NCBI RefSeq assembly: GCF_007747995.1
Contig: NZ_CP036276.1
Coordinates: forward strand, 1-64,000
Length of the DNA stretch: 64,000 nucleotides
Direction: 5' to 3'
From: Symmachiella dynata
Lineage (GTDB): Bacteria; Planctomycetota; Planctomycetia; Planctomycetales; Planctomycetaceae
Shown here: piece by piece, positions 1 through 64,000 of the stretch
How the letters are laid out: each line of letters begins with the position of its first letter
Numbering within the stretch: the stretch's first letter is position 1
Translations under genes and position numbers: made by a program
Notes under the pieces: generated by a model
Databases searched by the model: none
What the model saw: the letters and a program-made list of their open reading frames with translations, nothing else
What the model was told of the DNA's origin: nothing

Positions 1-1068
1 ATGAGCGTCAGCCCTGCAAAAGCCGAAACTGGTCGAATCGTTTCGAGGCCAATGCGCGTCGATTCGCACCTGCTGGTTTTGCCTGAGAACGCATTGGCAT
101 TCACGGCTGTCGAAACGCTTACAAAAACGCCGCACAGCAAAAACGCCCAGATCGTCTTTATTTATGGGCCTTCGGGGGTGGGGAAAACGCAACTGGCGCA
201 GCATTTCCTGCAGCGGGTTCGCTCCGCCGACCGGCGTCCCTCGGTGATGTTCAAGCATGCGGCTGAGTTCATCGACGAATTCATCGAAGCGGCCCAAGCC
301 AACAACATTCCGCAATTTCAACGATCCTTCGCAGCGATCAACTGTTTGGTGATCGAGGATTTTCAGGCGTTTGAAGGCTCCCCGGAAAGCCAGCAACAAT
401 TAGTGGCGCAAGTGGACCGCATCATCGGGCGGGGCGGGCAGATTTTGTTCACGTCGCGAAAAAGCCCAAGCGAACTCAAAAACAGCAACGAAAAATTGAT
501 CAACCGCTGCATTGGCGGTGTCTGCGCAGCCATACAACTGCCCGGTCTCTCAAGTCGCAAACAGTTATTGGCGCATTTCGCCAGCGTGGAAATGATTCCG
601 CTCCCCGACGCGGCGGCGGAGATGCTGGCGGCGGAACTGTCGGTCTCGCCGCGGGAACTGCGGGCAGCGATCATTCAGGTCGAAGCAGCAGCGCGTTTGG
701 GAGGCTGCCGGATCGACACACCGTTTGTCCGCAATTACCTACAGCATGAAGCGAAGCGGCCCGACCTGGGTTTATCGGACATCACTCGAGCTGTGGCGCG
801 GCAGTTTGATATTTCCGTCAGCCGGCTTCGTTCCAGAAGTCGCAACCAGGAGTCAGCATTAGCGCGGCAGTGCGCGATGTATTTATCGCGTGAGTTGACG
901 GAAAAGCGGTTGGAGGAGATTGGCCGCTATTTTGGGAATCGGGATCATGCGACGGTCGTCTACGCCTGTCGTCGGATCAAATCACGAGCGTTGGAGAGCG
1001 CGGAAATACGTCGCCATATTACCCAAATTCTCCAAGCTCTCGACACTTCTGCGGGTCCAGATTGTTAG
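1..1068 (+). CDS. dnaA: Chromosomal replication initiator DnaA, short form
   Basis: Initiator ATPase that binds DnaA boxes and melts the origin. Seen: P-loop GPSGVGKT at residues 56-63, Walker B-like LVIED at 116-120 (Glu-Asp where most DnaA have Asp-Asp), sensor 1 around FTSRKSP (150-156), Arg169 in the arginine-finger region, sensor 2 SPREL (216-220), and a C-terminal DNA-binding domain with the signature GNRDHATVVYA (312-322). The protein has 355 residues, against roughly 450 for the usual family. The AAA+ domain starts near residue 45, so domain I (helicase and DiaA contact) and the domain II linker appear to be missing. The ATG is base 1 of the window, so an upstream start cannot be tested here. 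The gene is followed by oriC and dnaN in the classic order. Confidence 0.95.
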   Translation: MSVSPAKAETGRIVSRPMRVDSHLLVLPENALAFTAVETLTKTPHSKNAQIVFIYGPSGVGKTQLAQHFLQRVRSADRRPSVMFKHAAEFIDEFIEAAQANNIPQFQRSFAAINCLVIEDFQAFEGSPESQQQLVAQVDRIIGRGGQILFTSRKSPSELKNSNEKLINRCIGGVCAAIQLPGLSSRKQLLAHFASVEMIPLPDAAAEMLAAELSVSPRELRAAIIQVEAAARLGGCRIDTPFVRNYLQHEAKRPDLGLSDITRAVARQFDISVSRLRSRSRNQESALARQCAMYLSRELTEKRLEEIGRYFGNRDHATVVYACRRIKSRALESAEIRRHITQILQALDTSAGPDC

Positions 1069-1447
1069 TAACTTGTTGAGGAACTGTCGGTGAAATTGTG
1101 GTGAAAATGCGTGTTGATTTCAGTGCCTGAGTCACCGTCGATAACTGGCCAGTTGTTGACATTTTCTCCACGATTTTTCACCCAATTCTCAACAATCTCT
1201 AAACAGCGACATCAGCTGGTTGACGTTTTTTAAGTGTTTTCATATCATACACTTTCGTAAAATGATTGCCAAAGTTTCCACAGCAAAATAGGCGCCTTAA
1301 TACTACTACTGCTAGTTTTAAATTAGCTATAAAGAAAAGGCGTCTTTCAGAGCAAAAATTGTGGGCAAGATGAAGTCGGGCAATGAGTCCGATTTGTGAC
1401 TTCCCAATTTCCGATACCTATCGTTTTTATCAGGTAACCGTGTCGGC
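1069..1447. other. oriC: Probable chromosomal origin oriC (dnaA-dnaN intergenic region)
   Basis: The 379-base gene-free gap between dnaA and dnaN is where many bacteria place oriC. Near matches to the DnaA box TTATCCACA (7 of 9) lie at 1097-1105 (- strand), 1164-1172, 1274-1282 and 1360-1368 (- strand). A weaker one (6 of 9) is at 1174-1182. No perfect box was seen. The stretch from about 1200 to 1360 is visibly AT-rich. A DnaA-trio-like element follows the 1274 box (separate entry). Assignment rests on position and motif content; no replication data are available. Confidence 0.8.
1274..1340 (+). promoter_or_regulatory. Candidate basal unwinding element: DnaA box, GC block, DnaA-trio, AT-rich tract
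   Basis: In order: DnaA-box-like GTTTCCACA (1274-1282), the palindrome GGCGCC (1291-1296), then CTACTACTGCTA (1303-1314), then an AT-rich run to about 1340. Known: in Bacillus subtilis, DnaA loads from boxes onto a repeating trinucleotide (3'-GAT-5', read CTA on the other strand) next to the melting site. The order and polarity here match that layout. Three of the four triplets are CTA and one is CTG. This is inference from the pattern alone. Confidence 0.6.
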
Positions 1448-2560
1448 ATGAAACTCACTTGTAACTGCGCGATTCTCGCAAACGCATTTCAGACCGTCAG
1501 CGGCGTCGTTCCTTCAAGAACTCCCAAAGAGATTTTGAAGAACGTGAAGCTGGAAGTCTTTGAAAATTCGATCGCCTTGATTGGAACGGACCAGGAAGTT
1601 GGCATTCGTTATGTGATTCAAGATGTCGACACGGCCGAAGCGGGCGAGTTGTTGTTGCCGGCCAGTCGGATCATCGCCATCTTGCGCGAGCTGCGCGACG
1701 ATACGGTGATGTTGGAGTCGACCGGCGACACCGTACGCATCAAATCGGGGCACAGCGAATTTGAATTGCCGTTGGAAGATCCTGCTGAGTTTCCTTCCAT
1801 CAGTGAATTCGACGCTGAGAATTATATCGTGGTTGAAGCTGCGACGATTCGACAGATGATTCGTCGAACGATCTTTGCGACCGATACAGAGAGCACACGT
1901 TATGCCTTGGGTGGGATCCTGGTTGAAACCGAAGGCGATACGATCAAACTGGTCGCGACCGATAGTCGTCGCTTGGCATTGATGTCGGCGAGTTGCAGCT
2001 ACCAAGGGGAGCCGCCCTCACCGGAAAGTCCGCCGGTCATTCCTGCGAAAGCGATGTCGATGATCGAACGTTCGCTTTCGGATGACGACAAGGAAGTGCA
2101 CATTGCCATTCGCGACAACGACATTTTGATTCGTTCCGGGCAATCCACGATTTATAGTCGTCTCGTCGAAGGTCGTTTTCCGAAGTACGATGCGGTGATT
2201 CCGAAACAATCAGAGGTTTCATTGCAGTTAGTGGTCGATCCGTTTTATTCGGCTGTGCGGCAGGCGCAGATCGTGACGGACCAGGAGAGTCGCGGGGTCA
2301 ATTTCAATTTTGCACCAGGTTTGTTGTCGTTGGACAGCCGGGCTTCAACCGTGGGGCAATCGCGCGTGGAAGTGCCGATCAGTTACGACGGTCCAGAAAT
2401 CAGCATCACATTCGATCCCCGTTTTGTGGCTGAATTTTTACGGGTGTTGGAACCGGAAAAACAGATCACGTTGGAACTGACCGACGGGGAAAGCGCGGCT
2501 GCATTGAAGACGGACGACGGTTACATCTACGTCATCATGCCGTTGTCGAGGGATCGTTAA
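1448..2560 (+). CDS. dnaN: DNA polymerase III beta subunit (sliding clamp)
   Basis: Ring-shaped processivity clamp that tethers DNA polymerase III to DNA. The 370-residue length fits the family, with three clamp domains of about 120 residues each (roughly 1-120, 125-245 and 247-370). Recognisable features include the N-terminal MKLTCNCAILANAFQTV, the middle-domain TRYALGGILVE, and the C-terminal YVIMPLSRDR, which matches the family's MPM/MPL tail. It starts with ATG after the origin region and ends 5 bases before the DUF721 gene, so the two are probably co-transcribed. Confidence 0.97.
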   Translation: MKLTCNCAILANAFQTVSGVVPSRTPKEILKNVKLEVFENSIALIGTDQEVGIRYVIQDVDTAEAGELLLPASRIIAILRELRDDTVMLESTGDTVRIKSGHSEFELPLEDPAEFPSISEFDAENYIVVEAATIRQMIRRTIFATDTESTRYALGGILVETEGDTIKLVATDSRRLALMSASCSYQGEPPSPESPPVIPAKAMSMIERSLSDDDKEVHIAIRDNDILIRSGQSTIYSRLVEGRFPKYDAVIPKQSEVSLQLVVDPFYSAVRQAQIVTDQESRGVNFNFAPGLLSLDSRASTVGQSRVEVPISYDGPEISITFDPRFVAEFLRVLEPEKQITLELTDGESAAALKTDDGYIYVIMPLSRDR

Positions 2561-2565
2561 AAATC

Positions 2566-2883
2566 ATGGCAGCGCAAAATGGACCGGTGCATGTCTCGGC
2601 GGCTTTGAGTGAATTGATTCAGCGTCGTGGCTATGCGCGCACATTGGGCCAAGCGCAATTGCGAACTGTTTGGGAGGAGGTCGCCGGAGCGGACGTCGCC
2701 AAGCAGACGCGGGTCACAGGAATTAATCGCGGCGCTTTGCAAGTGGAAGTTTCCAATTCCGCATTGTTGAGCGAATTGGTTTCATTTGGTCGCCCTGGTT
2801 TGTTGAGAGCGCTGCGTGAACAACAACCGGAGTTGAACATCAAGGACTTGAAGTTTCGACTCAACGGCGGCATCGGCAAGTGA
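2566..2883 (+). CDS. dciA: DUF721 protein, DciA-type helicase loader/operator
   Basis: Small protein (105 residues) of the DUF721/DciA family. Known: DciA helps load the replicative helicase DnaB in the many bacteria without DnaC or DnaI. Seen: the family pattern of an N-terminal helical part (LSELIQRRGY), the conserved W of LRTVWEEVAG, a central TRVTGINRGALQVEVSNSAL strand region, and a terminal IKDLKFRLNG strand. It sits 5 bases after dnaN, so it belongs to the replication operon. Its place beside a short DnaA is of interest because DnaA domain I often helps recruit helicase. Confidence 0.85.
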   Translation: MAAQNGPVHVSAALSELIQRRGYARTLGQAQLRTVWEEVAGADVAKQTRVTGINRGALQVEVSNSALLSELVSFGRPGLLRALREQQPELNIKDLKFRLNGGIGK

Positions 2884-2986
2884 ACGGCGGGATAACAGCT
2901 GTTCACACGACCGATTCCTCGCATGCCTTTCGGGACCGCCGGACGGTCCGGGCAAGAATGAGTCCATTGGCTTGGACGGAGAATAG

Positions 2987-5482
<2,496 letters not shown>

Positions 5483-5838
5483 TGTGCTGATCCCCGTCCC
5501 GAACCTGTCTCAATGATCACAGACAGGCTACAGGCTGGTCTTATTTCGGTACCGAACTCGGATTTTTGCCTTTTTATCGGGCAGGATTCCTGCTTTTGGG
5601 TAGTGGCTCGGTGCGGGTTGTTCCAGGGTTTCTACTCAGGCTTTCTGGGATCATCGGAGAACTTTATTGCTTATGGGTCGTTGCATCAATTAAGATGAAT
5701 ACTTGATGAAACCGGCCGATTTAGCGATGATCCATTCGTTCCTAGTCAGCGTTCACACATCGATCGCGACTGTTGCGACATTAAAACGAATCTGGCTGCG
5801 TTCACTTAACCGCTTTATTTCCAATTGTTTACGATCAG
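5483..5838. other. Gene-free stretch after gyrB with weak hairpins
   Basis: No convincing gene. Two hairpins could end the gyrB transcript: CCTGTCT (5504-5510) pairing with AGACAGG (5523-5529) without a T-run, and GCAGG-ATT-CCTGC (5581-5593) followed by TTTT. Short open frames here (5513-5698, 5703-5897) lack a ribosome binding site and have low-complexity or out-of-family sequence. Confidence 0.5.
5581..5597 (+). terminator. Weak candidate intrinsic terminator downstream of gyrB
   Basis: A five-pair stem GCAGG/CCTGC with a three-base loop is followed by four T. The stem is short, so this is a low-confidence call. Confidence 0.3.
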
Positions 5839-6717
5839 ATGAGCGTCAAAAGGCTTGGGATAGTTGGACTTGGATTGTTGGGAACTGCTCTCGCTGAGCG
5901 GTTTGCAGCTGCTGGCTATTCTTTGCTGGGGTATGACCTGGACCCGGCTGCTCGTGACCGATTGAAAGCAATGGGAGGGCAACCGGTCCGTTCGTCACGC
6001 GATGTGGCGATGGGATGCTCGCGGATCGTGTTATGCCTGCCAAATTCCGATGTCGTCAAGCACGTCATTAAGGAAATGTTGCCTGTGGCATGGAGCTCGA
6101 CGATCTTGATCGACACGACCACCGGCTTGCCTGAAAAAATGGTTGGTTTGTCGAAGATGGTTTCCAGCCAAAACATCGGCTATTTGGATGCGACAATCGG
6201 TGGTTCCAGCGCACAGGTTCGCGAGGGAGACGTGATTGTCATTGCCGGTGGTGAGCGCAAAGCGTTCGATGAATGCGGCGAGATCTTTGATTGCTTCGCG
6301 CGAGAAAAATTTTACGTCGGTCCCTGTGGTACGGGTGCCGAAGTGAAGCTGGCCGTCAATATGGTCCTGGGTTTGAATCGCGCAGCCTTGGCCGAGGGTC
6401 TGAAGTTCGCCGAGTCGTTGGGGCTGGATCCCGAAGAGGTGCTGAAGATCCTCCGCGTGAGTCCCGCCTATTCAACGGTGATGGATACCAAGGGGGACAA
6501 GATGCTTGAAGGCGATTTTACGCCGCAAGCCAAGTTGTCGCAGCATCTCAAGGATGTCCGTTTGATGTTGCATATCGGCGTTAAAAATGGGGCGAAGCTG
6601 CCGTTGACGCAAATGCACAAACGGATTTTGAAGAAAGCGGAAGTGGACGGTTACGGTGATGAAGACAACAGCGCGATCATCAAGGTGTATGATCCGTCGC
6701 CGAATGATAAATCGTGA
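5839..6717 (+). CDS. Beta-hydroxyacid dehydrogenase (6-phosphogluconate/3-hydroxyisobutyrate dehydrogenase family)
   Basis: NAD(P)-dependent oxidoreductase acting on a beta-hydroxyacid, probably cytoplasmic. Seen: Rossmann motif GLGLLG at residues 10-15 followed by the acidic residue of GYDLDP (31-36), substrate-binding region DATIGGSSAQ (117-126), and the catalytic motif GTGAEVKLAVN with Lys170 and Asn174. At 292 residues the length is typical. It lies upstream of an enolase-superfamily gene and a LarA-type gene on the same strand, which would suit sugar-acid or hydroxyacid metabolism. The exact substrate (3-hydroxyisobutyrate, tartronate semialdehyde or another) cannot be read from sequence. 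Confidence 0.85.
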   Translation: MSVKRLGIVGLGLLGTALAERFAAAGYSLLGYDLDPAARDRLKAMGGQPVRSSRDVAMGCSRIVLCLPNSDVVKHVIKEMLPVAWSSTILIDTTTGLPEKMVGLSKMVSSQNIGYLDATIGGSSAQVREGDVIVIAGGERKAFDECGEIFDCFAREKFYVGPCGTGAEVKLAVNMVLGLNRAALAEGLKFAESLGLDPEEVLKILRVSPAYSTVMDTKGDKMLEGDFTPQAKLSQHLKDVRLMLHIGVKNGAKLPLTQMHKRILKKAEVDGYGDEDNSAIIKVYDPSPNDKS

Positions 6718-6792
6718 TGTCATGAACAGGTGACACCACTTGCAGAGATCACAATCGCCCGCGGCTACGCCGTGGGTTTTTTGCGTTTCAGG

Positions 6793-7977
6793 ATGCGTAC
6801 GATGCGAATCACCCAAGTTTTGGAGCGGACGGCGGCGATGAAGTCGTCGATTCGCAATTCCGTGATCGACTTTTCGCAGATGACGACATCTTGCGTAGCT
6901 GTGGTGACCGATGTCGTGCGCGACGGTCAGCCGGTGATTGGCTACGGTTTCAATTCCAACGGTCGTTATGCTCAAGGGGGGATCTTGCGCGAACGGATCA
7001 TTCCGCGCTTATTGGCGGCCGATGCCGAGGCATTGCTGACGGACGATCAAACGAATATTTGCCCCTTCAAAGCACAGCAGGTGATGCTGGCGAATGAAAA
7101 ACCGGGCGGACATGGCGAGCGATGCGTGGCGGTCGGCACGGTGGATATGGCGCTGTGGGATGCGGTCGCTAAGATCGCCGGTCAGCCGTTGTATCGCCTG
7201 TTGGCGGAGCGGTACAACAACTCACAAGCGGACGAGCGGGTCTATGTGTATGCCGCGGGGGGATACTACTATCCCGGCAAGGATCGTCGCGGTCTTCAAG
7301 AAGAATTGCGGCGTTATTTGGACATGGGGTATGACGCCTGCAAGATGAAAATTGGCGGCGCTACGTTGGACGAGGATTTGCGACGCATCGAAGCCGCCTT
7401 GGAAGTCGTCGGCAACGGGAAGCATTTGGCGGTGGATGCGAATGCGCGTTTTGATGTCGAAACGGCTTTGCAATATGCTGCGGCACTGGCGCCGTTGGGG
7501 CTCAAGTGGTACGAAGAACCGGTCGGGCCATTGGACTATGCGGGACATGCTGCTGTCGCAGCGGCGTATGAGGGACCGTTGGCGACGGGTGAGAATTTGT
7601 TTTCGATGGCCGATGCCCGCAATCTGATGCGGCACGGTGGACTACGGCCCGATCGCGATATTTTGCAATTCGATCCGGTGCTGAGTTACGGCCTCGTGGA
7701 ATATCTGCGGACGCTGGAGATGTTGGCCGAGCAGGGCTGGAGCCGTCGTCGTTGCATTCCTCACGGGGGGCACCAATTCGCACTGCACATCGCCGCAGGG
7801 ATGGGACTAGGGGGCAACGAGTCGTATCCAGAAGTCTTCCAACCGTTCGGCGGTTTCGCCGACGACAGCCCGATCGAGAACGGTTACGTCACATTGCCGG
7901 ACCTGCCGGGGATTGGAATGGAACTAAAAGCGGAGTTGATGCCGGAGTTTGCGGCATTGGTGGCGGGGACGGTGTAG
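6793..7977 (+). CDS. Mandelate racemase/muconate lactonizing enzyme family protein (enolase superfamily)
   Basis: Enolase-superfamily enzyme that removes a proton alpha to a carboxylate in a Mg-dependent reaction. Seen: the KMKIGG motif (the K-x-K acid/base), metal ligands in VDANARF, YEEPVGP and TGENLFS, and a C-terminal PHGGHQFALH that could supply the catalytic His of the mandelate-racemase subgroup. An open frame extends back to a GTG at 6730, but the family usually begins close to MRITQVLE, so ATG 6793 or ATG 6802 is more likely. It is downstream of a hydroxyacid dehydrogenase and upstream of a LarA-family gene. Acid-sugar dehydratase is a plausible activity, but the substrate is unknown. 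Confidence 0.85.
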   Translation: MRTMRITQVLERTAAMKSSIRNSVIDFSQMTTSCVAVVTDVVRDGQPVIGYGFNSNGRYAQGGILRERIIPRLLAADAEALLTDDQTNICPFKAQQVMLANEKPGGHGERCVAVGTVDMALWDAVAKIAGQPLYRLLAERYNNSQADERVYVYAAGGYYYPGKDRRGLQEELRRYLDMGYDACKMKIGGATLDEDLRRIEAALEVVGNGKHLAVDANARFDVETALQYAAALAPLGLKWYEEPVGPLDYAGHAAVAAAYEGPLATGENLFSMADARNLMRHGGLRPDRDILQFDPVLSYGLVEYLRTLEMLAEQGWSRRRCIPHGGHQFALHIAAGMGLGGNESYPEVFQPFGGFADDSPIENGYVTLPDLPGIGMELKAELMPEFAALVAGTV

Positions 7978-8099
7978 TCGGCCCAATCGTCGCATGCTGG
8001 TCGTTCGTGACCGTGCGCGCGTATAATTACGTAAGTGTTATTCACTGTCTCTATGGGTTTGAAGAACCTTTTCAATATATATGAACGGGATGTTTGCTG

Positions 8100-9374
8100 A
8101 TGCGTGTGCAACTCGATTATGGGAAGACCGGGCTGGATGTGGAATTGCCGGATGACCGCGTGGCGGGGCTGTTGCAGACCCAGGATGCGGAGCCGCTAGC
8201 TGATCCACAAGCGGCGATTCGGGCGGCGATTGCGGACCCGACTGGCACACAGCCGCTCTCCGAGTTGGCGCGTGGGAAACAGACGGCCTGTATTGTCGTA
8301 TGTGACATTACGCGGCCGGTCCCGAACAAACAGATCCTGCCGGAGTTGCTCTCGACGATTGAACAGGCGGGGGTGCCGCGCGAGGGGATCACGATTCTTG
8401 TGGCGACTGGGCTGCATCGTCCCAACGAAGGAGACGAGTTGGTCGAATTGGTCGGAGCGGACGTTGCGGAGAATTACCGCTGCGAGAATCATCACGGTAA
8501 AGTGCTCGACGAACATACGTATCTGGGAACCACCGAGCGGGGCGTGCCGGCTTGGATTGATACGCGGTATATCGAAGCGGAATTGAAGATCACCACGGGA
8601 TTGATCGAGCCGCATCTGATGGCCGGGTATTCGGGGGGTCGCAAATTGATTTGCCCCGGGATTGCTGCGTTGGAAACGGTCAAGATTTGGCACGGACCGG
8701 ATTTCTTGGAGCATCCCAAAGCGGACCAGGGTTTTCTGGAAGGCAATCCGGTACACGAAGAGAACACGTTGATCGCCAAATTGGCGGGCTGCGATTTCAT
8801 CGTGAATGTCACGCTCGATAAGGAGCGTCGCGTGACGTCGGTGGTGGCCGGTGACATGGAAGAGGCGTTTCTGGCAGGTGTGTCGTTCATCGAAAAACAT
8901 GTGAAAGCACCGCTGCCCGAAGCGGTGGATGTGGTCGTCACCTGCAGCGCGGGTTATCCGCTAGATACGACGTTTTATCAAGCGGTTAAAGGGCTGACCG
9001 GAGCGTTACCGATCGTCAAACAGGGGGGGACGATTGTGATTGCTGCCAGTTTGACCGAAGGGATCGGTAGTCCGGAATTCCAAAGTCTGTTCGACGACAA
9101 TGCGTCGTTGGAGATCTTCATGGAACGGATTTTAGGTAAAGAGTATTTTGTGATGGACCAATGGCAACTCGAGGAACTGGCCAAGGTCCGCCGCAAAGCA
9201 AAAGTCAAATTTGTCACCGACGGTTTGCCGGCCGAAACGATCAACGGTTTGTTTGTCGAGTCGGCCGCCACGGTTGAAGAAGCGGTCGCCTCGTCGCTCA
9301 CAGAATATGGGCCGGATGCTCAAGTGGCGGTGATTCCCCAAGGTCCGTATGTGCTGCCGACGGTTGGTGCGTGA
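8100..9374 (+). CDS. LarA-family nickel-dependent racemase (DUF2088)
   Basis: Member of the lactate racemase LarA family, which uses a nickel-pincer nucleotide to racemise 2-hydroxyacids. Seen: [12 protein letters not shown] near the N-terminus, [13 protein letters not shown] holding one catalytic His, and [11 protein letters not shown], in which the His and Lys are ten residues apart exactly like His174 and Lys184 of Lactobacillus LarA (Lys184 anchors the cofactor). Later come [17 protein letters not shown] and [10 protein letters not shown]. The open frame begins at a TTG at 8094, but ATG 8100 (MRVQLDYG) is the natural start. The cofactor genes larB, larC and larE are not in this window. 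True substrate unknown. Confidence 0.87.
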
Positions 9375-9425
9375 CGGTGTGTCGTTGGCAGCTTGTGAGG
9401 TTTTGTTTCACGGGTGACGCGTTTT

Positions 9426-9456
<31 letters not shown>

Positions 9457-9493
9457 GTGAAGTGTTTGCTGCCGGAAGGGGAGTCATCAATTC

Positions 9494-10633
9494 ATGCCAC
9501 AATGGTACGAACAACTGCGCTCGCAAATGCCGGTGACACAGAAGTGGGCGTACTTCGACCATGCTGCCGTAGCGCCGCTGAGTTTGCCTGCGCAAAGGGC
9601 GCTGCAGGAGTGGGCGGCGGATTTGGCGGAGAATGGGGATGCGAATTGGGGTGTGTGGCGCAAAGAGGTGGAGCGCGTCCGCCGCACTGCAGCCAAATTA
9701 TTAAATGCCAAACAGGCTGAGATTGCGCTGATTCACAATACGACCGAAGGGATCAATCTTGTTGCGGAAGGGTTTCCGTGGAGGGCAGGGGACAACGTTG
9801 TGCTCCCTGCGGGTGAGTTTCCCACGAACTTGTTTCCCTGGTTGAACCTAGCCGATCGCGGTGTCGAAGTGCGGCAAGTGAAGACGGAGAGGGAACGATT
9901 GGATCTGGCAGCGGTCGCAGCGGCGTGTGATGAACGGACGCGAATCGTGTCGGTCAGTTGGGTGGGGTATGCCACCGGTTGGCGCAACGATCTGGATGCG
10001 TTGGTGGAATTGGCGCATGGGCAAGGGGCCTTGTTGTTCGTCGATGCGATTCAAGCGCTGGGTGTGCAACCGTTGGATGTCGCGCAGACTCCAGTTGATT
10101 TCCTTGCAGCGGATGGGCACAAATGGATGCTTGGTCCCGAAGGGGCGGGTGTCTTCTATGTGCGGCGTGAGCATCTTGAACAATTGCGGCCGTTGGGCGT
10201 GGGTTGGAACAGCGTGAAACAGGCGGGGGAGTTCAGCGACAGTCGTTTGGACTTGAAGGAGACCGCCGGGCGGTATGAAGGGGGTTCGTACAACATGCCG
10301 GGCATCGCGGCGCTCGGTGCATCGCTCGCGCTGTTGAGCGAATATGGCGCTGCTGCGATTGCCGAGCGTATTGACGAGATCGGCAATCAGCTTTGCGATG
10401 CGCTCACCCATCGCGGGGCGACGATTGTCAGTTGCCGCGAACCGCTTCGTCGTTCGGGCATCGTTGCTTTTGATTGGCCGACAACGGAGCCGCCCGTCGA
10501 GATTCAGCGCCGCTGCCGAGAGCAGGGTGTGATCCTCAACACGCGCGGCGGCCATCTGCGGGTCAGTCCGCATGCGTACACCAACGCGGATGATATCGCG
10601 CAGCTCTGCGCAGCTTTGGAAGCAACGTCGTAA
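9494..10633 (+). CDS. Aminotransferase class V (PLP-dependent, cysteine desulfurase-like fold)
   Basis: Pyridoxal-phosphate enzyme of fold type I. Seen: HNTTEGINLV (81-90) contacting cofactor phosphate, FVDAIQALG (182-190) with the ring-binding Asp, and the Schiff-base lysine Lys210 in DGHKWMLGPEG. At 379 residues it has the usual size. The C-terminal region (NTRGGHLRVSPHAYTN) does not show the catalytic Cys loop of SufS/IscS, so a desulfurase role is doubtful; isopenicillin-epimerase-like or another lyase activity is as likely. GGAAGGGGAG lies about 12 bases before the ATG. The gene is preceded by a repeat hairpin and is not clearly in an operon. Confidence 0.85.
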   Translation: MPQWYEQLRSQMPVTQKWAYFDHAAVAPLSLPAQRALQEWAADLAENGDANWGVWRKEVERVRRTAAKLLNAKQAEIALIHNTTEGINLVAEGFPWRAGDNVVLPAGEFPTNLFPWLNLADRGVEVRQVKTERERLDLAAVAAACDERTRIVSVSWVGYATGWRNDLDALVELAHGQGALLFVDAIQALGVQPLDVAQTPVDFLAADGHKWMLGPEGAGVFYVRREHLEQLRPLGVGWNSVKQAGEFSDSRLDLKETAGRYEGGSYNMPGIAALGASLALLSEYGAAAIAERIDEIGNQLCDALTHRGATIVSCREPLRRSGIVAFDWPTTEPPVEIQRRCREQGVILNTRGGHLRVSPHAYTNADDIAQLCAALEATS

Positions 10634-10925
10634 CGGACGTGTTTCGCCGCCGCAAAATAGTTGCGACCGCTGCATTGCTTGTGGTCCCTATCATCCGCAC
10701 GAGCAGACAAAATTGTTTGATACGTGCCGCAGGAATGCGTGGGCTATAGTTGTGAGTGGCAGCCGCGAAAGAATGCCGAATCAGCAGCGTTTCAGACTGA
10801 ATTTCTGGCCAATTTCGTAGATGTCACGCCGATAAAAGATGCAGCGGGCGGTGCCGCTGCGCGCCCTGGTTATGAGGGCGATTCTCGTCTCGGAAAATTG
10901 TGTGTGTCGTTGTGGGAGAAAAGTG

Positions 10926-11591
10926 ATGGCGGGCTTGCTGAACGGAAAACAATCAATGTGTCGGGTCGTTCTGCGGACGTTGGTCGTCACATTGCTGGCG
11001 TATTTTTGCGTAGGTCTGGGCACGACGACAGCGGCGGATCGTAAAGCGGATGGGGTCAAAGATTTCCCGAAGTATTCGGTGTTTTCCAAAGGCATTGAGA
11101 AATATTTCGGTCAGAAGCGGGGATATCGCGATGGCGATATCATTTCGCAGTCGGAGGTTCGCGAAGTGTTTCGCAAGTTGAAGTCGATGGGCTGGGTGGT
11201 CACCGACCAGAAGGAGATTTTGGCTCAGGTCTTGCCGGACAACGATTACATGGTCCGACAACTGCGCACCAAGAAGGGCCGCGTCTTCATGGCCGATCTG
11301 TCGAAGACACCCGCGGCGTATGACCGGTTGGAGCGGTTTCTGCGGTTGCCGTTGAGTAAGCGGGAATTTCGCGGTTTGCTCAACGGGCCCGATGGCTACA
11401 AGATGTTTTCGTATATGGTGACCTCACGCGGCGGCAAGGCATTGGGCCGGCAGCTTTCCAACATCAAACAAGGTCGCAATTTCAACAAGCCGACGGGGCA
11501 TATTTACACCGTCGACCAGTTGGTGAAGCGACTCTCGGAAAGTTATGCGAACTACGTGGTGGGCCTAAAGCAGGCGGCGACGAAGAAATAA
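10926..11591 (+). CDS. Hypothetical exported protein
   Basis: No family recognised. From ATG 10926 the product has 221 residues. A signal peptide is seen as the basic start MAGLLNGKQSMCRVVLR, a hydrophobic run TLVVTLLAYFCVGLG and a plausible cleavage after TTTAA. The mature part is rich in Lys, Arg and Tyr (for example KYSVFSKGIEKYFGQKRGYRDGD) and has no Cys motif. The open frame extends back to 10839, but GGGAG at 10915-10919 sits 6 bases before ATG 10926 and the signal peptide only makes sense from there. It probably acts in the periplasm. No functional clue from neighbours. Confidence 0.7.
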   Translation: MAGLLNGKQSMCRVVLRTLVVTLLAYFCVGLGTTTAADRKADGVKDFPKYSVFSKGIEKYFGQKRGYRDGDIISQSEVREVFRKLKSMGWVVTDQKEILAQVLPDNDYMVRQLRTKKGRVFMADLSKTPAAYDRLERFLRLPLSKREFRGLLNGPDGYKMFSYMVTSRGGKALGRQLSNIKQGRNFNKPTGHIYTVDQLVKRLSESYANYVVGLKQAATKK

Positions 11592-11664
11592 CTTGTGGGA
11601 TCGAGCCAGCCAATGCTCTCCCTAAGGTCTACCGACTAAAGCCTATGGACTCTTTCTCTCTCCG

Positions 11665-13353
11665 CTATTGTCGTGAATCGTAGTATCGGTTGAGAACGCG
11701 TACGCGGTAGACTTGGTGGGCGATGACGAAACCGATGACCCCCAGGACCGCGGCGTAGATCATGCCGTAGTGGATGAGAGCGATTTCTTCCGGGCGCAGC
11801 CAAGCGAATACGGCAAAGGCCATGATGGTCACGATCGTGGTGAACACGACCAATCGCACACGGAAGAACAAACCGGCGGCGGCGATGATCATGGGATAAC
11901 CGATCAGTAGCGGTCCGACGGGTGGGTCGACGATGGCGAGTAGGATCGTCAGCAAAATGGCATCGGTCGCGCACCACGCAAAGCGGGCGAAATTGGCGAG
12001 GTGTTCTTGGTTGAGCATCCATTGAAACATGAACGCCGTTAGGCCCCATAATCCGAGCAACACCAGTACGTCACGGTGAAAGCTCCAATCGTATCCGTTG
12101 TAAGAATACTTGGCCTGCACGACGAGGATGGTCAACAACAGCGCCCCCAGCCGCGAAACCAAGGCCGGTTCGCGACGAGCCCAGCGGCGCAGTTGGTAGG
12201 CGAGTCCCACCGGCCGGGCTTCGACCGGCTCGCGTTTGAGAAAGCGGACCAAGTCGTCAGCTAGCGCATTCGCAGAGGCATAGCGTTTTTCGGGACGTTT
12301 TTCTAAGCAGCGCAGACAGATCAGTTCCAAATCGCGGGGGATGTGGCGATTGAGCTTGGTGGGCAAGGTCGGTTCTCCTTCGAGGACCTGCACCAACGTA
12401 TCGAGTGGGTTGGGTTCCTGAAACGGCGGTCGACCGGTGAGCATTTCGTAGAGAATGGCGCCCAAGCTATAGACATCGCTGGCGGCGGTCACCGATGAGG
12501 CTTGACCGGCGGCTTGTTCGGGCGCCATGTAACTGGGCGTGCCGACGATCGTGCCGGTGCGGGTGAGGTTTTCTTCGGTGTTGAAAACTTTGGCTAATCC
12601 AAAGTCGGTGACGATCGGTTCGCCCTCGGGATCGATCAGAATGTTTGCCGGTTTCAGGTCGCGGTGCACGATGCCATGTTGATGCAGATAATCGATGGCC
12701 TGAGCAGCTGCGACAATGAACGCCGCTGCTTTTTCCGGAGCATAGATCCGCTTGGTCAAAGCTTCGGCCAAACTGGGACCTTCGACGAAATCCATGGCGA
12801 AGAAATGCTGTCCGTGTACCTGTCCGACTTCGTGCACGGCGACGATGTGCGAATGCCGCAGTCCGCCGGCGGCTTTGGCTTCTTCATAAAACCGGTGCAC
12901 GTCGTCGTGCGAAGCGAGATGGCTGGAGAGGATCATTTTCAGCGCCACCGCTCGGCCAAGATCCGCTTGCCAAGCTTTGTAAACAACGCCCATTCCGCCG
13001 CGGCCGAGTTCCGCTTGGAGTTCATATTTTCCGAAGGGGCGGGGAAAGCCGGTTTGGAGTTGAACGCTCTCGGAGACGTTGAGGGGATTATCGGGTGGTG
13101 GGTCGGTCTGCAGGTGTTGCTGTTCGTAGTACACCAGCGTTTGTGATGAATCGTCCGCAGGAGGGGCTAACGAATCCAATCCCTCGAGGCATTTGAGCAA
13201 CTCAACCAAGTCGGGGTGGTCCCGTTTCAATTGCGCCTGCTGTTGGTAGTCGCCGCGATTGAGCGCATCGTTGTAGGCATTCAGACGGGCAAAGAGGAGT
13301 TCCTCGTCCGGGTCGAGAGAATCGTCTGCGGAGGGAGCATCTGTATTCGACAT
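11665..13353 (-). CDS. Ser/Thr protein kinase with C-terminal membrane domain
   Basis: Hanks-type (PknB-like) kinase of 562 residues. Seen: a leader of about 105 residues with a helical segment common in planctomycete kinases, the glycine loop GRGGMG (117-122), Lys139 of VALK, HRDLKP with catalytic Asp232, DFG at 250-252, the activation-loop end GTPSYMAPEQ (271-280), and ASDVYSLGAILYEMLTG. The kinase domain ends near residue 375. About five hydrophobic segments follow between 395 and 550 (for example LGALLLTILVV and MIYAAVLGVIGFVI), placing the catalytic domain on the cytoplasmic face. There is no PASTA or other extracellular sensor. It is transcribed toward the upstream exported-protein gene. 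Signal and targets unknown. Confidence 0.92.
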   Translation of the reverse strand: MSNTDAPSADDSLDPDEELLFARLNAYNDALNRGDYQQQAQLKRDHPDLVELLKCLEGLDSLAPPADDSSQTLVYYEQQHLQTDPPPDNPLNVSESVQLQTGFPRPFGKYELQAELGRGGMGVVYKAWQADLGRAVALKMILSSHLASHDDVHRFYEEAKAAGGLRHSHIVAVHEVGQVHGQHFFAMDFVEGPSLAEALTKRIYAPEKAAAFIVAAAQAIDYLHQHGIVHRDLKPANILIDPEGEPIVTDFGLAKVFNTEENLTRTGTIVGTPSYMAPEQAAGQASSVTAASDVYSLGAILYEMLTGRPPFQEPNPLDTLVQVLEGEPTLPTKLNRHIPRDLELICLRCLEKRPEKRYASANALADDLVRFLKREPVEARPVGLAYQLRRWARREPALVSRLGALLLTILVVQAKYSYNGYDWSFHRDVLVLLGLWGLTAFMFQWMLNQEHLANFARFAWCATDAILLTILLAIVDPPVGPLLIGYPMIIAAAGLFFRVRLVVFTTIVTIMAFAVFAWLRPEEIALIHYGMIYAAVLGVIGFVIAHQVYRVRVLNRYYDSRQ

Positions 13354-13747
13354 AAATCACTGCCTATCTGTCGCCGGTTGTGTCGCGCGCCGATTCAATA
13401 CTACTCCCATACTAAAACAATTCCTAGACGTGCGGCTTAGCCGCTTGGTGCGAGCTTCCGCTCGGGTTGTTATGGTCGCTCCCGTTGGTCGCTTTGGTTT
13501 TTGAGTCAGGGATCACCGCGCGACTTGAATGTGTCATTTGTCGGTCGATCGTTGAAACCGCGTCGCGCGTACCGATGTGGCTCAGCGGGAGCTTCGCCCT
13601 CCCGGATTGATGGTCGGTGCAATCTTCCTCACGCACAACGCAATTGTGACTGTTTATGCGACGTGCAAGTTGCATTGACGTGATCAACGGTTTTTCGAGA
13701 ATGGAACTTCGCAATCAATCGAGGCATAGACAAAGGAGATGCGGGGC
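13354..13747. other. Gene-free stretch with palindromic sequence
   Basis: Divergent promoter region between the kinase and the phosphodiesterase. It holds the hairpin GCGGC-TTA-GCCGC (13433-13445) and a GC-rich hairpin unit at 13579-13606 that recurs at 41122-41149. Open frames here do not look coding. Confidence 0.5.
13579..13606 (+). repeat. Dispersed palindromic repeat, GGCTC-GCGGGAG-CTCCCGG family, copy 1
   Basis: GGCTCAGCGGGAG pairs in part with CTCCCGG around GCTTCGCC. A 28-base relative with 4 differences lies at 41122-41149 (GGCTCGGCGGGAG at its left end). Both are intergenic. Confidence 0.55.
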
Positions 13748-14227
13748 ATGTTGATTGGCATCATTTCTGATTCGCACGATCACCTACCGAGACTGGAAGC
13801 TGGGCTGGAGCGGTTGCGAAAAGAAGGGGCTGAGTTGTTGATTCATCCCGGAGACATCATCGCGCCATTTGCCGCTAAGATTTTGGCGAGTTGGCAAGGC
13901 CCGTTGCATGTGGTTTATGGGAATAACGATGGGGAGCGGCGCGGACTGAAATCGGTGTTGCCGCAAATTGTCGATGGTCCGCTGCTTGTCGAATGCAAAG
14001 GGAAACGGATCAGCGTCGACCACTATCCCCCCGACGACGAGCATCCGCCGGTCGACGATGTGGATGTGATTCTGTTCGGGCATACGCACGAGGTCGTCAA
14101 CGAGCACCGCAACGGCACATTGTACCTCAATCCGGGTGAAAACTGTGGATGGGTCCGCGGGGAATCGACAGTTGCTACGCTCGACACCGACAGCCTGAAG
14201 GCGGAGATCATTCGTTTGGAGGCGTAG
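13748..14227 (+). CDS. MJ0936/YfcE-family metallophosphoesterase
   Basis: Small two-metal phosphodiesterase, 159 residues, cytoplasmic. Seen in order: SDSH near residue 7 (metal ligands Asp and His), HPGDI, YGNNDGE, then FGHTH, the complete signature of this calcineurin-like subfamily. Start choice: AAAGGAG at 13732-13738 touches the first in-frame ATG (13739), but lies 9 bases before ATG 13748, so the second ATG is the likely start (MLIGIISDSH). Members hydrolyse phosphodiesters in vitro; the natural substrate is unclear. It lies about 140 bases upstream of tadA. Confidence 0.88.
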   Translation: MLIGIISDSHDHLPRLEAGLERLRKEGAELLIHPGDIIAPFAAKILASWQGPLHVVYGNNDGERRGLKSVLPQIVDGPLLVECKGKRISVDHYPPDDEHPPVDDVDVILFGHTHEVVNEHRNGTLYLNPGENCGWVRGESTVATLDTDSLKAEIIRLEA

Positions 14228-14369
14228 ACGGGCAGGGTAATTGGTTGTGGTGGACCATGGTCAAAAAACGAGTCGCCTGTATGTTCTGGTTGTCGCCGGT
14301 GTGGTACAACCGAATTGAGCAGTTGATTGCCTGAACCCCTCCTTCCACACGATTTGCTGAGACCGACCG

Positions 14370-14858
14370 TTGATCAGTCCTCCCGACAATCCGCTTGATG
14401 ATCATAAGATCTACATGGCCAAAGCATTGGATCAGGCGCGTGCGGCCTATGAGGAGGGGGAAGTTCCGGTCGGGGCGGTGATTGTGCATGGCGGGCGGAT
14501 TATTGCCGAGGCACACAATCAACGCGAAGCGCTGAATGATCCCACCGCGCATGCGGAGATGATCGCCATCACCCAGGCGGCTGAGGCGTTGGAATCGTGG
14601 CGGCTGCTGGATTGCGTGCTCTATGTCACGCTCGAACCCTGCCCGATGTGCGCCGGAGCGATTGTGCAGGCACGGATACCGGCGGTGACGTACGGGACGA
14701 CCGATCCCAAAGCAGGGGCCTGCCAGTCGCTGTATACGATCACCAGTGACCCACGGTTGAATCACCAGTCGACGATCGTGGGGGGCATTCTTATGGAGGA
14801 GTGCCGGGACCTATTGAGACAGTTCTTTGCTGAACAGCGGGCGCTGGGCAAGAAATAA
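14370..14858 (+). CDS. tadA: Nucleoside deaminase, probable tRNA(adenine34) deaminase
   Basis: Zinc-dependent deaminase that converts wobble adenosine to inosine in tRNA-Arg. Seen: [19 protein letters not shown], the HAE motif with His61 and Glu63, and PCPMC with Cys91 and Cys94, giving the full zinc site of the cytidine-deaminase fold. The length of 162 residues fits TadA. TTG 14370 is used as start because the family helix begins well before the first ATG (14415, residue 16); an ATG start would remove part of it. Guanine deaminase is the main alternative, but TadA is more consistent with VPVGAV and the C-terminal RQFFAEQR. Confidence 0.85.
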
Positions 14859-15018
14859 TCCCGTTCAGCTGAATCGTGGAAAAGTCCCTCATCGAGGCGG
14901 TTTCCGTGGCGGTAGTCTATGATTCGGTACGTGGAGCGTTATAATTTCCGGCGCAGCTGCGCGATCGTGCAGCGGATTGACCGAGCGTGCCCATCTATAA
15001 AATAAATGGAGTGAATTG

Positions 15019-15612
15019 ATGATGAAGTTACAACGCCTTTCTGTTCTGTTTTCCGCAGTCGCCATTGGCATGTTTACCATGGCCGGTTGTTCCGGGGAAC
15101 CGGATATCGAACACCCCGACGTTCCCACCAACACCGAAGGCCAGCATGATCATGGCCACGAGGGTCCGCATGGTGGGCATATCATTGAATTGGGCGACGA
15201 ACAATATCATGCCGAGTTGACGCACGATGAAGCGACCCACAGCGTGACCGTCTATATCTTGGATGGCAGCGCGACAAAGGCGTCGCCGATCGAAGCCGAA
15301 TCGTTGATGATCAATCTGGTCGCCGACGGCAAGCCGATGCAATTCGCGCTGGCAGCCAAGCCGCTGGATGGCGAAGAGGGAGCCTCCTCACGGTTCACGT
15401 TGGAGAGTGAAGAGCTGTTGCATGAGATCGAAGAGGAAGGTTCTAAGCCGCAGCTGCGATTCACCGTTGGCGAACAGCAGTTCAGCGCCCCCATTGAGTT
15501 GGGCCATCACGATCATGATCACGGACACGCGCATGACGACCATGATCATGGCGAAGAGGGGCACGACGATCATGACCATGACGATCACGACGACAAACCA
15601 GCACCAGAGTAA
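15019..15612 (+). CDS. Histidine-rich predicted lipoprotein
   Basis: Predicted envelope lipoprotein of 197 residues. Seen: a signal peptide ending in the lipobox MAGC with the acylated Cys near residue 23, an N-terminal HDHGHEGPHGGH cluster, a middle beta-rich domain, and a C-terminal tail made almost wholly of His and Asp/Glu (HHDHDHGHAHDDHDHGEE and similar). Such tails bind zinc, nickel or copper ions. ATG 15019 is 7 bases after TGGAG (15007-15011); TTG 15016 is also in frame. A strong terminator follows, so it is probably a single-gene unit. A metal buffering or efflux-accessory role is inference. Confidence 0.85.
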   Translation: MMKLQRLSVLFSAVAIGMFTMAGCSGEPDIEHPDVPTNTEGQHDHGHEGPHGGHIIELGDEQYHAELTHDEATHSVTVYILDGSATKASPIEAESLMINLVADGKPMQFALAAKPLDGEEGASSRFTLESEELLHEIEEEGSKPQLRFTVGEQQFSAPIELGHHDHDHGHAHDDHDHGEEGHDDHDHDDHDDKPAPE

Positions 15613-15653
15613 TCGTCCGCGTTACAGCCGTCTATAGATCGATTAAGAACTCG

Positions 15654-15688
15654 CCGCGCGTTCTCCTGAGAGGACGCGCGGTTTTTTT
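15654..15688 (+). terminator. Intrinsic terminator after the His-rich lipoprotein gene
   Basis: Stem CCGCGCGT (15654-15661) with ACGCGCGG (15674-15681), extended inside by CTC/GAG, followed by seven T. This is the clearest rho-independent terminator in the window on the + strand. Confidence 0.9.
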
Positions 15689-15924
15689 GTGCAGATACAT
15701 TCCTCCCGGCAATCTTTCATAGCAATCAAGTGCATTTCGCCGTGGGGTAACACTCATCGGGTGGCAACGATTGCCAACGGCAATCGGTGTGCCGTAGGCA
15801 CAAGACGCAGCAGTTTCAGCTGTCCCTGCCGACGCGACTCTACTCGTTTCAGAACGCGGAAATGGCGGCTTCTTGCGGGCTACGCTCGTCCCGATAGCGG
15901 AGTTCTCGCGGCGACCCGGTGTCG

Positions 15925-15942
15925 GGTGCGTTGCGACGCACC
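15925..15942. repeat. Palindrome GGTGCG-CGCACC family, copy 1
   Basis: Reads GGTGCGTTGCGACGCACC, a near-perfect palindrome. A perfect version lies at 40934-40951. Both are intergenic. Confidence 0.7.
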
Positions 15943-16009
15943 TTTCTCGCGTAGGAGGTCAGATTGTCACATCGCGATGTGGAGATGCTCGACAGTGGTT
16001 GTGCGAAAA

Positions 16010-16042
16010 CCCTCACCCCGGCCCTCTCCCAGAGGGAGAGGG
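16010..16042. repeat. CCCTCACC...CCCTCTCCC-AGA-GGGAGAGGG hairpin repeat
   Basis: A nine-pair stem CCCTCTCCC/GGGAGAGGG around AGA (16022-16042), preceded by CCCTCACCCCGG. This unit is a well known dispersed intergenic repeat in many unrelated bacterial genomes. Only one copy is in this window. Confidence 0.75.
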
Positions 16043-16108
16043 AGGTAGGATTGGGCGAAGAGATGCGCGCGAGAACGATGTCGAGCAACTGGATTGCGAC
16101 CGGGGTGG

Positions 16109-19100
16109 CTACTTCAAAAGCCACTGTTGCAACAGAAGCAAGCCGCCGCTGCCGCTGAGCGGAATTGCCAGTGCTCGGAGGAGATAGTCCTCTGTCCACG
16201 CACGGTACGCACCGCGGTCCTCGCTATTGAGCGCCGCAACGATATCCTTGTAGTTGGTGTTGGATTTTGAAACGCCTGTTGGGGGATAAGCTTGATAGTC
16301 GGTGAGGATGCGAACGAACTTTCGTCGTATGATTTGTGCGTCGCGTCGCATGTACAGCGCTGCCCAAAACAACGTCACTAAGAGGACAGCCCACAGAACG
16401 ATGATCGGTACGTTAATTCGCCAATCATCGAATGTGCCGAGTTGCGCAATATACATCACCAACAAAATGATAAACGGATATTGCAGTGTCTTACCGACTT
16501 CGTCGGTTCTGCGCGCGATCAGTTCTATCAACTTGCGAAACCCGACGACGTTGTCTCCGGTGCTCTGCAGCTTATCAATCTCTTTGATGGTTTTCCGGCA
16601 ACGTCGCACGTGGATCAAAACGAACTGCGTCAACCAGATTAACATTGCGTAGGCAGCCAGTAGACACAACCACGCAACCCATCCGGCAACTGGACCGCGA
16701 TAAGGGAGAAAGGGCCATGATTTCGATCCGAGCAACAGTAGTATGGCCACAAAAAACAAACAGGACAGGATCGCGGAACCAACAGCGCTGCTCCGCAACG
16801 CATGAAAAGTGGGCAGCGAATCGAACTGAAACTCTTGAAACGATTTCATCAGGTCCTCTTCGAGGTCTGATTTTAGGTTGTGGCTGTTTTCTTTGAGCTT
16901 TAGGTAGGAACGAATCAGCAGATATCCGCTGGTCAATGCCGAGAGAGCGAGCAAAATTGTCGATGGCCAGATGCTGATCCCTTCGAATAGGTCAAATGGT
17001 TCACCGTCGGCAGCGCGATGCTGGTGCGTGATGAGTAGCACGACACCAATGACCGCACTGAGAATCAAAATGGCGCTGACCATGTAGATCCAGATCGATC
17101 GTGGAACCTTTTCCTCGGCCGTATCACCAGTCTCTGTGGTGAGACGAAGCGGGATGTGAATTCCGAAGTGACTCAGGAGCATTGTCCACCCGGTCGTCCA
17201 AAGGTCGGCAACACCGCTTCTCACAGCCCGCGCAGTCTGCGCGATGTCCTTACGGACGTTGAGTTTGGGGGGCACCACGATCGCGACCAGAATGGCAAAC
17301 AGAATCGCCGAGGTGATGAGCTTTGCTGATTTGTTGAACAGTCGGTCCAGGGTGAGCGACTCGCGGGGGCTGGGGGGATGGAATTTTGCTGAAAGGCTGC
17401 CCTGTGGCTTTTCTTTCCAGCTGGAAAAGATTTTGTCCCATTGTTTTTTATTTTTGGCAGCCGGTGAAATGTCGCCTCCGGTGGTTGTCAATTGATAGGG
17501 ACCGTGGCGACCGATTTCAAACAGCAATGGTTGCAGCGGCTGAAATGTATCGCCCGGTTCCCAGAGATAACGTGGGGCGCCGACGAAACGATCGGCCGGA
17601 AAATTGGGGGCCGTTAAGAGTCCAACAGCCCGCCGGTCATCGGTTGCCAGCAACGTGGCCAGGAAATAAGAGGTTTGATAGCTGTTGCGAAACGGCGGCA
17701 CGTCTCGCTGTAGGTCGGAGTGCAGCGTCAAACCGAAGTGCGACGCGACGATCACATTACGGGTCGTAGGATACTCCGTTTTTCTCCAAAAGTTTGCGTC
17801 GAGATCGGTGGTGAAAAAATGGGAATTTGGAAAGTTCTTGCGTATCGCACGCAAGATCAACAATTTGTCAAACACGTCGCTGCCCACAACGCCGATGGCG
17901 GTGATACCCCGCTTGCCGCTGTCCCGCAATTGTTGGTCCACTTCGGTGAGATGCCGTTTCAAGCGATCGAGATAGTCGTATTGCGATTTTCCTTCCGGTT
18001 CGATTGTGTCGTAGACCGGTCGGCCACCGTGATCCAGTTCATGTCGTTGCTTGTCATTCGAAGCTTCGGCATTTGCTTTTTGGTTGTGTGTTTCACCGTC
18101 TAACCCGCGGAGGTAAGCCACGGTTGTCAGGCTGGTGCTGCCGTCTGGGTTGGTCCCAAAAATGGCGCTATAATTATCGATGATCGCGCGGCCATATTGT
18201 GTGTCCCGTTCGGCAATCAGCACAACGTGGCAGTCGTTCTCACTTGCCCCGTCTGGTGGCCAGGTGTTGCGGAGTTGCAGTTCATGCTTGACTGCTTCGG
18301 CCAGATGCACGTCGGTACCAATTGTGCGGAAGACGATTACCCCTGAGGCGGTCTCAGTTCCGTCCGTAAAGGCGGTGAGCGCACCTTCTGTATTGGGGGG
18401 ATCGGTATTGCGCAAGTATTGGTGCGCGATCGTGGCCATCGGTGAATAGATGCGGACATTGTCGACTAGGTATTTCCGATCGCCCAAATAGCCGCAAGGC
18501 AAAGACTTGGCTTTGCCTGACGCATTCAAGGCGGCTGTATTTTGGGCCGTTGGATTTTTGCTGAAGCAGTTCGGGTTGTCATTTTCGTACGCCATATCGA
18601 GCAAGACGTCGGATGTGGAGGGACCCAAAATGCGCACGTGCGCATGGATTTTTTTGTCCTTATCCTCATTCGGATCGGGCGAAAGTGATTGATCCAGGAT
18701 TTGAGCAATCGTGGCCAACGGCCGGACGCCGAGTTGTCGTTCGTCGATCCAACAGACCAACACCGGGGTTTTGGGAATCGTCATTGATTCGCGGTCGCAA
18801 AGATTGCGTCCCGATTGACACGTGCAGCCGCTTGAACCGTCGACCACATCCGGGCAGGTGGTCTCGGTCGGTTTGTTATCCTCGAAAAGGCCGTTGGCAA
18901 GATTACCGACGTATAACTCAATCGGAATCCTAAATGCGACTTCCTCCGTCTTAGCTGCACCGAGACTGTCGACTTGAATCGGTAGTCGGACATAACTGAG
19001 CCGTTTGTGTAACTTCGGGCGATAATCACTCAACGACAAACCCGACACCACGGAATACCGAATTCGCATTCGACGTTCCCGGTCATCGCCATAACGGTCG

Positions 19101-19507
19101 CCCGGTATTAACACGGGCAAAACCACTAGGTTGGCGACGGACTTGGCGGGACCTTCGCAATCCTGCGTCGCCAAGGCGGTCCGCATCTCTTTGGGAAACT
19201 CTTCTTGGACCGCGTCGCGCAAGTATTTCCGCAACAACTCGGGTGAACCGTCGCATGGAGAATCGGCCGGCGCACAAGGATCGGTCTTCTGCTGAGTTTC
19301 ATAAATCACCGACAGCGGATCTTCCCACAGTCGCGCGTCGACTGCTTGAATGCCCTTTAAAGTCGGGGGTGCGGGAAACCCAGTCGTATCGGCAGCGGGG
19401 GGACGGGCGGTCTTGAGTTCGGGTGTGAACGTCACGTAGCCATAGATAACCATCACGATGGCAATCGTGCTGGGAACGACCAAAGACGTCGACGGTTTAT
19501 CAGACAT
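16109..19507 (-). CDS. Large membrane protein of unknown function with receptor-like extracytoplasmic region
   Basis: No family recognised. The product has 1132 residues. Seen: an N-terminal membrane anchor (about 9-28, SLVVPSTIAIVMVIYGY), an extracytoplasmic region of about 690 residues, and a C-terminal membrane domain with about seven hydrophobic segments between 730 and 1080. The outer region has Cys-rich loops (DPCAPADSPC, GCTCQSGRNLC) and stretches such as VVLIAERDTQYG and GVVGSDVFDKLLILRAI that look like alternating Rossmann-type strands of type 1 periplasmic-binding folds. The segment between the membrane helices holds a charged helical part. It stands alone on the - strand. A ligand-sensing role is inference. 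Confidence 0.7.
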   Translation of the reverse strand: MSDKPSTSLVVPSTIAIVMVIYGYVTFTPELKTARPPAADTTGFPAPPTLKGIQAVDARLWEDPLSVIYETQQKTDPCAPADSPCDGSPELLRKYLRDAVQEEFPKEMRTALATQDCEGPAKSVANLVVLPVLIPGDRYGDDRERRMRIRYSVVSGLSLSDYRPKLHKRLSYVRLPIQVDSLGAAKTEEVAFRIPIELYVGNLANGLFEDNKPTETTCPDVVDGSSGCTCQSGRNLCDRESMTIPKTPVLVCWIDERQLGVRPLATIAQILDQSLSPDPNEDKDKKIHAHVRILGPSTSDVLLDMAYENDNPNCFSKNPTAQNTAALNASGKAKSLPCGYLGDRKYLVDNVRIYSPMATIAHQYLRNTDPPNTEGALTAFTDGTETASGVIVFRTIGTDVHLAEAVKHELQLRNTWPPDGASENDCHVVLIAERDTQYGRAIIDNYSAIFGTNPDGSTSLTTVAYLRGLDGETHNQKANAEASNDKQRHELDHGGRPVYDTIEPEGKSQYDYLDRLKRHLTEVDQQLRDSGKRGITAIGVVGSDVFDKLLILRAIRKNFPNSHFFTTDLDANFWRKTEYPTTRNVIVASHFGLTLHSDLQRDVPPFRNSYQTSYFLATLLATDDRRAVGLLTAPNFPADRFVGAPRYLWEPGDTFQPLQPLLFEIGRHGPYQLTTTGGDISPAAKNKKQWDKIFSSWKEKPQGSLSAKFHPPSPRESLTLDRLFNKSAKLITSAILFAILVAIVVPPKLNVRKDIAQTARAVRSGVADLWTTGWTMLLSHFGIHIPLRLTTETGDTAEEKVPRSIWIYMVSAILILSAVIGVVLLITHQHRAADGEPFDLFEGISIWPSTILLALSALTSGYLLIRSYLKLKENSHNLKSDLEEDLMKSFQEFQFDSLPTFHALRSSAVGSAILSCLFFVAILLLLGSKSWPFLPYRGPVAGWVAWLCLLAAYAMLIWLTQFVLIHVRRCRKTIKEIDKLQSTGDNVVGFRKLIELIARRTDEVGKTLQYPFIILLVMYIAQLGTFDDWRINVPIIVLWAVLLVTLFWAALYMRRDAQIIRRKFVRILTDYQAYPPTGVSKSNTNYKDIVAALNSEDRGAYRAWTEDYLLRALAIPLSGSGGLLLLQQWLLK

Positions 19508-19718
19508 CGGGGCAGGACCTCACGATACAAATTCAGCGTGAGGACCGTAACGAACGCTGCCTGCGTCGTCGAAACGATCGAAATCAGATGAGTTCGTTGC
19601 CGATTGCGAATGGCCGAAGCCATTGGATGGAAACCGACGAGACGAACAACTCTGTCCAGTGGACTATGGATGGCCCCTGGAATCAAGCACTTTTTTTCAA
19701 ATGTCGCCGGCAATGCAT

Positions 19719-20153
19719 TTAGGGAATGATCAAACTGCCATCATCGCGGAATTCAAATGCTCCCCAGGCGACTTCCCACAGATGGCCGTCGAGGTCACTG
19801 AAATAGCCCGAATACCCACCCCAAAAGGTATCCGCCGCCGGCTTTTCAATCGTAGCGCCTGCTGCTACTGCTTGCTCGAGCACCTGATCAACCTCTGATT
19901 TTTCACGCACGTTGTGCGCCAACGTGATGCCGGAGAACTGACCCCGCTCCGGCACAAGATCGGGCGAAACGTCCTTGGCCAATTTGTCTAACGGATAAAG
20001 TCCCAAGCAGGTGCCACCGGTTCGAAAGAAAATCACCCCTTGATCGGCCGTGTAGCTCGTGGGAAACCCCAGCCCATCGCGATAAAACTTCAGCGATGCA
20101 TCGAGGTCATTGACGCCGAGCGTGATGAGACTCACACGAGGTTCCATCTGCAT
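19719..20153 (-). CDS. VOC-superfamily (glyoxalase/bleomycin-resistance-like) protein
   Basis: Single VOC module of 144 residues, built from two beta-alpha-beta-beta-beta units. Seen: ITLGVNDLDASLKFYRDGLGF at the N-terminus, GVIFFRTGGTCLGLYP, and the second half ending FSDLDGHLWEVAWG, with a Glu in the usual metal-ligand position. Members include glyoxalases, dioxygenases and antibiotic-binding proteins. The sequence does not decide between them. It lies alone between two longer - strand genes. Confidence 0.85.
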   Translation of the reverse strand: MQMEPRVSLITLGVNDLDASLKFYRDGLGFPTSYTADQGVIFFRTGGTCLGLYPLDKLAKDVSPDLVPERGQFSGITLAHNVREKSEVDQVLEQAVAAGATIEKPAADTFWGGYSGYFSDLDGHLWEVAWGAFEFRDDGSLIIP

Positions 20154-20338
20154 TTCTTCCCGTTAGAACATGGATCACCGAAAACGACGGCAAAGCCGTC
20201 GGTTTGGGTCTTACGAACCAGCAACCACTCCGTCGTCTGCCTACTGCCCTCTGTCTACTGCCTACTATTTCCTAGCCACCGACCACTCTTCCTTCACCCG
20301 TATCAACCACAGGTCGGCCACCTGACGAACCATTACCG

Positions 20339-22147
20339 CTAAGGCTCAACTTCCACCGGTACCGCTGCTCCCAGTCCCGCTGGTGTGGCGATGTGTCGCC
20401 TTAACGACTTCGTTGTGGACGAAAGGACTTCCAGCCGTTCGGTGTGCGTTTCGATTGCTGCGCAGGTCGATTCGAGATCGGGGAACAATCCGGTGGCGAT
20501 TTTGCTTTGTGCCAGGGATTGGGCTAACTCGGTGATTTCGCGATTCAGCCCCTTGCGCAAACGGCGGGTGAAGAGCATCACCAACGTGCCGGACCAGAGC
20601 ACCAAAAAGATCGCCGCGGTGACGTAATAGTCCATCGACTTGGGTGGAGCATCATTGACCGGCATGTCGTAAAAGAAATTGCGGGCCGGCCAAAACAGAA
20701 TGTAACCGACCATCGACATCAACAACAATTCGTACCACCAACGCACAAAAAACCCGGAGTGCTTGTCTGCTAACCGGTCGATGAGTTGATCGACACGTGT
20801 CGTGGCGTCCCCGAGGAATTGATCCTCGAGCCGCGCTGCTTCGTTACGAAGCGAATCCAAATTGCCGGGTTGGGCGAGTTCGGGATCGAGTTTTGCGGAT
20901 TGGACATAGCCGTTGATCACGACCTGTGACTCGCGGAGAGCGGAATCGTCGAGGCCGAATGTTGACAACCGTTCTAAGCGGCTTTCTGCGCGGTGTTCGC
21001 TCCGTTTTTCCGCTAACCAACGAACGCCTTGCGCAGCACCGATCAATGCCACCTGCGCCGAGGACCGTGCGCGAAACAATGTAAAACTAGCGATGAAATT
21101 GCCGAGGCCGTTGTACAGCCGCAGCACCGATGAAAACGGGCTCATGCCCCAGTTTTGCGTCACTGACGAAATCAACCGCCGCTCCCACAGATTGCGGCTG
21201 GAGAGCAATTCGTCGCACAATTGGTCCGACATCTTGCCGATCAGTTTGTGCCGCTGCTCTTGGAGAATCTCTTCCAGTTCCTGAAGTTGTGGTTGATGGG
21301 CGACAATGTTTTTCTGGCAATGATCGAGCGCCGACTGTACGAGGTCCACCAGATTGGCGCGGCGGATCAATGTCCGTTGCGAGGCTGCGAGTTGTGTGGT
21401 GAGCAGGTCCTGCAACCGGCCGAAATCACCTGAGGGGCGTTGCCCTGCTTGTTGTTCTCGTAAGGCCCGCAACGAATCGACAAAGAACACATCGGGGACT
21501 TCGTACCGGCCGTCGAGTTGTGAAATCCAATCGTTGCGAATGTCTTCGTCGACGTCCGCATGCGTTTGCACAAACAACAATCGACAACCGGTGGCGGCTT
21601 GGCCGAGTTCGTCGACGACGCGGGCGGAGCGATACTTTTGTTGCGTCGACGTGTAAATCAACACGTCGCAGTGCGGCAGCAGTTGATGCAGTTGTTCCAA
21701 GTTGCTGCCGGCGTTGGCCGCTTCGCTGGTATCGGGGTCGGGGCAATCGATGACGGCGATATCGCGGAGCACCGGGGTATCGCATTGGACAACATCGAGT
21801 TTGTCTAACGGCAGGCCGAGCATCTCGACGTCGGTTTGGGAATGGACGAGCAACATCGGGCGAATGGTGGTTGGCCGTTGGCGGGCACTGGGTGAGATTT
21901 CGCGGCCGACGAGCGCATTGACCAGCGCGCTCTTGCCGGTTCCCGTGCCACCGAACGTGGCGACGACCAGTGGCGATTCCAAACGGACGCGCAAGCCTTC
22001 GATCCGTCGTAACAAGCGGCGAACCAGTGCCTGCGATTGTCGCAGCGGTTCCCAACCGATTTCCGGCTCGACCCACTCGTTGAGTTTGGCGACAAGTTCA
22101 TCGACCTGCGCGAGCATTTCGAGTTGGGCAAGTTCCGGAGCGGTCAT
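20339..22147 (-). CDS. Membrane-associated GTPase (Era/dynamin-like G domain)
   Basis: P-loop GTPase of 602 residues. Seen: GGTGTGKS at residues 66-73, the switch I region RPTTIRP (91-97), the G3-like DCPDPDT near 140, and a G4-like FVQTHADVDE where NKxD is usually found. A long helical middle part follows (for example LQELEEILQEQRHKLIGKM). Two adjacent membrane segments lie near 465-485 and 505-525, then a short cytoplasmic tail. This layout (G domain, helices, paired membrane hairpin) resembles bacterial dynamin-like and YcjX/YfjP-type membrane GTPases. A role in membrane remodelling or envelope stress is inference. Confidence 0.82.
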   Translation of the reverse strand: MTAPELAQLEMLAQVDELVAKLNEWVEPEIGWEPLRQSQALVRRLLRRIEGLRVRLESPLVVATFGGTGTGKSALVNALVGREISPSARQRPTTIRPMLLVHSQTDVEMLGLPLDKLDVVQCDTPVLRDIAVIDCPDPDTSEAANAGSNLEQLHQLLPHCDVLIYTSTQQKYRSARVVDELGQAATGCRLLFVQTHADVDEDIRNDWISQLDGRYEVPDVFFVDSLRALREQQAGQRPSGDFGRLQDLLTTQLAASQRTLIRRANLVDLVQSALDHCQKNIVAHQPQLQELEEILQEQRHKLIGKMSDQLCDELLSSRNLWERRLISSVTQNWGMSPFSSVLRLYNGLGNFIASFTLFRARSSAQVALIGAAQGVRWLAEKRSEHRAESRLERLSTFGLDDSALRESQVVINGYVQSAKLDPELAQPGNLDSLRNEAARLEDQFLGDATTRVDQLIDRLADKHSGFFVRWWYELLLMSMVGYILFWPARNFFYDMPVNDAPPKSMDYYVTAAIFLVLWSGTLVMLFTRRLRKGLNREITELAQSLAQSKIATGLFPDLESTCAAIETHTERLEVLSSTTKSLRRHIATPAGLGAAVPVEVEP

Positions 22148-22578
22148 TGGGTGAATGCGTCCTCTTGGGCAACTTTCGGGGAGGCAAATTGCGATCAGGC
22201 AATTGCCGCACCTGATTGTACCTTGTTAATTCGTTGCTGACACCGGGGATCTTAAGTGCTGGCCGAAAAATGAGATAGATCCATTTTCGAGTTCTCGCCG
22301 ACTGTTGATGTTGCAAGGCTAATCATAACAAAGACTTGTAGCAAGAAGCGATATTTCGATTCCGGTGGTCGGCAATCTTGTTTTTGTTCGTGGTTTGTAC
22401 CGCTTTTGCCATCCAGACTGCACTTTGAGCGCGGGCGGCTTCGTGGTACGCTCCGCCCGTCTCTCCCCCGTCAAAAACCGGTCTATTTGCAGGCTCTCGC
22501 ACGTCATTTCCGTTGGCGGCAACCGAAAAAAATCGGCGGTCTGCATCAGGATCAGTCAACACTTTCGGCAGTTGGGCT
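22148..22578. other. Divergent intergenic region between GTPase and HEAT lipoprotein genes
   Basis: No gene, repeat or terminator seen. It must hold the promoters of both divergent genes, but no strong -35/-10 pair stands out. Confidence 0.45.
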
Positions 22579-25368
22579 ATGAAGCCGTCGTTGGTCAACC
22601 AAATGCTACCGGGCGTCCACGGGACGTTGGTGATCGCGGTCTGCGCTGCTTGCCTGTCGCTCGCCGGTTGCCAGATGTTCGACGTGGAGACGTTGCGAAA
22701 CCGCTTTGCAGTGTTGTCGGATCCAACCCCGGCGACGTCTCGACTGACCGATGCGATTGCCGATACGCTCAATGCCGATGCCTGGACGGCGAATCATGAA
22801 TGGTCGCCGGTCACGGAACCGGGATCGCCGCTGCTTGGTCTGCGGGCTGCGCCGGAGCTGCCGCGGTGGTTGTTTCGTCCAGCGGTCGCCACCGGCAAGC
22901 CCTTGTTCATGGTGGAAGATGTGATTGCTGCTTATTACACCGAGGGCAATCAGGATTCGGTAGCGGCATCGACGGATCCGCGCTCGGCAATCGAACGGGA
23001 AGCGATCACGCAACTGTCGATCATTGCCCATCGCGACGATTTGGTGGGGTGGAATGCGGCGATCCTGTTAGCACACCGCGACGCCCGATCCGCGCGGCCG
23101 TTTGTGACGGTCTTGGCGCAACTGGTTGGTGATCCACCGATGATTGGCGACGACCGCAACGGCGAGAACAAGAAATCTACAATCGTAATCGGAAAAGCAC
23201 CGCGGCCGATCTCTCCCGATATGCGGGCCGCCGCAGCCGAGGCGTGGTGTCTGGTTTTGGCGACCGCTGAAACCGATGGCGAAACGGCGATGGCGCTGCC
23301 GGGGCATTTGCTGGACGACATGCGACGTGGTCGAGATGCGCGGCAGATTTTGAAAGACGATTTGCCCATGTCGGTGGAAGGCGAATTGATTCGCGGTATT
23401 GGTCGCCGGGTTGCTCCGGTGCGGATTCGCGAACTGGCAGCACTCTTGAATCGTCCGCCGCAGACCGGTCCGCAAGCTTCCGGTGGTGACTTGCGGCGAC
23501 AGGAATTGCATCGCGCCGCTATCGACGCATGCGTGCATTATGCAATGACCCAACAAGCCGCATCTGAGGAGCCGGTAAACCTGCACGATGATACTGTCTG
23601 GCCGCGAACGTTGTGGAATTGTGAAGACGACAACGATCCCTGGGTCCGGAATGGGTTCGGGTTGTTGTTGGCGATCACGAAAGATTCGCGTGCTTTGGAG
23701 GTCTTGTCGAAACAGATTGCCGATTCCAATAGCGACGTGCAACACCGCGCGCTGCAAAATCTGGGCGTGCTGCAGAACAAAGAAGCACGCGGCGAATTAC
23801 GAGAGTACATGACGCGCGAGTCATTGTTGCGCAAAACGGCCATTCAAGGATTGGCCGCCTTTGGGGATACGGAACTTGTCGGTTACGTCGGCGATGAAGA
23901 TGCACGCGTGCGGGAAGAACTGGCGCGACAACTGGCGATGTTTCCCACCGCCGCATCGGCTGCAGCAATGGCTGACCTGTTGACCGACGACGTATTCTCC
24001 GTGCAAGTGGCGGCGGTCGAAGGGGTGAAACACTGGCCCGATGCGTTGCTGTTGCCGTTGCTATTGCACGCGGGAGTGGATGGAAATTATCAAACGCGGG
24101 ATAACAGTTTGGCGGCCTTTGCCCGCCGGACGGGCGTCGTGGTCCCGCCGTTCCGCCCGGATGATGAGTACTCGTTGCGGTGCGACCGCGCCACGCAAAT
24201 TGCGGCGACAGCGGGAATCGCCTATCCACCGCTGCACGAGGCTTCCCAGGCGCGGGTGGAATCACTGACGCGCGTCGATACCGAGCGGGTGGAGGAAATC
24301 GCCCAACGTTTAAAAACCGCTGTCAGTCTGGGTGGCGCGGCGGCTGGAGGCTTTGAAATCGAGTGGTTCCGACGTCTGAAACCGGAGGACATGTCGTCGG
24401 TGGAGAAGGTGTATCACCGTAGCGAACCAGCGGCGCGGTCTTTTCTGTTGCGCGAAATTCTCCCGCACTTGGCGCCCGAATACGATGCGCTGTTGCGGAT
24501 GGGCGATGCGGACGTCAAACGCCGTCGCGCCGCAGCGGCGGACTTGCGTAAAATCGGAAATGCGCGCACCTTGCCGGATATCGTTTTGGAACAATTGTCT
24601 GAACTGTTGGTTCGCGAAGAGGACACCGTGGTTTGGCGCGATGTGATCGCCGCCGTCGAGCAGGATACCAGCGAACCGGTCACCCGCATTGTGCAACTGG
24701 CGGTCAATCATCGTTGGCCCGATGTGCGGCAGCATGGTTGCGACTATGTGTTGAAACATGGACGGCCCGATTTCGCCGTTTGGATGCAGGCGCTGTTTCA
24801 GGACTCCAACCCGATGGTGCAACTGACGGCGATCCGGGCCGTCGGACAATGTCGCAATCAACGGGTTCTGGAAGACCAGGTGGATGACAAAGGCAATGTG
24901 ACATTGATTGGCCTCAGGCGGCTGATGACGTCCTTCACGGGTGAAAAACATATGGCGGTTGTCGGCAGCATGGCGCGGCTGTTGGATCCCGGCGGACTGG
25001 ACGAATTGAATCGAATCAGTTATTCCGGCGATTGGCGGACGCGTGTTGCGGCCATCAATGTGATGGCGGCCACCGGCCAGACCCGTTTTGTGGACCGATT
25101 GATCGATGTGCTGTGGCTGGACCGAGAGGCACGGCCTGAAGTGCATCAAGCAGCGCTGCGGGCGATTGAAGCCTTGATTCCGGCCGAAGAACACCCGGCG
25201 GAGTTGAATCGTTTGGCGACTCCCCAGCAACAAGCAGCGACTTGGCACGGTTGGTGGGAGCAACGTCGGCGAAAATTTCCGACAAATTCCCCACAATCGG
25301 CCGGAAACGGATATAATCGGCCACAACCAGCCGGACAGGCGGCGATGGCAGGCGCCATATCCCGTTGA
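22579..25368 (+). CDS. HEAT-repeat predicted lipoprotein
   Basis: Predicted lipoprotein of 929 residues made mostly of HEAT-like helical pairs. From ATG 22579 there is a signal peptide with the lipobox LAGC and the acylated Cys31; the open frame from TTG 22513 would bury that signal behind 22 residues. Repeats are visible as recurring units of about 30 residues, for example [20 protein letters not shown], and the later [12 protein letters not shown] and [18 protein letters not shown] arrays bind protein partners, so a scaffold on the membrane surface is plausible. The next gene encodes a STAS protein 89 bases downstream on the same strand. Confidence 0.82.
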
Positions 25369-25457
25369 TGCCTGTCCGCAGGATTAGATTTGATCATGAC
25401 CTTTTTGAAATGGACGCAACCCTGTTTTGCCGTTGGCAGAACGAAAGGATAAATCTC

Positions 25458-25838
25458 ATGAGCGATGCTTCCGACAATCCGCAAAGCGAAAGCTTTCAAA
25501 TCGAGTATCACGGCGGCTGCGTGTTGATCATCCCGGCGACGGACGTGGAGTCGATGCAATGGGATTTGATCGAACAGGCGGCCGACATTGTGATGACGCC
25601 GTTGCGGGACCTGGAAGTCCCGATGGTCGTCTTCGACCTGAGCGAAGTGAGCTACTTCGGCTCGGTCTTTTTGTCGCTGTTATTGCGATGTCACAAATTC
25701 GTCAAAAGCGCCGGCGGAGAATTGGTCCTGTGCGGCGCGAGCGAAATGGCCAAGGAGTTGTTGTCGGTGACAGCTCTGGACACGCTGTGGGCGATCTACG
25801 AAGACCGCGAAGAGGCACTGGAAGCGCTGGCGGGGTGA
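25458..25838 (+). CDS. STAS-domain protein (anti-sigma factor antagonist-like)
   Basis: A 126-residue STAS protein of the SpoIIAA/RsbV type. Seen: [19 protein letters not shown], the strand [21 protein letters not shown] in which the Ser of the FGS motif takes the position of the phosphorylated Ser of anti-anti-sigma factors, then [22 protein letters not shown] and a C-terminal [26 protein letters not shown] at 25443-25450 supports ATG 25458. Known members control sigma factors by partner switching; no matching RsbW-type kinase lies in this window. The location after a HEAT lipoprotein may reflect co-transcription. Confidence 0.85.
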
Positions 25839-25888
25839 CGGGCGGCTAGGGCCCGTGAAACTGGCGCCCCGAACGACATGGAGGTGAA

Positions 25889-26275
25889 ATGCGTCGCAAT
25901 CATCTATTTATGCTGGCAATCGTCGCATTGTTGTGTTCGTGCGCATCACAATTCGACCGCTCGCCCGATTGGGAAAAAGCGAGCGGAGATTGTTACTTCT
26001 ATTGCGAAAAGTGCGGAAGTCTACAGGGTGGCATTTTCACCAAGGGTCCGATCAAGGAATTTGCCGGTGCTGGCAAAGAAAGCTGCATTCACGAATGGCA
26101 GGAAATCACACGCGAGCGATTTAAACAGCTGGGGACGGAACTTCATGACTGTGATTGGTCGCAGGAAATCCCTTTTTTCAGGGACGACTGGCCCCAGGCG
26201 CCACGGCCGTTAGAACAAATGCACGATCTTCCGCTGATGACTCCGGAAGATTCGTATGAGTTGGAGCAGCCGTAA
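25889..26275 (+). CDS. Small predicted lipoprotein with a Cys-x2-Cys motif
   Basis: No family recognised. The product has 128 residues. Seen: a signal peptide with the lipobox LCSC and acylated Cys18, then CYFYCEKCGSLQGG and, 30 residues on, CIHEW. These could form a metal site of Cys-x2-Cys plus Cys/His type. The rest is polar with Pro near the end. GGAGGTGAAATG gives a strong ribosome binding site. The gene ends just before a bidirectional terminator. Function unknown. Confidence 0.75.
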   Translation: MRRNHLFMLAIVALLCSCASQFDRSPDWEKASGDCYFYCEKCGSLQGGIFTKGPIKEFAGAGKESCIHEWQEITRERFKQLGTELHDCDWSQEIPFFRDDWPQAPRPLEQMHDLPLMTPEDSYELEQP

Positions 26276-26310
26276 GCGAGACGAATCATCGCTCGGGCCG
26301 AAGCAAACAA

Positions 26311-26342
26311 AAAACCGTCGACGAAATCTCGTCGACGGTTTT
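26311..26342. terminator. Bidirectional intrinsic terminator
   Basis: Ten-pair stem CCGTCGACGA (26315-26324) with TCGTCGACGG (26329-26338), loop AATC, T-run on the + side and a run of A on the left that gives a T-run on the - strand. It separates the convergent lipoprotein and MarR genes. Confidence 0.88.
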
Positions 26343-26374
26343 GCTCGTGGCATCCGCTATGGTGGAGTCGCCGC

Positions 26375-26818
26375 TCAAACGCGTGAACCGTTTTCGACCC
26401 CGATGTGGGGACCGTCTACTTTGTGTCCACTGGAATGCCATGAAGTGTCACGCGGTGGACCATGCGCGGCCCGCTTGAGGCGTTGGTCGATTTCGTCACC
26501 GAAACGGACATTGTGGTAGGCGGTTGCCTTTTCTTTGCCTTGTTCGGTCAATACCAAGCACGTTCGGCGACGGTCGCGGGCTAACGTTTCGCGGGTAATC
26601 AATCCACGGCGTTCTAAGCCGCGAATGGAGAGGGCGAACGAGGCGCTGGCGAAGTTCTTATTCAAGTCGCCGGCCTTAATATCGTTCTCCGGATCGTCAC
26701 TGGTGTGGAGATGTTGTCCCCAGGCTTCGTACAAGTGAATCAAACAATCACAACGGTCGTTGCAGGCTGCGATATAACGCAGCGTAAATATCTGCTGGTA
26801 AGATAATCCTCGAGACAT
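26375..26818 (-). CDS. MarR-family winged-helix transcription regulator
   Basis: DNA-binding regulator of 147 residues. Seen: a helix YQQIFTLRYIAACNDR, a recognition-helix region FASASFALSIRGLERRGLI, and the wing TRETLARDRRRTCLVLTEQGKEKA, which matches the MarR wing with its conserved D-R-R. The N-terminal helix is shorter than usual and carries Cys residues (NDRCDCLIHL). The C-terminus from residue 118 is polar and unlike the family. Its target is unknown; the flanking genes are an orphan lipoprotein and a quinone oxidoreductase 560 bases away. Confidence 0.8.
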   Translation of the reverse strand: MSRGLSYQQIFTLRYIAACNDRCDCLIHLYEAWGQHLHTSDDPENDIKAGDLNKNFASASFALSIRGLERRGLITRETLARDRRRTCLVLTEQGKEKATAYHNVRFGDEIDQRLKRAAHGPPRDTSWHSSGHKVDGPHIGVENGSRV

Positions 26819-27378
26819 TATATGGTTCCTCCGCGCAATGAAACGAATAAGGGGCTATTAGAAAGTCCACCGGACCACTCGCGGGCACGACGTACCCGCG
26901 AGTTGGTCTCATTTGGATAGCGGTGTGCCCGCACGTCCTTACACATCACGCGACGGAGGGAGGCTCAACCGGCAGAAAAACTGGCAAGATTTAGCGATTT
27001 TCCGAGAAAATCGTGGCGTTGTGCCGACAGCCGCTCCCCCGTAGGGGTTGCACATTCTAGCCCAGGGTAAGCGGCAAAGCCGCGCCACCCTGGGTGGGAA
27101 GGGTATCGACGTCGCCCAAACCCTGAAAGGGTTTTTCATTGGGAAAAACGGCCGATATCGGGGTGAATCAACGAGTGGACAACCCCTTCAGGGTTGGGCA
27201 AAGCTGAGGACGCGATCAAACCTAGGGTGCGCTCACTCCGTTCGCGACCCTAGGCTATGATGTCTAACGCCTTCGGCGTAGAGCTTGTGCCCAAAGTCCG
27301 TGTCGTGATCAAGACCGATAGAATCGGCATTACCGCTAGTGATGTGCGTTTCTCAATTTGTCGCAAGCACTCGCACAC
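26819..27378. other. Gene-free stretch with a cluster of hairpin repeats
   Basis: No gene is supported. It holds the hairpin CTCGCGGG/CCCGCGAG (26878-26902) and the dense repeat cluster at 27037-27281 (separate entry). The upstream promoter of the MarR gene must lie near 26819-26870. Confidence 0.55.
27037..27281. repeat. Cluster of five palindromic repeat units
   Basis: Seen in order: CCCAGGGT and ACCCTGGG enclosing GCGGC-AAA-GCCGC (27061-27095); AACCCTGAAAGGGTT (27119-27133); AACCCCTTCAGGGTT (27181-27195); CCTAGGGT and ACCCTAGG enclosing GCG/CGC (27221-27254); and ACGCCTTCGGCGT (27268-27280). The first and fourth are related in plan. The second and third are near-inverted copies of each other. 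Confidence 0.7.
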
Positions 27379-28359
27379 TCAGCGCTCGATTCCCAGCACG
27401 ATCTTGCCGACTGCTTGGCGGTTGATAAAGACGTTCAGCGCCTCGACATATTGCTCAAGTGGGAAAACCTGTGATATCAATGGCTTGAGGCGGCCTTGTT
27501 CGTACAGGTCGAATAGCTCTGCGCAATTTTTTCGGCAGAGTTCCGGTTCTCGGCGGCGGAAGTCGCCCCAGAAGACGCCGACCAGTTGGCAGCCTTTGAG
27601 CAGCGCCAAGTTGGTGGGGTATTTGGGGATCGTGCCGCTCGTGAAACCGACGACGAGAATCCGCCCTTTCCAATTCACGCAGCGGGTTGCTTGATCAAAC
27701 AGGTCTCCTCCGACTGGGTCATAAATGACATCGGCTCCTTTGCCGCCGGTCAGATTCTTGACTTTGTCCTTGAGCGCTCCATCGCCGTAGTTGATCAACT
27801 CGTCCGCGCCGTGCTGTTGGGCGATCGCCAATTTTTCATCGGTGCTCGCGGCGGCGATGACGCGTGCGCCGAATGCTTTGCCGATCTCGACCGCAGCCAA
27901 TCCGACCCCGCCGCTAGCGCCCAGCACCAACAGCGTTTCTCCGGGTTGCAAATCAGCGCGTTGTTTGAGAGCGTGATATGAGGTGTGGTAGATCAACCCA
28001 AATCCGGCAGCTGTTTCGAAGTCCATGGCATCGGGTATCGGGTCGACCGCTGTTGCGTCCGCCACGACGCGCTGAGCCATGCCGCCGATTCCCGGCAGTG
28101 CCATGACGCGATTGCCGACCTGAAAGTCGGTCACGCCTTCACCCACCTGGGCAATGGTCCCGGCAACTTCGGCTCCCGGGATGAATGGGAACGGGGGTTG
28201 GAATTGATACTTTCCGGCGATCTGCAGCGTGTCGGGAAAATTCAAACCCGCAGCATGGATATCGATCAGCACTTGCCCGGTAGCGGGTTGTGGATCGGGG
28301 ATCTCTTCGAGGGTTAAGTTTTCCGGCGGTCCATAGGATTTACACAACACGGCTTTCAT
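27379..28359 (-). CDS. NADPH:quinone oxidoreductase-like protein (zinc-independent MDR family)
   Basis: Medium-chain dehydrogenase/reductase of 326 residues. Seen: the family start MKAVLCKSYGPPENL, AAGLNFPDTLQIAGKYQ, PFIPGAEVAG, the Rossmann motif LVLGASGGVGLAAVEIGKAFG near 145-165, and GADVIYDPVGGDLF. The zinc ligands of alcohol dehydrogenases are missing, as in quinone oxidoreductases. AGGTGAG just before the ATG supports the start. Likely reduces quinones or enoyl substrates with NADPH in the cytoplasm. Confidence 0.9.
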   Translation of the reverse strand: MKAVLCKSYGPPENLTLEEIPDPQPATGQVLIDIHAAGLNFPDTLQIAGKYQFQPPFPFIPGAEVAGTIAQVGEGVTDFQVGNRVMALPGIGGMAQRVVADATAVDPIPDAMDFETAAGFGLIYHTSYHALKQRADLQPGETLLVLGASGGVGLAAVEIGKAFGARVIAAASTDEKLAIAQQHGADELINYGDGALKDKVKNLTGGKGADVIYDPVGGDLFDQATRCVNWKGRILVVGFTSGTIPKYPTNLALLKGCQLVGVFWGDFRRREPELCRKNCAELFDLYEQGRLKPLISQVFPLEQYVEALNVFINRQAVGKIVLGIER

Positions 28360-28463
28360 AGCGACTCACCTTGCCTTTCCGGCGGTACCCGAATGACGAT
28401 GCCTATTGACGCAATGTCATTGTAGGCACTGTCGCGACGAAGTCCCATGCAGGAGACGATCGT

Positions 28464-29840
28464 TTATGCGGACTCGTGATGGTGCCGCAACAAACGTGCG
28501 GTCACTATTAAGCCGACCGCTGCGCCTATGGTGCAGAGCAGGGCATCGGACACGTCGGGGGTGTGGTGGCTGTTGGGCACTTGCGCGACCTCAATCAACA
28601 TGCCCAGCGCCATGGTATAGATCAGGCACGCTGTCCAGAGCATCCAGCGGGTTTTGCGCGTGGCTGTCGGATAGTAGACCGTCCGCGCCAAGATCGCGCC
28701 CAGCGGCAGGAAGAGCAAGGTTTTTCGCAGTATTTCTGTCAGCGCGCGGAATTGGGAAACCGTCAATAAACTGGCGCCTGGGACGCGCAGCATCTGTTGA
28801 AATCGTTCACGCACCAGTGTGCGGTCTTCGATCAGTTCAAAGGGGAGTGAAAAGTATATGACGAGGATCAGCGAATAAATTCCCGTGATCAACAGCCAAT
28901 GCCAAGTTCGCAATCCCGAGTATGGCGCTGTTGCTGATTGATTTCGCGGCATGAGTGCATGCGTGATCGCCGCCCCGCTGGCGACGCCGATCGTGCCGGT
29001 TATCAAGTCGGTGGCATCGGTGAAGCGGGACATGACCGGCAGTTGGCAAAGTTCGACCAGGAGCACGATTCCCGCCCCGACGAAGATACTCTCAGGTAAC
29101 GACCGTAGCGTTCGTCCAGGTGGTAACCAACCAATGGCCGCCAAGGCGCCGACCGGCACGAAGACTAAGACATCGGTGGAGAATTCGCCGAGCGTCTGCC
29201 AATTCCATTGCGTTTGTGAAAAGGGAATCAACACAAACCGGTTGCTGACGAGTTTTTCGTAAAGTTCTTCTGGATGGATGGTCAGATTCAGTGGCAGGAC
29301 GGCATAAATCACCAGCCCTGCGAGATAGGCCTGCAATAGCCAACTGATCTGCCGCCGGGTTCCGGTTTGTCCCGAATAGGTCCGTAACCAGGTCGTAATG
29401 GTTTCGCCGGCATACCACCACAAACCGATCCCGATCATGGCGCCGAGGCATTGCGCAATGATGTCGGCGTTGGAGTAGTAACGTTTGGGCAGCCAAAGTT
29501 GTCCGACCTCGAGACAAATGCTCAGTGCCAAACATCCGACAAGAATCGTGGGGATCGATAGCCACCAATGCAACGGGCGGCGGCGATCGACACTCGAGGC
29601 GCCCAACAGGCAAAAGCTGATGGGCACAAACAACAGCACATTGGTGGCCCAGTCGGAGCGGTCGATGCGTCCGAAGGCAATCAGCGGCTCGGCCCGGATG
29701 ATCTCCCAGGCCTCAGCGGTGGAGAGCGTGATGGTTTCAAACGGCACCCAGGATCCGTACACCGCGATGGTTATGAAGAACAAAGCCAATGCGGCGTAGT
29801 GAGTGCGCCGCGGAGCAGGAGCGACGACAGGGCTGGGCAT
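28464..29840 (-). CDS. VanZ-family membrane protein
   Basis: Polytopic membrane protein of 458 residues with two VanZ-like repeats. Seen: an N-terminal helix YAALALFFITIAVYGSWVPF, several segments such as NVLLFVPISFCLLGA and VLVFVPVGALAAIGW, and the conserved E-x-x-Q pattern in SICLEVGQLWLP, VLLVELCQLPV and MLIEVAQVP, with DISDxxxNxxG-like regions after each (NADIIAQCLGA, DATDLITGTIG, DVSDALLCTIG). Three such modules are therefore visible. VanZ proteins are linked to glycopeptide tolerance, but most members have no assigned role. It starts 15 bases after nrdR and is probably translated from the same transcript. Confidence 0.85.
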   Translation of the reverse strand: MPSPVVAPAPRRTHYAALALFFITIAVYGSWVPFETITLSTAEAWEIIRAEPLIAFGRIDRSDWATNVLLFVPISFCLLGASSVDRRRPLHWWLSIPTILVGCLALSICLEVGQLWLPKRYYSNADIIAQCLGAMIGIGLWWYAGETITTWLRTYSGQTGTRRQISWLLQAYLAGLVIYAVLPLNLTIHPEELYEKLVSNRFVLIPFSQTQWNWQTLGEFSTDVLVFVPVGALAAIGWLPPGRTLRSLPESIFVGAGIVLLVELCQLPVMSRFTDATDLITGTIGVASGAAITHALMPRNQSATAPYSGLRTWHWLLITGIYSLILVIYFSLPFELIEDRTLVRERFQQMLRVPGASLLTVSQFRALTEILRKTLLFLPLGAILARTVYYPTATRKTRWMLWTACLIYTMALGMLIEVAQVPNSHHTPDVSDALLCTIGAAVGLIVTARLLRHHHESA

Positions 29841-29855
29841 ATTACGAGTCCTACC

Positions 29856-30317
29856 TCACCGCCGGTCCGGGTCGCGGAGCATCGGTTCCAGTTCTTCGAC
29901 GAAGTCGTTGACGTCCTTGAATTCCCGGTAGACCGAGGCGAAGCGCACAAAGGCGACTTGATCGACGCCGCGGAGGATATTGAACACACGCTCGCCGATG
30001 TAGGGTGAGGGGACCTCGCGTTCAAAATTCTGATAGACGTCCGTTTCGACTTTGTTGACGATTTCCTCGATCTGCTCGTCGCTGACCGGTCGTTTGAAGC
30101 AGGCCTTTTCTAGTCCGGCGCGAATGTTGTGCCGATCAAAGGGGACGCGGTTGCCATCCTTTTTAATCACCTTGAGGGGCGCTTCTTCGACTTTTTCATA
30201 GGTCGTAAAACGGCGGCCGCAGTCCAGGCATTCGCGTCTCCGGCGAATTGCGTGATCCTGACTGGCTCGTGAATCGGTGACTTTGGTTTCGTCGTGGTGG
30301 CAAAAAGGACACTTCAT
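29856..30317 (-). CDS. nrdR: Transcriptional repressor NrdR
   Basis: Repressor of ribonucleotide reductase genes that senses ATP/dATP. Seen: a zinc ribbon with Cys3, Cys6, Cys30 and Cys33 (MKCPFC and [12 protein letters not shown]), then the ATP-cone domain [20 protein letters not shown] through [11 protein letters not shown] and [14 protein letters not shown]. From ATG 30317 the product is 153 residues, the normal NrdR size. The longer frame back to 30389 adds 24 residues not found in the family. GGAG lies upstream of the chosen ATG. NrdR boxes were not identified in the window, and no nrd genes are nearby. Confidence 0.95.
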
Positions 30318-30645
30318 GAGAAGCGTACTCCGCATATCTACAGGTCGTTTCAAATCCGACGGATGCGTCACGCGAATGTTGTGATTCACAGTCGCGACGA
30401 CAGGCGCACCCAGGTTTTGAAACTGGATCTAGGCAAACTCGAGAACATTTCTCCATCGGAAACGGCGCCGGATGGGTTTCCGGTGGAGAAATCTCCCAAC
30501 TCGTTATCCGCCAAGTACTAGCGTAGCTGATGCGCAGACTGTTTTCCAGAGGGATTGCCCCCGTCAAGCTCGGGCGACCGTTTCTGACGTGGAGAACGTC
30601 GCTGGCAGAGCCTCGTGCCGGAGCTGCTGTTGCACATATGTCAAC
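30318..30645. other. Gene-free stretch upstream of nrdR
   Basis: Nothing clear seen. The promoter of nrdR on the - strand should lie here. Confidence 0.4.
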
Positions 30646-30679
30646 TAAAAATGGGCGTCGCCCTGGGGGGCGCGCCCAT
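30646..30679 (-). terminator. Candidate intrinsic terminator downstream of the structured RNA candidate
   Basis: On the - strand ATGGGCG pairs with CGCCCAT (+ coordinates 30651-30657 and 30673-30679) and is followed by a T-run (A at 30647-30650 plus the stem's closing A). It would end leftward transcription coming from lpxI or from the RNA candidate. Confidence 0.6.
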
Positions 30680-30736
30680 TTGGTCTGGAAGCAGCGACGC
30701 GGTCTGTGACCGGTGTGCCATGCGAGGCGAGAGAAG

Positions 30737-30948
30737 AAAAAGGTGACGGTTTCAGGGTCGGTGAATTTTACGAGTCGACTTGAGGGGATTGGGGAAGTGA
30801 ATTCGTGGGGTGGGTTAAAAATCTCTCAACTTAAGGCACAGTGAGGTCTCTCAGGTCTCACCATGTTTTTGTCGGATCAGCGGGGTGACCCGACCACTTC
30901 TACATTAGAGGAGCCCGCAAAAAGCGGCCTTCCACAGAAACCGTCACC
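30737..30948 (-). ncRNA. Candidate structured non-coding RNA of unknown class, about 212 nt
   Basis: No open frame explains this segment. Its two ends form a perfect 12-pair helix: GGTGACGGTTTC (30742-30753) with GAAACCGTCACC (30937-30948). On the - strand the 3' side of this helix is followed by five T (30737-30741). Inside are GAAGTG (30794-30799) with CACTTC (30895-30900), hairpins GTGAG/CTCAC (30841-30861) and GTCGG/CCGAC (30871-30894) within that arm, and CCGC-AAAAA-GCGG (30915-30927). Together they give a branched fold. A second terminator-like hairpin lies at 30646-30679. Known 6S, RNase P, SRP and tmRNA signatures were looked for and not found. Orientation and limits are inference. 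Confidence 0.5.
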
Positions 30949-31106
30949 AATGGGTCTATAACGTTGTCTTGTACAAAATTTCGTTCAATCAACTGTCTGT
31001 TTGTATTGGATTCCGCCAGGATGCATTTCTTGATGGGATCGCTGTGTACGACGGCAAGCCGTCGGTTTGGGGTTTTACGTTCCGACGCTTTCCAATTTGG
31101 ATTTCC

Positions 31107-32000
31107 TTACGCGCACTGTTTGAGCCGGACTTCTTCGGCGTTGAGTGAGACGATGGTAATCCCGAATTTATTGGCCAGTTGCACGACCTCTTGTTCGTCG
31201 AGCAGGATGGTTTTGTCACTTTCGATGGCCAATACTTTGGCCCCGGACTCATGCATGATTTGTATTGTTTGGATGCCGACAGTGGGAACGTCAAACCGCA
31301 TGTCCTGTTGAGGCTTGGCGACTTTGACCACGGTGAACCCCCCTTTTTTGCACAACTCCCCAGCCCGACGGATCGCCTCGTCTGTCCCTTCGATGGCTTC
31401 GACGGCTAACACGGCTGTTTCGCGGACGGCGATACTTTGGCCGACATCTAACCGGCCCATCTCCTTGGCCAACTCCCAGCCAAAGTTGATATCTTTCCAT
31501 TGCGAAGGGCTAGGTCGTTTTTTCGTGAGGAATCCATGTTTCACGACGATCTCCGGACAGTAATTCAGGGCGGATTCAAAAATGATATTGTCGCGCGCGA
31601 ACTCTTTGATCACGGCTAACAATAAGGTGTCGTCTTTTTTATCGCGTGCGGCGTACGTCATCAACATGTGTGCGGCCCGCCAGTCGGGAATCATCCGTAA
31701 CCAGCGGTAGGGGTGAAAGAGCACGACCTTTTCGATCTTGCCGGCCATGACCGCACGATCGACGCCGACTTTTTTGAAACGGCGAATGGCTTTGCCGACC
31801 TTAGAGATGGCCACGCCCACATACGTGTCGCAAACGTCGGCCAACTCCTCTGAGGCCATGCCGAGCACGCCAACAGCGTGTACGGAAATGCCTTGCCGCC
31901 GCGCCGCTTGTGCGAAGACGAAGGGGAACCGACCCGCGCCCGCCAGCAAGCCGATGCTTTGCGGCGAACTTGATGGTATGTTGTTGTTGGAACTATCCAT
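31107..32000 (-). CDS. lpxI: UDP-2,3-diacylglucosamine diphosphatase LpxI (DUF1009)
   Basis: Hydrolyses UDP-2,3-diacylglucosamine to lipid X in lipid A synthesis, at the inner face of the membrane. Seen: GLLAGAGRFPFVFAQAARRQG at the start of the N-terminal domain, VDRAVMAGKIEK, LLLAVIKEFARD, and the C-terminal DUF1009 core with GQSIAVRETAVLAVEAIEGTDEAI, MRFDVPTVGIQTI and ESGAKVLAIESDKTILLD. The product has about 297 residues from ATG 32000; TTG 32021 is also in frame. It lies 61 bases after lpxD on the same strand, so the two lipid A genes are probably one operon. Confidence 0.93.
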   Translation of the reverse strand: MDSSNNNIPSSSPQSIGLLAGAGRFPFVFAQAARRQGISVHAVGVLGMASEELADVCDTYVGVAISKVGKAIRRFKKVGVDRAVMAGKIEKVVLFHPYRWLRMIPDWRAAHMLMTYAARDKKDDTLLLAVIKEFARDNIIFESALNYCPEIVVKHGFLTKKRPSPSQWKDINFGWELAKEMGRLDVGQSIAVRETAVLAVEAIEGTDEAIRRAGELCKKGGFTVVKVAKPQQDMRFDVPTVGIQTIQIMHESGAKVLAIESDKTILLDEQEVVQLANKFGITIVSLNAEEVRLKQCA

Positions 32001-32061
32001 GTCGCTGTGATGAACTAACAAGTGTTTTTTTGGATTTTGTGAACGAAGCGTGAATGACCTG

Positions 32062-33150
32062 TTATCCCGCCTTGGCTAACGGTGAGTTGTCGTCACCCAA
32101 TTGCGATAACAATTCCGCCACGTCTTCAATTCGTGATTCCATTTTTCGCACGCGCCGCGCCATTTCCGGCAGCTTTTGCATGGCCATGATCGAACGCATG
32201 CCGTCCCGTTCAGGCTGCACCGGCTGTCCGACGTAGGCTTGTCCGCCCGGCAGATCTTTGTGTACGCCCGACTTGGATGCCAGCTTGGCGCCGTCGCCGA
32301 TATGCACGTGATCGGCGACACCGACTTGGCCGGCACACATCACATAGTCGCCTGTGGTCACCGATCCGGCGAAACCGACCTGTGAGGCAAACACGTTGTG
32401 CGCGCCCAGCACGCAGTTGTGGCCGATCATGATTTGATTGTCGAGTTTGGTACCGTGGCCGATTTTTGTCGCACCAATCATGGCCCGGTCGATCGTGGTC
32501 CCGGCACCGATTTCGACGTCGTCTTCGATGATCACTGTTCCCAGTTGGGGAATTTTTTCAAACGCGCCGTTTTTGAATTGGTAACCGAATCCGTCCGCTC
32601 CCAAGACAGCGGTCGCATGCAGGATCACGCGATCGCCCAGTGTGACTTGATCGTAGAGCACGACATTGGCATACAGCGTACACCCGTCGCCGATCTGGCA
32701 ACCGGCTCCGATCGAGACGCCGGGATGAATGTCGCAATTGCTGCCGATGATCGTCTCAGCCCCGATCGACGCGCCTGGATAGACGTTCGTCCCGGGACCG
32801 ATGGTGGCGGTCGGGTCGACATAGGCTTGGGGGGAGACGCCGATTTCGAGTCGCGGCCGCCGCGGTCGGAAATGTTCCAGCACGCTGCAAAAGGCGGTCA
32901 GCGGATCCTCGACAAAAATCAGCGGGATCGACAGGGTTGCTGTCGTGGCGGCATCGGCCAACGACTTGGAGATCAACGCAGCGCCGGCGGCGCTTTGCGG
33001 GAGGAGCCGCAAGTTGGCTTCGTCGATCGCAAAGGTAATGTCTTGGGCACAGGCGTCGACTGTCGATTGGGCGCCGGTGATTTCTTGGCCGGCATCGCCT
33101 TGGACCTCGCCACCGACTAACGCAGCCAATTCAGCGATTGTCGCGGACAT
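32062..33150 (-). CDS. lpxD: UDP-3-O-acylglucosamine N-acyltransferase LpxD
   Basis: Adds the second acyl chain to UDP-3-O-acylglucosamine in lipid A synthesis. Seen: an N-terminal uridine-binding domain (TIAELAALVGGEV), then a left-handed beta helix of hexapeptide repeats (IGPGTNVYPGASIGAETIIG and on), the family signature GADGFGYQF with the nearby catalytic His region, and a C-terminal helix (MARRVRKMESRIEDV). At 362 residues it has normal length. AAAGGAA 8 bases upstream supports ATG 33150; ATG 33168 overlaps that site. lpxI follows directly. Confidence 0.95.
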   Translation of the reverse strand: MSATIAELAALVGGEVQGDAGQEITGAQSTVDACAQDITFAIDEANLRLLPQSAAGAALISKSLADAATTATLSIPLIFVEDPLTAFCSVLEHFRPRRPRLEIGVSPQAYVDPTATIGPGTNVYPGASIGAETIIGSNCDIHPGVSIGAGCQIGDGCTLYANVVLYDQVTLGDRVILHATAVLGADGFGYQFKNGAFEKIPQLGTVIIEDDVEIGAGTTIDRAMIGATKIGHGTKLDNQIMIGHNCVLGAHNVFASQVGFAGSVTTGDYVMCAGQVGVADHVHIGDGAKLASKSGVHKDLPGGQAYVGQPVQPERDGMRSIMAMQKLPEMARRVRKMESRIEDVAELLSQLGDDNSPLAKAG

Positions 33151-33538
33151 CGATGGATTCCTTTCCATTTCAAACGAGCGACATCAGTTTTGTCGCCATC
33201 GTCCGTGAATAATTTGAGTGACTCGAGTATCCCGTTGAGAAAATTTGGTAAGCCTCGTCCGTGTGGGCTAGATGCTTTCCAATTTCTCCAATGTTGATGA
33301 GAGACATTTTCAAAGGGAGCCGTCACAGGTACAGGGACCGCGCAGGACTCCGCTCATGGGGTTTGTACGCGAAATCTCAAAAGTAACGCAAGACCTGTTT
33401 TGGGATCAGCCGCAGTTTCCGTGATTCGGGGCTAGAAACGGCCAACGGCGATTGCCCGGCCGCCGCGGATTTGCGATACTGGGTGATTATCTCAAAAGTT
33501 GTCCGCCTCCCGGCTGGGAGCGGTCGTTTTTAGTGGAA
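33151..33538. other. Divergent intergenic region between lpxD and aroH
   Basis: No gene, repeat or terminator seen. It should hold both divergent promoters. Confidence 0.4.
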
Positions 33539-33922
33539 ATGAATATCGTCATGCCCGTCAGAGGAATTCGCGGCGCCACGACCGTCGACATCGATACCCC
33601 CGAAGAAATCCGTGCCGCTACGCGCGAATTGCTGATCGCGGTGCTCAAAGCCAACCAGGTTGAGCAGTTCGACGAGTTGGCGTCGGTGTTTTTGACGACT
33701 TCGCACGATTTGACCTCGGCCTTTCCCGCCGCAGCCGCCCGTGAATTGGGTATGGACCTGGTCCCGTTGTTGTGCGCTACGGAAATCGCTGTCCCGGGAG
33801 CGATGCCCCGCTGCATCCGCGTCCTGATGCACATCAACACCGACCGGTCGCAACAAGAAATCACACACGTCTACCTGCGCGAGGCTCAGAAACTTCGCCC
33901 GGATATGAGTAGCGCTCAGTAG
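33539..33922 (+). CDS. aroH: Chorismate mutase, AroH type (monofunctional)
   Basis: Converts chorismate to prephenate at the branch to phenylalanine and tyrosine. Seen: [18 protein letters not shown] near the N-terminus with the active-site Arg, [15 protein letters not shown] with Asp-Leu before AAAREL, and [31 protein letters not shown], which lines up well with Bacillus subtilis AroH, including the catalytic Arg of CIRV and the Tyr of HVYL. Length 127 residues is the family norm. ATG 33539 is taken; ATG 33551 is close. The frame extends upstream to 33452 without family match. It stands alone, with a repeat hairpin after it. Confidence 0.93.
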
Positions 33923-33955
33923 CGATGATGTGTGAGTACGGGTGGAGGGCAATCG

Positions 33956-33984
33956 CACTGCTGGGCAAGTCAGCAGTGGCACCC
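33956..33984 (+). repeat. Dispersed palindromic repeat, CACTGCTGG / CAGTGGCACCC family, copy 2
   Basis: Matches the 9427-9455 unit except for one base (AAGTCAG against AAGCCAG). It lies between the convergent ends of aroH and the lipoprotein gene at 34008. Confidence 0.75.
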
Positions 33985-34007
33985 GACGTTTGGTTTGTTA
34001 CCGGCGT

Positions 34008-34811
34008 CTAAAACGCGGCGTCGACCGATATCTCGCCGATGATGGCTGTCTTGGTGCTCCATTCGATGTGCTCGTCGGAACCACTCTCGGGCATCTCTTC
34101 GAAGGGGATTCCGCGTTCGTGCATGACGTTTGTCAGGTCGGCCAGTGGATCTTGTGTGAGATCGGCTGGAAATGCGGCATCGAGCCATTCGCGGTGTTTG
34201 CGGACCAGTTGCAGGTTTTCCGGCGGCACCTGCAGCAGCACCTTGGCCCGGTTGACGACTGTTAACCAAGCGGCTTGGGTCAAGATTTCGTGGGCGCGGA
34301 CGTCGCTCAGTGAGGAGAACGCCGTTTTGTCGGCGGTCAGAATGGTGACGTGTTGTTCTCCCGCCGCAACAATCGCCGCCAAATCATTCCGCTCGTCCGT
34401 TGCATCGGCTGTGAGTGCCGCTCCGAGAGTCAGTGTTAAGCTCACAAACTGCTCGGGGGTCATCTGCTCGCGCCGCAGCGCGCGCATAAACTGTTTGTTG
34501 ATCGGCAGTTGCCGGGCGATGAGTTCCACTGACCAGCGGTCTTCGAAGGCGTCGTTCTCTTGGCGAATCAAGTCTTGAATCGGCAGCGTGCGTTCCTGCG
34601 TCCAGTGGGGCCGCGGAAGCAATGTCGAGGGAATCTCCGGGAGCTTTTTGTCCGGCAGGCTGTTGATGATCGATTGGAACGATTCAAACTCTGCGGGCGA
34701 AACCTTTTCGTCGATTCCCTTGGTGGTGTGCACAATCTCTTCGCCACCACAGCCGCAGGTGAAAGCGGTGAAGAGTGCAAAAAGCACTGTCGATCGAAAT
34801 ACTGGTTTCAC
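34008..34811 (-). CDS. Hypothetical predicted lipoprotein
   Basis: No family recognised. The product has 267 residues. Seen: a signal peptide ending FTCGC with acylated Cys21, then a mostly helical domain (for example NKQFMRALRREQMTPEQFVSL). The start codon is GTG at 34811 (MKPVFRS), supported by AAGGA 9 bases upstream. There is no obvious partner; the next gene on this strand is about 250 bases away. Probably on the outer or inner membrane surface. Confidence 0.72.
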   Translation of the reverse strand: MKPVFRSTVLFALFTAFTCGCGGEEIVHTTKGIDEKVSPAEFESFQSIINSLPDKKLPEIPSTLLPRPHWTQERTLPIQDLIRQENDAFEDRWSVELIARQLPINKQFMRALRREQMTPEQFVSLTLTLGAALTADATDERNDLAAIVAAGEQHVTILTADKTAFSSLSDVRAHEILTQAAWLTVVNRAKVLLQVPPENLQLVRKHREWLDAAFPADLTQDPLADLTNVMHERGIPFEEMPESGSDEHIEWSTKTAIIGEISVDAAF

Positions 34812-35058
34812 AATCTCATTCCTTCAAACATCCCAGAATCCACAGCGAGAATCAGCCGGCGATTCCCGGCCCGTCGCGTTCGCTGAGGAAGTCAGCTTTG
34901 CCTTTGTTAGACGATATCGGAATTCGGCGCGTCTGACCGCCATCGCAGGGGACTTTCTGCACCCACTGGCGAGACTGTGCGGAACGTCGAGCGGCGCAAT
35001 TCGCCTATGGCGAATATCCCGATCCTGGCGGATGGGGTGGTCTTGCGGTCTGTTCGGC

Positions 35059-36591
35059 CTACGGCATTTGAAAACCGTGCACGCGCATCAGCATGGCGAT
35101 TCCCACCGCCAATTGCAGGACGAACACGGCAGCCCAGCGACTGCGTTTTGGCAGGGAACTTGGTTCACTGTCGATGGCGAGGCTTCCTGCGGCCAGCCAC
35201 ACCAGCCAGGGCATCAGCAGGATCCACAGCCGGGCTAGCTCGCCCATGTTTTTGCCGCTGATCCACAATAGTCCCCCCACGCACAAACAGGTCCAGACGA
35301 GTCCGGCGAGTCGCGCGCGATAACCGGGGCGGAGCATTCGCAGTCCGCCGAGGATCGCACAGCAGGCTAAAGGGATGCCGGCGGCGATACAAAACTCCAG
35401 TGGATTCACGGCCAACCATTTCCAATAGGTGCGGGGGTATTCGGCATAAAAGCCGGCATGGTTGCGATAATTCCAAATCCAAACCGTGAGTAAGTTGATG
35501 CCGGTGACCCACCACAGTGCGACTCCCGGCAAGAGGAATCCGATGGCTGCCCAGGTCTTGCTAAACCAAAGTTTGGCCATAGCGCCCGGCACGCGCTGTT
35601 CCGGATTGCACAACCAACCGCGCCAGAGTGTGATGATGCCCAATCCGACCCACACCGGAATGATCGCCAAGCTACAACTCAATCCGATCAACAAAATGCC
35701 GCCGGCGAGTAGACTTCTCCAGGCGGAACGTTGTTCCCAGCCGGTGAGCCAGAAGTACCAAATCAAAACCCCCAGCAACGGATAGAGCGCGTCCGATTTG
35801 GGCAGAAACAACGCCAGTGCCGGGACTGTCGGCCACAACGAGACCGCGAGCCAGGCGGTCTGCTTGGTGAAGTCTCGGAGGATCAGCAGGAACAACGGGA
35901 TGACGGTTGCTGCCGCCGTGAATTGCGTGAGCAGCGCCGCCAACCAGATGGCGGCTCGATGTTCGGGACGCATTGCCTGCGGGGTGCTTGCGTACTTTTG
36001 GGCGATGAGGTCCATCGCGTCGGAGAACGACGCCGGTTCGGTAAAGCGAAGCCATGCGGTCAGGTTGGGGGACGAGCGGCAAGTTTCGATCAGCCAATGA
36101 TAAGCGATGAACAGTCCCGGTGGATGCGTTCCCACATGCAGCACGTCTCCCTCGGCCATCAAGGTTTCGTAGCCGCTGAGGAATTCATCGAAGTCTTGTT
36201 CATGATCTCGGGCCATGGTGAAGTAACCCGATGCGCCCGGATAGTAGAGGACCCAGGCGGTCTTGGAAAATCGCCGGTCCGCCGGCGCCGCGTCTTGTGC
36301 CACCCACAGCCAGCCAAATCCGAGCAGGACCATTCCGCACAACCACAGTCCGGTTTCGAGACCCCGGCATTTGGCGATGCGGGCTTCGCCTGTCCAGACA
36401 TAGGTAAAATAAATCGCCCCGCAGACGCCAGCCATGATGAGGGTCAAGCCCCAATCGAGCGGGGGACCGATGCGATCCCACACCCACTCACCGGGAATAC
36501 CCAGGGGAATGTCGGTGAACCAAATTGCGCCCGTGACGAGGAGCGACAATAGGGTGAGTAAGACGATGAAGCGAAAGGATTTCATTTTCAC
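35059..36591 (-). CDS. Polytopic membrane protein, GT-C glycosyltransferase-like
   Basis: Integral membrane protein of 510 residues with about ten or more hydrophobic segments. Seen: an N-terminal helix (FIVLLTLLSLLVTGAIWF), a soluble loop with HVGTHPPGLFIAYHWLI, and a string of transmembrane segments to the C-terminus. A first large loop followed by many helices and an acidic/HPPG motif is typical of GT-C glycosyltransferases that use polyprenyl-linked sugars. A specific donor or acceptor cannot be named, and the call is tentative. GTG 36591 and ATG 36585 are both possible starts. Confidence 0.6.
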   Translation of the reverse strand: MKMKSFRFIVLLTLLSLLVTGAIWFTDIPLGIPGEWVWDRIGPPLDWGLTLIMAGVCGAIYFTYVWTGEARIAKCRGLETGLWLCGMVLLGFGWLWVAQDAAPADRRFSKTAWVLYYPGASGYFTMARDHEQDFDEFLSGYETLMAEGDVLHVGTHPPGLFIAYHWLIETCRSSPNLTAWLRFTEPASFSDAMDLIAQKYASTPQAMRPEHRAAIWLAALLTQFTAAATVIPLFLLILRDFTKQTAWLAVSLWPTVPALALFLPKSDALYPLLGVLIWYFWLTGWEQRSAWRSLLAGGILLIGLSCSLAIIPVWVGLGIITLWRGWLCNPEQRVPGAMAKLWFSKTWAAIGFLLPGVALWWVTGINLLTVWIWNYRNHAGFYAEYPRTYWKWLAVNPLEFCIAAGIPLACCAILGGLRMLRPGYRARLAGLVWTCLCVGGLLWISGKNMGELARLWILLMPWLVWLAAGSLAIDSEPSSLPKRSRWAAVFVLQLAVGIAMLMRVHGFQMP

Positions 36592-36672
36592 ATTATGAAT
36601 GACGCGGCCCGGAGATCAAACCACTATTGCTCTTAGAGGTAATTGCCAAGTCATGGACTTCTGTTGCCTACT

Positions 36673-36701
36673 AAAAAAACCCCGCCGTGTGATGGCGGGG
36701 T
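36673..36701 (-). terminator. Intrinsic terminator of the metalloprotease gene
   Basis: On the - strand ACCCCGCC and GGCGGGGT pair (+ coordinates 36679-36686 and 36694-36701, loop of seven) followed by a T-run from the A-tract at 36673-36679. It lies 29 bases past the stop codon. Confidence 0.88.
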
Positions 36702-36729
36702 TCGTGCGTTTCTTCAACAGCCGCGACCG

Positions 36730-39411
36730 TCAGTCGACGGAGCGGATTTGAACTTGGGAATTGAGCGTCTTGCGAATCCGCTCTTGGCAATCCTGCAAGT
36801 GGGCGCGGGAATAGTCGTCCAATTTCAGGTTTTCCTTACCCAACACGGCTGTGATTTGGCGGTCCAAATCGGCCAGATGCAAGCGGGCCAACGTCCGTGC
36901 ATCTTCGGGCATATCCACGCCGCTCAGTCGAAACGGGCTGGTCAGTGTCCACATGGACGTTCCCGGCATATTGACGACGTCGGCGAATTGCTTGACCGCT
37001 AAGCGTTGCAGGTTGCGGCGGAAACTGGAGATATACGGTTTACGATTCGTAAATTCGCCTCCGGCTTCTTGGGGTTGCCACTCGCTGAAACAGGCCTGGA
37101 CCAAGGTTCGCAGGTGTTCGGCCAACGTGTAGACATCAGCCCCTTCGGGGACCTTCAACTCGCTGTCGAGCAGTCGGGCCAACGTGATTTGGTGCAAGAG
37201 CCGGTACAAAATCCGCGATTGCATCATCGCCACGAATTCGTGAATCGGATAATCCAAGCGGATGTAATTCCGGACGCCCCAGTGATTCCACCGCGTGGCT
37301 GCCAGGTAATTCAAGATCTCCGGCGGGAAGTTTTGCGTGCTGAAGGCCGATTCGGCCAACAGTTTCATCGCGGCTCGTTGCCGTTCCGGTTCGACCAGTT
37401 CATAGGGAGCCCGTGCGTCCTTGGAACCTTTGTGGTCGCGGTTGACGTACACGCCGCCGGGGAAGCGTGCGGCGAAGTAGGCGGTTCGCCAGTATTCGCT
37501 GAACAACATGCCAAATGCTTGGCGGGCACGTTGGTAGCCGTCGCCATCTTCCACGGTTGTCTCCACAACTTCCGGCCAGAGACTGGCAGCGGTTGCCATT
37601 TGCCGTTGAGCAAATTCCAACGGGTCTTTGCCCAAGTCGAAGCGATTTGACAGTGGATCGGAATCGTAACTGCGGGTGTCTTCATCGGTGGCGAAATCCA
37701 AAGCTGGTTCGGTGGAACGCGCTGCAACGGCTTTGAGTTCATCACCTTTTTTGTCGGAGTAGCCGTATTCGATGGCCCAGTAGTCATAAGGTCCGATCGT
37801 TTGCGGGAAGTACAAACCTTGCTTTTGTCCTTTGGGGACGATATTGGCCGGTGTGTAATCCATCACGCTCGACACGGTTCCTTCAGCGGCCCCTTTTTCG
37901 GGATCGTTGATTTCTTCCAGTGTCTTCCAGGCGCTCGCTTTGAAGTTGTGCCGTAACCCGAGCGTGTGCCCGACTTCGTGCATGACGACTTCTTTGAGTG
38001 CTTGGCCGATGAATTCCTCGGGGAGTTCGCCTTTTTTCACAGCGCCGGTCCGCGACATCAATACGGCGGCCGAAAAGCCCATTTGGTGTTGCAATCCGTT
38101 GCAAAGCGAACAACCTTGGCCGGGTAGATGACGGTGTTGCGTTAATTCATGAGGTTGCGCCGCACTCTTGTGCCGTTGATTGAGGAATTGGCCGATCGGC
38201 AATTCCTCATTGGTCAGCGGATCGCCCCCCATCATCATGGCGACGTCATTGGAGGAGAACGTTTCATATTTGGTCGACCAATATTTCAGGAAATCGGCGT
38301 CGAAAATGATATCGGCGTCGAGGATTTCGCCCGTTTTGGGATTCACCCGTGACGGCCCCATCGCGAAACCGGCCTCAGCTGTGATCCAGCGGAAGGTGTT
38401 GTAGCGGATGTCTTCGGGATCGAAGTCGAAGCCTGCTTCTCCCTGCCGTCGGACGTTGATTGCTTCATAATAGCCGAGCTTCTCGAAGGCTTTGTTCCAT
38501 TCCTTGAATCCCTCCAGGACATAGGGGAGCCAGCGGTGGGGAACGGTTTCTTCGATGAAGAAGGTAATTTGTTTCTTGGGGACGGAGGTCGGCCCTTTGT
38601 CGTCTTCTTTTTGCAGATTCCAGCGATTGATGTAACGAATAAAGTGCTCATCTTCGTCGCTGGAGAAGTCCTTAATCACTGTGGTGAAATAGCCCACGCG
38701 GTCGTCCGCGAGACGCGGCTTATAATCCGATTTCCCCAGTTCGCTGATGCTGTGATGGACTTGCACGGTCACACCGCGGGGATCGACAATCGCATCGGAC
38801 GTGCCACGGCCTTGATAAACGGCGGCAACGCGCAGTTCGACGTTTTTCTCAAACGCCTTGACCTTCTCCCAGGTCGACCGGTCCGAAGCAAAGGCATAGC
38901 CAATCGAACGGCCGATGCCGGCATCGTCGCTCATGAAAATCTTGGACACATCGACCAAGTGGCTGGAACGGTCGGTATCCAGAATCGGCAATGCGTAGAG
39001 GACGCTGTCGCTGAACGCCAGTTTGAGGGCGTCGGCGGTTGGCCCCTTTTTGCTGGCTTTGTAGCGGACATTGCGGCGAATCACGTGGATTTTGTCGCCT
39101 ACTTTTTTGAATGTCCAGAGTGCGTCGTCGCCGAATCCCCAGCTCATGCCTCCGAGAACGGAACCGACGCCGATGCCTTTGGCGATCGAGGTCGAGATCA
39201 GATATTCCTTGCCCAGGTCGCTGGCTTTGAGATCGACCAAAAGTTTTTGGTCTTTGTGGTACATGGTCCACATGCCTTCGATCTTGGTTTTATCCTTGAT
39301 CTGTTTGTCGAATTTCGACTCTTTCTTAGCCGCCGCGGCCTCAGCGGCATACAACGGGCTCGAAGCGGCCAATATGGCGATAACGAGCGACCAGGCGCAT
39401 GGTTTTAACAT
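36730..39411 (-). CDS. Exported zinc metalloprotease, DUF5117/DUF4953 type
   Basis: Secreted zinc protease of 893 residues. Seen: a signal peptide MLKPCAWSLVIAILAASS with cleavage near PLYAAE, a long N-terminal beta-rich part (DUF5117-like), and the active site HEVGHTLGLRHNF near residue 475, an HExxHxxGxxH motif of metzincin type with the third His. A C-terminal helical part ends in RIRKTLNSQVQ. ATG 39411 is preceded by GGAGAG 9 bases upstream; the frame extends back to 39549 without a signal peptide. It acts in the periplasm or outside the cell. Substrates unknown. It ends at a strong terminator and is a single-gene unit. Confidence 0.88.
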   Translation of the reverse strand: MLKPCAWSLVIAILAASSPLYAAEAAAAKKESKFDKQIKDKTKIEGMWTMYHKDQKLLVDLKASDLGKEYLISTSIAKGIGVGSVLGGMSWGFGDDALWTFKKVGDKIHVIRRNVRYKASKKGPTADALKLAFSDSVLYALPILDTDRSSHLVDVSKIFMSDDAGIGRSIGYAFASDRSTWEKVKAFEKNVELRVAAVYQGRGTSDAIVDPRGVTVQVHHSISELGKSDYKPRLADDRVGYFTTVIKDFSSDEDEHFIRYINRWNLQKEDDKGPTSVPKKQITFFIEETVPHRWLPYVLEGFKEWNKAFEKLGYYEAINVRRQGEAGFDFDPEDIRYNTFRWITAEAGFAMGPSRVNPKTGEILDADIIFDADFLKYWSTKYETFSSNDVAMMMGGDPLTNEELPIGQFLNQRHKSAAQPHELTQHRHLPGQGCSLCNGLQHQMGFSAAVLMSRTGAVKKGELPEEFIGQALKEVVMHEVGHTLGLRHNFKASAWKTLEEINDPEKGAAEGTVSSVMDYTPANIVPKGQKQGLYFPQTIGPYDYWAIEYGYSDKKGDELKAVAARSTEPALDFATDEDTRSYDSDPLSNRFDLGKDPLEFAQRQMATAASLWPEVVETTVEDGDGYQRARQAFGMLFSEYWRTAYFAARFPGGVYVNRDHKGSKDARAPYELVEPERQRAAMKLLAESAFSTQNFPPEILNYLAATRWNHWGVRNYIRLDYPIHEFVAMMQSRILYRLLHQITLARLLDSELKVPEGADVYTLAEHLRTLVQACFSEWQPQEAGGEFTNRKPYISSFRRNLQRLAVKQFADVVNMPGTSMWTLTSPFRLSGVDMPEDARTLARLHLADLDRQITAVLGKENLKLDDYSRAHLQDCQERIRKTLNSQVQIRSVD

Positions 39412-39968
39412 AGTCTTCACTCTCCAAATATTCGTGAGACGCGACGATCGGTGAACCCGAAGGTCGGGATGTTGCCCAATCTGGGAAATAGGGGGGAATC
39501 GCACCAATCGGAATAAGTCGTGCGTTTGCTCTATTCTACGTGACAACAATACTTTATGCCACTGGAAGTTGGAATGTTGGGGTGGTGATGCAATTTCCGT
39601 GACATGGACAGTCTGTTGTATAAGTACGACAGGATGTAAGCGTTTGCGCGGTAAGATCTTTGGAAATTTTGTAAGAATTTCTAGCCCACCGCGGTTCGTT
39701 TGAGCGAGTCACCATCCCAGTCCGTTGCCACGGATCTTGTCCTAACCTGCTGTCCAACATAAGATTCCGTTCGAACCGCTTCTCAGCACACCGCCGCCGA
39801 CTCTTCGCCGTGTCCGGTGAGAAGAGGCAGCATTTCGTTTACAGCAGTGCGGCAATTGGCGTAAACTAGTGTTCGACCGCCCATTGGGAGATGCCTCTGT
39901 TTCGTGAGTTTACAACTACGGGGGGCAGTGCGGAGGGGAAATGAACGACAGGAACGAGGCACATGCGG
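39412..39968. other. Divergent intergenic region between metalloprotease and metF
   Basis: No gene supported. A 14-codon open frame from ATG 39941, with GGAGGGG just upstream, overlaps the metF start and may be chance. No riboswitch aptamer (SAM, cobalamin) was recognised. Confidence 0.45.
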
Positions 39969-40841
39969 ATGCGGGATATCTATAGTCATGGGGAATTTCG
40001 GTTGTCGATCGAGATTTTCCCCCCCAAAACCGAAGCGGGTGATGCTGCGCTTTTTGAAAATCTGCAACGGTTGGTCGATTATCGTCCCGCCTTCGTTTCT
40101 TGTACCTATGGCGCTGGCGGCAGCACCCGGACGCGGACCATCGATCTGTGCGCCGAAATTCAAATGCGATTTGCTTTGCCCGCGACCGCTCATCTGACGT
40201 GTGTGGGTGCGACACGTGAGGAATTGCATCAGTGGCTCAACGAAGCGCGGCAACGGGGGGTGAAAAACATCATGGCACTCCGCGGCGACGCACCGGCCGG
40301 GGCGGAGACCTTTCCGCATGTCGAGGGTGGGTTGCGGCATGCCAACGAATTGGTCGAATTGATTCGCGGTGAATTACCTGATCAGGGAATCGGTGTCGCC
40401 GGGTATCCGGAAATCCACCCTGAGGCGCCCAACGCTGACGAGGATCTGGTGAACCTTCGCCGCAAGGTCGACGCTGGTGCCGATGCGGTGTTTACACAGT
40501 TGTTTTTTGCCAACAAGCATTTTTTCGAATTTCGCCGTCGGTACGAACAGGCCGGGATTACCGTACCGCTGATTCCAGGCATCATGCCGATTACGAATTT
40601 CGAGCGGATCAAACGGATTACAAAAATGTGCGGCGCGGCGTTTCCAGAGACATTGGCAACCAAACTGGAAGCAGCCCAGGACGACGAACAGGCGCAATTT
40701 GATATCGGTGTGGAGTACGCCGTCGGGCAATGTCGCGAGCTGATGGACAACGGCGTTCCCGGCATTCATTTTTATGCCTTGAACAAATCGAAAGCCTGCG
40801 AAGCGATCCTTAATGCGCTGGATTATCAAACGGCGACATGA
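39969..40841 (+). CDS. metF: Methylenetetrahydrofolate reductase
   Basis: Flavoprotein that reduces 5,10-methylene-THF to 5-methyl-THF, the methyl donor for MetH. Seen: a TIM barrel beginning [13 protein letters not shown] with the catalytic Glu of [41 protein letters not shown], and the later [12 protein letters not shown] and [10 protein letters not shown]. The product is 290 residues, normal for bacteria. GAGG at 39956-39959 favours ATG 39969 (9 bases) over ATG 39963 (3 bases). metH follows about 350 bases downstream on the same strand. Confidence 0.96.
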
Positions 40842-40933
40842 ACCGATATGCGGGCACCGATGTCAGAACCTTCGAGCAGGCTAAACTTCTGTTGAGCTGT
40901 TTTCGGGGGATGGTTATTCGTACTACATAGAAA

Positions 40934-40951
40934 GGTGCGTCGCGACGCACC
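40934..40951. repeat. Palindrome GGTGCG-CGCACC family, copy 2 (perfect)
   Basis: GGTGCGTCGCGACGCACC is a perfect 18-base palindrome followed by CTACG. The other copy is at 15925-15942. Confidence 0.75.
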
Positions 40952-40997
40952 CTACGTGACTGCTCGCGACTTAGGGTATCCTCAGATTTCAATACGA

Positions 40998-41073
40998 GGG
41001 TGCCACTGGCTTTGCCAGTGTTTTGCAAGCATCGCACACTTTTGAAGTTGCACTGGCGAAGCCAGTGGCACCC
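40998..41073. repeat. Inverted pair of CACTGGC / GCCAGTGGCACCC repeat units
   Basis: Left unit (40998-41020) starts GGGTGCCACTGGC and right unit (41051-41073) ends GCCAGTGGCACCC. The right unit matches the reverse complement of the left at 22 of 23 bases. The pair resembles a BIME-type doublet of the repeat at 9427 and 33956, with a shorter stem. Confidence 0.75.
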
Positions 41074-41121
41074 AGTCTAAATAATAAAATCGTGACAAGC
41101 CATTGGTTGTCGTACATTGAC

Positions 41122-41149
41122 GGCTCGGCGGGAGTCTCGCCCTCTCGGA
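41122..41149 (+). repeat. Dispersed palindromic repeat, GGCTC-GCGGGAG family, copy 2
   Basis: Relative of the 13579-13606 unit, with GGCTCGGCGGGAG followed by a TCTCGCC loop and CTCTCGGA. Confidence 0.55.
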
Positions 41150-41194
41150 GTCTTTACATTTTTCTAATTCGCGCGTTTTTATGGTCGCAATTTT

Positions 41195-44100
41195 ATGGCA
41201 TCTATGACTGCTGTTTCCGATACCGCCGCTCAACTTCGTGAGTTGTTGCAACAGCGAATTCTCGTACTTGACGGTGCGATGGGGTCGTTGATTCTCGCCG
41301 AACGTCCCAGTGAAGAGGATTATCGCGGCGCGCGGTTTGCCGATCACCATAGTGATTTGAAAAACTGCAACGATATTCTGGTGCTCACACAGCCGGCGAT
41401 GATCGAAGGGATTCATCGGCAATATCTTGAAGCGGGCGCGGATATTATTCTGACGGATACCTTCAATGCCAACGGGGTCTCGCTGAAAGAATACGACCTA
41501 GAGCAATACACCTACGAACTCAACAAGACGGCGGTAGAAATCGCGCGGCGGGCGACCGAAGAGTTCACGGAGTTGACGCCTGACAAACCTCGTTTCGTCG
41601 CCGGCAGCATCGGTCCCATGAACCGGTCGTTGTCGGTCTCCCCGGATGTGAACGATCCCGGCAAACGGTTGGTGACCTTCGACGAAGTGGTTGAGGGATA
41701 CACCGAGCAACTGCGGGGGTTGATCGATGGTGGAGCGGATATTTTGTTGCCGGAAACGGCGTTTGATACGTTGAACATGAAGGCTTGCCTGTTCGCGATC
41801 GATAAGTATTTTCGCGAACACGATGTCAGCCTACCGGTGATGATTTCCGGGACGATCACCGACGATAGCGGTCGCACGATGACCGGCCAAACGATCGAGG
41901 CGTTTTGGACCAGCATCTCGCATTTCGACATGCTCAGTATTGGGTTGAACTGCGCGCTCGGTCCGGAGAAGATGCGGCCCTACTTGGAGTCGATTTCGCA
42001 GATTGCGCCGTTCTACGTGAGTTGTTACCCCAATGCGGGGCTGCCCAATGAAATGGGCGAATTCGATATGACGCCTGCGGAGATGGCCAAGACGCTGCGA
42101 GAATTCGCTGACAATGGTTGGTTGAACATCGTGGGTGGTTGTTGCGGCAGCACACCGGCGCACATCCGCAAAATCGCCGACGCGGTCGCTGACATTCGAC
42201 CCCGACCGGTTCCGACAGTTTCCAAGTGTTCGACCTACAGCGGCTTGGAACTGCTGGAGATTCGTCCTGAGACGAACTTCATCATGATCGGCGAGCGGAC
42301 CAACGTCACCGGTTCGCGAAAGTTTGCGCGGCTGATCAAGGAGGAAAAATACGACGAAGCGCTCAGTGTCGCTCGCGATCAGGTCGAGGGGGGCGCGAAC
42401 ATGATCGACATCAACATGGATGAAGGTCTGATCGACAGTGCAGCAGTGATGGCCAAGTTCTTGAATCTTGTCGCCGCTGAGCCAGATATCTCCCGCGTAC
42501 CGATCATGATCGACAGTTCCAAATGGTCGGTCATCGAAGCGGGCTTGAAATGCGTGCAAGGCAAAGCGGTCGTAAATTCAATCAGCCTCAAGGAGGGGGA
42601 AGAGCTCTTTTTGGAGCAGGCGCGTAAAATTCATGCCTACGGCGCCGCCGCTGTTGTGATGGCGTTTGATGAAGAAGGCCAAGCGGCCGATGCGCAGCGG
42701 AAAGTCGAAATCTGCAAACGTGCCTATGACCTGCTGACACAAAAAATCGGTTTCCCGGCTGAGGACATCATCTTCGATGCCAACATTCTGACCGTCGGAA
42801 CGGGGATGGAAGAGCATGCCAACTATGCTGTCGAATTTATTGAAGCGGTCCGACAGATCAAACAACAATGTCCCGGTGCGAAGACTTCCGGCGGCGTGAG
42901 TAATGTTTCGTTCTCGTTTCGCGGCAATAACGTTGTCCGCGAAGCCATCAACGCGGCGTTTTTGTATCACGCGATTTCGGCCGGGTTGGACATGGGCATC
43001 GTCAATGCCGGCCAATTGGAGGTCTATGAAGAAATCGAGCCGACGTTGTTGGAGTACGTCGAAGATGTGCTGCTCAATCGCCGTGAGGATGCGACGGAGC
43101 GGCTGATTGATTACGCCGAGCAGATCAAGGATCAAGCGACAGGTCAGGCCGAAGTGAAAACGGCCGCTTGGCGCGAGGAATCGGTTGAGGAACGGCTCAA
43201 GCATGCATTGCTCAAAGGCATTACCGATTTTATTGACGAAGATACAGAAGAAGCCCGGCAAAAATACAGCCGCCCGCTGCACGTGATTCAGGGACCGTTG
43301 ATGGACGGTATGGCGGTCGTGGGTGAGCTATTTGGTACCGGAAAAATGTTCTTGCCGCAGGTCGTTAAAAGTGCCCGCGTGATGAAACGCTCAGTGGCCT
43401 ACCTGACGCCGTATATGGAGCAAGAGAAAATTGATCTGGGCATCGCGGACGAAAAAGCCCGCGGCACGATGGTGATTGCCACCGTCAAAGGGGACGTACA
43501 CGATATTGGCAAAAACATCGTGGCGGTCGTGCTGCGCTGTAACAACTTTGACATCGTCGACCTAGGCGTGATGGTCGCAGCTGACAAAATCATTGACAAG
43601 GCGATCGAAATCGGCGCCGACCTGATTGGACTGAGCGGATTGATTACACCGTCGCTCGACGAGATGGCGCACGTTGCCAAGGAGATGCAGCGGCGTGGAT
43701 TGAAGATTCCGTTGATTGTCGGTGGAGCGACGACGAGTGCGAAACATACGGCCGTTAAAATTGCGACGCAATACGATCAGATCGTTGCGCATGTGGGCGA
43801 TGCGTCGCTGTCGGTGCCGGTGATGGAAAACATTCTCGATACAGATAAGAAGGCGGAGTTCGATGCGAAGAACCGCGCTGCCCAACAGCGTGACCGCGAA
43901 ATGTTTGCCGCACGGCAGCAAAAGAAACTGATTTCATATGACGAAGCGGTCGCGGCGCGATTTCCCACGGATTGGTCGAGTGCCGAAATCCAACAACCGA
44001 GTTTTACCGGCACCAAGGTGCTGAAAGATTTTCCGTTGGAGAAGATCGTTCCCTTTATCGACTGGTCACCCTTTTTCCAGACCTGGGAACTGCGCGGCAA

Positions 44101-44905
44101 GTATCCCAAAATCCTCGACGACCCGAACATGGGCGTCGAGGCGCGTAAGTTGTTCGACTCGGCCCAGGAATCCTTGGCGGAATTGATTGCCGGGAAACAA
44201 CTGCATGCGGCGGGTGTGTATGGTTTTTGGCCGGCCAATTCCGTGGGCGATGACATCGTGCTCTACACCGACGAATCCCGCAGCGAGGAGGTCACGCGGT
44301 TCCATACGCTGCGGCAACAATGGGAGCGGAAGGGGCAGGAGCATTATTTTGCGCTGTCTGATTTCATCGCTCCGCTGGAGAGCGGCCGCATCGATTACCT
44401 GGGGGCCTTTGCTGTGACGGCTGGTTTGGGAATTGGTCCGATCGTGGCAAAATGTGAAGCGGAACTCGACGACTATCAATCGATCATGACCAAGGCGCTG
44501 GCGGATCGCTTGGCGGAGGCGTTTGCCGAGTTGCTGCACCAGCAAGCGCGGCGGGATTGGGGATTTGGAGCTGTCGAGGAACTATCGAGCGACGATTTGA
44601 TTGCCGAGAAATACCGCGGCATCCGACCCGCGCCGGGTTACCCCGCCTGCCCCGACCATACAGAGAAGCGGATTTTGTTTGATCTGCTCGATGCGGAAGC
44701 GCAGACGGGTATCGAACTGACGGAAAACTTCGCCATGCTTCCCGCAGCGGCTGTGTCGGGACTGTACTTCGCGCATCCGCAGGCACGGTATTTCTCCGTC
44801 GACCGGATTACCAAAGATCAAGCCGAAGCGTACGCTGCTCGCAAGGGGATGCCGTTGGCGGAAGTTGAGCGTTGGTTGTCGCCGAATTTGGGGTATGAGG
44901 CGTAG
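41195..44905 (+). CDS. metH: Cobalamin-dependent methionine synthase
   Basis: Transfers the methyl group of 5-methyl-THF through cobalamin to homocysteine. All four modules are present in 1236 residues. The homocysteine domain (about 10-330) starts LDGAMGSLI and has zinc Cys in GLNCALG (near 250) and GGCCGS (near 313). The pterin domain (about 350-620) has [14 protein letters not shown] and INMDEGLID. The B12 domain (about 660-880) has the DxHxxG motif in [11 protein letters not shown] near 768. The reactivation domain ends with [16 protein letters not shown]. metF upstream supplies its substrate. Confidence 0.97.
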
Positions 44906-45078
44906 TCACGGCGCTCTCTGTGCAGGTTGAGCGACTCGGGTCGCTGTGCGCAAATATTGCTTTCGGTACTGGCGTCGTTTAAGCTGGGGGTCTGCGCAGT
45001 GGGGCAACAGTCGGGGTGGTTGTTGCATGGGCACTGAACGCTTCGATCACCGTCAATCCGCGCGAAAGGCTGCTTGCA

Positions 45079-47049
45079 ATGATGCGACTCTCAACCACGG
45101 GCCTGATCCTCTTGCTGTTGACGGCGGTGCTGCCTGGTACCGGGTTTTCTGCTGGGGAAGAGGCGGCTGTCACCCCCATCTCCAAGGTCACAGTCTATCC
45201 GCTGGCCTATGGGATACGGGCGGGTGATGACACTCCGTTTGGCGTATGTCATTCCATACCGATTACGGTCGGGGGAGCTCCTGAGGGCGAAATTCGTATT
45301 GGAATTTTTGAAGACAAATTGTCCGGCGCCAGTCCCATGTGGCGTGCGGCAGCCTGGCAGGCTTCACTCACAGCGGCGCAGTTACTCGATTTTAATCCGC
45401 AGGCGATGCAAGCCACGTTCACGGTGGAAGGCAAGATCGACGGTCCCAGCGCCGGCGCTTTGTTGACGATTGGTGTGCTTTCGGCCGTCCTGGGTGATCC
45501 GCTGCGCGACGATGTGACGATGACCGGCACGATCAATCCCGATGGCATGATCGGTCCGGTGGGTGGGATTCCGTTTAAGATCGAAGGGGCTGCCCGGGCG
45601 GGCAAAACGACTGTGTTGATTCCCGCGCACAGTCGGTTGGAACTCGACCCGCGGACCAAAGAGATCGTCGATCTGATCGGGCACGGAGAAAACATCGGGG
45701 TGAAGGTCATTCCGGTCAATGACATCTGGACGGCTTACAAGATTTTCACGGGCAAGCCGCTTCCCCGTCCGGAAGCCAAGGAGTTGCCGACGGTCTCGCC
45801 GAAGATGAGCAAGCATGTGCTCAAACATATTCCCCGGTGGAACAAGTTGTACAAATCGGCCCGTGAGAAATATGTCTCTTGGCCTGATTTCGGGCATCCC
45901 GAGTACGCTAACCAACAGTTGGCTTCGGCGGATAAAATTAACAAACAAATCAATTCGCTGTTGGTCGAAGGACAGTTCGCACCCGCATACTGGGACGCCG
46001 CGTGGTCGGCCGCCTTGGCTTGGGTGGCGCATGAAGTTGGACGGTATCATTACTCCAACAACGCCTATGGCCGCGATGCGGCTGTCAAATTGATGTTCCA
46101 AGACCAGTGGTTGGAAAAGGAAGTCGACACGACGGCGGCGGCCATCCGTTTTTATCGACCGCTGACGTTCGATCAACTCTCGATCTATATGGAAGCCTGC
46201 AACGCGTTTTTCACGGGGCTGTGCTACCGCAGTCTGGCAAATGTCATCCGTGAAAATTTGCCGGACGATCCGGACGTCGCGGGTGTTTGGATCGTGGCGG
46301 TTGCCGAACAGCACGTTGTCTGTTGGCTGAACATGAAGCTGGCTCGCGATTATCTCGAACTGGCGGATAGTTATGAAGGAACACCGATTCCCGAAGGCGC
46401 GCCGGTGAATGAACTTTCGAAATTCTTTTTGCGAAGTACTGAAGCTGGGTTGTCGATGGTCAACGAGCTTGAGGTGAAGAAGGTCGCCAAAAAATACAAA
46501 CTCAACAACGACGCAGCCATTGCCGCCTTATCGCTGAGCGACCCGGCATATGCCATGGCCCAGTTGGGCATGAAACAGATCATTCCCAGCCTGCCCAAGT
46601 ATTTTGGCGAAGGAAAACAACTGGAATACGCGCGATTGGCAGCGGCGATTGGACTGCATACGCGGGCGGCGATGCTGATCGCCAAATACTACTCGCTGGG
46701 GGTGGAATTGGACGACAACTACAATTTCGTGCGGCTCAAACGTGAGCGGGCATTGGAAGATTGGTTGGACGACTCGAAAGACCAAGCTCAACGCGCGATT
46801 ACCGGGCTAGGCGATGCCGGCATCGATCAAACGACTTGCCTGCAGATTTTCTCCATCGCACGCATCTACGAAGGTCGCAGCGCCACCGATCGGATCGAAG
46901 CTTTGGGGTATTACTTCACCACCAACGTGCTAGCACAGGTGCTGCAACGGTTAGCTGCCGGCGACCATGTGCCCGAACTCGATGTGCCCCAGCCAGCCCC
47001 GCTGCCCGCCCCCCTGCCGGCGCCGATTCCGCCACCCTCTGAGGAATAA
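45079..47049 (+). CDS. Exported protein with a Lon-type (S16) protease domain and no AAA ATPase
   Basis: Predicted exported serine protease of 656 residues. From ATG 45079 a signal peptide is seen (LILLLLTAVLPGTGFSA). The Lon proteolytic core lies at about 60-185: DGPSAGALLT carries catalytic Ser124, and TGTINPDGMIGPVGGIPFK carries catalytic Lys167, followed by AARAGKTTVLIP as in true Lon. No AAA+ module is present. The remaining 470 residues are mostly helical and unlike any family recognised, ending in a Pro-rich tail (PAPLPAPLPAPIPPPSEE). The start at 45016 (GTG) would hide the signal peptide. A DUF1501 gene follows 93 bases on. Confidence 0.8.
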   Translation: MMRLSTTGLILLLLTAVLPGTGFSAGEEAAVTPISKVTVYPLAYGIRAGDDTPFGVCHSIPITVGGAPEGEIRIGIFEDKLSGASPMWRAAAWQASLTAAQLLDFNPQAMQATFTVEGKIDGPSAGALLTIGVLSAVLGDPLRDDVTMTGTINPDGMIGPVGGIPFKIEGAARAGKTTVLIPAHSRLELDPRTKEIVDLIGHGENIGVKVIPVNDIWTAYKIFTGKPLPRPEAKELPTVSPKMSKHVLKHIPRWNKLYKSAREKYVSWPDFGHPEYANQQLASADKINKQINSLLVEGQFAPAYWDAAWSAALAWVAHEVGRYHYSNNAYGRDAAVKLMFQDQWLEKEVDTTAAAIRFYRPLTFDQLSIYMEACNAFFTGLCYRSLANVIRENLPDDPDVAGVWIVAVAEQHVVCWLNMKLARDYLELADSYEGTPIPEGAPVNELSKFFLRSTEAGLSMVNELEVKKVAKKYKLNNDAAIAALSLSDPAYAMAQLGMKQIIPSLPKYFGEGKQLEYARLAAAIGLHTRAAMLIAKYYSLGVELDDNYNFVRLKRERALEDWLDDSKDQAQRAITGLGDAGIDQTTCLQIFSIARIYEGRSATDRIEALGYYFTTNVLAQVLQRLAAGDHVPELDVPQPAPLPAPLPAPIPPPSEE

Positions 47050-47142
47050 ACCTCCGCGCAAAGTCTGCCGGTTGTTTGATCAACTGCGTTGGTGCGGACA
47101 TCGCCTCGGATTTTCGCCTTTTCATCGATTGAGGACACAGCC

Positions 47143-48588
47143 ATGTCGCCTTGGGAACGCTATCAACTGCAACATTCGCGGAGGACGTTTCTGGGTCGGG
47201 CCTCGGCCGGGATGGGGACGTTGGCTCTCGGCGCGTTGCTGCAACCGTCGTTGTTCGCTGCCGGCGCGAGCGATGCCGATTCGGTCCCCCAATGGAACGG
47301 CGTGGTGCAGCCGCTACATTTTCCGCCCAAATGCAAACGCGTGATTCACCTTTGCATGGCGGGGGGCGCTTCGCATTTGGAGACGTTGGACTTCAAACCC
47401 AAGCTGGCGGAGCTGGACGGGCAGCCAATGCCCAAGTCGTTCACCGAAGGCCAACAGATCGCACAACTGCAAGGGCAGCGTGACAAACTGAAATGCCTCG
47501 GCCCGACGCACGCCTTTCAAAAATTCGGCGAATCGGGTCAACAGATCAGCAGTATCCTGCCGCACATTGGGTCGATTGCCGATGACATTTGCATCATCAA
47601 TTCGATGCAGACGGACCAGATCAATCACGATCCCGCGCATACGTTGATGAACACCGGCACCAGCATTCCCGGACGGCCGTCGATGGGATCCTGGCTGCTG
47701 TACGGGCTGGGCAGTGACAGTCAGGATTTGCCGGGCTACGTGGTGATGACGTCTGTCGGCGGCGGGCAGTCGCAGCCGATCGCTTCGCGGCAATGGCATA
47801 GCGGATTTTTGCCCAGCCAATTTCAAGGAGTCGAGTTTCGCTCCAAAGGGGACCCAGTGCTGTACGTCAACAGCCCCGGCGGCGTCGCCTTAAAGCAGCA
47901 GCGTCAAGTCATTGATGCGGTGCAGCAGCTCAATCGTCTGGGCAACGAAAAGTTTCACGATCCGGAAATCGCCACGCGGATCAGCCAATACGAGTTGGCG
48001 TTCAAGATGCAAACCTCGGTTCCCGACCTGATGAACATCGCCGGTGAGCCGAAACATATTTTGGAGATGTATGGCACCGAAGGGGGGGACGGTTCGTTTG
48101 CGTCGAATTGCCTGTTGGCCCGTCGTTTGGCTGAACGGGGGGTGCGGTTCATTCAACTGTACCATCGTGGCTGGGACCATCACGGCAACATCAAAAACGG
48201 AGCAGCGGTCACGGCCAAACTGGTCGACCAAGGCTCAGCGGCGCTGGTCAAAGACCTCAAACAACGCGGCATGCTGGATGATACGCTGATCATCTGGGGT
48301 GGCGAATTCGGCCGCACCCCAATGGCGCAAGGCACAGGGCGTGACCACCATATTAAAGCCTTCTCCACGTGGTTGGCCGGCGGCGGCATTCAAGGGGGCA
48401 TCACCTACGGTGCTAGTGATGAATTGGGTTACGCGGCTGTCGATAAGGTCACGCACGTCAATGACCTACATGCCACGATGCTGGCGCAATTCGGAATCGA
48501 TCACGAGAAGCTAACGTACCGCTTTCAAGGTCGCGATTTCCGCTTGACCGATGTGCATGGGCATGTTGTTCAGGATATTTTGGCGTAG
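47143..48588 (+). CDS. DUF1501 protein with Tat-type signal
   Basis: Planctomycete-typical exported protein of the DUF1501 (alkaline-phosphatase-superfamily-like) group, 481 residues. Seen: SRRTFLGRASAGMGTLALG, a twin-arginine signal, then RVIHLCMAGGASHLETLDFKP, INHDPAHTLMNTGTS, and the C-terminal [24 protein letters not shown] and HVNDLHATMLAQFG, all conserved in DUF1501. These match His/Asp metal-binding patterns, though no activity is proven. The start at ATG 47143 has GAGGA 8 bases upstream. Usually such genes follow a PSCyt1/PSD1 gene; here the upstream gene is the Lon-type protease. Confidence 0.9.
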   Translation: MSPWERYQLQHSRRTFLGRASAGMGTLALGALLQPSLFAAGASDADSVPQWNGVVQPLHFPPKCKRVIHLCMAGGASHLETLDFKPKLAELDGQPMPKSFTEGQQIAQLQGQRDKLKCLGPTHAFQKFGESGQQISSILPHIGSIADDICIINSMQTDQINHDPAHTLMNTGTSIPGRPSMGSWLLYGLGSDSQDLPGYVVMTSVGGGQSQPIASRQWHSGFLPSQFQGVEFRSKGDPVLYVNSPGGVALKQQRQVIDAVQQLNRLGNEKFHDPEIATRISQYELAFKMQTSVPDLMNIAGEPKHILEMYGTEGGDGSFASNCLLARRLAERGVRFIQLYHRGWDHHGNIKNGAAVTAKLVDQGSAALVKDLKQRGMLDDTLIIWGGEFGRTPMAQGTGRDHHIKAFSTWLAGGGIQGGITYGASDELGYAAVDKVTHVNDLHATMLAQFGIDHEKLTYRFQGRDFRLTDVHGHVVQDILA

Positions 48589-48616
48589 CGGGCGGTTAGG
48601 TTGTTTCATTAAAAAA

Positions 48617-48692
48617 GGCCGCGCGCAGAGACGCAAAGAAAAAGAGGGTTAACAATTAAACCTCTTTGCGGCTTCGCGTCTTTGTGTGAGGC
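48617..48692. repeat. Imperfect long palindrome between DUF1501 and enolase-family genes
   Basis: Left arm has CAGAGACGCAAAGAAAAAG then AGGG, right arm has CCTCTTT, GCGTCTTTG and GTGAGGC, around TTAACAATTAAA. The arms pair imperfectly over about 30 bases. The left arm resembles a GAGACGCAAAG-type repeat common in other genomes. It may act as a terminator. Confidence 0.55.
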
Positions 48693-48726
48693 ATTTTTCT
48701 TTTCTTTTTGGAAACGAACAGACGCC

Positions 48727-49977
48727 ATGACGAATCAGATATCCAACCGTCGTGAATTGTTGCAGTCGGGGGCGCTGTTGGCGGCGGGGGGATTGTTGGG
48801 AGGGGTGGCGCCGGTTCGTGCTGCGGAGGCGGCGCCGGGGTTTGATGTTCCGCCAATTAAAATCACCGCGGTGAAGACCTATTTGTTACGGCACACTTTG
48901 CAGCGGGCGTTTGGGGTGTCGGTGTCGGTTCCGTTGGATAAAACGCGTTCGGCGCTGCTTGTGAAAATCGAAACCGATACGGGACTCGTTGGGTGGGGCG
49001 AGACCGCTCCGGTGAATGGGACGCAGGGGGCGATTGATGATCAACTCGGTCCGCGGCTGATCGGCAAGAATCCATTGATGCATCGGCAATTGTGGCGCGC
49101 GTTGTGGGGTGCGAATTTTGGTGATGCGCTAGCTGTGGGAGCGTTGGACATAGCACTGAATGACCTGCGCGGCAAGGCCTTGAATCTGCCGGTCTCGGCG
49201 CTGTTCGGCGGGCGGCTGCGGGATCGTGTTCCGGTGTATGCCTCGGCGATGAATTATGTCGCTGGGCAGGAGCCGGAGACTCAATATCCCCGGGAAGCTG
49301 AGGCCCTGGTGAAACAAGGTTTTCGCGCGCTGAAGATGCGGCTGGGTCGGTATTCGGTCGCTCGCGAAGCCCAGGTGGCCGCAGCGGTTCGGCAAGCGGT
49401 TGGCGCTGATGTGAAACTGATGGCCGACGGCAATGCGGCTTATACGTTGACGTCGGCACTGCGAATGGGTGAGAAACTCAACGATCTGGGATTCGAATAC
49501 TTTGAAGAACCGTTGCCGCAATCTCCCAAGTATGCCGGTTATGATGAACTGCGGCAGAAGCTTCCGCTCGCTTTGGCGGCCGGTGAAGCGGTCGACTCGC
49601 GCGGCAGCGCCAAGCAATTGATCGACCGCCGCGTGATGGACATCATTCAACCCGATGTCAGCCTGTGCGGGGGGATTGGCGAGGCGTTGTTCATTTCCGA
49701 ACTGGCCGCGCTCTCGGGAATCCGCACGATTCCACACTGTTGGGGCGGCGCGATTCTGATCGCTGCCACGGTCCACCTGCTGAGCCTCATGCCCGACCCA
49801 CATTGGGGCTTCCCGACCGACACGCCGATGCTGGAATTGGATCAATCGGAGAACCCTTGGCGAACAGAGATCGTCGCACAGCCGTTGGAACAGCGGGAGG
49901 GCTTTGTCGCGGTTCCGACCGGGGCGGGGTTGGGGATTGAGGTGGATGAAGCGGCGGTGGAGCGGTATGCGGTTTGA
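48727..49977 (+). CDS. Tat-exported enolase-superfamily enzyme (dipeptide-epimerase/muconate-cycloisomerase-like)
   Basis: Mg-dependent enolase-superfamily enzyme of 416 residues with an export signal. Seen: SNRRELLQSGALLAAGGLLGG, a twin-arginine signal, then an N-terminal cap domain (LVGWGETAP), and the barrel with KMRLGR (K-x-R acid/base region), MADGNAAY (Asp ligand), FEEPLPQS (Glu ligand), GEAVDSR (Glu ligand), and DIIQPDVSLCGGIGEA with the second Lys region replaced. PHCWGG is near the C-terminus. Closest plan is the muconate-lactonizing/dipeptide-epimerase subgroup. Export of such an enzyme is unusual; substrates are unknown. Confidence 0.83.
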   Translation: MTNQISNRRELLQSGALLAAGGLLGGVAPVRAAEAAPGFDVPPIKITAVKTYLLRHTLQRAFGVSVSVPLDKTRSALLVKIETDTGLVGWGETAPVNGTQGAIDDQLGPRLIGKNPLMHRQLWRALWGANFGDALAVGALDIALNDLRGKALNLPVSALFGGRLRDRVPVYASAMNYVAGQEPETQYPREAEALVKQGFRALKMRLGRYSVAREAQVAAAVRQAVGADVKLMADGNAAYTLTSALRMGEKLNDLGFEYFEEPLPQSPKYAGYDELRQKLPLALAAGEAVDSRGSAKQLIDRRVMDIIQPDVSLCGGIGEALFISELAALSGIRTIPHCWGGAILIAATVHLLSLMPDPHWGFPTDTPMLELDQSENPWRTEIVAQPLEQREGFVAVPTGAGLGIEVDEAAVERYAV

Positions 49978-50001
49978 TTCTTTCAGACGAGGATTCGGAG
50001 T

Positions 50002-50292
50002 ATGAGATTCATAATCTATTGTTTGATTCCGCCTATATCGCTTGTCGTTTGCATGGGAGCAGGTTGGGCGATTGATTCGATGGGTAACGGCCCATTGATC
50101 GCAGGGGTGTCGCTTTATCTTCTGAGCCCGGGATCGTGGAGTGCGGCTTTATTACCGATCTTCTATATCAGCAATGTCGCTTTGAGCGAAAACAGTCGAA
50201 TCACGCGATGTCGCTTTGTGGTGATCGAGATCGCATTGTGTTTTAGCCTTTGGTCTGCGTGCTACAAAATAGCGGTGCCCGGTTGGCGCTAG
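50002..50292 (+). CDS. Small hypothetical membrane protein
   Basis: No family recognised. The 96-residue product has three hydrophobic segments (about 5-24, 31-55 and 70-88), such as FIIYCLIPPISLVVCMGAG. GAGGATTCGGAG lies upstream of ATG 50002. The gene is followed at once by a repeat copy and lies in a short run of orphan genes with lower GC than the surroundings. Confidence 0.6.
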   Translation: MRFIIYCLIPPISLVVCMGAGWAIDSMGNGPLIAGVSLYLLSPGSWSAALLPIFYISNVALSENSRITRCRFVVIEIALCFSLWSACYKIAVPGWR

Positions 50293-50296
50293 TTGT

Positions 50297-50367
50297 GTAG
50301 GTCAGGCCGCCGCCTGACGCTTGGGCCTTGGAGGTCCCACGTGAAATTCGTCAGGAGGGAGCCTGAC
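50297..50367. repeat. CCTGACGC / TCAGGCGGGAGCCTGA palindromic element, copy A
   Basis: The left end GTAGGTCAGGC and the right end GCCTGAC are inverted, and each holds a nested GTCAGG/CCTGAC palindrome. The centre has GTCCCACGTG. Core words CCTGACGC, GTCCCAC and TTCGTCAGG recur in copies B and C. Confidence 0.75.
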
Positions 50368-50415
50368 TTTCGGCGATTTACCGAACGAACGTCGAATACG
50401 AGAGGGCATTGTCTC

Positions 50416-50844
50416 ATGCTTTGGACTGAACCAATAAAATCGACTCTAGGAGGGTTTTCCGCAAACTGCCTGGAGCGCGTGGTGTTCGCCACATACAAAT
50501 CATACATGCCTGACTCCAGGTCGATGTGTAATGACTTCGATTTGCAAGTAATCTATATAGGTGCGCCGGATAAATTCTATATTGTCAGGATGTACATCAC
50601 GCGCGCCAGCAATATAGAGATAGCAATGCTAAGTTATGGGGCTTTATACTTCGACGACCTGTTTATTGACGATGTGTCGGGTAGGCAGATGGAGGGAGTT
50701 AAGTATCACTTTGCAGATGAGGGGGGCAATTTCTCGTTCTACTGCAATGAGGTTGAGGTGAAGTCAATCCATGAATATGAAAATGATTCATTAGGGCGGC
50801 AACTCTGGCCGCCTGACGCATCGGCCGGTGGACGTCCCACGTGA
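50416..50844 (+). CDS. Hypothetical protein whose C-terminus is supplied by a repeat element
   Basis: No family recognised. From ATG 50416 there are 142 residues, soluble, mixed alpha/beta (for example FDLQVIYIGAPDKFYIVRMY). The last 15 or so residues (LWPPDASAGGRPT) and the stop codon lie inside repeat copy B, so the original 3' end was probably replaced when the element inserted. The 120 bases 50521-50640 hold 49 G or C (41%), against 78 of 120 (65%) at 49321-49440, so the gene differs in composition. Small size and company suggest an accessory gene; an immunity-type role is speculation. Confidence 0.55.
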   Translation: MLWTEPIKSTLGGFSANCLERVVFATYKSYMPDSRSMCNDFDLQVIYIGAPDKFYIVRMYITRASNIEIAMLSYGALYFDDLFIDDVSGRQMEGVKYHFADEGGNFSFYCNEVEVKSIHEYENDSLGRQLWPPDASAGGRPT

Positions 50845-50870
50845 ATTCGTCAGGCGGGAGCCTGACCTAC
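50795..50870. repeat. CCTGACGC / TCAGGCGGGAGCCTGA palindromic element, copy B
   Basis: Right end TCAGGCGGGAGCCTGACC and TAC complete; left end diverged (GGGCGGCAACTCTGGCCG). Shares CCTGACGCA, GTCCCACGTGAA and TTCGTCAGGC with copies A and C. It overlaps the 3' end of the gene at 50416. Confidence 0.75.
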
Positions 50871-50891
50871 GGGTTAAGGGAGAATCACGCG

Positions 50892-51149
50892 TTGAAATTT
50901 TGGAACGTTCTAGTGTTCATCGTGGCTATGATTGTCGCGATTGGTGTCGGGCTGATGTTGTATGTTTCTGGATTTGCCGGAGTTGGATTTTCCGGCGGGA
51001 TTCTTCATTTCGATTTTCACGGAGGCAATACGTCGGGGTCAACCATACTGTACATTGAGCTGCCAGGTTTCGTGTTGTGGGGTGCTTTGGCGATTGTCTG
51101 CTTTGGGGTCTGGTGGATAGCGCTCCGATTGTGGAAAAGGTCGCATTAA
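50892..51149 (+). CDS. Small hypothetical membrane protein
   Basis: No family recognised. From TTG 50892 the 85-residue product has two membrane segments: FWNVLVFIVAMIVAIGVGLM near the N-terminus and LPGFVLWGALAIVCFGVWWI near the C-terminus. AGGGAGAA upstream of the TTG supports this start; the frame from 50841 begins inside repeat copy B. Located in the orphan-gene run. Confidence 0.6.
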   Translation: MKFWNVLVFIVAMIVAIGVGLMLYVSGFAGVGFSGGILHFDFHGGNTSGSTILYIELPGFVLWGALAIVCFGVWWIALRLWKRSH

Positions 51150-51221
51150 CGCGCCGGCGACTTACGAAACCGTGTTGAACGGCGTCTCACTTACTGTGGA
51201 GTAACTAGGAAAGGGTGTCAC

Positions 51222-51731
51222 ATGCTGTTTCGAATTCAAGTCGTTGCATGCTGCCTGATGATGACTGCGGGGTGTGGAGCGCAGTCACCCGAAGCCAAGG
51301 CGTTGCCGTCGGCGAAACGTGAAGTGAGTACTACTCGTGAAAAAAACGATCAACCCAAAAACGGGGAAGATGGTAAGCCACATGCTGCGGAGGAGGCGGC
51401 GGTTTTAAAAAACGGCATGTTATTGGAAGAGGCTTTGGATTTGCTCAATTCTGTAGGAGTAGATCCCACATTGTACGAACCCGCGATCGATGTGAAAGGA
51501 GCTGTGGAGTGGAAAATGTTTCTGTTGGGTGTGCGAGGAAATGACGAGTTTTTTCTTTTGGCGACCCGAACCGCTGGAGAAGAAGACTTGCGCATTCACG
51601 ACATGTATTGGTATATCAACGGAGTTAACGATAGGAGATTAGCTAAGGGAGCCAGAAAACATGTTCATCAGAAGGTCAGTGAAATCTCCCTGAGCGAATT
51701 GGTAGACGAGCTATCCATCCAAGTTCCGTAG
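51222..51731 (+). CDS. Hypothetical predicted lipoprotein
   Basis: No family recognised. The 169-residue product has a signal peptide with the lipobox TAGC and acylated Cys18, a charged linker (REKNDQPKNGEDGKPHAAEE), then a domain with strands such as VEWKMFLLGVRGNDEFFLL. AAAGGGTGTCAC lies upstream of the ATG. It ends the low-GC orphan-gene run. Confidence 0.7.
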   Translation: MLFRIQVVACCLMMTAGCGAQSPEAKALPSAKREVSTTREKNDQPKNGEDGKPHAAEEAAVLKNGMLLEEALDLLNSVGVDPTLYEPAIDVKGAVEWKMFLLGVRGNDEFFLLATRTAGEEDLRIHDMYWYINGVNDRRLAKGARKHVHQKVSEISLSELVDELSIQVP

Positions 51732-51788
51732 ATCTCCCAGCTGTCCGGCCTACTATCACCGCTCCTTCAAAAAAACGAGACGAGAGAA

Positions 51789-52226
51789 ATGATCCAAGAC
51801 GTTTTTCCGTATCTCCGCATGCGAAACGCCGGGGCTGCGATCGAGTTTTATACGACGGCCTTTGGTGCGGTCGAGGAATTTCGTCTCATGGATCCGGGCG
51901 GACGTATCGGGCATGCGGAGTTGAAGTTTGGGACCTTCACTGTGATGTTGTCCGACGAGTATCCGGAATATGGTATTCAAGGCCCCGAGGCGTTCGGCGG
52001 CTGTGGGACCTCGATCCATCTGCATGTGGACGATGTCGATTCCATGACGCAGCGCGCGGTATCCGCCGGCGCTAAGATCGTGATGGAACCGAAGGATCAG
52101 TTTTATGGTGAGCGGACATCCAAGATACTCGATCCGTTCGGACACGAATGGCTGCTGGGCTCGCACATAGAGGATGTGTCGCGGGAAGAAATGCAGCGAC
52201 GCTTTGATGAGTTGATGGCCGAATAA
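51789..52226 (+). CDS. VOC-superfamily protein, PhnB-like
   Basis: VOC module of 145 residues of the PhnB (3-demethylubiquinone-methyltransferase-like) group. Seen: VFPYLRMRNAGAAIEFYTTAFGAVEE, HAELKFGTFTVMLSDE, SIHLHVDDVDSMTQRAVSAGA, and the end FYGERTSKILDPFGHEWLLG, matching the PhnB signature D-P-F-G-H-x-W. The C-terminal helix VSREEMQRRFDEL is also typical. Substrate unknown. AACGAGACGAGAGAAATG gives a ribosome binding site. Confidence 0.88.
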   Translation: MIQDVFPYLRMRNAGAAIEFYTTAFGAVEEFRLMDPGGRIGHAELKFGTFTVMLSDEYPEYGIQGPEAFGGCGTSIHLHVDDVDSMTQRAVSAGAKIVMEPKDQFYGERTSKILDPFGHEWLLGSHIEDVSREEMQRRFDELMAE

Positions 52227-52568
52227 CGGCCCGTGTCCCGCGGCCACTAGCTGCTGCGGTTGATCGGCGTGTTGGCCGTCACCCCCTCAGGTGTGAAATC
52301 TGACCGACGAGGCTTTCGTCGGACGCGTGGGGTGTGAGACGTTCCCAATGCTTTCCTTAGGCGAGTTTGGCTGGCGCCACCATTCGCCGTGTTTGCTGAA
52401 ATCTCTCAACCAAATTGCGCGCGTTGAGATTGTGCGTTTCTACGTTCGCAACGAATTCATAGGGAACTCTTCATGGTTGCATCAATTCTTCATCTGGCTT
52501 GGATAGGTTGCCCCTGAAAGATGATGGAATGGTGGTTCACGACGTGAATAGTGCGCAGTGAGGGACTT
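52227..52568. other. Gene-free stretch with one hairpin
   Basis: No gene. A hairpin CCGACGA/TCGTCGG lies at 52304-52322, without a T-run. The promoter of the following lipoprotein gene should be near the 3' end. Confidence 0.45.
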
Positions 52569-53018
52569 ATGAAAAGACATGTGATGGTTGGTCTTGCGCT
52601 GGTGGTGTTGGGAGCGATTTCCGGCTGTGGAGAGAGTGGGCCGGATTTATCATCGGTGACCGGAAGCGTGCTCTATCAAGGCAATCCGGCTGCCGGAGCA
52701 CTGGTGATTTTTAATCCGGTCAGTGGTGAAAAGGGATCTCTCAAACGTCCGAGCGCGCAGGTGGCGGACGACGGCAGCTTCCAATTGTCGACGCTAGGTG
52801 CTGCCGATGGTGCGGCGCCTGGGGATTACCTGGTGACCGTGCTCTGGCTGGAAGGAGGCGGGGGTTCAGAAGGTGAACAAGGGTTGGGTGCGTCGCAAAG
52901 ATCGAAAGCGGGCGGGCCGGATCGACTGGGGGGCCGCTATTCGCGTCCGGAAAGTTCAGGTCTGAAAGCCACGATCGTCGCAGGCGAAAACGTGCTTCCG
53001 CCATTTGAATTGAAGTGA
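52569..53018 (+). CDS. Planctomycete lipoprotein with carboxypeptidase-regulatory-like domain
   Basis: Predicted lipoprotein of 149 residues. Seen: a signal with the lipobox ISGC, then SSVTGSVLYQGNPAAGALVIFNPVSG, a beta-sandwich like the transthyretin/carboxypeptidase-regulatory fold, with DGSFQLSTL and PGDYLVTVLWLEG. The mature protein ends GENVLPPFELK. Proteins of this type are abundant in planctomycetes and often lie next to DUF1559 pseudopilins, as here. ATG 52569 (MKRHVM) has GAGGGA just upstream. Confidence 0.83.
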   Translation: MKRHVMVGLALVVLGAISGCGESGPDLSSVTGSVLYQGNPAAGALVIFNPVSGEKGSLKRPSAQVADDGSFQLSTLGAADGAAPGDYLVTVLWLEGGGGSEGEQGLGASQRSKAGGPDRLGGRYSRPESSGLKATIVAGENVLPPFELK

Positions 53019-53289
53019 CGGTGGATTGAAGTGACCGTGGTTCGAGCCACTTATTCCGTTCGCGGGCCGAAGAGATGCCAGTGCGAGAGAGTCGTGGTCG
53101 CGTCGCTCTGCTTGCAATTTTCGATTTCGAGCACTGTCTCCGTGCACCGTAGCTGTGCACCGTACAAGAGGTTTGAAAAAACCCACAGTCGCATTCCGCT
53201 GATTTAGATCAACAAGTCTGCCCAACAAGCATATCTGGGTTTTGATATCGGTATTAATAACATTCTTTAACTTTGAGGAGGAATTTCGT

Positions 53290-54234
53290 ATGAGAACGCA
53301 GCTCGAACGATCCCGCTCGCGGGGTTTCACCTTGATCGAACTGTTGGTGGTGATTGCGATCATTGCGATTTTGATCGCCTTGCTCCTGCCAGCTGTTCAA
53401 CAAGCCCGCGAAGCAGCCCGCCGCACGCAATGTAAAAACAATCTCAAACAGCTCGCGCTGGCAGCACACAACTACTACGACTCGCACAGTTGCTTTCCGC
53501 CTGCCGGCATCCACACGGTCGACATCGACCCCACGTTGGCGTGGCACTCTTTTCATACGTACATCCTGCCGTATATCGAGCAAGGGAATTTGTACGAAAC
53601 CATCGCGATCGACCAGACGATTTATGCCAATTTGCCCGCTCCGGTTTCACCCCTGGATATCCGTGCCGGTGAGCAGCAGATCAGCACCTTTCGGTGTCCC
53701 TCGGAGCCGGGCACTGGCATGGGTGATTATGAAGGACAGATTCCTGGAATTCCCGAAGGAGTCGTTGTCCTGGCTACAACCGACTATGCAGTTCTTGACG
53801 GACTGGGGACCGCGTTCGCCGCACTCATTAGCCCGGATACTCCGAGTGGTGAAACCGGGCTGATTCGATTCAACCGTGCGATGCGATTTCGCGATGCGAC
53901 CGATGGAACAAGCAACACAGCGTTGCTCTGGGAAGATGCCGGACGTATGGATGTGTGGGAGTTGGGCAAGAAGGTGGCGGGAGAGAATTCCAGCGGAGCA
54001 TGGATGGATATGCAGACAGAATTTTACATCCACGGTTCAAATCTCGATGGTAGCGGTGGTCGCTGCGCCATCAATTGCACCAATGAAGATGAGATCTATT
54101 CGTTTCACACGGGGGGAGCTCAGGTTGCCATTGCTGACGGCTCGGTGCATTTCATTTCGTCGAGCGTGGACTTTGGTGTGATCGCGGCTTACGTGAGTGC
54201 CGCAGGTGGCGAGATTCCAGGCGCCGCCTTTTAA
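53290..54234 (+). CDS. DUF1559 type II pseudopilin-like protein
   Basis: Pilin-like protein of 314 residues. Seen: a prepilin signal with the cleavage site RGFTLIELLVVIAIIAILIALL, in which Gly-Phe marks the peptidase site and Glu at +5 is present, then QQAREAARRTQCKNNLKQL and the H-X9-DG motif, HTGGAQVAIADG, typical of the planctomycete DUF1559 family. GAGGAGG 8 bases before ATG 53290 is a strong ribosome binding site; the frame begins earlier but without a signal. Known members form a large family of G/H-rich pseudopilins with unclear role. Confidence 0.93.
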   Translation: MRTQLERSRSRGFTLIELLVVIAIIAILIALLLPAVQQAREAARRTQCKNNLKQLALAAHNYYDSHSCFPPAGIHTVDIDPTLAWHSFHTYILPYIEQGNLYETIAIDQTIYANLPAPVSPLDIRAGEQQISTFRCPSEPGTGMGDYEGQIPGIPEGVVVLATTDYAVLDGLGTAFAALISPDTPSGETGLIRFNRAMRFRDATDGTSNTALLWEDAGRMDVWELGKKVAGENSSGAWMDMQTEFYIHGSNLDGSGGRCAINCTNEDEIYSFHTGGAQVAIADGSVHFISSSVDFGVIAAYVSAAGGEIPGAAF

Positions 54235-54331
54235 ACGGCACGCGGGCAAGTCCGGTGTTGAGGCCGGACTCGGATCGGCTCCCATCCCAGTGGTTGTACT
54301 GCGGATGGGAATCGCGGTCGCAGAACAGGCT

Positions 54332-54766
54332 TTATTCGATGTTGCCGTCCTTGCTCTGGACAATCGGCAGCAATCGTGAATCCTGCAGGGCCGCTGTTCG
54401 ATGGCCTAGGCCTGCCAAGTATTCGGGATTCGAGGCGAACGCCATGAAATCGGCCAGCGATCGTTGCTTGACCAGCATGACCAAATCCCATTGTTCATGA
54501 TCGGGGCCAATGAAAAATGGCCCGCCGGTTCCCATGAACATCAATTCGCCGCCACTGCTTTTCAAAAATGGTTGTGCATGGTCGATGTACTTTTGAAAAG
54601 CTGCTTTTCCGGAGATGGCGGCCTCTGGGGCGATCTCCGGATGGGCTGCATAATCCGCGATGTCTTTGAAGCGGAGAAGATTGAGCATCACGACTTCACC
54701 GGTCAGACCGCGAGAAAACAGCTGGGCACCGGCTTGTTGTGTTGGTTCTAAAAAGTATTCGTCCAT
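54332..54766 (-). CDS. DUF1330-family protein
   Basis: Small protein of 144 residues with a ferredoxin-like alpha/beta fold of the dimeric alpha-beta barrel group (DUF1330). Seen: EVVMLNLLRFKDIADY, YIDHAQPFLKSSGGELMFMG, and DLVMLVKQRSLADFMAFASNPEYLAGLGHR. AGGAG 6 bases before ATG 54766 supports the start. Function of the family is not established. Transcribed toward the pseudopilin gene. Confidence 0.85.
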   Translation of the reverse strand: MDEYFLEPTQQAGAQLFSRGLTGEVVMLNLLRFKDIADYAAHPEIAPEAAISGKAAFQKYIDHAQPFLKSSGGELMFMGTGGPFFIGPDHEQWDLVMLVKQRSLADFMAFASNPEYLAGLGHRTAALQDSRLLPIVQSKDGNIE

Positions 54767-54847
54767 GCCTGCTCCTGGTGATTTTCAAAAGTACGCCGCT
54801 TGTGGGACAACGGCATCGATATCAGGTTCGCTATGAGGGGCATGTTG

Positions 54848-54924
54848 GATAGATCAAGCAGTCACCTGACGCAATACACCGCTGGATGTCCCACTTTGTT
54901 TCGTCAGGCGGGAGCCTGATCTAC
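54848..54924. repeat. CCTGACGC / TCAGGCGGGAGCCTGA palindromic element, copy C
   Basis: Left end near TAGATCAAGC and right end GCCTGATCTAC are inverted and match copies A and B, with CCTGACGCA, GTCCCAC and TTCGTCAGGC in the same order. The stop codon of the SGNH gene (54923-54921) lies in its right end. Confidence 0.75.
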
Positions 54925-56114
54925 GGGGTTTTTGGTTTTTGTTTGCTATCCGGTTCAAGCAGGGTGGCGATTGTTTGGGTGTAGATGCGGTGGCCGAAGT
55001 CGTTGGGGTGGTTGACGCCGTTGCCGGTTTGGTCCCAGTCTTGTTTACGGTTTAAAATCTCGGTCCAGATCGATGTGACATCGGCCAGGGCGATGCCCGG
55101 TTTGCAGAGTTGGGCCAGGGCGTCGCGGTAAGCGGGGAATAGTTCTTGCTTCAGAGCGGTCCAATCGCGATTGCCCAGCATCGAGGCGACCAGGATGAAT
55201 TCGGTTTCGGGGAGTTGTTCACGAATCAGGTCGATCATTTTTTGCGTGTTGGCTTGATACTCCTGAGCGGACCGACCGGAGGAGTCGTTCATGCCGAATG
55301 CTAGAATCACCAGGTCCGGTTTGGATTCGATGACCTTGTCGATTTGCGTTAGCCCCCAAGTCGTGGTCGTGCCGCCTACAGCTAGGTTGGTGAGTTCGAC
55401 GGGTGCACCGAAACGCGATTCTAAGTGGATCTGCAAAAGTTCGGGATAGGCGGGTTGAAAGGGAGGAGCCTTGCCCAGTGCTGAGGAATTCGCCCCGGCG
55501 GAGATGCTGTCGCCGATGAGCACGATGGAGAGGGGTTGTTTGTTGGTCAATTTGCCGACAGTTCGCGGCAGCGCCTGCGCGTCGAATTTGGGGAGGGGGG
55601 ACTTCCATTGATCCGCTGCGTGTTCGTAGGTGATGCAGGTTTGCATGTCGGCATATTCCAGCACGGCGCCGAAAAAGATCTCGCCGTTACCGTCGCGATG
55701 CGTTAAGCGAAATCGTTGCGAGCCGGTCGGGCGGCGCAGGTCTTGGGGAGTTCGCGAGGCGATTCTTGAACCGGCCGGTAAAACGATCTCGCGCGAACCA
55801 GGTTTCCAGGTGTAGTCCCGTCCTTCTTCATAGGTCATGTCGCCGGCGGAGTTCTGGACGGAGACGACTTTGGTTACGGGGAACAGCAGACTGGCTTTGG
55901 CGCCGCCGGTCTGCGGATCTTTGATGAATAAGACCGATTCCCCTTCGACGCGGTCTCCCTGCCAGAAGGGCCGCAGGAGTTCGGGGGCGTATGTCCAGGA
56001 ACCCGGTTTCGGCTCCTCGGCATAGACGACGGCTTGCATGGCCAGTAGCAGCATGATGACTGGGCGAATACGGCGCAGGTCTGTCGACGTGGGGAGAAAG
56101 CGTTGGGGAAGCAT
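54921..56114 (-). CDS. SGNH/GDSL hydrolase, exported
   Basis: Predicted exported esterase or acylhydrolase of 397 residues. Seen: a signal peptide (IRPVIMLLLAMQAVVYAEE), an N-terminal beta domain of about 150 residues, then the SGNH core with block I VLIGDSISAGA (catalytic Ser), a Gly in NLAVGGTTTTW, block III GMND (Asn), and block V HPNDFGH (catalytic Asp and His). The whole triad is therefore present. The C-terminus is short after block V, and the stop codon comes from a repeat element, so the native 3' end may be lost by a few residues. Probable substrate is a polysaccharide ester or similar. Confidence 0.87.
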   Translation of the reverse strand: MLPQRFLPTSTDLRRIRPVIMLLLAMQAVVYAEEPKPGSWTYAPELLRPFWQGDRVEGESVLFIKDPQTGGAKASLLFPVTKVVSVQNSAGDMTYEEGRDYTWKPGSREIVLPAGSRIASRTPQDLRRPTGSQRFRLTHRDGNGEIFFGAVLEYADMQTCITYEHAADQWKSPLPKFDAQALPRTVGKLTNKQPLSIVLIGDSISAGANSSALGKAPPFQPAYPELLQIHLESRFGAPVELTNLAVGGTTTTWGLTQIDKVIESKPDLVILAFGMNDSSGRSAQEYQANTQKMIDLIREQLPETEFILVASMLGNRDWTALKQELFPAYRDALAQLCKPGIALADVTSIWTEILNRKQDWDQTGNGVNHPNDFGHRIYTQTIATLLEPDSKQKPKTP

Positions 56115-56319
56115 GATGTGCGTCTTCTAGGAGCGGAATTCGAAAGGGTTTTCGGTACGTTCGTCAATGTACGCGACGGTTCAGCGGATGACAACGCCTT
56201 TGGCCCTGCGGACCAGAGTGCTTGACTTGCTGTGAAACGGACGATCAATGGCTTACACTTTTTTAAGCAACCTTTGACGATTCCCCGAACTGAATTCACT
56301 GAGGTAAATCAGCGACATC

Positions 56320-59300
56320 ATGCCGTTTTGGAAATATCAATCGCGGGCCATTCTGGCCGCGCTCGTGGCGACCGTTTTTAGTGGCACTTTGTTTGCAGCA
56401 GAAGAAGCACCGCTGTTGCGGAATACCGAAGCGGGTTCGCCGCCGTCGGCCGAAGAGACGGTGGAGCGGATTCAGGTTCCGGACGGGTTTCAGGTCACGC
56501 TGTTTGCGAGTGAACCGGACGTCCAACAGCCGATCGGCATGACGACCGATGAACGGGGCCGATTGTGGGTTGCCGAAAACTATACCTATGCGGAGCACCC
56601 GCTGGGATTCGACAAGACGCAGCATGATCGCATTGTGATTCTGGAAGATACTAATGACGACGGTCAATTTGATGTTCGCAAGGTCTTTATCGATGACCTT
56701 CAAAAACTGACTAGTGTGGAAGTCGGCATGGGGGGCGTCTGGGTGTTGTGCGCGCCGCAATTGCTGTTTATTCCCGACCGAAATCACGACGACGTTCCCG
56801 ACGGACCACCGGAAGTTGTGCTGGATGGGTGGGATGAAGGTTCGGTCCGGCACAATATTGTCAACGGATTGCGCTGGGGGCCGGATGGTTGGTTGTATGG
56901 GCGACATGGGATTCTGGCGACGTCGTTTGTCGGTCCACCCGGTGCTTCGGCGTCTCAACGCCGCAAATTGAATTGCTGCATCTGGCGGTATCATCCTACG
57001 CGCAAGGTGTTTGAGGTGGTTGCTGACGGCACGACGAATTCCTGGGGATTCGATTTCGACGAACATGGCGAGATGTTTTTCATCAATACGGTGATCGGCC
57101 ATCTGTGGCATCTTGTGCCCGGCGCGCATTACCGCCGCATGTATGGAGCCGATTTCAATCCGTACGTTTACGAACTCATCGAGCAATGCGCGGATCATTT
57201 CCATTGGGACACGGGGGAAGTGTGGCATCAGATCCGCAAAGGGGTCAGCGATACCACGTTGGCCGCCGGCGGAGGACATGCGCATAGCGGGCTGATGATC
57301 TATCAGGGGGACAATTGGCCCGAGCGTTATCGCGGGACGATGTTGACGCTCAACTTTCACGGTCGGCGGATGAACAACGATCGTTTAGAGCGTGACCAAG
57401 CCGGCTATGTGGGAAAACATGCGGAGGATTTGTTCATTGTCGACAACCCTTGGTTTCGGGGACTCGATTTGATCACGGGGCCGGATGGGGGTGTCTTTAT
57501 CGCCGACTGGTCCGATAGCGGCGAATGCCACGACAACGATGGAATTCACCGCACATCAGGTCGGATCTACAAGATGACCTATGGGCAGCCGCGGTCGCTT
57601 GTTGGATTGGATCTGGCCAAACTGAGCGACTTAGAACTTGTCGCACTGCAGTCTCACGAGAATGCATGGTATGCCCGCCAATCGCGACGGCTGTTGCAGG
57701 AGCGTGCTGCTTTGGGACAGGAGATGCCGCAGGTACGTAAGGCGTTGTTGAAAATGTTCGCTGACGATACCGACGTAACACACCAACTGCGAGCGATGTG
57801 GTGCCTGTATGCGGTCGGCGCGACCAATGAGGAGTGGCTCCGCTCACAACTCGATGATGACAACGAGCATGTCCGCGTGTGGGCCTTACGTTTGTTGGCG
57901 GATGAGGGCATGTTTAGCGCACCGACGATTGTGAAAATGCGCGAACTGGCTCAAGCCGATCCGTCGGGCTTGGTGCGGTTGTATTTGGCCTCTACGTTAC
58001 AGCGGCTGCCGTTGGAAAGTCGTTGGGACATCGCGGACGCATTGGCGCAACATGCGGCGGATGCCCAAGACCGGGCCTTGCCGTTGATGATTTGGTATGG
58101 AATCGAACCGGCGATTCCCACCGATCCGGGTCGATCAATCGCCTTGGCGGAACGGAGTAAGATTGGGTTGTTGCGACGGTTGATTGCTCGTCGACTGACC
58201 AGCGATTTGGAATCGCAGCCCGTAGCGGTCGACCAATTGCTGCAGCTCATTGGGGCAGGGAACGATGCCGAGTTTCAATTGGATATTTTACAGGGCATGA
58301 ATGGCGCCTTGCGCGGTTGGCGAAAAGCACCGCAGCCGAAGACCTGGCCCCGTGCGGCGGAGATTGTGTTTTCGTCCGCTCCGGAGAAGGTGCAAGAACA
58401 AGCCCGGCAATTGGGGGTGGTGTTTGGGGATGGCCAAGCGATTTCGGAGTTGCGCGACATTGTGACGGATACCGATGCCGATGCGGAGACGCGGCGGAAC
58501 GCCTTGCGGTTTTTGGTCGATGACCGTTCCCCCGAGGCGTTGGCGTTGCTGAAACATGTGTTGGGCGATTTGGTGTTGATGAATGAAGTCCTCCGCGGCT
58601 TTGCGGCGTTCGATGATCCTCAAATCCCGCAACTGATTTTACAGCGGTATGCCCGACTCGAACCCAGTGCGCGGGAAGTGGCCATCGCGACACTTGCTTC
58701 GCGTCCTGCTTCCGCAAGTGCGTTACTGAAAGCAATTGCGGATGGAAAGATTGAAGCCTCGGCAATTTCCGCATTTCATGCACGGCAGATTCGCAGCTTT
58801 AAAGATCCGGCGCTGAATGAAGAGCTCACCAAACAGTGGGGCGCTTTGCGTGATACCTCCGAAGAGAAGGTGAAACGCATTGCGGAATTGAATGCGGCGC
58901 TCGCTCCTGAAAAGCTACAAGCCGGCCATGCGGGTAAGGGGCGCGTGCTGTTTGAGAAAACGTGCAGCAACTGTCACGTGCTCTATGGTGCGGGAGGACG
59001 CGTCGGTCCGGACCTGACCGGTTCCAACCGGCAGAATTTGAATTACCTGTTGGAAAACATTGTCGATCCCAGTGCTTCGGTAGGGCAGGAATTTCAAGCG
59101 TCGGCGATTGTGCTGAATGACGGCCGCGTCGTGACCGGTGTTGTCATGGCGCAATCGGACCGCACTTTAGAGGTGCAAACGGAAAAGGAACGCTTAGTGA
59201 TCGATCGATCGGATGTGGAAGAGGTTGTGAATCAAAAGATGTCTCTCATGCCGGATGGTTTGCTGAAGCAACTCAAAGCCGAAGAGATCCGCGATTTATT

Positions 59301-59349
59301 CGCTTACCTCACCAGTCGATCTCAGGTCCCGCTGCCGTCGAAACCGTGA
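56320..59349 (+). CDS. PVC-type membrane-bound dehydrogenase with HEAT repeats and heme-binding C-terminus
   Basis: Large exported protein of 1009 residues. Seen: a signal peptide (RAILAALVATVFSGTLFA), an N-terminal six-bladed propeller-like domain as in soluble glucose/sorbosone dehydrogenase homologues (GFQVTLFASEPDVQQPIGM, RGRLWVAENY, GPDGWLYG, GPDGGVFIADW), a HEAT-repeat middle part (from about 430 to 860), and a C-terminal cytochrome motif CSNCH at about 882-886 with a downstream Met. This layout is the planctomycete/verrucomicrobial TIGR02604-TIGR02603 type. It likely passes electrons from sugar oxidation in the periplasm; the substrate is unknown. An SGNH gene is divergent upstream. 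Confidence 0.9.
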   Translation: MPFWKYQSRAILAALVATVFSGTLFAAEEAPLLRNTEAGSPPSAEETVERIQVPDGFQVTLFASEPDVQQPIGMTTDERGRLWVAENYTYAEHPLGFDKTQHDRIVILEDTNDDGQFDVRKVFIDDLQKLTSVEVGMGGVWVLCAPQLLFIPDRNHDDVPDGPPEVVLDGWDEGSVRHNIVNGLRWGPDGWLYGRHGILATSFVGPPGASASQRRKLNCCIWRYHPTRKVFEVVADGTTNSWGFDFDEHGEMFFINTVIGHLWHLVPGAHYRRMYGADFNPYVYELIEQCADHFHWDTGEVWHQIRKGVSDTTLAAGGGHAHSGLMIYQGDNWPERYRGTMLTLNFHGRRMNNDRLERDQAGYVGKHAEDLFIVDNPWFRGLDLITGPDGGVFIADWSDSGECHDNDGIHRTSGRIYKMTYGQPRSLVGLDLAKLSDLELVALQSHENAWYARQSRRLLQERAALGQEMPQVRKALLKMFADDTDVTHQLRAMWCLYAVGATNEEWLRSQLDDDNEHVRVWALRLLADEGMFSAPTIVKMRELAQADPSGLVRLYLASTLQRLPLESRWDIADALAQHAADAQDRALPLMIWYGIEPAIPTDPGRSIALAERSKIGLLRRLIARRLTSDLESQPVAVDQLLQLIGAGNDAEFQLDILQGMNGALRGWRKAPQPKTWPRAAEIVFSSAPEKVQEQARQLGVVFGDGQAISELRDIVTDTDADAETRRNALRFLVDDRSPEALALLKHVLGDLVLMNEVLRGFAAFDDPQIPQLILQRYARLEPSAREVAIATLASRPASASALLKAIADGKIEASAISAFHARQIRSFKDPALNEELTKQWGALRDTSEEKVKRIAELNAALAPEKLQAGHAGKGRVLFEKTCSNCHVLYGAGGRVGPDLTGSNRQNLNYLLENIVDPSASVGQEFQASAIVLNDGRVVTGVVMAQSDRTLEVQTEKERLVIDRSDVEEVVNQKMSLMPDGLLKQLKAEEIRDLFAYLTSRSQVPLPSKP

Positions 59350-59468
59350 TGGCCTTTGGGCATTGCAGGCGGCCACCACGTTGAATTCGCTGGTCGGTGC
59401 TTCTCCTGTCGGGTAGAATGACAGGAGAGGGCAATGACTTTCATGAACACTCCAAGGTGACTGATTTG

Positions 59469-62400
59469 ATGGTGCGTGCAATCCGATTTTGCGGATGTCT
59501 GATCTTGTTCGTGGGCGCTGCGGTTTTCTATGGAATAGAACTGCAAGCCGAGGAGCCGAGCAAACCGACCGGCGCTAAACAGGATTCCACGGAGAAAGTC
59601 TCGTTTCGCCGTGAGATACTGCCGTTGCTCTCCGAGCGATGTTTTCTTTGTCATGGACCGGATGAAGGGACGCGCGAGGCGGAGTTGCGGTTGGATCTTG
59701 CGGAAGAAGCGACGCGGGATCGCGATGGGACTTTTGTGATCAAACCGGGAGACCCCGCCGCCAGTGAAATATTGGCCCGTCTGACGGCTGACGATGAAGC
59801 CTTGATCATGCCTCCGTCCGATTCGGGGCATGAGCCGTTGTCGAAATCACAAATCGAAAAAGTCCGCCGTTGGATTGCCGAAGGGGCCCAGTGGTCGCGG
59901 CATTGGGCCTTTGTTCCGCCGGAGCGGTCGGATGTTCCCACGGTAAAAAATTCCGCTTGGGTGCGCAATCCCATCGATGCATTCGTACTGCAGCGGTTGG
60001 AACAAGAACAGCTTGCTCCGACTGCCGAAGCCAAACGGGTGACATTGTTGCGGCGGTTGAGTCTGGATTTGATCGGGCTGCCGCCGACTGTCGATGAGAT
60101 CGACGCGTTCTTAACAGACGAATCGCCGGCTGCGTATGAGCGGCAAGTCGAACGGTTGTTGGCCTCGCCGCACTATGGAGAGCGTTGGGGGCGGATCTGG
60201 TTGGATGCGGCGCGTTATGCCGATTCGGATGGATTCGAAAAAGACAAACCGCGCGAGGTGTGGTTCTATCGCGATTGGGTTATCAAAGCATTGAACCGTG
60301 ATTTGCCTTACGACCAATTCATCATCGAGCAAATCGCAGGCGACCTGCTGCCGAACGCTACGCAAGATCAGATTGTGGCGACCGGTTTTCTGCGCAATTC
60401 GATGCTGAATGAAGAAGGGGGGATTGACCCCGAAGAATTTCGCATGCAAGCGATGTTCGACCGCATGGATACGGTTGGCAAATCTGTGTTGGGTCTGACG
60501 GTGCAGTGCGCGCAATGTCACAGCCACAAATATGATCCGTTTACCCATCACGATTACTACAACATGTTCGCGTTTTTGAACAACTGTCATGAAGCCCAAC
60601 CGACGGTCTATACAGTTGCTCAACAACAGAAACGGGACGACATCTTTCGCCGGATTAACGAGATCGAAGAGCAACTCCGCGCGACTACTTCGGATTGGCG
60701 AGAGCGGATGGCGGCTTGGGAAGAACAGGTTCGGGGTGATCAACCACAGTGGACGATGCTGCCGATCGAGAACGCCGGCAACAATTCGCAGCGGTACTTA
60801 CAGCAGCAGGATGGCTCGTTATTGGCGCAAGGTTATGCTCCGACGCGCTCGACGGGTCAGTTTTCGGTGACCACTGATCTCCCGAGCATCCGCTCGTTTC
60901 GATTGGAAGTGCTCAACGATCCGAACCTGCCGGCTGGTGGTCCTGGTCGCGCGATGAACGGGTTGCTGGCGCTGTCGGAATTCAAAGCTCAGGCGGTCAG
61001 CATCGATGATCCACAGCAGAAAACCGACATCAAATTTACGCGGGCGACTGCGGATTTCAGCAATGATCACCGGCAGCTTGGTCCGCCATATACCGATGGG
61101 AAAGATCCCAAGGCGGGTATTACTGGTCCTGTGGAATACGCGATCGATGGCGATCAGAAAACCGCCTGGGGAATCGATGCCGGGCCGGGACGCAGAAATC
61201 AGCCGCGCAAAGCGGTCTTCGTTGCCGAAAAAGACGTTGCTTTTCCGGGAGGGACCAAACTGGTCTTCAACTTGGCACAAAGTCATGGCGGTTCGAATAG
61301 CAACGACAATCAAACATTGAACCTGGGGCGGTTTCGTATTTCAGCAACCGATGTGGAAGCAGTCGCAGACCCACTCCCGGCTGCAGTGCGAGAAATTCTT
61401 GAGGTGCCGATGGAAGACCGCACCGAATCGCAAATGCGTACGGTGTTTCGTTATTGGCGGACTACGGTCGCTGACTGGAGCGCTGAGAACGAGCAGATCG
61501 AAACTCTCTGGAGCGAGCATCCCGAAGGGACGACGCAATTTGTGCTGCGGGAACGTGATACCGAACGTCCCACACATCTGTTGGACCGCGGCGATTTTCT
61601 CAAACCGAAAGATATCGCCGATCCAGCTGTGCCGGAATTTCTTAATCCGCTCTCCCAAGGCAAGCCGGTCAATCGACTGGCCTTTGCAAAATGGCTGGTG
61701 GATCCGCAGTCTCCCACGACGGCGCGCTCGATTGTGAATCGGGTCTGGCAAGCGTATTTCGGGACCGGTATTGTGGATACCCCCGAAGATTTGGGATCGA
61801 CCGGGAGTCCGCCGTCGCATCCTGAGCTGTTGGATTGGTTGTCGGTGGAACTGGTGGAGCAGGGGTGGAGCCTGAAACATCTGCACCGTCAGATTGTGCT
61901 TTCCAATACCTATCGACAAGATTCTTCGGTCACAGCGGAACTACTGGCCCGCGATCCGGCGAATCGCCTGCTGGCTCGTGGCCCGCGTTTTCGTGTCGAT
62001 GCTGAAGTCGTCCGCGATATTTTTCTTGCGGCAAGTGGACTGCTAGAAAAGAAAGTGGGTGGCCCGAGCGTCTTTCCGCCGGCGCCGGAATTTCTCTTTC
62101 GTCGTCCGGCCAGCTATGGCGATAAGACTTGGAATGTGGAAACCGGCCCGCAACGTTATCGCCGCGCGCTTTACACCTTTCGCTTTCGTTCCATTCCCTA
62201 TCCCGCTTTACAAGCCTTCGACGCACCGAGCGGCGAGATCGCGACCGTGCGACGACCGCGATCCAATTCGCCACTTCAGGCACTCACAACGCTCAACGAA
62301 CCGCTGTTTTTCGAATGTGCGGAAGGGTTGGCGCAACAAACGATTGCACACGGTGGCGAATCGGACCAGGACCGATTGGATTACGCGTTTCGCAGTTGCG

Positions 62401-62624
62401 TTTCCCGCAAACCAACACCGGAGGAATCCGCCACGCTGCTTGAATTTCTCGATGAGCAAACTCAGCGACTCCAGGACGGGTCACTCGATCCGAAACAGAT
62501 TCTGGGGAATCAGCAGGGGGACACTTCCGAGCTGCCGGAAATTGTTGAACAGATTCAATTGGCTGCCTGGACAGTCGTGAGTCGCGTGCTGCTCAACCTT
62601 GACGAAACCATCACGAAAGAATGA
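59469..62624 (+). CDS. PSCyt1-DUF1549-DUF1553 (PSD1) cytochrome-like protein
   Basis: Exported planctomycete protein of about 1051 residues. Seen: a signal peptide ([16 protein letters not shown]), the PSCyt1 heme motif CFLCH near residue 58 in [15 protein letters not shown], the DUF1549 (PSCyt2) part with a second [11 protein letters not shown] near 346, and the DUF1553 (PSD1) part near the C-terminus with [13 protein letters not shown] and [19 protein letters not shown] 59469 gives the signal; the frame extends to 59397 without one. The next gene starts at the overlap ATGA (62621-62624), so the two are translationally coupled. Known partners: PSD1 genes are almost always followed by DUF1501 genes. 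Confidence 0.93.
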
Positions 62625-64000
62625 ATGATCCGATGCCCTCTTCATTAAATTCTGACAATCTGAACCAACGCCTGACTTCCCGTCGCTGGTTTTTACAGGA
62701 GTGTGGGATCGGACTGGGTGCCGTTGCGCTGGGGCAACTGCTGGATCAAAAGGCCGTTGCAGCCGATGCGCTCGCGCCCAAGCAGCCACATTTTCCAGGG
62801 CGGGCGAAGAACGTCATTCAATTGTTCATGGGGGGTGGCCCCAGTCATTTGGAGCTGTTTGATCATAAACCGGCGCTCGCCAAGTTCGATGGGCAACTTC
62901 CCCCGGCCGATCTGATTAAAGATTACCGCGCGGCCTTTATTAGCCCCAATTCCAAACTGTTAGGCCCCAAGTTTAAGTTTTCAAAACATGGGGAATGTGG
63001 GGCGGAACTCTCTGAACTGTTGCCGAATATGGCAGAGGTTGTGGATGAGATTGCCATCGTCAAATCGATGGTGACCGACGCGTTCAATCATGCGCCGGCG
63101 CAGATTATTATGAGCACCGGTTCGCAACAATTTGGCAAACCGAGCCTCGGAGCCTGGACGACGTATGGACTGGGATGTGAATCGCGCGACTTGCCGGCGT
63201 TTGTGGTTCTCAGCTCGGGAAATAAAGGTCCCAGCGGCGGGAACGCCAATTGGGGCAGCGGGTTTCTGCCGACCGTTTATCAAGGCGTATCGTTTCGCAG
63301 CACGGGTGAGCCAGTCTTGTATCTCTCCAACCCCGCCGGTGTCGATCAGCAACTGCAACGGGACTCGTTGGATGTCATCACGCAGCTCAACGAACGGAAA
63401 CAACAAGAAGTCGGTGATCCGGAAATCGCCACGCGGATCAATTCCTTCGAGATGGCCTATCGCATGCAATCCAGTGCTCCGGAGTTGATGGACATGAGCA
63501 GCGAGCCGCAGCACATTCTGGAGATGTACGGTGCGGAACCGGGCGTGCCGTCATTTGCGATGAACTGTTTACTGGCGCGGCGGATGATTGAACGGGGCGT
63601 ACGGTTTGTGGAAATGTTTCACGAATCATGGGACCAACACGGTGGATTGGTCAAAGGTCTCAAGCAAAACTGCGCCGACACCGAACAAGCCTCCGCCGCC
63701 CTGGTCAAAGATCTCAAACAACGCGGATTGTTGGATGAGACGTTGGTGATTTGGGGAGGCGAATTCGGACGCACGCCGATGGTTCAAGGCAGTACCGACG
63801 GCCGGGACCACCATCCCAATGCCTTTTCGATGTGGCTCGCCGGCGGCGGCGTCAAGGGGGGCGTGACGTTAGGGGCCAGCGACGATTTCGGCTTTAATGT
63901 GATTGAAGACCGCGTCCACGTTCACGATTTACACCGCACGATCCTGCATCTGCTGGGCTTCGATGGGAATCAGCTCACGTTTCCCTATCAGGGACTTGAT
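62621..64000 (+). CDS. DUF1501 protein (3' end cut by window)
   Basis: Partial DUF1501 gene: 460 codons in frame to the window edge, no stop yet. Seen: [20 protein letters not shown], a twin-arginine signal, [40 protein letters not shown], and [18 protein letters not shown] with [18 protein letters not shown]. The start ATG overlaps the PSD1 stop (ATGA), and the gene is its usual partner. Compared with the DUF1501 protein at 47143, the plan is the same but the partner is different. The open frame was read directly because it has no stop inside the window. Confidence 0.93.

Follow-up and report, generated by a model that had tools for sequence, protein, structure and literature searches.

A conserved structured RNA lies just downstream of lpxI in the window (the whole stretch of DNA analysed, 64,000 nucleotides of Symmachiella dynata contig NZ_CP036276.1), and it carries a hairpin with an invariant UGAGARA loop. 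Leaders of pilin-like genes and multi-hairpin arrays have this loop as well. The RNA and the motif family are well supported. From them we infer that the RNA is transcribed, that a protein binds it and that this protein is titrated. The structured RNA is real and its recognition hairpin, common to several kinds of transcript, is new. The RNA itself is apparently undescribed; literature searches turned up no account of it. The loop common to the lpxI RNA, the leaders and the arrays suggests a previously undescribed RNA-based control circuit.

A conserved RNA downstream of lpxI

The first-pass annotation had proposed a structured RNA between nrdR and lpxI, in a gap of about 790 bases. The gap measured 787 bases, from the stop side of lpxI (31107) to the probable nrdR start (about 30319), and the parts of the RNA are given in Table 1. 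The segment including its U5 tail is 212 nt long. Its ends, GGUGACGGUUUC and GAAACCGUCACC, are perfect complements on the minus strand and make the 12 Watson-Crick pairs that had been claimed for them. Our reading also confirmed the U5 tract and the second terminator-like hairpin on that strand, and the alignment placed this hairpin in the sister genome G001 as well. The claim that the segment has no open frame was right insofar as long ORFs are missing, but the plus strand does contain trivial ones (43 aa). The possible second loop site, AAGUUGAGAGAUUUUU, was identical across all three genomes of the genus and its local fold was weak. Between the RNA and nrdR, at 30439-30499 (minus strand), there was a long imperfect palindrome, AUUUCUCCACCGGAAAC...GUUUCCGAUGGAGAAAU, which was also present in G001 and for which Rfam returned only miRNA matches at chance level.

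Table 1. Positions in the window of the lpxI-linked RNA, its parts and the flanking genes
Feature	Position	Strand	Basis or remark
Whole conserved RNA with U5 tail	30737..30948	-	5' end near 30948, 3' end near 30737
P1 closing helix, 5' arm GGUGACGGUUUC	30937..30948	-	Sequence reading, covariation
P1 closing helix, 3' arm GAAACCGUCACC	30742..30753	-	Sequence reading, covariation
U5 tract, immediately 3' of P1	30737..30741	-	Sequence reading
Second terminator-like hairpin AAAUGGGCG..CGCCCAUUUUUA, strong, with U-run	30646..30679	-	Sequence reading and fold
P3 hairpin GUCGGGUCA-CCCCGC-UGAUCCGAC, CCCGC invariant in loop	30871..30894	-	
P4 signature hairpin, stem and loop ACCUGAGAGAC, core UGAGARA	30838..30864	-	33.6 bits with model R2
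Possible second, degenerate site AAGUUGAGAGAUUUUU, UGAGAGA core	30816..30833	-	Tentative
GAAGUG, predicted partner of CACUUC, enclosing P3 and P4	30895..30900	-	Predicted fold
CACUUC, 3' partner of GAAGUG, within conserved C-rich strand	30794..30799	-	Alignment and predicted fold
lpxI, upstream, same strand as the RNA	31107..32021	-	Pfam LpxI_N and LpxI_C
nrdR, downstream gene	29856..30389	-	Pfam ATP-cone and Zn_ribbon_NrdR; likely ATG start near 30319

Dinucleotide shuffling, with 1,000 rounds each, produced a perfect inverted repeat of at least 12 pairs in 6 rounds for the 787-base gap and in 1 for the 310-base segment 30646-30955, in agreement with the earlier statement that 12-pair ends are unlikely by chance in about 210 bases. 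The closing helix by itself is modest evidence; conservation decides the matter. When both strands of 30646-30955 were folded, as had been suggested, the minus strand reached -107.6 kcal/mol (z = -5.27) and the plus strand was less distinct (z = -2.15). At gathering and permissive thresholds, Rfam 15 had nothing relevant for this segment, and it found only a tRNA in six related loci. The earlier failure to recognize a common RNA agreed with the Rfam search. 6S RNA (RF00013) is similar in being about 200 nt long with paired ends, but its sole match in the genome is elsewhere, at 4749073-4749271.

Plain DNA similarity extended only to two genomes of the same genus. We fetched 80 loci via lpxI and compared them with the RNA. 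Seven of them (L005, which is genome G002, L006, L011, L012, L036, L067 and L069) had it just 3' of lpxI on the same strand, and covariance model R1 was built from these seven and the window. A covariance search found the full RNA in nine of 170 Planctomycetaceae genomes, in one copy per genome and always downstream of lpxI. The R1 scores of these nine were 123-171 bits, partly by construction because eight of the nine sequences had been used to build the model; the window sequence, itself in the alignment, matched at 30736-30946 with 157 bits. The order of lpxI and the RNA was kept in the homologues examined, and the RNA started 18-157 nt past the lpxI stop. The other lpxI loci, including those of other genera, yielded no further match by R1 or by paired ends. 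A class-wide search for the exact loop plus CACTTC returned the window only, the pattern being too strict. In L084, starting at about position 976, we observed a 38-base perfect inverted repeat that lies downstream of lpxI and has an outer span of 227 bases.

The pairing was indeed conserved in relatives. Other genera have homologues at the corresponding site that show compensatory changes, which supports a minus-strand structured non-coding RNA. Covariation was tested on the MAFFT alignment A5, which has eight sequences and was not fitted to the structure. In P1, P3 and P4 together, 87.3% of cells were paired compared with 27-45% in slid controls, a comparison that favours the tested structure because it was picked from these same sequences. 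Sixteen pairs had changes on both sides (9.9 in shuffles), and the covariation score was 0.497 compared with 0.242 in shuffles, none of 500 shuffles being as high. P1 was paired in 100% of cells in the eight sequences, with two pairs changed on both sides. Eight of the nine P3 pairs had changes on both sides, and two registers among the homologues lowered the P3 score. Independent folds of all nine RNAs recovered P1, P3 and P4. In most of the nine predicted folds the G-rich 5' segment paired with the C-rich 3' segment, and in several the GAAGUG-CACUUC pairing was formed around P3 and P4. Folding z-scores of the sense strand ranged from -3.6 to -7.6 across the nine homologues, and the antisense strand was weaker in eight of them.

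The UGAGARA hairpin in leaders and arrays

The loop of P4, (A)CCUGAGAGA(C), is invariant and its stem changes freely; weak R1 matches pointed to further loci bearing hairpins of this type. Of 150 family genomes searched for exact ACCTGAGAGACC, 100 were hit, often with tandem copies 27-113 nt apart. Stems of at least five pairs were present in 15 of 30 loci drawn from this search, while the chance of such a stem per site is below 1% with random flanks. Among the loci fetched to that point, the same held for 62 of 100 sites of CCTGAGAGA and 11 of 17 of CCTGAGAAA; 28 of 29 sister 9-mers had no such stem, the exception being CCTGAGGGG (two of four sites). Some loci, having been fetched more than once, enter these counts repeatedly. 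When loci were taken regardless of the motif, namely those fetched for lpxI, tadA, CsrA and ANTAR, stems were found at 12 of 59 sites, each of the 12 downstream of lpxI or near tadA; permuted words had stems at 3 of 364. We aligned 41 hairpins selected for the presence of a stem; each of the eight pairs showed changes on both sides, and the loop was CCUGAGARA in every one of the 41. The loops are 9-11 nt long, on stems of about 5-11 bp, and the hairpins are often single. In the window's genus there is only one strong site per genome.

The signature hairpin hardly occurs outside one planctomycete family. A search of 392 genomes across the phylum found it in 13 genomes of Planctomycetaceae and, with weaker scores, in two outside (G456 and G474), numbers that are a lower bound because stricter filters were used. 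The hairpin of G474 did not adjoin a pilin gene. Two loci from another family, L164 and L166, were set aside as probable chance matches: L164 is apparently in coding sequence, and neither has supporting context.

Long 5' leaders carry one to three signature hairpins, some 100-500 nt ahead of genes whose products begin like DERGFIISAELVLxATxxVIGLxxGL..AIGSLNQSY. We call this protein family pilin-like from its N-terminus; Pfam and NCBIfam had no name for it. Among 25 family genomes, 8 of the 11 strong loci not linked to lpxI were such leaders, and the remaining three were the array of G007 and two intergenic loci, L160 and L163. Each genome had one cluster of hairpin leaders, though it had several to many pilin-like genes. 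Leader and lpxI RNA were clearly present together in only two of the nine genomes with the lpxI RNA (G010 and G223), and no member of the pilin family was found in the window's genus at E 1e-6. At L160 around 1500 (G024:C87), a C-rich stretch and a terminator came after one signature hairpin; this locus resembled the lpxI RNA, with no clear model match outside the hairpin. At L163 around 1500 (G019:C576), two UGAGARA hairpins adjoined a gene for an NtrC-like response regulator.

Arrays of three to five hairpins with a terminator were located near tadA in G278, G007 and G030. Their loops have the form [CU]NUGAGARA, and GAGAGA tracts separate the hairpins. The arrays were at about 1361-1560 of L098, about 1340-1570 of L165 (minus strand) and about 2262-2500 of L182. 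An array was also expected in the window, since tadA is at 14385-14855, and none was found there.

Sigma-54-like promoters precede arrays and leaders more often than chance predicts. All three arrays were preceded by a site similar to TGGCAC-N5-TTGCA that matched at 10 or 11 of 11 positions, and a score of at least 10 was reached in 0.7% of shuffles. Scores of at least 9 of 11 were reached by 10 of 14 pilin leaders, compared with 9% of shuffles. Upstream of the pilin leaders in L096, L115, L117, L131, L132 and L133 we also observed degenerate short repeats such as GATTGTGCCAATTGTAACGATTGT, which are possibly regulator-binding sites. Upstream of the lpxI RNA, no sigma-54-like score exceeded 8 and no sigma-70-like promoter was found. 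Thus, the lpxI RNA would most simply be a 3'-UTR product of lpxI.

Possible roles of the lpxI-linked RNA

We tentatively prefer the explanation that the RNA is a small RNA that docks and titrates a putative RNA-binding protein, as CsrB and EutX do, and we regard it as having a little under an even chance. The lpxI strand would yield a non-coding RNA about 210 nt long, or about 310 nt if it extends to the second terminator. This RNA would arise by processing of the 3' end of the lpxI transcript or would start at a promoter within lpxI. P1 would close it into a rod whose head bears two hairpins, and the P4 loop (A)CCUGAGAGA(C) would be the docking site of a protein that recognizes UGAGARA loops. 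A loop-reading protein would be expected to leave such a trace: a loop that stays the same on drifting stems, across several unrelated transcripts and in part as tandem copies. Because leaders and multi-hairpin arrays present the same loop, the protein would be titrated, or else delivered, by the lpxI RNA, and its activity would then be tied to lpxI expression. There are precedents for the titration of an mRNA-binding protein by RNAs that bear its target site, namely EutX/Rli55 (PMC5821096) and Csr/Rsm (PMC4005645). Against titration, a single strong site per genome is a weak sponge, and the lpxI RNA is limited to those nine of 170 family genomes, the leader being clear in only two of them. 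The negative promoter searches upstream of the lpxI RNA also count against it. As the window's genus has no pilin genes, the target in the window's species must be something else.

Other explanations agree with part of these observations, the main rivals being a cis role and base pairing. The RNA might be a cis-acting element of the lpxI 3'-UTR, a structured end through which the lpxI mRNA is protected or regulated, its hairpin bound by a protein that affects no other mRNA. The short distance to the lpxI stop leaves scant room for a promoter, and the terminators come after the RNA, both as this explanation would have it. However, pilin leaders and tadA-side arrays have this loop too, so the partner is not specific to lpxI, and a branched fold of 200 nt exceeds the needs of a protective end; we consider it rather unlikely. 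A small RNA that pairs in trans, using the invariant loop and C-rich strands (CCCGC, UCACUUCCC and UCCCC) against G-rich ribosome-binding sites, would account for the conserved C-rich segments and the terminator-like ends. It is unlikely, considering that an identical loop in the RNAs and the mRNA leaders does not make them mutually complementary partners and that some of the C-rich strand is engaged in predicted pairs within the RNA.

Hairpins arranged in tandem in the long 5' leaders of a single gene family also bring to mind small-molecule-binding loops, riboswitch-like as in guanidine-II. This seems quite improbable, because the copy number varies from one to several, the spacing is variable, the hairpins also occur outside leaders (in the lpxI RNA and the arrays) and none of the loci scanned matched a riboswitch in Rfam. 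That the palindrome arose by chance or is mobile, and has no function as RNA, is largely refuted and hardly credible. A 12-pair repeat arises about once per 170 shuffles of such a gap, so that some are expected over many gaps, but covarying homologues at the same place are not. A known repeat, which the first-pass annotation had named as a possible cause of the palindrome, failed as an explanation: there is one copy per genome, and fixed loops on stems unrelated in sequence are the opposite of a copied repeat. A REP-like repetitive palindrome was rejected for the same reasons.

Beyond the titration of a protein by the lpxI RNA, it is possible, and we propose it with more reserve, that Planctomycetaceae have an undescribed post-transcriptional regulon, with a protein that reads UGAGARA, pilin mRNAs as its targets, and sigma-54-driven arrays and the lpxI RNA as its sponges. 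If this is true, the protein would repress or activate pilin mRNAs via the tandem leader hairpins. The findings offer the family a candidate circuit of RNA regulation that has a defined recognition motif and is tied to pilin-like surface proteins and lipid A synthesis. Which protein reads the UGAGARA loop becomes a testable question.

Comparison with known systems

The Rhodopirellula-1 motif is a candidate cis-regulatory RNA of Proteobacteria and Planctomycetes without an Rfam accession (Weinberg 2010; PMC2864571). The present hairpin is nearly limited to one planctomycete family, and identity of the two is possible.

ANTAR sites are dual hairpins with 3-bp stems and hexaloops that have A at position 1 and G at position 4 (PMC3369931). 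Hairpins with loops of 9-11 nt and stems of at least five pairs, often single, do not fit an ANTAR-responsive RNA. ANTAR proteins were absent from ten hairpin-bearing genomes (G004, G007, G008, G012, G015, G016, G018, G019, G022 and G024) and present in the window's genus, the window's genome having one ANTAR-domain protein at G000:C1:5371381-5371542. EutX/Rli55, which sequesters EutV (PMC5821096), is similar to the present system in being a small RNA that bears the hairpin type of target mRNA leaders (PMC5821096, PMC3369931).

CsrA recognizes loops of the consensus ANGGAX (PMC4005645). The UGAGARA loop lacked the GGA core (ANGGA) in 41 of 41 hairpins, and the window RNA has one clear and one degenerate site, not many repeated ones; it was therefore rejected as a CsrA-sequestering RNA of the CsrB/RsmZ kind. 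CsrA-family proteins (PF02599) were found in 40 of 40 genomes, at 2-16 per genome and seven in the window's genome, and the sequences viewed retained the usual MLVLSR start and HR motif. Ubiquitous CsrA fits poorly as the partner of a loop without GGA. A CsrA paralogue with changed specificity may be the partner; if the reader is not such a paralogue, it would represent a new class of bacterial RNA-binding regulator.

The tadA-side arrays, which do have many repeated sites and end in a terminator, look like CsrB-type small RNAs. As with CsrB/RsmZ, hairpins of one loop motif are repeated in an RNA that ends in a terminator, and mRNA leaders (here those of the pilin-like genes) have that loop too. 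A difference is that the promoters of arrays and leaders look sigma-54-like. The proposed regulon, if true, would be a third sponge-type system besides Csr/Rsm and ANTAR. The type of mechanism that we propose is known, and its parts are new.
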